Shown: piece by piece, positions 1 to 21,689 of the stretch
Layout of the letters: every line of letters begins with the position of its first letter
Numbering within the stretch: position 1 is the first letter of the stretch
IMG/VR virus record: IMGVR_UViG_3300025674_000468
Coordinates: 1 to 21,689 of that record
Reading direction: 5' to 3' (one strand)
Length of the DNA: 21,689 nucleotides
Source: a virus
Notes under the pieces: model-generated
Told to the model about the DNA's origin: nothing
Seen by the model: only the letters and a program-made list of their open reading frames with translations
Database searches by the model: none
Made by a program: the position numbers and the translations under genes

Positions 1-1866
1 GAAGATGACATGAGCAGTAACTCTGCCACGGCTATTCCTAGCCAGCAGTCGGTAAAGGCTTATGTAGACTCACAAACTGGCTTGGGTGGCGCTACGCTTG
101 CAGGTCTTTCTGATACTAACGTCACGTCTCCTGCTGATGCGGCCCTTTTGTTTTACGACACTGGCACATCAAAGTGGATTGATAACGTAGTATCTGGCGA
201 CATTACGATTGCGGATACTGGCGTGGCAGCTATTGGCTCTGGCGTCATAGTAAATGCTGATGTCAATGCTAGTGCGGCTATTGATGTATCTAAGACGGCA
301 CTGACGGCAGGCACGGGCCTTACCCTGTCTACTAACACCTTGTCCGTAAACTCTACTCAGACGCTTACTGAGCTAGATGTAGACAACATTAAGATTGACG
401 CTAATGCGGTTAAGTCAACAAACACCAACGGCAACATCCAATTATTTCCAAATGGCACGGGCTTTACAGAGCTATACGGAAATACTAATGCTGGTGCGAT
501 TCGGTTTAACTGTGAGTCTAATAGCCACGGTGTAACGATAAAAGGCCCGCCTCACTCAGCAGCGGCTACTTATACTTTAGAGCTTCCTAACGCAGATGGT
601 TCTGCTGGACAATTCTTGAAAACCGATGGTAGCGGTAAGCTCAGTTTTGGGGCTGTATCTGTTAATAACATTTCTGGCGATGTGGACATTTCAGGCGAGC
701 TGCTGGCTGACAGCTACAATGAAACATTTAAGCGGGTAACAAGTTCATCTAACGCAGCAACAGTTAATTGTGAAGATGGTAATGTGTTTGAGCATGAGCT
801 GTCAGAAAACACTACCTTTACTTTTAGCAACCCGCCAGCGGCAGGCGCAACAACTGTTAATGGCTTTGATTTAACTATTGCTGCTTATGACTCAGTTAGC
901 ACTGATGTTAGTAGCAATGTTACTAATTTAAGAGGAATTGCATTTAACAACGATGGCACAAAACTTTTTGTGGCTGATATGGCTGATAGCGACATTAGCG
1001 AATTTACAGTAGCTACTGCGTTTGATCTTTCGTCTACAGTTACTTATGTAAGAAACTTCTCTGTATCTTCTCAAGAAATCAACCCAACAGATGTTGCTTT
1101 TAATGCTAACGGCACAAAAATGTTTGTGATTGGAAGACATAACGACGCTGTTTTTCAGTATACGTTAAGTACTGGCTTTGACCTAAGCACTGCGTCGTAT
1201 GATTCAGTAACATTGAGTGTATCTTCACAAGATACGGCTCCAGAGGGGCTTACCTTCAACAGCGATGGAACAAAAATGTACGTTGCTGGAGAGGCTACCG
1301 ACACGATTTATCAATATACGCTTACTACAGGATTTGACTTAAGTACTGCCAGCTATGCCTCAAAAAGCGTTAGCGTAAACGCTCAGGACATTGATGTTTC
1401 GGATGTTGCTTTAAGCTCTGACGGCACAAAAATGTTTATTGCTGGTAACGGTAACAATACAGTCTATTTGTACAATTTAAGCACTGCGTTTGACGTAAGC
1501 ACCGCTAGTTACAGTAGCACTTCTTTTAGTGTTGGCTCACAAAACTCTGGCCCCAACGGTTTAGTTTTCAACAACGATGGAACTAAAATGTACATGGGAG
1601 GATCAGGCAGTAACGACACTGTGTATCAATACACAACAGGCGCCTCATTTATAAGCGACAGCACAGCATACGGTATGTCGCTCAAAATTATTCAAGACTC
1701 TGGAGCATCTGGGTACACCATAACGTGGCCTACATCTGTCAAGTGGCCAGGAGGTACAGCGCCTACGCTGACAGCTACAGCATCTGCTGAAGATCAATTT
1801 GTGTTCTACACGAAAGACGGTGGGACTAACTGGTACGGCTTTACAGCGGGGCAAGCCTTAGCATGA
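1..1866 (+). CDS. Phage tail fibre protein with inserted beta-propeller-like repeats (5' end cut by window edge)
   Basis: Probable receptor-binding tail fibre. The frame is open to the first base of the window, and the residues before the first visible Met (position 10) read Glu-Asp-Asp, so that Met lies inside a motif (DDMSSNSATAIPSQQSVKAY) found in the middle of marine phage tail fibres; the true start is off-window. Numbering from that Met: 1-30 conserved fibre motif; about 60-255 Thr/Ser/Asn/Gly-rich fibre shaft with LELPNADGSAGQFLKTDG (a motif common in such fibres); 255-276 first half of a C-terminal module ending TFSNPP; 285-544 repeats of 52 residues; 554-618 second half of the module (KIIQDSG, TITWP, DGGTNWYGFTAG). 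It overlaps the next gene by four bases (ATGA). The family assignment is from recognised motifs; the receptor is unknown. Confidence 0.85.
   Translation, partial: EDDMSSNSATAIPSQQSVKAYVDSQTGLGGATLAGLSDTNVTSPADAALLFYDTGTSKWIDNVVSGDITIADTGVAAIGSGVIVNADVNASAAIDVSKTALTAGTGLTLSTNTLSVNSTQTLTELDVDNIKIDANAVKSTNTNGNIQLFPNGTGFTELYGNTNAGAIRFNCESNSHGVTIKGPPHSAAATYTLELPNADGSAGQFLKTDGSGKLSFGAVSVNNISGDVDISGELLADSYNETFKRVTSSSNAATVNCEDGNVFEHELSENTTFTFSNPPAAGATTVNGFDLTIAAYDSVSTDVSSNVTNLRGIAFNNDGTKLFVADMADSDISEFTVATAFDLSSTVTYVRNFSVSSQEINPTDVAFNANGTKMFVIGRHNDAVFQYTLSTGFDLSTASYDSVTLSVSSQDTAPEGLTFNSDGTKMYVAGEATDTIYQYTLTTGFDLSTASYASKSVSVNAQDIDVSDVALSSDGTKMFIAGNGNNTVYLYNLSTAFDVSTASYSSTSFSVGSQNSGPNGLVFNNDGTKMYMGGSGSNDTVYQYTTGASFISDSTAYGMSLKIIQDSGASGYTITWPTSVKWPGGTAPTLTATASAEDQFVFYTKDGGTNWYGFTAGQALA
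862..1641 (+). repeat. 52-residue (156-nt) repeats in tail fibre, circularly closed five-blade layout
   Basis: Four complete units of exactly 52 residues start at residues 307, 359, 411 and 463 (nt 928, 1084, 1240, 1396), and a fifth starts at 515 (nt 1552). Each unit has the core F(N)xDGTK(M/L)(F/Y) followed by (V/I)xQYTLxT and FDLSTASY. The fifth unit stops after its first 29-30 residues, while the missing 22-residue second part (GFDLTIAAYDSV...) sits before unit 1 at residues 285-306. This split repeat is what beta-propellers use to close their ring. The DNA copies have diverged, so this is a protein repeat rather than a recent DNA duplication. Confidence 0.85.
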
Positions 1867-3797
1867 GTATTGCTCGAATAATGCAACAGGCCGCTGCTGG
1901 CGCTGGTGATGCTGCTACTTACGTTGACGATGTGTTTTCTACGTTTTTGTATGAAGGCACATCGGCAGTAGGAAATGTAGTTACGAACGGAATTGATTTG
2001 TCTGGCGAAGGCGGTTTGGTTTGGTTAAAGTCCAGAGGGGATGCTCAATCTCACGGCCTTTTTGATACTGAAAGAGGCGCAGGCAAAATGCTTCAGAGCA
2101 ACGCAACAGCGGCAGAGCTTTCTTATACAGATGTGTCTTCTTTTAACTCAGATGGATTTACGGCAGGTTTTTATACCGGGTGGTTTAATAGCTCAAATTA
2201 CGAGCAATGCTCATGGACATTCCGCAAGCAACCGGGATTTTTCGATGTTGTCACTTATACAGGTAACGGCACTGCTGGTCGCACCATAAGCCATAACCTT
2301 GGTGCTGAAGTTGGATTTGCCGTTGTAAAACGGACAGACTCAGCGGCTCATTGGGAGGCTCAGCATAGAAGCATAGACCTTTCTTCTAACAAGGGGCTGT
2401 ATTTAAGTACGTCAGGTGCTTTGGGTACGCATAATAATGTGTGGAATAGTACACACGCTACTTCTACCCATTTAGTACTAGGAGATCATGCAGACGTTAA
2501 TGGGGTAGGGGGTACTTACGTAGCCTACCTATTTGCCCACGATGCCCAAGACTTTGGCGAAAATTCTGATGAAGCGATTATTAAGTGTGGGAGCTATACG
2601 GGTTCATCAGCTGGAAATGAAATAAATCTTGGTTTTGAGCCACAGTGGATAATAATAAAACGAACAAACGCGGCAGACGATTGGGTTATGTATGACGTTA
2701 TGCGTGGAATGCCTGTTGGAGGAGATTCAGCAGAATTAAATCCAAATGCAAGTTATGCTGAAAACGGTTATTTTGGAAGTTCGCAACCAGACATACATCC
2801 AAATCCAACAGGATTTACTCTGCAGGGAACATCAAGCCCATATAATAGCACAGGTTCAACTTACATCTACATAGCCATCCGCAGACCCCACAAGCCAGCA
2901 TCAGAGTTTGCGGCAGCTGATTTGTTTACGCCTGCTTCTCAAAATTTTCAGCCGGGAATAATATCTGCTGGATTTCCAATTGATCTTATTTGGCACGCTC
3001 GCCAAGGCACAGCCAATTACAAGCGGTTGTTTGATAGATTGAGAGGTCCTACCAAAGGTTTCTATACCGACCAAAACAACGCTGATGTAACGCACAGTTT
3101 ATTTGGTTTTGACAACATGACGGGCTTTGAAATTCTGCCCGGAACCACAATTGATGCATGGTCTTGGATGATGTTCCGCAGAGCTAAAGGCTTTCTGGAT
3201 ATTGTGCCGTATACAGGAACTGGCTCAGCAACAACGGTGACACATAATTTAGGCGTTGCACCAGAAATGATGATTCTCAAAAACAGGGATGATGCGTCTA
3301 GCTTTCAGGTATACCACTCCGCTAATTCAGCCGATTACCATTTAGAGCTAAACAACACAAACGCTAGAAACTCAAACTCAGCAGTGTTTAACAGTACAGC
3401 CCCTACAAGTTCGGTGTTTAGCGTTGGAACACAAAACAATGTGAATGGAAGCGGCAAAAACCTTATGGCGTATTTGTTTGCTTCCGTTAGTGGAATATCT
3501 AAGGTTGGTTCGTATACCGGAACAGGTAATGACGTAAACGTAAATTGTGGTTTTTCATCTGGCGCTAGGCTTGTAATAGTAAAGCGATCAGACTCTACGG
3601 GCGGCTGGTACTTATGGGATTCTGCACGAGGCATTGTAGCGGGAAACGACAGTTATTATTTGATGAATACTAATGCCGCTCAAGTTACTAACACCGACTA
3701 CATAGACCCGCTTGCTAGTGGGTTTACCATCACATCATCAGCACCAGCAGAGCTTAATGCTTCTGGTGGAACATACGTCTTTTTAGCAATCGCATAG
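1863..3797 (+). CDS. DUF7483-like virion/tail protein with internal duplication
   Basis: Large, secreted-looking beta-rich protein of the type placed next to tail fibres in marine phages; role probably in the distal tail or host recognition. It resembles proteins annotated as DUF7483, from motifs WTFRKQPGFFD, TYTGNGTAGRTISHNLG and YVAYLFAHD. It contains two copies of one plan. Copy 1, about residues 22-345: a head part with VWLKSRGDAQSHGLFDTERG, module A (119-227) and module B (242-340, CGSYTGS...INLGFEPQWIIIKRT). Copy 2, about 353-644: head part (LIWHAR...LFDRLRGPTKG), module A' (437-540) and module B' (548-644). The start ATG overlaps the upstream stop (ATGA), suggesting translational coupling; no strong ribosome site is seen. 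The exact function is not known. Confidence 0.7.
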   Translation: MSIARIMQQAAAGAGDAATYVDDVFSTFLYEGTSAVGNVVTNGIDLSGEGGLVWLKSRGDAQSHGLFDTERGAGKMLQSNATAAELSYTDVSSFNSDGFTAGFYTGWFNSSNYEQCSWTFRKQPGFFDVVTYTGNGTAGRTISHNLGAEVGFAVVKRTDSAAHWEAQHRSIDLSSNKGLYLSTSGALGTHNNVWNSTHATSTHLVLGDHADVNGVGGTYVAYLFAHDAQDFGENSDEAIIKCGSYTGSSAGNEINLGFEPQWIIIKRTNAADDWVMYDVMRGMPVGGDSAELNPNASYAENGYFGSSQPDIHPNPTGFTLQGTSSPYNSTGSTYIYIAIRRPHKPASEFAAADLFTPASQNFQPGIISAGFPIDLIWHARQGTANYKRLFDRLRGPTKGFYTDQNNADVTHSLFGFDNMTGFEILPGTTIDAWSWMMFRRAKGFLDIVPYTGTGSATTVTHNLGVAPEMMILKNRDDASSFQVYHSANSADYHLELNNTNARNSNSAVFNSTAPTSSVFSVGTQNNVNGSGKNLMAYLFASVSGISKVGSYTGTGNDVNVNCGFSSGARLVIVKRSDSTGGWYLWDSARGIVAGNDSYYLMNTNAAQVTNTDYIDPLASGFTITSSAPAELNASGGTYVFLAIA

Positions 3798-3808
3798 GAT
3801 TATCAACT

Positions 3809-4309
3809 ATGTCTGAATACAGAGTACGAGCAACGGGTGAGGTTAAATCTCAAGGCCAGATCCGGAACGACAACAAGAATATGTCCCTGCCTAAAGTATG
3901 GACTGCAAACGTGTGTGACGCCTTGGGCGTTGATCCTGTCCTTGCCACCCCCGCGCCAGAGCCTAGCGCCGCTTACAAGTTAGTAGTGCGTAACGGTGCT
4001 GTGCAGGACGCTAAGGGCAACTGGGTTCAGGCGTGGGTAGAGCGTGAGATGTTCACTGAGTACACCGATGATGACGGCGTCACGCATTCAGTCGCAGATC
4101 AGCAGGCAGCATATGACGCAGCTAATACGGCAACCTTGGCGGCGTCCGAAAGATCTAGGCGCGACAAGCTGCTGAAAGAAACAGACCACTACGGGCTGTC
4201 TGACGTCACCATGTCAACAGAGATGACAACGTATCGTCAGGCTCTTAGGGATGTACCTCAGCAGGAGGGCTTTCCCGGCACAATTTCGTGGCCTGAAAAG
4301 CCTGAATAG
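3809..4309 (+). CDS. Phage tail (fibre) assembly chaperone
   Basis: Probable chaperone for the adjacent tail fibre proteins. The C-terminal part, residues about 117-165, carries the pattern RRDKLLKETD, YRQALRDVPQQEGFP and WPEKP, characteristic of the Phage_tail_APC (PF16778) / tail fibre assembly families. The N-terminal part (1-110) has no motif I recognise, with an Asp-rich stretch at 86-90. The start has AGGA nine bases upstream. It lies directly after two tail fibre-like genes, the usual place for such a chaperone, and its TAG stop runs into the next gene's start region. The family call is good; the client protein is inferred from position. Confidence 0.8.
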   Translation: MSEYRVRATGEVKSQGQIRNDNKNMSLPKVWTANVCDALGVDPVLATPAPEPSAAYKLVVRNGAVQDAKGNWVQAWVEREMFTEYTDDDGVTHSVADQQAAYDAANTATLAASERSRRDKLLKETDHYGLSDVTMSTEMTTYRQALRDVPQQEGFPGTISWPEKPE

Positions 4310-4317
4310 TGAAAGAA

Positions 4318-4593
4318 ATGAACCCTATGGAAGAACACAGATTAGATCGTATAGAGCAAAAGCTCGACAAGCTAACTGAAGCTGTATCACAGATTGCTCG
4401 TGTCGAAGAGCAGATTCTATCTGTGTTCAAGCGTATGGATCGTCACGAGAAAAGACTAGACGATCAGGAGGACGACATACGAGAGCTAGAGAGTGCTGTA
4501 CTAGCTAACTCAAGCTCAGTAAAGAATGCAGAGAGGTTCTTCTGGGTTGCCGTCAGCGCGTGTGTATCACTTGTCGTGTACATGGTTAAGTAA
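4318..4593 (+). CDS. Small coiled-coil protein with one C-terminal membrane helix (XhlA-like)
   Basis: A 91-residue protein: residues 4-62 are highly charged with heptad spacing (HRLDRIEQKLDKLTEAV, MDRHEKRLDDQEDD), predicting a coiled coil, and 74-90 form one hydrophobic segment (FFWVAVSACVSLVVYMV) ending in a single Lys. This layout matches XhlA-type haemolysin/holin accessory proteins, and the next gene is a holin, so a part in lysis is likely. The start is uncertain: a GTG at 4309 overlaps the upstream TAG, and ATGs lie at 4318 and 4327, none with a strong ribosome site. It could instead be an inner-membrane spanin-like or unrelated anchor protein; no function is proven. Confidence 0.6.
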   Translation: MNPMEEHRLDRIEQKLDKLTEAVSQIARVEEQILSVFKRMDRHEKRLDDQEDDIRELESAVLANSSSVKNAERFFWVAVSACVSLVVYMVK

Positions 4594-4596
4594 CGT

Positions 4597-4971
4597 ATGT
4601 GGACTGCACTAATTAACCCCCTAGCTACTCTGGCAAAAACATGGCTAGCCAACCGCCATGAGCGATCACAAGCCAAGCACGTAGCCAAGATGGAGGTAAT
4701 TAAGAACACAGCCACATGGGAACAAGAGATGGCAGCGGCCAGTGCTACCTCGTGGAAAGACGAGTGGTTTACTGTGGTGTTATCAATGCCTTTGTTAGCT
4801 GTATGCTACGGAGTTGCTATGGATGATTTGAGCATTATGCAGCGTGTTGGTTTAGCTTTTTCTGAGCTAGACAAGTTGCCTGAGTACTACCAGTATCTCT
4901 TGTACGTAGCGGTAACTGCCAGCTTTGGCATCCGTGGTGCTGACAAGCTGATGCAGATGAAGGGCAAGTAA
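4597..4971 (+). CDS. Holin, GTA-type three-helix family
   Basis: Probable holin, which would open the inner membrane at the end of infection. The 124-residue sequence matches the GTA_holin_3TM family (PF11351) in layout and motifs: NPLATLAKTWLANR at the N-terminus, a charged helix, WEQEMAAASATSWKDEW at 41-57, a hydrophobic segment at about 58-76, a second at about 97-112 (YLLYVAVTASFGIRGADKL) and a short basic tail. The ATG follows the upstream stop by three bases and has no clear ribosome site, so coupling to the upstream membrane protein is plausible. No endolysin gene is next to it. Confidence 0.8.
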   Translation: MWTALINPLATLAKTWLANRHERSQAKHVAKMEVIKNTATWEQEMAAASATSWKDEWFTVVLSMPLLAVCYGVAMDDLSIMQRVGLAFSELDKLPEYYQYLLYVAVTASFGIRGADKLMQMKGK

Positions 4972-4972
4972 T

Positions 4973-7888
4973 ATGGCAACTGCTGCTGAAATTAGTGCTC
5001 TGTATAACAAGTATCTTGGACGAGACCCTTTACAGTCTGGTATTGACGCTTGGATTGCTACAGGGCAAAACATTGAGCAGATTGAGCAGGGCATAGCTAA
5101 CTCACCTGAAGCGGCTGTGTATGAAACGTATCAAGCAACTGTTGGCCGCAAACCAACAATGGAAGAGCGGGAATTTTATGTAAACGTTAACCCCGCACCT
5201 ATTGAAATTGTTGAGCAGGTTTTGTCTGGTACGCAGGAAGCGCAAGAGTTTCAGACTCAACAGCAACTAGATGAAACGGATATGTTGGCCGACACAACGG
5301 CTGATGACACAACGGTTGATGATGTGGCCGACGATACTCCTGCTGCGGCAACAAAAGATACCTACACAGTCATTACTAGCAACGCCAAGGGTGACGCCAG
5401 CAGCCCCTTTGGTGGCACTGCCGAATCCAACCAGACAGCACAGCTTGTAGAGATGACAGAGCAAGAGCTTCGTCAAGAGTTTGAGGATTCTGGTCAGTTA
5501 CAGCAGCAGTTTGGCTCATTTGATAACTACATGGGCTATATAAATGACTCTCAAGAGTGGGTGCAGTCAGCCGATTGGATGCTTGCTAATCCCAATTATC
5601 GACCTAGCGACATAGAATCTGCTGTTATTGAGGGTGAAGATCTTGCGTTTAAACCGGGTCAAAAAGAAAAAGTTACAGAAAAGATAAGCCAAGATATTAG
5701 CAACGCTCGTCAAAGTGGTTATCAGCAGTGGATGAATGAAGGTGCTGACATACTACAGAAGTGGGGCATTCAGGACACTATCTATAACGATGACGGCGAC
5801 CAGTTTAAATGGACTGGCTCTGGGTATCAGAAAACTATTAAGGTAGATGACCACGCTAGTTTTGCTGATTACGCTACAGCTTTAACAAAATCTGCTGTTG
5901 CGGGTTTGCTTACAGGCGCTGTTGTTGGTCCAGCTTTAGGCACAAGCACGTTAGGTAAAGCCGGTACTGCGGGAATATCTAACGTAGCAGGACAGTTGGC
6001 TACTACAGGAAAAGTTGACCCCTTGGCTGCTGTAGCTAGTGGAATAACAGCTGGTATAAACCCCGGCGGTATGTTAGCAGAAAACTTTGGTCAAGCAACA
6101 AAAATAGGCACAAATATAGTTCCGTCTAATGTTGTAGGCGGTTTTGTACAAGGCGCTACAAACGAGTTAATTAGCAGTGCTATTACTGAAGGAAAACTTG
6201 ATTTAGAAGGCGCTTTAGTTAGTGGCTTGATAGACGCTGGGGTTAACGCCGCATCAGATTTATTAAGTGACGCAAGCAACAATTCCATAGAATCTGAAAT
6301 GGATCGTATTCAGAAAGATAGGGCTGTCAAAGGTTTACCCGAACTTACTGAGGAACAACTGTACGCAGCAGCTTTGACCAATGCAAATGTCGGAAAATCT
6401 GACTTAGGCGGCTTAGTAGGCGAAGGCGGCTTACTTCCTTTTATTGAGCCTGTTAGCACTGAGGGGCTAAACAAACTGCTAGGTGGTGGCGCATTTAGTC
6501 AAGTAGATGTGTTTATTGGTCCTGACGGTAAAGAATATACAGACCTAGAAATTTTAGAAGGAGCTGCTGGTGAAGGTGTTAGTCCTGCTGATATTTATTA
6601 CGGTGAGGTTCCCGGTTGGACAAGTGGTGTAATAACGCAACAAAACACAATACTGGGAGACGCCTTTGATTTTGCCAAAGAAAACATTCCCGGTGTTAGC
6701 CAAGTAACAGGGGCTGTAAGCGACCTACTAGACGCAGCAGCAGCAGTTGAATTTAAAAACACGTATGGCGCTACTCCAGAAGAGTTTCTTGAAGCAGGAG
6801 TTTCAATAGAAGAAATTCAACGGATGATTGCGTATGGTCCTCTTGACGAGACGTACAACTTTGCGGTCAACCCAAGAGGAGATTCACAGATGGTGGGTAC
6901 TTTGTCCGGTATTCCGGGCTTGTACTCCACGGGTGCTAACAACCCATTCTTGGATTACGCAGAGGCAATAGGAGATTCTGCTTCTACAATTGGAGGAGTG
7001 GATGCTTTACAAGATGCTCTTCCTATAACTAATCTTCAGGACGCTGCAGCAACAGCAGCAGCAGCAAACGCAGCAGCAAACAGTGTAGCTATTGTTAACT
7101 TATCTGGCACAGAGACTGCTGTATCATCTAACACTGTTTTACCGGGAACTAACACAACAATTGCTGATGCTATTTTGGGTGGCTTTATTGATGGAGTATT
7201 AATTGATACCCAAAATAACAACTCAACTGTTAGTTCTGGAGGAGAAACTGTTACCCAAACTTTAGATGCTGGGGTAGCTGATACTATATCTAATGTTATT
7301 AACACCACAAATAATCAAGTTGCTACTACCACTGATGTAAACGCAGGAAGATCATCTTTTGATGACTTTGAGACTACTGTAAACAACACTACTACGTTAG
7401 CAACAACAGACACTGATGTTAACGCTGGAAGATTATCTTTTGATGACTTTGGTTTTACTGACACAACTTTAGATAATAATACTGACCTTGTTAATGATGT
7501 AAACGCAGGAAGATTATCTTTTGATGACTTCAGCAACACGTCAGATACTACTGTAAATAACAACACTACTTTAACTAATAATGCTGTAAACAACGCTAAT
7601 ATCTCAGATACTGTTGTAAATAAAAACACTATTTTACCATCTAATTTAGAAACCGTCGTGCCGCCCACTACGGTGCTGCCTAGCGTCAGCAGTGACAGCG
7701 GTGGCGGAGGTGGCGGAGGTGGCGGTGGAGTTGCTGCTGGTGGTATGCTTGGAGGAAAAGGCCCTGTTCCGTTTGATATTAGAGAAATAGGAATTACGGC
7801 GCAGCCAACATTACAAAAAAGACAGCAGTTTCCTATCACAGAATCTTTATTGGGAATGCTTACAGGCAACGGGAATAGATTAGCATGA
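4973..7888 (+). CDS. Large phage structural protein, DUF4214-like N-terminus, repeats and poly-Gly C-terminus
   Basis: Probable virion-associated protein of 971 residues; function not recognised. The N-terminal 95 residues hold two helical units of DUF4214-like type (LYNKYLGRDPLQSGIDAW, then YQATVGRKPTMEEREF), each ending in a segment like ANSPEAA or TQEAQEF. Residues 95-130 are Asp/Thr rich. About 305-365 is Ala/Gly-rich and weakly hydrophobic (AVAGLLTGAVVGPALG). From about 700 the protein becomes Asn/Thr/Val-rich low-complexity sequence with three 27-residue repeats, then ten glycines at 910-919, then a short conserved-looking tail (PFDIREIGITAQ). ATG two bases after the holin stop, with AAGGG upstream. 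It lies between holin and head-tail adaptor; tail or internal virion protein is a guess from position. Confidence 0.65.
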   Translation: MATAAEISALYNKYLGRDPLQSGIDAWIATGQNIEQIEQGIANSPEAAVYETYQATVGRKPTMEEREFYVNVNPAPIEIVEQVLSGTQEAQEFQTQQQLDETDMLADTTADDTTVDDVADDTPAAATKDTYTVITSNAKGDASSPFGGTAESNQTAQLVEMTEQELRQEFEDSGQLQQQFGSFDNYMGYINDSQEWVQSADWMLANPNYRPSDIESAVIEGEDLAFKPGQKEKVTEKISQDISNARQSGYQQWMNEGADILQKWGIQDTIYNDDGDQFKWTGSGYQKTIKVDDHASFADYATALTKSAVAGLLTGAVVGPALGTSTLGKAGTAGISNVAGQLATTGKVDPLAAVASGITAGINPGGMLAENFGQATKIGTNIVPSNVVGGFVQGATNELISSAITEGKLDLEGALVSGLIDAGVNAASDLLSDASNNSIESEMDRIQKDRAVKGLPELTEEQLYAAALTNANVGKSDLGGLVGEGGLLPFIEPVSTEGLNKLLGGGAFSQVDVFIGPDGKEYTDLEILEGAAGEGVSPADIYYGEVPGWTSGVITQQNTILGDAFDFAKENIPGVSQVTGAVSDLLDAAAAVEFKNTYGATPEEFLEAGVSIEEIQRMIAYGPLDETYNFAVNPRGDSQMVGTLSGIPGLYSTGANNPFLDYAEAIGDSASTIGGVDALQDALPITNLQDAAATAAAANAAANSVAIVNLSGTETAVSSNTVLPGTNTTIADAILGGFIDGVLIDTQNNNSTVSSGGETVTQTLDAGVADTISNVINTTNNQVATTTDVNAGRSSFDDFETTVNNTTTLATTDTDVNAGRLSFDDFGFTDTTLDNNTDLVNDVNAGRLSFDDFSNTSDTTVNNNTTLTNNAVNNANISDTVVNKNTILPSNLETVVPPTTVLPSVSSDSGGGGGGGGGGVAAGGMLGGKGPVPFDIREIGITAQPTLQKRQQFPITESLLGMLTGNGNRLA
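7334..7531 (+). repeat. Three 81-nt spaced repeats encoding DVNAGR(L/S)SFDDF
   Basis: A 12-residue motif occurs at nt 7334-7369, 7415-7450 and 7496-7531, each copy starting exactly 81 nt (27 residues) after the previous one. Copies 1 and 3 differ at only two of 36 bases; copy 2 has two further silent changes. The linkers are Thr/Asn-rich and less conserved. It lies inside the low-complexity C-terminal region of the 971-residue protein. Confidence 0.9.
7700..7729 (+). repeat. Ten-glycine codon run
   Basis: Ten consecutive glycine codons built on a GGT-GGC-GGA unit, following Ser-Asp-Ser and leading into VAAGGMLGGKG. It probably forms a flexible linker before the C-terminal tail, and is a likely site of length variation. 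Confidence 0.85.
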
Positions 7889-8532
7889 CGTATTTAAACT
7901 TAGTCAACAACGTACTTAGGCGACTCCGTGAAGACGAAGTAACTAACGTATCTGAAAGCACGTACAGCAAAATGGTCGGTGACTTTGTAAACGACGCAAA
8001 AGATCTTGTAGAAACAGCGTGGGACTGGTCAGCGTTGCGTAACACCCTTACAATTACGACGGCTGCTGACGACTACACGTACTCACTAACGGGCAGCGGC
8101 GACAAAGGTAAAGTTTTTAGAATTATAAATGATACTTCAAATTGCGAGCTACAATACCAAACACAGGCGTGGTTCGACAACGAGTTCTTTGTAAACAACC
8201 CAGTATCAGGTACGCCTAAGTATTTTACTTATAACGGCGTAGACGCTAGTGGCGATACTCAGATTGATGTGTATCCTAAACCTGACGGCGTTTACTCGTT
8301 AAAAGTAAAAGTAGTTTTGCGTAACGTACCTCTGAGTGCTGATGCAGACACGTTGGCTATACCTAGCAGTCCCGTGATTCACATGGCAGTTGCTCTGTTA
8401 GCTCGTGAGCGTGGTGAAACAGGAGGTACATCAACTGCTGAGTACTTTGCTCTAGCTGACAAGTATTTATCTGATGCTATTGCTATGGACGCACAGAAAC
8501 ACCCTGAAGAAACTATCTTTTACACTCCTTAG
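7885..8532 (+). CDS. Head-tail adaptor / tail tube terminator-like protein
   Basis: Probable head-tail connector (adaptor) protein of 215 residues. The N-terminus MTYLNLVNNVLRRLREDEV, followed by VGDFVNDAKDLVETAWDWSALR, is the conserved opening seen in adaptor proteins of marine podophages and siphophages; the middle is beta-rich (TITTAADDYTYSLTG, DTQIDVYPKPDG) and the C-terminal third is helical (VIHMAVALLARERGETGG). The size and the place directly before a nozzle-like gene fit the T7 gp11/gp12 order. The ATG overlaps the upstream stop by four bases. Assignment is from pattern and context; a gp11-like fold was not tested. Confidence 0.65.
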   Translation: MTYLNLVNNVLRRLREDEVTNVSESTYSKMVGDFVNDAKDLVETAWDWSALRNTLTITTAADDYTYSLTGSGDKGKVFRIINDTSNCELQYQTQAWFDNEFFVNNPVSGTPKYFTYNGVDASGDTQIDVYPKPDGVYSLKVKVVLRNVPLSADADTLAIPSSPVIHMAVALLARERGETGGTSTAEYFALADKYLSDAIAMDAQKHPEETIFYTP

Positions 8533-8540
8533 GAACTACT

Positions 8541-10058
8541 ATGGCACAGCCTCTACAAAGCATTAACTTGGTTGCTCCTGCGTTTCAGGGAATTAATACA
8601 GAAGATTCTCCTCTAGCGCAGGACACGTCTTTTGCTGAAGTCGCAGATAATGCAATTATTGACCGACAGGGCCGGCTGGCGGCTCGTCAAGGCAACAGCG
8701 TTATTACGACCAATAAGACGGCGTTGGGTACGGATCATATCCACAATATCCATGAGTTTTACGACAGTGCTGGTAACGAAACCATATTTAGCACTGGCAA
8801 CAACAAGATACTGAGTGGCACGACTACGCTGACAGATGTCACCCCCGGCTCATACACAATCACGGCTAATGATTGGAAAATCGTAAACTTTAACGATAAG
8901 GCTTATTTCTTTCAGCGTGGCTATGACCCGCTAGTCCACGACAACAGCAACGGGCTAAGAACATTTACGGTAGCCAACGGCGGGGCCACTAACGCTACCT
9001 TTAAGGCTAATGAGGTGCTTGCTGCGTTCGGCAGGCTGTTTATCGCTGGCAACGCTACTAATGACACCATTATTTATTGGTCTGATTTGCTAGATGGCAA
9101 TGCTTTTACAGGCGGATCTAGCGGATCTATTGACGTTGCAAAGGCTTGGCCTAACGGCGCAGACAAGATTGTTGCTTTAGCGGCCCACAATGACTTTCTT
9201 GTAGTCTTTGGCGAACACAGCATTATTGTCTACTCAGGCGCGGATAGCCCTGCAAGTATGGCAATCAGCGACACTGTATCAGGCGTGGGCTGTATAGACA
9301 GGAAAACAGTACAAAATATTGGTACTGACTTATTGTTTTTGAGCGACGACGGTTTACGAAGCCTCGGAAGAGTCATACAAGAAAAATCCCTTCCTATAAC
9401 AGACGCAAGCCGTAACGTAAAACAAGATTTGATTGCAAAACTAGCGTTAAAAACTAGCCCAGCTACGTCTGTGTACAGCCCTGAGAACTACTTTTATCTA
9501 TTAGGACTTCCTGACAGCAACCTTATATATTGTTTTGACTTACGAGGCCGACTAGAAAACGGCTCGTTCCGCGTAACTAAGTGGCCCAGTGTTGACTTTA
9601 AGAGTTTTGCTAGAGATCGCAACGGTGACATCTATATTGGCACTGTAGACGGAATAGGTAAATACGACGGGTTTGACGATAATAACTCATCTTACATTTT
9701 CCGGTACACAAGTCCGGGTTTGACGTTTGGCGATCCGTCGAAGCTAAAGCTGCTCAAAAAAATTAGACCGACTATTGTTGGTGGAAACAACGCAGATATT
9801 ATCCTGAGTTGGACGTATGACTTTTCAGTTCAGGCCAATACGTCAAGGTTTAGAGTTGGTTCATCAACGCCGGGATTTTACGGAGAATCAGAGTACACGG
9901 CTGTTGAGTTTACGCTAGGTGATTTGATTAGTCGAAAGTCTCTTAATTGTACGGGCAACGGCTCTGTAGTTTCTGTGGGTCTACAAACAGAAGTAAACGG
10001 TAGCTCTATATCTCTACAAGAAATGAATGTATTAGCACTAGTAGGTAAAACAGTATGA
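8541..10058 (+). CDS. Tail nozzle-like virion protein (T7 gp12 position)
   Basis: Probable tail nozzle or tail tubular protein B equivalent, 505 residues. It begins with a pattern common in marine podophage structural genes: PAFQGINTEDSPLAQD, then ADNAIIDRQGRLAARQG. The middle is beta-rich with propeller-like stretches (GRLFIAGNATNDTIIYWSD, IVALAAHNDFLVVFGEHSIIVYSG, LLFLSDDGLRSL, FARDRNGDIYIGTVDGIGKY). The C-terminal about 110 residues look like another beta domain (LKKIRPTIVGG, SWTYDFSV). AGGA lies six bases before the ATG. It follows the adaptor gene and precedes the ejection protein genes, consistent with a nozzle. The family call depends on context and motif recognition. Confidence 0.65.
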   Translation: MAQPLQSINLVAPAFQGINTEDSPLAQDTSFAEVADNAIIDRQGRLAARQGNSVITTNKTALGTDHIHNIHEFYDSAGNETIFSTGNNKILSGTTTLTDVTPGSYTITANDWKIVNFNDKAYFFQRGYDPLVHDNSNGLRTFTVANGGATNATFKANEVLAAFGRLFIAGNATNDTIIYWSDLLDGNAFTGGSSGSIDVAKAWPNGADKIVALAAHNDFLVVFGEHSIIVYSGADSPASMAISDTVSGVGCIDRKTVQNIGTDLLFLSDDGLRSLGRVIQEKSLPITDASRNVKQDLIAKLALKTSPATSVYSPENYFYLLGLPDSNLIYCFDLRGRLENGSFRVTKWPSVDFKSFARDRNGDIYIGTVDGIGKYDGFDDNNSSYIFRYTSPGLTFGDPSKLKLLKKIRPTIVGGNNADIILSWTYDFSVQANTSRFRVGSSTPGFYGESEYTAVEFTLGDLISRKSLNCTGNGSVVSVGLQTEVNGSSISLQEMNVLALVGKTV

Positions 10059-10086
10059 ACAAGTATAACTCAAGAGGTACAAGATA

Positions 10087-10914
10087 ATGGGTATTCTTTC
10101 AGGTCTTCTGGGAGGAGTCGCTAAAGATTTATACGGTGGTATTCCTCAAGAAGTAAAAGGCATCTATACGGATGAATTAACCCAGTTAACTTCTCCTGAC
10201 ATTACGTTTCAACCGTTTACTGTTACAGGGTCAACTGGATCACAGACCGGAATTACTCGTGATCCTGTTACGGGGCAGTTGTCAACTCAGTTTACATTAG
10301 ACCCGACAGAGTTAGCGTTGCAGGATGACCTGTTAGCTCAATCTCAGTCAATGCTTACGGGGGCTGTTGGTGACAGGTCTGAACGAGAGCAGGAGATTTA
10401 CGACACAATCCGGGCTACACAGCTAGGCGAAGAAGAGCGTCAGCGTTTAGCTCTTGAAGAACGGCTAGCAAGCCAAGGGCGTCTAGGAGTGCAAACAGCG
10501 ATGTTTGGCGGCACTCCAGAGCAACTTGCGTTAGCACAAGCACAAGAAGAAGCGCAAGCTAGGGCGTCTCTGGCGGCTATAGAGCAGGCAAGAGCAGAAC
10601 AAATGCAACAGGCAGGCCTAAGCCAGCAGTTCTTAGAACAGGCCTACACGCCTCAGGCGGCTATGCTTTCTGCCTTGTCACCTGCGTTGAACATTGCTAG
10701 TCTCGAAGACGTAGCCAGACGACAACAGGGTGAGTTTGATTACCAGACTCAGCTTGCAAATCTACAGGGTGCTATCGGACAGTCTCAAGGACTTGCTGAT
10801 CTGTACGCTGGTATGTTTACTGGTGCTGGTGGTCTGCTTAGTGGTCTTACTGCAGCAGTTCCGGGTACACTAGACGCTGTTGCAAACATTAAAAATGCGT
10901 TTTTCCCAAGCTAA
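10087..10914 (+). CDS. Probable internal virion protein, small helical type
   Basis: A 275-residue protein placed where T7-like phages keep the first of their ejection proteins. Residues 1-20 and 235-260 are Gly/Ala-rich and weakly hydrophobic (MGILSGLLGGVAKDLYGG; LYAGMFTGAGGLLSGLTAAV), framing a Gln/Glu/Ala-rich helical centre (about 95-185; EEERQRLALEERLASQGRL, LAQAQEEAQARASLAAIEQA) expected to form long helices. The first 90 residues include a DPVTGQLSTQF stretch. GAGG sits nine bases before the ATG. I do not recognise a named family; the role is inferred from composition and neighbours. Confidence 0.6.
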   Translation: MGILSGLLGGVAKDLYGGIPQEVKGIYTDELTQLTSPDITFQPFTVTGSTGSQTGITRDPVTGQLSTQFTLDPTELALQDDLLAQSQSMLTGAVGDRSEREQEIYDTIRATQLGEEERQRLALEERLASQGRLGVQTAMFGGTPEQLALAQAQEEAQARASLAAIEQARAEQMQQAGLSQQFLEQAYTPQAAMLSALSPALNIASLEDVARRQQGEFDYQTQLANLQGAIGQSQGLADLYAGMFTGAGGLLSGLTAAVPGTLDAVANIKNAFFPS

Positions 10915-10927
10915 AGAGGATTAAGTA

Positions 10928-12268
10928 ATGTCACTATTTGGTAGAAGAAACAATCCTATTGGGTCTATGTTTACTGGGGGTGGTATGACCCCCGGACAAA
11001 CAATCGGCAGAGCTTACGCAGACTTTGGTAGGACTATAGGTGCTACAGCACTGGACGCAGCCAGTAGGCTTCAAAAACGAGCCGATGAACGAGAAGCTGA
11101 ACTTGTGTCACAACGAGCTAAAGAAACGTTAGCTCAATACGAAAATAACCCAACAGGTCTTCTTGCTGTGGGCCAAGATATGTTGTTAAGTGATGATGTT
11201 AATGAACAAAAAATGGGCGAGAGGTTTATAACTATTGCCAACTCCCGTATTGAACAGGATAAAACAGCAGATCAACGTAGGTTGGGTGTCTTTAAAACAC
11301 AAGTTACTGCTGCTGCACAAGCAAACATACCTCGTAACGACCCTAAAGTAATAGCCCTCCGTAGGCAAATACAGCGGCTAGACCCAACAGGAGAAGCCTT
11401 TGAAGACGCTTATCTCAAGGGAAGTCCTAAACGAGAAATAACCACGTTGTCTGAAGGCGAAAGAGCAGTAGAAGTGACTATGGGAACTGATGGGGCTACT
11501 TCTAAAGTTATTGAGGACGCAGTGCAAGCCCCTAAAGACCTGATATACGAAACAAAAGTAGACTCAGAGGGTGTAATAACCGTATTAGAAATAGATCCAA
11601 ACACCAACCAATCAAGGGTTGTTTCTACGCACGAAACACGGGAATCTGCTTTAAAACAACAACAGAGACTAGAAGCAGAAATAAACAGGCTAACTAAAGC
11701 CCGGATGACTAGAAACACTGTCAACGAAACTATTGATTTTATCCAAAACAACATAGATAAAATAGATCAAGGAGTGTTAAAGGCTTGGGATGGCGTTGGT
11801 GGTTTTACTCAACTGCTTAAATTTATTCCCGGTTCTGAAGCAAGAAACTTAGAAGCAATGGTTTCTTCAATCAAAGCAAACGTAGGCTTTGACCAGCTGT
11901 TGTCAATTAAAGCAGCAGGGTCTACTCTAGGTCAGGTTTCTAACATTGAAAACGCGTTGCTTCAGTCTACAATAGCCAGCTTGGATACTCTTAGGGATCC
12001 ACAAGAAATACTTAGATCTTTGAAGAAAATTCGGGGTTACTACAACTCAATGATTACTAAAGCTAGGCTAGTAGAAAAACACGGCAAAGGTAATGTCCCC
12101 ACTATTACGTGGCTAGAAGACACGAACTGGACAGACGCAAACTTTGTTGACGCTTGGAGAGAAGACTTTGGTGGAGAAGTTGCACAAAATCCAGACGGAA
12201 GTTACACGGTTACTATGCCGGAAGACGCAGACGGAAACAAAAAATTCTATCGTGTTGTACCAAGGTAA
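10928..12268 (+). CDS. Probable DNA ejection / internal virion protein
   Basis: A 446-residue protein. After a basic start (MSLFGRRNNPIG) it is mostly helical and charged to about residue 120. At residues 308-353 it carries a motif I recognise from phage internal and DNA transfer proteins: LEAMVSSIKANVGFDQLL, followed by an LGQVSNIENALLQS stretch (L334-S338 and on), corresponding to the IGFDxLQ...GALGxVSxxExxLLQ pattern of that group. A small beta C-terminus (NPDGSYTVTMPED, KFYRVVPR) ends the protein. AGAGGA is seven bases before the ATG. It is expected to be packed in the head and ejected with DNA; this is inferred from the motif and from the gene order. Confidence 0.65.
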   Translation: MSLFGRRNNPIGSMFTGGGMTPGQTIGRAYADFGRTIGATALDAASRLQKRADEREAELVSQRAKETLAQYENNPTGLLAVGQDMLLSDDVNEQKMGERFITIANSRIEQDKTADQRRLGVFKTQVTAAAQANIPRNDPKVIALRRQIQRLDPTGEAFEDAYLKGSPKREITTLSEGERAVEVTMGTDGATSKVIEDAVQAPKDLIYETKVDSEGVITVLEIDPNTNQSRVVSTHETRESALKQQQRLEAEINRLTKARMTRNTVNETIDFIQNNIDKIDQGVLKAWDGVGGFTQLLKFIPGSEARNLEAMVSSIKANVGFDQLLSIKAAGSTLGQVSNIENALLQSTIASLDTLRDPQEILRSLKKIRGYYNSMITKARLVEKHGKGNVPTITWLEDTNWTDANFVDAWREDFGGEVAQNPDGSYTVTMPEDADGNKKFYRVVPR

Positions 12269-12280
12269 GGTTAAACTAAA

Positions 12281-14050
12281 ATGGAATCAAGGGAACTAAC
12301 ACCAGAAGAAGCTGAAGAACTGCTGTCAGTAGCAACTCCTGTTGCTGGAGCGGGTAACAGCGGTTCACCTTTTGTTGCTACAGAAATTACTAAGGAAGAC
12401 GCTGAAAACCTGCAGAAAATTTACGAGCAGATGCCTAAGCCTGCCCCACCAAGGCCAATCATAAATGACACAAGTACTCCTCTTGAAAGGGCGGGACAAC
12501 GGTTATCAGAAGCGGCAACACAAAGGTTTCAAAAAGCATCTGATATAGTAATGGAAAGGGGAGAGTTTGCAGAAGGTTTGCCTTTAACAACACAAGTAAC
12601 TGGCGTTGCAGGACAGTTGGCTGGTTTGGGTTGGGACGCTACTGGAGAACTTTTTAATATGTCTCTAGATGGCTGGAGTTACGCCATACCTGACTCAGTA
12701 GAAGAGTCGGCAGCACAGGCTATGCGGGATGCTATGCAGGCGTTTTATGAGCACCCGCTTGGAAAACAAGCACAGCAAGCGTTAATAATGGGAGAAGACA
12801 GTTGGTTTGAGTTTAAAGATAATCACCCTGATTTTGCTTTGGTTGTCGAAAGTGCTTTTAACATTGTACCTTGGTTCAGGAGAGGACCAAACGCTAAACC
12901 CATAGCTAAAACACCAGAAGGCACTCCCGACCCTGCTTTTGTTGATCCTAAAACACGGCAGGTAAACCGTTTGTCAGGACGACAGCGGGGTATTTGGAAG
13001 GTTATAGCGCCCAGTAAAACAGCGTCTCAAACAAACCAACAAACAACAGCACCTCAAGGACCACTGCGTACCCAACAAACTGTGTTGACTCAGAATGAAA
13101 TAGATCAGATTGAAACGGTCGCTAAACACACACGGGTTGATCCAACGCGCACAGATAGGACAAACGCAGAAGACTTACAGACTGCTATTGATACGTTAGA
13201 AGAAAGGCTACAAAAAGCACTAGCAAACGTACAGGTTGAAATACCAAAAGAAAGAATTTTAGAGTCAGCTAAAGCTAGGCTTATAGCGTACCGGAATAAA
13301 TTTCCGGGACTTGGTATTACCAATAAACAACTACAAGAAGCTCTGAGTCAACTTCAAGTAACGTTGTCTCAGTTTGGTAATACTCCTGCTGAAATACTAA
13401 AGGCTAGACGAGCTATTGATGACTTTAGAAGAACAAAATTTGGTGAAGACAGTTTTAAAAAAGCAAAGGGCAAAAAGAAAGCTACTGCTAGGGTTGAGAT
13501 TTACGACATAATACGTAACGTAATGAACGACTCTATAGACTTTGATGCGTTTGAAGCAGTGCCTACGTCACCCCTGAGCCGAAAAGCAACTAAGTCCAAC
13601 ACGAGGCAGTTGTTGCGAGAACAGTCTCATCTGATTCAAGCTCTGGAAACTATTAACGCTAAGTACCCTGAGGGTAGCACAGTTATGGCTAGGGTTCGTC
13701 AAAACATGGCGGCTCTAAACATGACTCTTCCATCAACGCCGTTAGCTCAAGCAGCCACTATAAATGCAATAGGTGCTCCGAAAATGATGGCTATGATGGC
13801 TGGACTGTACATTCCTATCTGGGGCTACAAAGCAGGGAAAGCAGTGTTGTCAAAAGCCTACTATCAGAAAGAACTACGTTTAACTGTAGAGGGCATTGAT
13901 AAGGCACTAAAAGTAGCCAAAGACCCAGAGATGATAAAACAGTTGCGTTTAGACAGAGCAGCAATTATAAACATTTATAAAGGGTACATGGAAGACGCTG
14001 AACAAGAAAGCAAAGAAAGACGACCTCCGTTAAAATCAGCGGCTAATTGA
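12281..14050 (+). CDS. Probable internal virion protein with one hydrophobic segment
   Basis: A 589-residue protein of no family I can name. It starts with an acidic helical region (ESRELTPEEAEELLSVA and TEITKEDAENLQKIYEQM look like two related short units), has a Pro-rich stretch at about 50-60, helical segments to about 180, a Gln/Thr-rich linker near 250-265 and a long helical region (about 285-470; LEERLQKALANVQVEIPKE). Residues about 502-523 form one hydrophobic segment (MMAMMAGLYIPIWGY) that could insert in a membrane, and the last 60 residues are charged helices. Only weak AAGG precedes the ATG. Its place among the ejection genes suggests a pore- or channel-forming internal protein, which is inference. 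Confidence 0.55.
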   Translation: MESRELTPEEAEELLSVATPVAGAGNSGSPFVATEITKEDAENLQKIYEQMPKPAPPRPIINDTSTPLERAGQRLSEAATQRFQKASDIVMERGEFAEGLPLTTQVTGVAGQLAGLGWDATGELFNMSLDGWSYAIPDSVEESAAQAMRDAMQAFYEHPLGKQAQQALIMGEDSWFEFKDNHPDFALVVESAFNIVPWFRRGPNAKPIAKTPEGTPDPAFVDPKTRQVNRLSGRQRGIWKVIAPSKTASQTNQQTTAPQGPLRTQQTVLTQNEIDQIETVAKHTRVDPTRTDRTNAEDLQTAIDTLEERLQKALANVQVEIPKERILESAKARLIAYRNKFPGLGITNKQLQEALSQLQVTLSQFGNTPAEILKARRAIDDFRRTKFGEDSFKKAKGKKKATARVEIYDIIRNVMNDSIDFDAFEAVPTSPLSRKATKSNTRQLLREQSHLIQALETINAKYPEGSTVMARVRQNMAALNMTLPSTPLAQAATINAIGAPKMMAMMAGLYIPIWGYKAGKAVLSKAYYQKELRLTVEGIDKALKVAKDPEMIKQLRLDRAAIINIYKGYMEDAEQESKERRPPLKSAAN

Positions 14051-14060
14051 GGACTATAGC

Positions 14061-15815
14061 ATGAGTTGGGTAACAGACGCTATTGCTAGAGAAACAGCAA
14101 GAGCAGAAGACTTTGATACTGCTATGGCAGAGGCAAGCGGAGACTTCAGTGTTCCTCTGGGCAGAAACATAGCTGAAGCGTTTGCAGACGCTGCTGCACA
14201 AACACAACAGGGCAGGGACTACGGAGATCAAGTAATCCCTAACTTGCAGCAGGGGCAGTACGGAGAAGCTGCTAAGAACTTTTTGACGAGCACTGCGTTA
14301 AACACTGCCGGTGGTTTTAACAAGGTCATGTCTCCAGTGACAGGACTGTTTACTTCTGTTATGCCTAATTTTGGCGTAACAGAGCGAATTATGAACACCG
14401 GGGTTGGACAACAAGCCATGCAGCTTGCACAACAGAACCCACGGGCTGCTGCTAGCGCTGGCGCTATGATGGACATAGGTTTAATGCAGGCAGCTCCTCG
14501 TGCTCTTAGGGAATCTTTAAAGGCCGTGGCTGACAACACTCCCACAAGTCAACCGGGGTTTTACGATTCACCAAACCCTTTAAATAAAGTAATGGCAACA
14601 GCTAGAGTGGCGGGCCCTAACATACCCACGGCTATAAAACAGGGCTTTACTCCGGCAGGACAGGAAAGGCGCAGGGTTATTGGAACAGGGGACGCTAGAG
14701 TACGGGAATACGAAGAAACTGGCGGTTCACGAGACACGATGAACATTCAAAGAGGCAACGCAATGGCGAGCGCCTTTATGGAAGCACAACGTCGCGGAGA
14801 AACCTCCCCTCCTCTGGATACTGTCGTAGGCAATACGGTAGAAGTACAGCGGTACGTACAAGATTGGACAGATGTGAATAATATAGATCGTGTCAAAGAA
14901 GGGCTGAAGTCCTACACGGACGATGTACCAGACACCGTTGTTGATACGTTCACTAACCACCTCGTAAAAGCTCACGGCGCATCTAGTGATCCGGGACAAA
15001 CATCATTGGTTATACGCAGGCCAGAAACAGGAGAGTCGCTGCAGGGCGAAGCAACAGGCGTAGCAAAAGCAACATCCCCAGCGGGCATTTCTTCTCTGGC
15101 TAGTTCCAGAATAACGGGGTCTGCTAAAGAGGCTCTACCTGACGCTGATCCGCTTGAGTTTTACACTCAGTTTATCTCAGTAGCAAAACACGCCCACGCA
15201 GACAAACTACGTCTTGCGATTAGAAACGGAAAGCTGCCTGATGAATCTAGAGCGGTCTTACTTAACAGGTATTGGCGTCTGAAGATACGTGAACGAAAAG
15301 GCCAAAAGATAAACGAAAAACAACAACAAGTGCTAGATTACTTTGATGCCGCACCAAAAGCAACTCTAAACGATAAAGGTAACGGAATATACGCGTTCCA
15401 AGAAAACCACGCCTCTGCGATGCAGGATTTAGGCGGAGTAAATGATGTTGTAGCTATTGACACTAAAAATGATATGGTATACACAATGATTTCTGACGGT
15501 CACGATTTGATGGGTATGAAACCACCCGGAGGAAATGCACTGTTGAACGCTACTCCTATTTACTCGTTTAAGGCCGGAACTAAATCACCAGAGAAAAAAG
15601 GAGTTGCAAGGCCTGAAGAAAGCGTTGCTCGTATAGAAGAAATAACAGGTATGCCCAAGCAAAAAGGCGAAAGCAACGTACAGTACCAAGCAAGAGTTAT
15701 GCGTGACTACAAAGGCAAGGCAAACTTACAGGACTACATCAACGTAGGCAAAAACGTAGCCACGGTTGGTATGCTAACAGGAGGAGCTTTACGTGAAGAC
15801 CAAGAACAACAATGA
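14061..15815 (+). CDS. Probable internal virion protein, family not recognised
   Basis: A 584-residue protein at the end of the late gene series. Residues 1-170 are Ala/Gln-rich and helical with short hydrophobic patches (AASAGAMMDIGLMQAA). The middle (200-330) is charged with predicted alpha/beta content. A compact-looking domain occupies about 370-515: EFYTQFISVAKHAHADKLRL, then a YWRLKIRERKGQKINEKQQQ helix, then a beta stretch (GIYAFQENHASAM, VVAIDTKNDMVYTMISDG). GAGG is eight bases before the ATG. The last 23 bases overlap the next small gene. I see no lysozyme or transglycosylase motif. Ejection protein is inferred from position only. Confidence 0.55.
   Translation: MSWVTDAIARETARAEDFDTAMAEASGDFSVPLGRNIAEAFADAAAQTQQGRDYGDQVIPNLQQGQYGEAAKNFLTSTALNTAGGFNKVMSPVTGLFTSVMPNFGVTERIMNTGVGQQAMQLAQQNPRAAASAGAMMDIGLMQAAPRALRESLKAVADNTPTSQPGFYDSPNPLNKVMATARVAGPNIPTAIKQGFTPAGQERRRVIGTGDARVREYEETGGSRDTMNIQRGNAMASAFMEAQRRGETSPPLDTVVGNTVEVQRYVQDWTDVNNIDRVKEGLKSYTDDVPDTVVDTFTNHLVKAHGASSDPGQTSLVIRRPETGESLQGEATGVAKATSPAGISSLASSRITGSAKEALPDADPLEFYTQFISVAKHAHADKLRLAIRNGKLPDESRAVLLNRYWRLKIRERKGQKINEKQQQVLDYFDAAPKATLNDKGNGIYAFQENHASAMQDLGGVNDVVAIDTKNDMVYTMISDGHDLMGMKPPGGNALLNATPIYSFKAGTKSPEKKGVARPEESVARIEEITGMPKQKGESNVQYQARVMRDYKGKANLQDYINVGKNVATVGMLTGGALREDQEQQ
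15779..15784 (+). promoter_or_regulatory. Perfect Shine-Dalgarno for the 64-residue gene
   Basis: AGGAGG, eight bases before the GTG at 15793. It lies inside the 3' end of the preceding gene and is the strongest ribosome site on the + strand, supporting the GTG start. Confidence 0.8.
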
Positions 15816-15987
15816 TAACCACAGCGTGTCGTACACGTCGATTGATTACCACTCTATGTGTGAGAAGTCAAAGGACCGCATCCAGATGATGCAGAAGGAA
15901 GGAATGACTACGCCTCATGACCCGAAAGACAAGCCAGAGGACGTAGCCAAGAAGGACGGTGGTTACTCCATATTCTTCATGTCATAA
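15793..15987 (+). CDS. Small hydrophilic protein of unknown function
   Basis: A 64-residue protein starting at GTG behind a perfect AGGAGG. It overlaps the end of the 584-residue gene by 23 bases and the end of the oppositely oriented reductase gene by six bases. It is charged and probably disordered: Asn-rich start (MKTKNNNDN), then YHSMCEKSKDRIQMMQKEGM and a Lys/Asp-rich stretch (HDPKDKPEDVAKKDGG) ending in the short hydrophobic tail YSIFFMS. No family is recognised. The ribosome site is the main evidence that it is a real gene. Confidence 0.65.
   Translation: MKTKNNNDNHSVSYTSIDYHSMCEKSKDRIQMMQKEGMTTPHDPKDKPEDVAKKDGGYSIFFMS
15982..15987. other. Six-base tail-to-tail overlap of two convergent genes
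   Basis: The + strand TAA stop of the 64-residue gene (15985-15987) and the - strand TGA stop of the reductase (15982-15984) lie side by side inside each other's reading frames. The late and early transcription units therefore meet with no spacer. Confidence 0.9.
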
Positions 15988-17853
15988 CTCACAGTTGTTA
16001 CCTGTGCAGGCCAGTTGTTGTGACCCCTCAGTCATATCGCTGGCTTCTTCTATATCCCACGATATTTCCTTTGGAAAGTCCTTAACCATCTGGTTGTACG
16101 TCTTTTTGTCCACAGGCTCGTACGGTGCTTGCTGGTACGTATGGTCTGAGTAGGGCAAGAAGCTAATACCTGACACCTTGTCAAACTTGTTGTACAACCA
16201 CTGTCCCACCTCTAGAAACTCCTCATCCCTGTAGTAGCAGGTCATTGACGGCTTGTGCTCACACCAGTAGTCCTGATATATCTCCCACAGATCTAACTGC
16301 TCCATAGCACCCATGTCTGAGGCTGTCACAGCGCCCTCAGGAGACGCGATAGGAAAGGAGAATACCCGTGTACTAGGGGACATTAGATCGTCCTCCACAG
16401 GGACTCCTGCGGCCTCTAGGACGGCGCAAAGTGGGTCACGAGAGTCTGCACGGACTCTGCGAATATATTGATTGCTGTAGCGAGGGTGAATCCCACTAGC
16501 AGAATCGACCAGCTGACTAACAGTACCACTAGGCTTGACCGCAGTAATAGCGACAGAAGGGTTAATCCCCAGTTTTTTAGCCCACTGTTCGTTAGTGACG
16601 ATAGCCTCATTACGCATCTCCGTTAGCCACTTCTTGAGTTTAGCCTTGTCTTCCCGTCCTGAGAGCACAGGGTGGTCCATGATGCCTGTAAGCGATACGC
16701 CTAACAGTGCCTCTTCCTCTGTATTGGTCTTCCATACGTTACGTAGGTAACGGAAGTCAGTCAGGGTAGCCTGTAGAGTTCCAAGGATAGACGCAACTCG
16801 TACTTTTCGTTTGAGGCTTGCGAGCGTATCGTCCGACCTGATAACAACCTCTGATAGATTGCAAAACTGGTACGGGCGTAATATTATCTCCGAACAGGGA
16901 TTCGTACCGAAATCATAGGAAGCATCTCTTCGCTCGTTCTTTGCGGCTTGCTTTTGACTTGCCACTCTGCTAAAGACACCTCGTTCACCAGATCGTGATT
17001 CATACAGACTAGTCCATTCGTTTAGAAACGCCTCAAAGTCTGGCTTCTCTGTGTAACACGCAGAGTTATTCGCTAGACCACGCTGGGGTTCATCTACCCA
17101 CCACTGTCCGTGCTTGCATCGTCGGATGCGGTCGTCTGTGAGGTTACTGAGGCTGATGAGGGCGCTTCGTCTGACTCCTCCGACAACGACGATTTGAGCA
17201 ATCTTACAGCAAAGATCGTGGCACTCAATGGACGTAAGTTTTCGTCCAGCTGCTCCCTGAAAGAGTTCAATTGTGAACTTGAAAAGATCGACGAGAGGTT
17301 CAGGACCACTTGCACGGCCTCCGAAAGTCTTGAGCGGGGAACCTGCAGGTCTAACTCTGCTAACGTCCCATTCGGGAACTTGACCTGAGTACAGCAGTGA
17401 TACCAACTCCCTAAACGATTTCGCCCATCCGATCTTCGAATCTGCAACATTAATAACTGTGTCGGTTGCATGGAATGTCTCCGCTACTTCTGGCAGTTTG
17501 CTGATGTATTGACGCTCTACGCTGAAGCCTACCCCTGTGCCGCACAGCAAGACGTACATCAGTTCGTCAAAGGCCTTGGGGTGGTCGATAGGCAGGTAAC
17601 TACAGTTGAACCCTGCTACGTTGTCACGATCCAGCGCCTCGCCTGCGGTCATCAGTGCTCGCATAGAAGGCATTACGTCTAGATCGTGGATAGCCTTAAA
17701 GATCTCTGACACATCAAAGTCATTCAGAGCACCCCGGTCTGACCAGAAGTTAATGTACCTGTTTACTGTCTCTTCCCAAGTCTCCCTGCGCTTCTCTTCT
17801 GGAAGGTAACGGGCGTACCGTGACTTGTGTATGTATTGCTGGTATGCGTCCAT
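15982..17853 (-). CDS. nrdJ: Class II (adenosylcobalamin-dependent) ribonucleotide reductase, monomeric type
   Basis: Reduces ribonucleoside triphosphates to deoxynucleotides with B12 as the radical source, feeding phage DNA synthesis. The 623 residues carry all expected sites: C84 (FNCSYLPID) and C331 (QFCNLSEV) as the reductant pair, the thiyl radical C320 with N318 and E322 in GTNPCSE, the PSGT phosphate-binding motif at 441-444, and a C-terminal shuttle pair C616 and C621 (ACTGNNCEL). There is no ATP-cone ahead of the catalytic part, and the layout follows the Lactobacillus leichmannii RTPR, though shorter (that enzyme is 739 residues). The ATG directly follows the TAG of the upstream 86-residue gene, with GGAG 11 bases upstream. 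It is last in the - strand operon. Confidence 0.93.
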   Translation of the reverse strand: MDAYQQYIHKSRYARYLPEEKRRETWEETVNRYINFWSDRGALNDFDVSEIFKAIHDLDVMPSMRALMTAGEALDRDNVAGFNCSYLPIDHPKAFDELMYVLLCGTGVGFSVERQYISKLPEVAETFHATDTVINVADSKIGWAKSFRELVSLLYSGQVPEWDVSRVRPAGSPLKTFGGRASGPEPLVDLFKFTIELFQGAAGRKLTSIECHDLCCKIAQIVVVGGVRRSALISLSNLTDDRIRRCKHGQWWVDEPQRGLANNSACYTEKPDFEAFLNEWTSLYESRSGERGVFSRVASQKQAAKNERRDASYDFGTNPCSEIILRPYQFCNLSEVVIRSDDTLASLKRKVRVASILGTLQATLTDFRYLRNVWKTNTEEEALLGVSLTGIMDHPVLSGREDKAKLKKWLTEMRNEAIVTNEQWAKKLGINPSVAITAVKPSGTVSQLVDSASGIHPRYSNQYIRRVRADSRDPLCAVLEAAGVPVEDDLMSPSTRVFSFPIASPEGAVTASDMGAMEQLDLWEIYQDYWCEHKPSMTCYYRDEEFLEVGQWLYNKFDKVSGISFLPYSDHTYQQAPYEPVDKKTYNQMVKDFPKEISWDIEEASDMTEGSQQLACTGNNCEL

Positions 17854-18114
17854 CTATTCGTTTACTCCTAGTGTTTCGTTAATGATTGCTTGTCCTGCCA
17901 TCTGTAGCAGCATATACACCCCATCAGGGTACTGCTCGTTGGACGCTACTTCAAACATTTCACCGTCTTCGTACATCACAACAGCCACCTTTACCTTACG
18001 TCCTTCTTCCTCATGTTGCATCGCTTTGACTACAAACGCTGATAGAAACTCTGATGTGGTGATCTCGTTTTTATCTTGATCTGTCTTACCAAACTTCCCT
18101 TCTACTACTTTCAT
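17854..18114 (-). CDS. Conserved-looking 86-residue protein, function unknown
   Basis: Unrecognised small protein between the DUF3310 gene and the reductase. Start chosen at position 18114, not the longer frame from 18138, because AGGAGG lies seven bases upstream and the ATG overlaps the upstream stop as ATGA. It starts MKVVEGKFGKTDQ, then has a helix (TSEFLSAFVVKAMQHEEEG), a beta pair (KVKVAVVMYEDGEMFEVASN) and a C-terminal helix (YMLLQMAGQAIINETLG), giving a compact alpha/beta fold. No membrane segment or cysteines. Its TAG is followed at once by the reductase ATG. A role in nucleotide metabolism is suggested only by its neighbours. Confidence 0.7.
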   Translation of the reverse strand: MKVVEGKFGKTDQDKNEITTSEFLSAFVVKAMQHEEEGRKVKVAVVMYEDGEMFEVASNEQYPDGVYMLLQMAGQAIINETLGVNE

Positions 18115-18401
18115 AAGGCAACCTCCTTGATGAGCCAATCTAGATAGACACGGGCCTTACGTAAGTCCTCTACACCGTTCTTGTACTCGTATCTCCAGAG
18201 GTACTTCAGGCAGTTGCCCTTGAGATACCCCTTGTACTCTTGTGGGTGCATGGACGCCTTGATTGCTTCAATGGCCTCTATCGCCCCTTTGTTGTAGTGA
18301 TCTGGTTGTGTCACGGGGTTATGCTGATCTTGAGGGTGGTACAACTTGCCAACCGCTGTGTCCCACTCTTTGGGAGTTGCGCTATCAATACTCATTTTCA
18401 A
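18111..18401 (-). CDS. DUF3310 protein (T7 gp1.7 C-terminal-like)
   Basis: Member of the DUF3310 family (PF11753), also found at the end of T7 gp1.7, a nucleotide kinase; by itself the domain has no proven activity here. The family pattern is plain: PDHYNKGAIEAIEAI, then GYLKGNCLKYLWRYEYKNG and EDLRKARVYLDWLI in the C-terminal two thirds. Two starts are possible: TTG at 18401, six bases after GGAGG, or ATG at 18395 with a 12-base gap; the protein is 96 or 94 residues. It overlaps the upstream gene by 11-17 bases and the downstream gene by four (ATGA). Confidence 0.85.
   Translation of the reverse strand: MKMSIDSATPKEWDTAVGKLYHPQDQHNPVTQPDHYNKGAIEAIEAIKASMHPQEYKGYLKGNCLKYLWRYEYKNGVEDLRKARVYLDWLIKEVAL
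18122..18127 (-). promoter_or_regulatory. Shine-Dalgarno setting the start of the 86-residue gene
   Basis: AGGAGG on the - strand, seven bases before the ATG at 18114 and within the end of the DUF3310 gene. It decides against the upstream ATG at 18138. Confidence 0.8.
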
Positions 18402-18564
18402 GTTCTTCCTCCAACTCTTCCTGAAAATACTCTAGTCTTTTGAGCAGTCTGTCTTCAAACCTGTCCAGTATATCCTCAGACGATATTTGTAAGGACTCCA
18501 GAAGATCGTCAGGGTCATAGAACCGCAACAGACGCTCCTTAATTTCTTCTAGTGTCAGAGACAT
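18385..18564 (-). CDS. Small acidic helical protein
   Basis: A 59-residue protein, very rich in Leu, Glu and Asp, that reads as two or three helices: SLTLEEIKERLLRFYDPDDL, then LQISSEDILDRFEDRLLKRL and a Glu-rich end (YFQEELEEELENEY). Similar small proteins with this opening occur beside replication genes in T7-like marine phages, but I know no function. Start at ATG 18564 was preferred to TTG 18570 (GGAG is 10 bases from the ATG and only four from the TTG). It overlaps endonuclease I by 26 bases. It could be an inhibitor or partner protein; nothing in the sequence decides this. Confidence 0.7.
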   Translation of the reverse strand: MSLTLEEIKERLLRFYDPDDLLESLQISSEDILDRFEDRLLKRLEYFQEELEEELENEY

Positions 18565-18949
18565 AATCAACCAACTCCTTTAGTGTTTCTATATTATACC
18601 ATAAAATTTCGTGTTTGTCACACCATTGAGCCATAGTATTTTTGGTACTTTTGCTTACTTTTTGATTAGGCTTCATCAGTACAAATATGAGTTCTTCGTT
18701 TTCCTTGAGGCACTGATTGATCGCTCTATACTTTTGCGTGTCTCCTGCGCGAAAATATCCTTTGCATTCAATGTAGTAGACTCGTCCGTTAAGTTCGTAC
18801 ACAAAGTCTGGGGTATACTTTCTTTCGATTCTGTAGTCGATCTGGCACGGCTCGTAGCTAAAGCCAAATGGTTGTAACTGCGTTGCGACATCTTTTTCAA
18901 ACTCCGATCTAAAGTTCCCTAGTTTAGATTTCCGTGACTTTCGGCTCAT
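18539..18949 (-). CDS. T7 endonuclease I-like Holliday junction resolvase
   Basis: Cleaves branched DNA and helps break down host DNA, as T7 gp3 does. The 136 residues (T7 enzyme: 149) match Phage_endo_I (PF05367) throughout: FRSEFEKDV near the start, YTPDFVYELNGRVYYIECKG in the centre, and a WCDKHEILW segment before the C-terminal helix. Active-site equivalents are E18, D48, E61 and K63, corresponding to T7 E20, D55, E65 and K67. A basic N-terminus (MSRKSRKSKL) is expected for DNA binding. GAGGT stands five bases before the ATG, which lies 26 bases inside the upstream exonuclease gene. Confidence 0.92.
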   Translation of the reverse strand: MSRKSRKSKLGNFRSEFEKDVATQLQPFGFSYEPCQIDYRIERKYTPDFVYELNGRVYYIECKGYFRAGDTQKYRAINQCLKENEELIFVLMKPNQKVSKSTKNTMAQWCDKHEILWYNIETLKELVDYVSDTRRN

Positions 18950-19778
18950 TGACCACCTCTGTTAAGTATCTGGGTCCACTTGAGTAGATAAAAGTTCTTA
19001 CTCCGGGCCAGCAAGTATGCTTGTAAGGACAGTACGAACAACCGACTGCGAGCTTTTGATTTCCACTTTTGCCATCTGGTACGACTTCGTGGCAGTGCTC
19101 TGGTGCTTCCGGTTGCTCTACTAGCTTTTTTACGCGGTCAACGTGCTCCTCTATGTCGTAACTAATCTTGCTGTATACAGGAGCCTGTGTGTCCTCAGAG
19201 TCATACATAAGGTACGTCAGGTGTCCGTTCTGTTTATCCATCGCTAGCCAGCCAAATTTGGTTTCACCTTCTGAATGTGCATACCCTTTAATTTGAGCAA
19301 CGTATCCAAACGGATCATCATAAGCCAAACTTCCGTCCTTGAATTTTTTAAACCCAAAAGTCGAGACAGATTTAATATCAGTGACAACACCGTCAATTTT
19401 GCAATCCATAGACCCCGTAATGCCACGTACCTCACACTTCTTTTGCTCATCAGTCACCTCGTGTCCTGAGACTCTAGTTAGAAATAAAAGCATCTCTTCG
19501 ATCAGATGCCCGTACATAAACTTGACGTATGTGTTAGGAGTCATCTCCTCCTGCACATCTGGGTTGTTCACCACGTTCCAGAGGTAACGGTCGTCACGTC
19601 CGATGTTTGACATTCGCAGCTTGCGCCCGTCACGCTTCTCTGTGAACAGATTTGACATGAGCCGCTTGCAGTTCTCACCAAAGCGGTCAATCTCTTCGTA
19701 AAGATCGACGCCCTCTGCAGGCTCTTTTTCCGACACTACTTTGTATATGTCGTCTACCAGTGAGTAGAGTTTGTTCAT
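18924..19778 (-). CDS. PD-(D/E)XK exonuclease (RecB/Cas4-like, T7 gp6 functional counterpart)
   Basis: Probable DNA exonuclease of the PDDEXK_1 (RecB/Cas4-like) group; in this position it would do the work of T7 gp6 (host DNA breakdown, end processing, recombination). Start at 19778 (284 residues) has GGAG eight bases upstream and an ATGA overlap with the upstream stop; the longer frame would need a GTG with no ribosome site. Motifs: E94 or E95 after GHL, D125 and D134-x-K136 (GSMDCKIDGVVTDIKS), and Q162-x3-Y166 (AQIKGYA). Near the C-terminus C247-x2-C250-x5-C256 matches the iron-sulphur cysteine pattern of Cas4/AddB; the usual fourth, N-terminal cysteine is not at its normal place (Asp62), though C37 is nearby. 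Confidence 0.85.
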   Translation of the reverse strand: MNKLYSLVDDIYKVVSEKEPAEGVDLYEEIDRFGENCKRLMSNLFTEKRDGRKLRMSNIGRDDRYLWNVVNNPDVQEEMTPNTYVKFMYGHLIEEMLLFLTRVSGHEVTDEQKKCEVRGITGSMDCKIDGVVTDIKSVSTFGFKKFKDGSLAYDDPFGYVAQIKGYAHSEGETKFGWLAMDKQNGHLTYLMYDSEDTQAPVYSKISYDIEEHVDRVKKLVEQPEAPEHCHEVVPDGKSGNQKLAVGCSYCPYKHTCWPGVRTFIYSSGPRYLTEVVNEPKVTEI

Positions 19779-20059
19779 TCTTGATGCTCCACAAAACGAC
19801 ACTTACGGGTGTCTGGGTGAAAGTGTACGTATTGAACGTTCAGTTTTTTCTGTATCTCTGAGCGTCCTGTTAGGTTGGTGTTCCGGTTTGACTTAACATC
19901 GATAAACTTGACGTTGCCTTCTTTGTCCACGCAGATCATATCTACTGGGCCGGTGGAGCCAGAGTTTACAAAAACTTCGTAACCACTGTCCCACAGCCAC
20001 GTTACGGCGTAAAACTCTGCTATGTCACCTATCCTGTTAGGGTCTGTAACCTTTTCCAT
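19775..20059 (-). CDS. PD-(D/E)XK nuclease, Holliday junction resolvase-like
   Basis: A 94-residue protein with the minimal resolvase-type nuclease core: RIGDIAEFYAVTWLWDSGYE (E15 in the first helix), GSTGPVDMI (D40), then FIDVKS (D54-x-K56), giving E...D...DxK. This layout is shared by archaeal-type Holliday junction resolvases and small PDDEXK_11-like nucleases. The C-terminal helix and strand complete the fold (EIQKKLNVQYVHFH). Start at 20059 is chosen over the longer frame from 20113 because GGAG lies eight bases upstream and the overlap with the polymerase stop is one base (TGATG). It is encoded between the polymerase and exonuclease. Substrate is inferred. Confidence 0.75.
   Translation of the reverse strand: MEKVTDPNRIGDIAEFYAVTWLWDSGYEVFVNSGSTGPVDMICVDKEGNVKFIDVKSNRNTNLTGRSEIQKKLNVQYVHFHPDTRKCRFVEHQE
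19787..19790 (-). promoter_or_regulatory. Ribosome binding site of the exonuclease gene
   Basis: GGAG on the - strand, eight bases before the ATG at 19778. The longer alternative start (GTG at 19802) has none, so this site fixes the start. Confidence 0.65.
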
Positions 20060-21689
20060 CAGTGTGTCTCCGTCCACGTTGATCCGACTTTGTACTCTCC
20101 GTCGAGTGGGCATCTGAGTTCAAAAGAAAGCCCAGCCGCCTTGATGCACTCCACTGCGAGCCAGCCGAACTTCTCTGCTTGTTCTGTAGCCACCTCCGAT
20201 TGTATCTCGTCATGTACATTCCCTACGAACTTGTAGTCAATGTTGTGCTGTGTTGCGTAGTCATCCAGAAGCACCAGAGCCTTCTTCATAATGATCGCAC
20301 CAGCGGCCTGTAGTAGCGTGTTTAATGCACTATGCTCTGATCTAACCCAGAGTCGTCGTCCGTCGAGTCCGGTGAGGTATCCTTTCCTAGAAGCCTGTCC
20401 AACTCGTTCTCGTAGACCTTCAAGAGCAGGTGTATTTCGTAGAAAGCGTGTCCTAAGCGCATTGCCATCTTTTGCAGTTCCTCCGACGATGCTTCCAATC
20501 TTTGCGTCTCCTGCTCCGTAGAGGAAAGCATAGATGAAAGTCTTTGCTTGAGGTCTTGTTGCAAGTCCTGCAGCAGTTTGATTTCTGGTGTGAATGTCGT
20601 CTCTAAGCAAGACATCTGTAAACTCCTCGTCGCCCATGTAGTGAGCAAGCATCCGTAGTTCTAGTCCACTGGCGTCAACACCAACCAGCCTCCGTCCCTC
20701 AGGAACAATCCAGCAGTTACGGCAGTCTTCTCCGTACTCAGAATTGACTGAGGGAACCTGTGCCATGTTAGGACTCTGGTGTGTCATGCGTCCTGTTACA
20801 GCACCATTAGTTATCACCCTGCCGTGTACTCTACCGTCTTCCTTGACGTGTTCTATCCATGAGTTTACTTGTGCGTATCGCTTTTGCAACAAGAGGTATT
20901 CCAAGACTTGAGCCGCTTCGGGTACATGATGATTCTCCTTGAGCGTTTTTTCATCAACAACCGGCTTACCTGTCGCAGTGAGTTCCTTCCAAACTGCACC
21001 CTTAGCTGTAAGTCTTTCGGCAACCTGCTGTCTCGACCCAACGTTGAATACATGGACCTTATCTTTGAGTCTTTTGCCTGTCTTTTCGGAATAACGTTCC
21101 TCAACAATCGGCGGGAAAAGCGCCTGTAAATCAGATTCAATTTCATTCATGCGCTCCTTGAATTTAGCGCACAGGACGTGACACAAACGCTGATCCAGTA
21201 ACCACCCGTGGCGTTCCTGCTCCTGTATGATCCACTGAACCTTGTGCTCCAGATCAATACTTTCCTGTGAGAACCTATCTAGCTCTACCATGAGGCGCTT
21301 ATAAACAGCCTCAGTTAGCTCTACGTCACGGATGCAGTAGTCAATCATCTCTGGTGTCAGCTGTGACCAATCCTCGTGGTCGCCCTTGGGGAAGCCTAAG
21401 ATGTTACCCCAGTTCCTCAGGGAGTGTCCACCAGACCGGCTAGGGTCTGCCAAGCGTGACAGTATCAGGGTATCAGTGACCAGAGTCCTGTCAAAAGTAA
21501 AGTCCCAAAGATGCTCAACCACAGGAACGTCAAAGCCAATTCCGTTGTGCAAAACGAACATGGCCGGGGCTTTACGCGATACATACGCTTTGAAGTCTTC
21601 TTCATTACAGATTACCTCCGATACTCCGTTGTGGCGGCAGACAACACACCAGATAACCGTGGCGTCTAGTCCGTCAGTTTCAATGTCAC
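20059..21689 (-). CDS. polA: T7-like family A DNA polymerase (5' end cut by window edge)
   Basis: Replicative polymerase with proofreading. The frame stays open to the window edge, 42 codons beyond the first visible ATG (21561), and those codons hold Exo I (DIETDGLDA), so the Met at 21561 is internal; only a few N-terminal residues are missing. Numbering from that Met: Exo II HNGIGFD (D11); Exo III DYCIRD (D79); motif A VDASGLELR (D296); O-helix with K340, Y344 and Y348 (AKTFIYAFLYGAG); motif C NVHDEIQ (H450, D451). Total about 545 residues against 704 in T7 gp5; the T7 thioredoxin-binding insertion is essentially absent from the thumb (about 148-172). It is the first gene of the operon visible here, and its stop overlaps the next start. 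Confidence 0.95.
   Translation of the reverse strand, partial: DIETDGLDATVIWCVVCRHNGVSEVICNEEDFKAYVSRKAPAMFVLHNGIGFDVPVVEHLWDFTFDRTLVTDTLILSRLADPSRSGGHSLRNWGNILGFPKGDHEDWSQLTPEMIDYCIRDVELTEAVYKRLMVELDRFSQESIDLEHKVQWIIQEQERHGWLLDQRLCHVLCAKFKERMNEIESDLQALFPPIVEERYSEKTGKRLKDKVHVFNVGSRQQVAERLTAKGAVWKELTATGKPVVDEKTLKENHHVPEAAQVLEYLLLQKRYAQVNSWIEHVKEDGRVHGRVITNGAVTGRMTHQSPNMAQVPSVNSEYGEDCRNCWIVPEGRRLVGVDASGLELRMLAHYMGDEEFTDVLLRDDIHTRNQTAAGLATRPQAKTFIYAFLYGAGDAKIGSIVGGTAKDGNALRTRFLRNTPALEGLRERVGQASRKGYLTGLDGRRLWVRSEHSALNTLLQAAGAIIMKKALVLLDDYATQHNIDYKFVGNVHDEIQSEVATEQAEKFGWLAVECIKAAGLSFELRCPLDGEYKVGSTWTETH
20068..20071 (-). promoter_or_regulatory. Ribosome binding site of the resolvase-like gene
   Basis: GGAG on the - strand, eight bases before the ATG at 20059, inside the end of the polymerase gene. 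It supports the short form of the protein; the upstream ATG at 20113 has no such site. Confidence 0.65.

Follow-up and report, generated by a model that had tools for sequence, protein, structure and literature searches.

The window analysed here, a 21.7 kb fragment of a viral contig (21,689 nucleotides), starts within a tail-fibre gene in which a conserved C-terminal module is split by an array of repeats. This raises the question of whether the array is a separate domain plugged into the fibre tip, and what it may do there. What uncultured marine phages infect has long been a gap in knowledge, as receptor-binding parts go unrecognised in sequence. In the present case, the sequences of hundreds of viral contigs directly reveal a candidate head together with its limits, its variable face and the partners with which it is exchanged.

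The tail-fibre gene (1..1866, plus strand) is open from the first base, with its 5' end cut by the window edge, and encodes 621 residues in the window. Its C-terminal part matches the PHROG tail-fibre families phrog_9017 and phrog_7760, and the protein is homologous to gp46 of Roseobacter phage CRP-13 and to gp53 of Roseobacter phage CRP-4, both annotated as putative fibre proteins. We assigned it as a tail fibre, at the level of the gene, from this homology and from a nearby tail-fibre assembly chaperone (3809..4309, plus strand; Phage_tail_APC, PF16778, E 3.7e-19), a homologue of CRP-13 gp44. The gene that follows the fibre (1863..3797, plus strand) contains two DUF7483 stretches (PF24299, E 9.7e-107) and is syntenic with CRP-13 gp45 and CRP-4 gp52; a literature search returned no paper on the DUF7483 family. 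The gene order fibre, DUF7483 protein, chaperone is thus common to the window and to both Roseobacter phages. The window DNA polymerase is nearest to those of the Pelagibacter phages HTVC103P, HTVC104P and HTVC115P (49-52%). Elsewhere in the window, a 971-residue protein (4973-7888) has a DUF4214 match at its N terminus and, near its C terminus, a glycine run and several near-copies of DVNAGRLSFDDF, and a Pfam match identifies a phage-encoded ribonucleotide reductase of the B12-dependent (class II) type (15982-17853, minus strand).

The repeat array and its place in the tip module

We scanned the window fibre protein with a blade profile 52 residues long. Four whole blades follow one another on the plus strand, namely blade 1 (913..1068, residues 305-356, 68.3 bits), blade 2 (1069..1224, residues 357-408, 91.6 bits), blade 3 (1225..1380, residues 409-460, 91.4 bits) and blade 4 (1381..1536, residues 461-512, 81.8 bits), with pairwise identities of 29-56%. 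The last unit, comprising strands A-C of blade 5 (1537..1650, plus strand; residues 513-550; 43.3 bits), stops at profile position 37. The N-terminal strand that completes it lies ahead of blade 1, where 17 residues (288-304) match profile positions 36-52 with 7.2 bits, within the ring-closing strand D segment of blade 5 (847..912, plus strand; residues 283-304; strand 71-78 in the model). The top blade score in 500 shuffles of the segment was 7.1 bits, as compared with 43-92 bits for the real whole and final blades. The initial annotation had described four whole 52-residue repeats plus one split between the two ends, and this is what we found, in frame, with about 22 residues before and 38 after; the flanking motifs that it named, TFSNPP and YGMSLKIIQDSG, are both present.

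Structure prediction with AlphaFold2 returns a five-blade fold with a pLDDT of 97-99 in the ring and the strand order D / 4x(ABCD) / ABC, in agreement with the five-bladed propeller anticipated earlier. The model is a monomer calculated from a 58-row alignment, and its flanks are less confident (about 58-91). In a mixed MAFFT alignment of ring-bearing and ring-free sequences the empty N-flank was placed on the ring end, and ring-free rows were therefore trimmed to the C-flank for structure prediction. Strand order and blade counts together model the ring as five four-stranded blades with a 1+3 closure. Exactly five blades were counted in 333 of 361 viral arrays and in 102 of 106 arrays from bacterial and archaeal genomes; seven of the remaining arrays are longer runs (10, 15 or 18 blades) and the others are one to three units short, probably because units fall under the detection threshold. 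The five-blade count is a property of the ring family. A Foldseek search found two predicted viral proteins that superpose on the ring at 1.4-1.6 Å over 252-274 columns, and among the matches to solved structures listed, the 243-residue propeller 3QQZ fits the whole ring best (TMt 0.76), with seven-bladed proteins fitting poorly.

The ring separates two halves of a tip module. The N-terminal half (SGELLADSYNE...TFSNPPAAG; 691..846, plus strand; residues 231-282) is 65% identical to CRP-4 and CRP-603, its start being set by a module profile from 30 insertion-free homologues, whose match begins at residue 231. The C-terminal half (TAYGMSLKIIQDSG...GFTAGQALA; 1663..1863, plus strand; residues 555-621) is 72-81% identical to CRP-4, CRP-603 and CRP-13. 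Window residues 282 and 555 correspond to residues that are adjacent in CRP-4 (138|139) and in CRP-13 (207|208), and the insert is thus residues 283-554, with nothing lost. It consists of the five-bladed propeller and short linkers (847..1662, plus strand; 272 residues, 816 nt, in frame). The initial annotation had placed the propeller at 862-1641; the location holds, but the exact borders are shifted outward by the insertion-free homologues.

Such homologues are found both among metagenomic viruses and among cultured phages. The fibres of CRP-4, CRP-603, CRP-13 and CRP-9 contain the same tip module as the window but carry no ring, which agrees with the earlier proposal that the propeller is plugged into a loop whose flanks are nearly continuous in relatives, and excludes that all homologues carry the segment. 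Across the sampled viral contigs, the flank-to-flank gap at this insertion point, which we term socket A, is bimodal: it measures -4 to 7 residues in 148 cases and 254-277 residues in 24, all of them rings (a few being diverged modules with a ring at the neighbouring socket B), with none in between. These gaps were measured with separate flank profiles; gaps from the module profile were set aside because HMMER ran its hits into the ring. Most of the comparative sequences are fragments from metagenomes and were sampled for their similarity to the query. A module model without the ring (pLDDT 90.6) locates socket A to loop 52-59, between strands 46-51 and 60-68, so that the insertion point falls within a loop of the host fold, and a search of the PDB with this empty fold gave no significant match. 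We considered and rejected insertion of a mobile element, as no target duplication is evident at the junctions and the borders coincide with those of protein domains. These findings together confirm that the ring is a domain inserted in the fibre tip module.

Sockets and ring exchange

The tip module is probably a small all-beta unit of about 105 residues in which three loops serve as sockets for whole domains. Socket C (VTSSSN region; 739..756, plus strand) is empty in the window and precedes the strand NCEDGNVF; it is filled by a ring in four contigs (L180, L186, L128 and L004), which read SYNETFKKVSSV-(ring)-TTFDCENANVF or near to it. Socket B (DSGASG; 1696..1713, plus strand), also empty in the window, comes after the strand that follows socket A and before TITWP. 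Rings occupy it in 29 proteins with diverged modules, some of which stem from overlapping loci, and in the cultured phage ICBM2, whose flanks, once the ring is removed, match the module profile with E 8e-9. In several contigs socket B contains not a ring but a full DUF7483 domain (profile about 3-328 of 330); five of these were checked with Pfam (L213, L009, L014, L030 and L005) and two or more others were assigned by length and place. This occupant belongs to the same family as the next gene of the window phage. The initial annotation had suggested looking for relatives with a different domain at this position: rings were the only inserts found at the window's own loop, but the next loop contains a ring in some relatives and a whole DUF7483 domain in others. 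All four states of sockets A and C are seen, with a ring in A only (window, L059), in C only (L180, L186), in both (L128, L004) or in neither (CRP-603, L167), and the number of rings per chain varies between 0, 1 and 2. The three-socket module is a clear natural case of fibre-tip variation by domain insertion rather than by end-to-end fusion.

Two further loci differ in their socket contents. In one (L199:1424-4195), only some diverged blade units are recognised in the socket C segment, possibly an older or different propeller. In the other (L250:237-2165), ten blade hits fall within the about 517 residues at socket B, which are apparently two rings in tandem.

Exchange of rings between fibres is directly visible. 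Fibres L059 and L148 are 97% identical in the N-flank and 97% in the C-flank, and their rings are 49% identical. Conversely, ring identity reaches 94% between L059 and L039 and 95% between L148 and L149, with N-flanks that are only 59% identical in both pairs. The notion that the head can be swapped between phages is thus substantiated by near-identical flanks with different rings and by near-identical rings with different N-flanks. In codon windows along L059 and L148, nucleotide identity stays at 97-100% until the border is reached, falls to about 70% in the first 30 ring codons and to mostly 30-70% beyond them, and is back at 97-100% directly after the ring. These sharp steps at the ring borders reflect recombination, with borders in or beside the conserved module. 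A filled and an empty socket A can likewise occur in near-identical surroundings, as L150 (filled) and L186 (empty at socket A) have flanks that are 99% and 98% identical in nucleotide sequence.

A tree of the C-flank requires six changes between filled and empty states, at least three of them forced by supported branches; the count of gains and losses is rough because the tree has only 65 columns. It cannot fix the direction of each change and so leaves some room for a ring-bearing ancestral module, from which the insertion-free forms would have arisen by deletion, the ring then being no plug-in. Yet the empty forms are much commoner and more varied, with 92 empty versus 11 ring-bearing full modules after removal of near-copies, unrelated whole domains (ring or DUF7483) occupy one and the same loop, rings are found in three loops of the module, and exchange is visible under either direction. 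We regard an ancestral ring as very improbable, the least probable of the readings weighed here.

The variable face and the proposed role of the ring

Our best explanation, with a probability of about 0.74, is that the ring serves as an exchangeable head for receptor binding, mounted on a plug-in scaffold at the fibre tip. The loop of socket A, between two strands, holds a single-chain five-bladed propeller, with the chain entering and leaving the ring through the C-D loop of blade 5. A conserved bottom face would be turned toward the module and a variable top face, made of the D-A and B-C loops and the channel mouth, would be turned outward, where it would most likely bind a glycan or protein of the host surface. 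Homologous recombination in the flanking module could then swap the ring for another ring or for an empty loop and leave the fibre undisturbed, such exchange being possible because the flanking module is conserved. As the loop can be empty or hold another ring, and as neighbouring loops of relatives hold rings or another domain, the tip resembles a socket for exchangeable binding heads. Phage fibres are trimers; we infer the orientation of the ring in the trimer, its ligand binding and its effect on host range.

We analysed loop variability across 853 dereplicated blades. The entropies are 1.92 bits for the D-A and 2.90 bits for the B-C loops, as compared with 1.25 bits for the A-B and 1.02 bits for the C-D loops, and top loops (D-A, B-C) differ from bottom loops (A-B, C-D) with p=0.004 (Mann-Whitney); this and the tests that follow are exploratory and use loop limits taken from the model. 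Two pairs of rings separated only recently, and of the 29 replacements that can be placed in them, 17 are at the 11 top-loop positions (p=1e-5) and 2 at the 13 bottom positions. Both chain ends of the insert are located in the C-D loop of blade 5, which belongs to the bottom face; by standard propeller geometry the variable face would thus be directed away from the module. These data show that the variability of the ring is concentrated on its top face, which by standard geometry should point away from the stalk. The raised variability could reflect relaxed constraint, but the ratio of non-synonymous to synonymous changes in the recent pairs, 17:8 in the top loops versus 13:21 elsewhere (Fisher p=0.022), speaks against this.

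The same pattern bears on whether the ring needs to bind anything. It could be a structural spacer or a steric decoration that widens or stabilises the tip, in keeping with the finding that it can be missing without visible loss in the module and that its number per chain varies. Neither hypervariable top loops nor the exchange of rings between near-identical fibres would be expected of such an element, however, and we consider a spacer improbable.

It is less probable still that the ring acts as an enzyme, such as a five-bladed glycosidase or lactonase with a role in trimming surface glycans. Glycosidases are found among known five-bladed propellers, and the ring has weak family matches to SMP-30/gluconolactonase and to other propeller enzymes. 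These matches, however, span only part of the ring and arise from the shared repeat. Positions 7 and 10 of strand A, which are expected to face the channel, rank with the most variable ones (3.8 and 3.4 bits); no catalytic set is therefore conserved across the ring family, and the residues that are conserved (DGTKM, LSTAFDLSTAS) look structural. SMP-30/gluconolactonase is a six-bladed enzyme with metal-binding residues; we rejected membership of the ring in this family (PF08450) because it has five blades, matches only profile positions 79-167 of 246 and does not conserve the channel positions. The WD40, SGL and other Pfam and PDB sequence matches we likewise read as a shared repeat signal and not as family membership. 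YVTN, SMP-30 and WD40 propellers have six or seven blades. Their four-stranded blade with a DGTK turn is also that of the window ring, and a PDB sequence search matches the ring to the archaeal surface-layer YVTN protein 1L0Q with E 1.8e-9; superposition of the full ring on propellers of this type is poor (TM about 0.37-0.47).

Known fibre propellers and the wider ring family

Phage receptor-binding proteins that contain propellers are already known. The receptor-binding protein Gp45 of Staphylococcus phage phi11 has a five-bladed propeller between stem and tower, and other phage propellers include the distorted five-bladed one of PRD1 P2 and the seven-bladed one of PhiKZ gp131C (PMC4901313). 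Like the window ring, the Gp45 propeller has five four-stranded blades, an N-terminal strand that closes the last blade and one propeller per chain, and it contains a proposed ligand site (PMC4901313). It differs in being a consecutive domain, whereas the window ring interrupts a loop of a second domain, to which the chain then returns. Homology between the two is not indicated by sequence, as no match to Gp45 was found among PDB chains at E up to 1.

The best structural match in BFVD (E 3e-35) is gp51 of the Lentibacter phage vB_LenP_ICBM2, a protein annotated as hypothetical, which has a ring of the same family in the same but diverged module. Its ring is in socket B and not in A, and the ICBM2 paper makes no mention of a propeller (PMC6775973). 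Two cultured systems permit direct tests, namely ICBM2 on Lentibacter sp. SH36, with a ring, and CRP-4 on strain FZCC0023, without one.

Fibre mosaicism is well known, and the exchange of receptor-binding parts by recombination is described in sections of two published accounts (PMC10684548, PMC10386132). The cases in those sections concern the replacement of C-terminal parts or of domain combinations (PMC10684548, PMC10386132), whereas here a domain is swapped inside a loop and both flanks are kept. In the open-access literature we found no paper that unites a propeller, domain insertion and a phage tail fibre, and a multi-socket tip module that accepts whole rings or, in their place, an alternative domain, and of which filled and empty versions coexist, appears to be undescribed in the literature searched.

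The ring family is also found outside viruses. A genome collection, queried with a single sequence, contains it in uncultured SAR11 and other alphaproteobacteria, on proteins of very large size, as well as in Bacteroidota, Patescibacteria and archaeal bins; a protein often has two to four rings (L290-L369). A broader picture would be that one tip scaffold is common to marine phages and offers three standard sockets, which receive complete binding domains (five-blade rings, DUF7483) singly or combined. In this picture, rings of the family, which giant proteins of SAR11 and other marine bacteria also use, would move between the surface proteins of hosts and the fibres of phages, and ring exchange would set host range. 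We advance this only tentatively and hold it to be somewhat doubtful.

Rings also occur in other large phage proteins. CRP-13 and CRP-9 each have three rings in another large protein, encoded three genes downstream of the ring-less fibre (L084:11326-14967, L085:11329-15054). In the 484 kb phage LR756508 (L087:3260-5515), a ring seemingly occupies a hairpin of a different repeated fibre domain, in the arrangement LTYDIDPVTG-(ring)-GRFSIDV, and the empty form of the repeat, ISYDSNTGEFSV, is present in the same protein alongside the ring-filled one.
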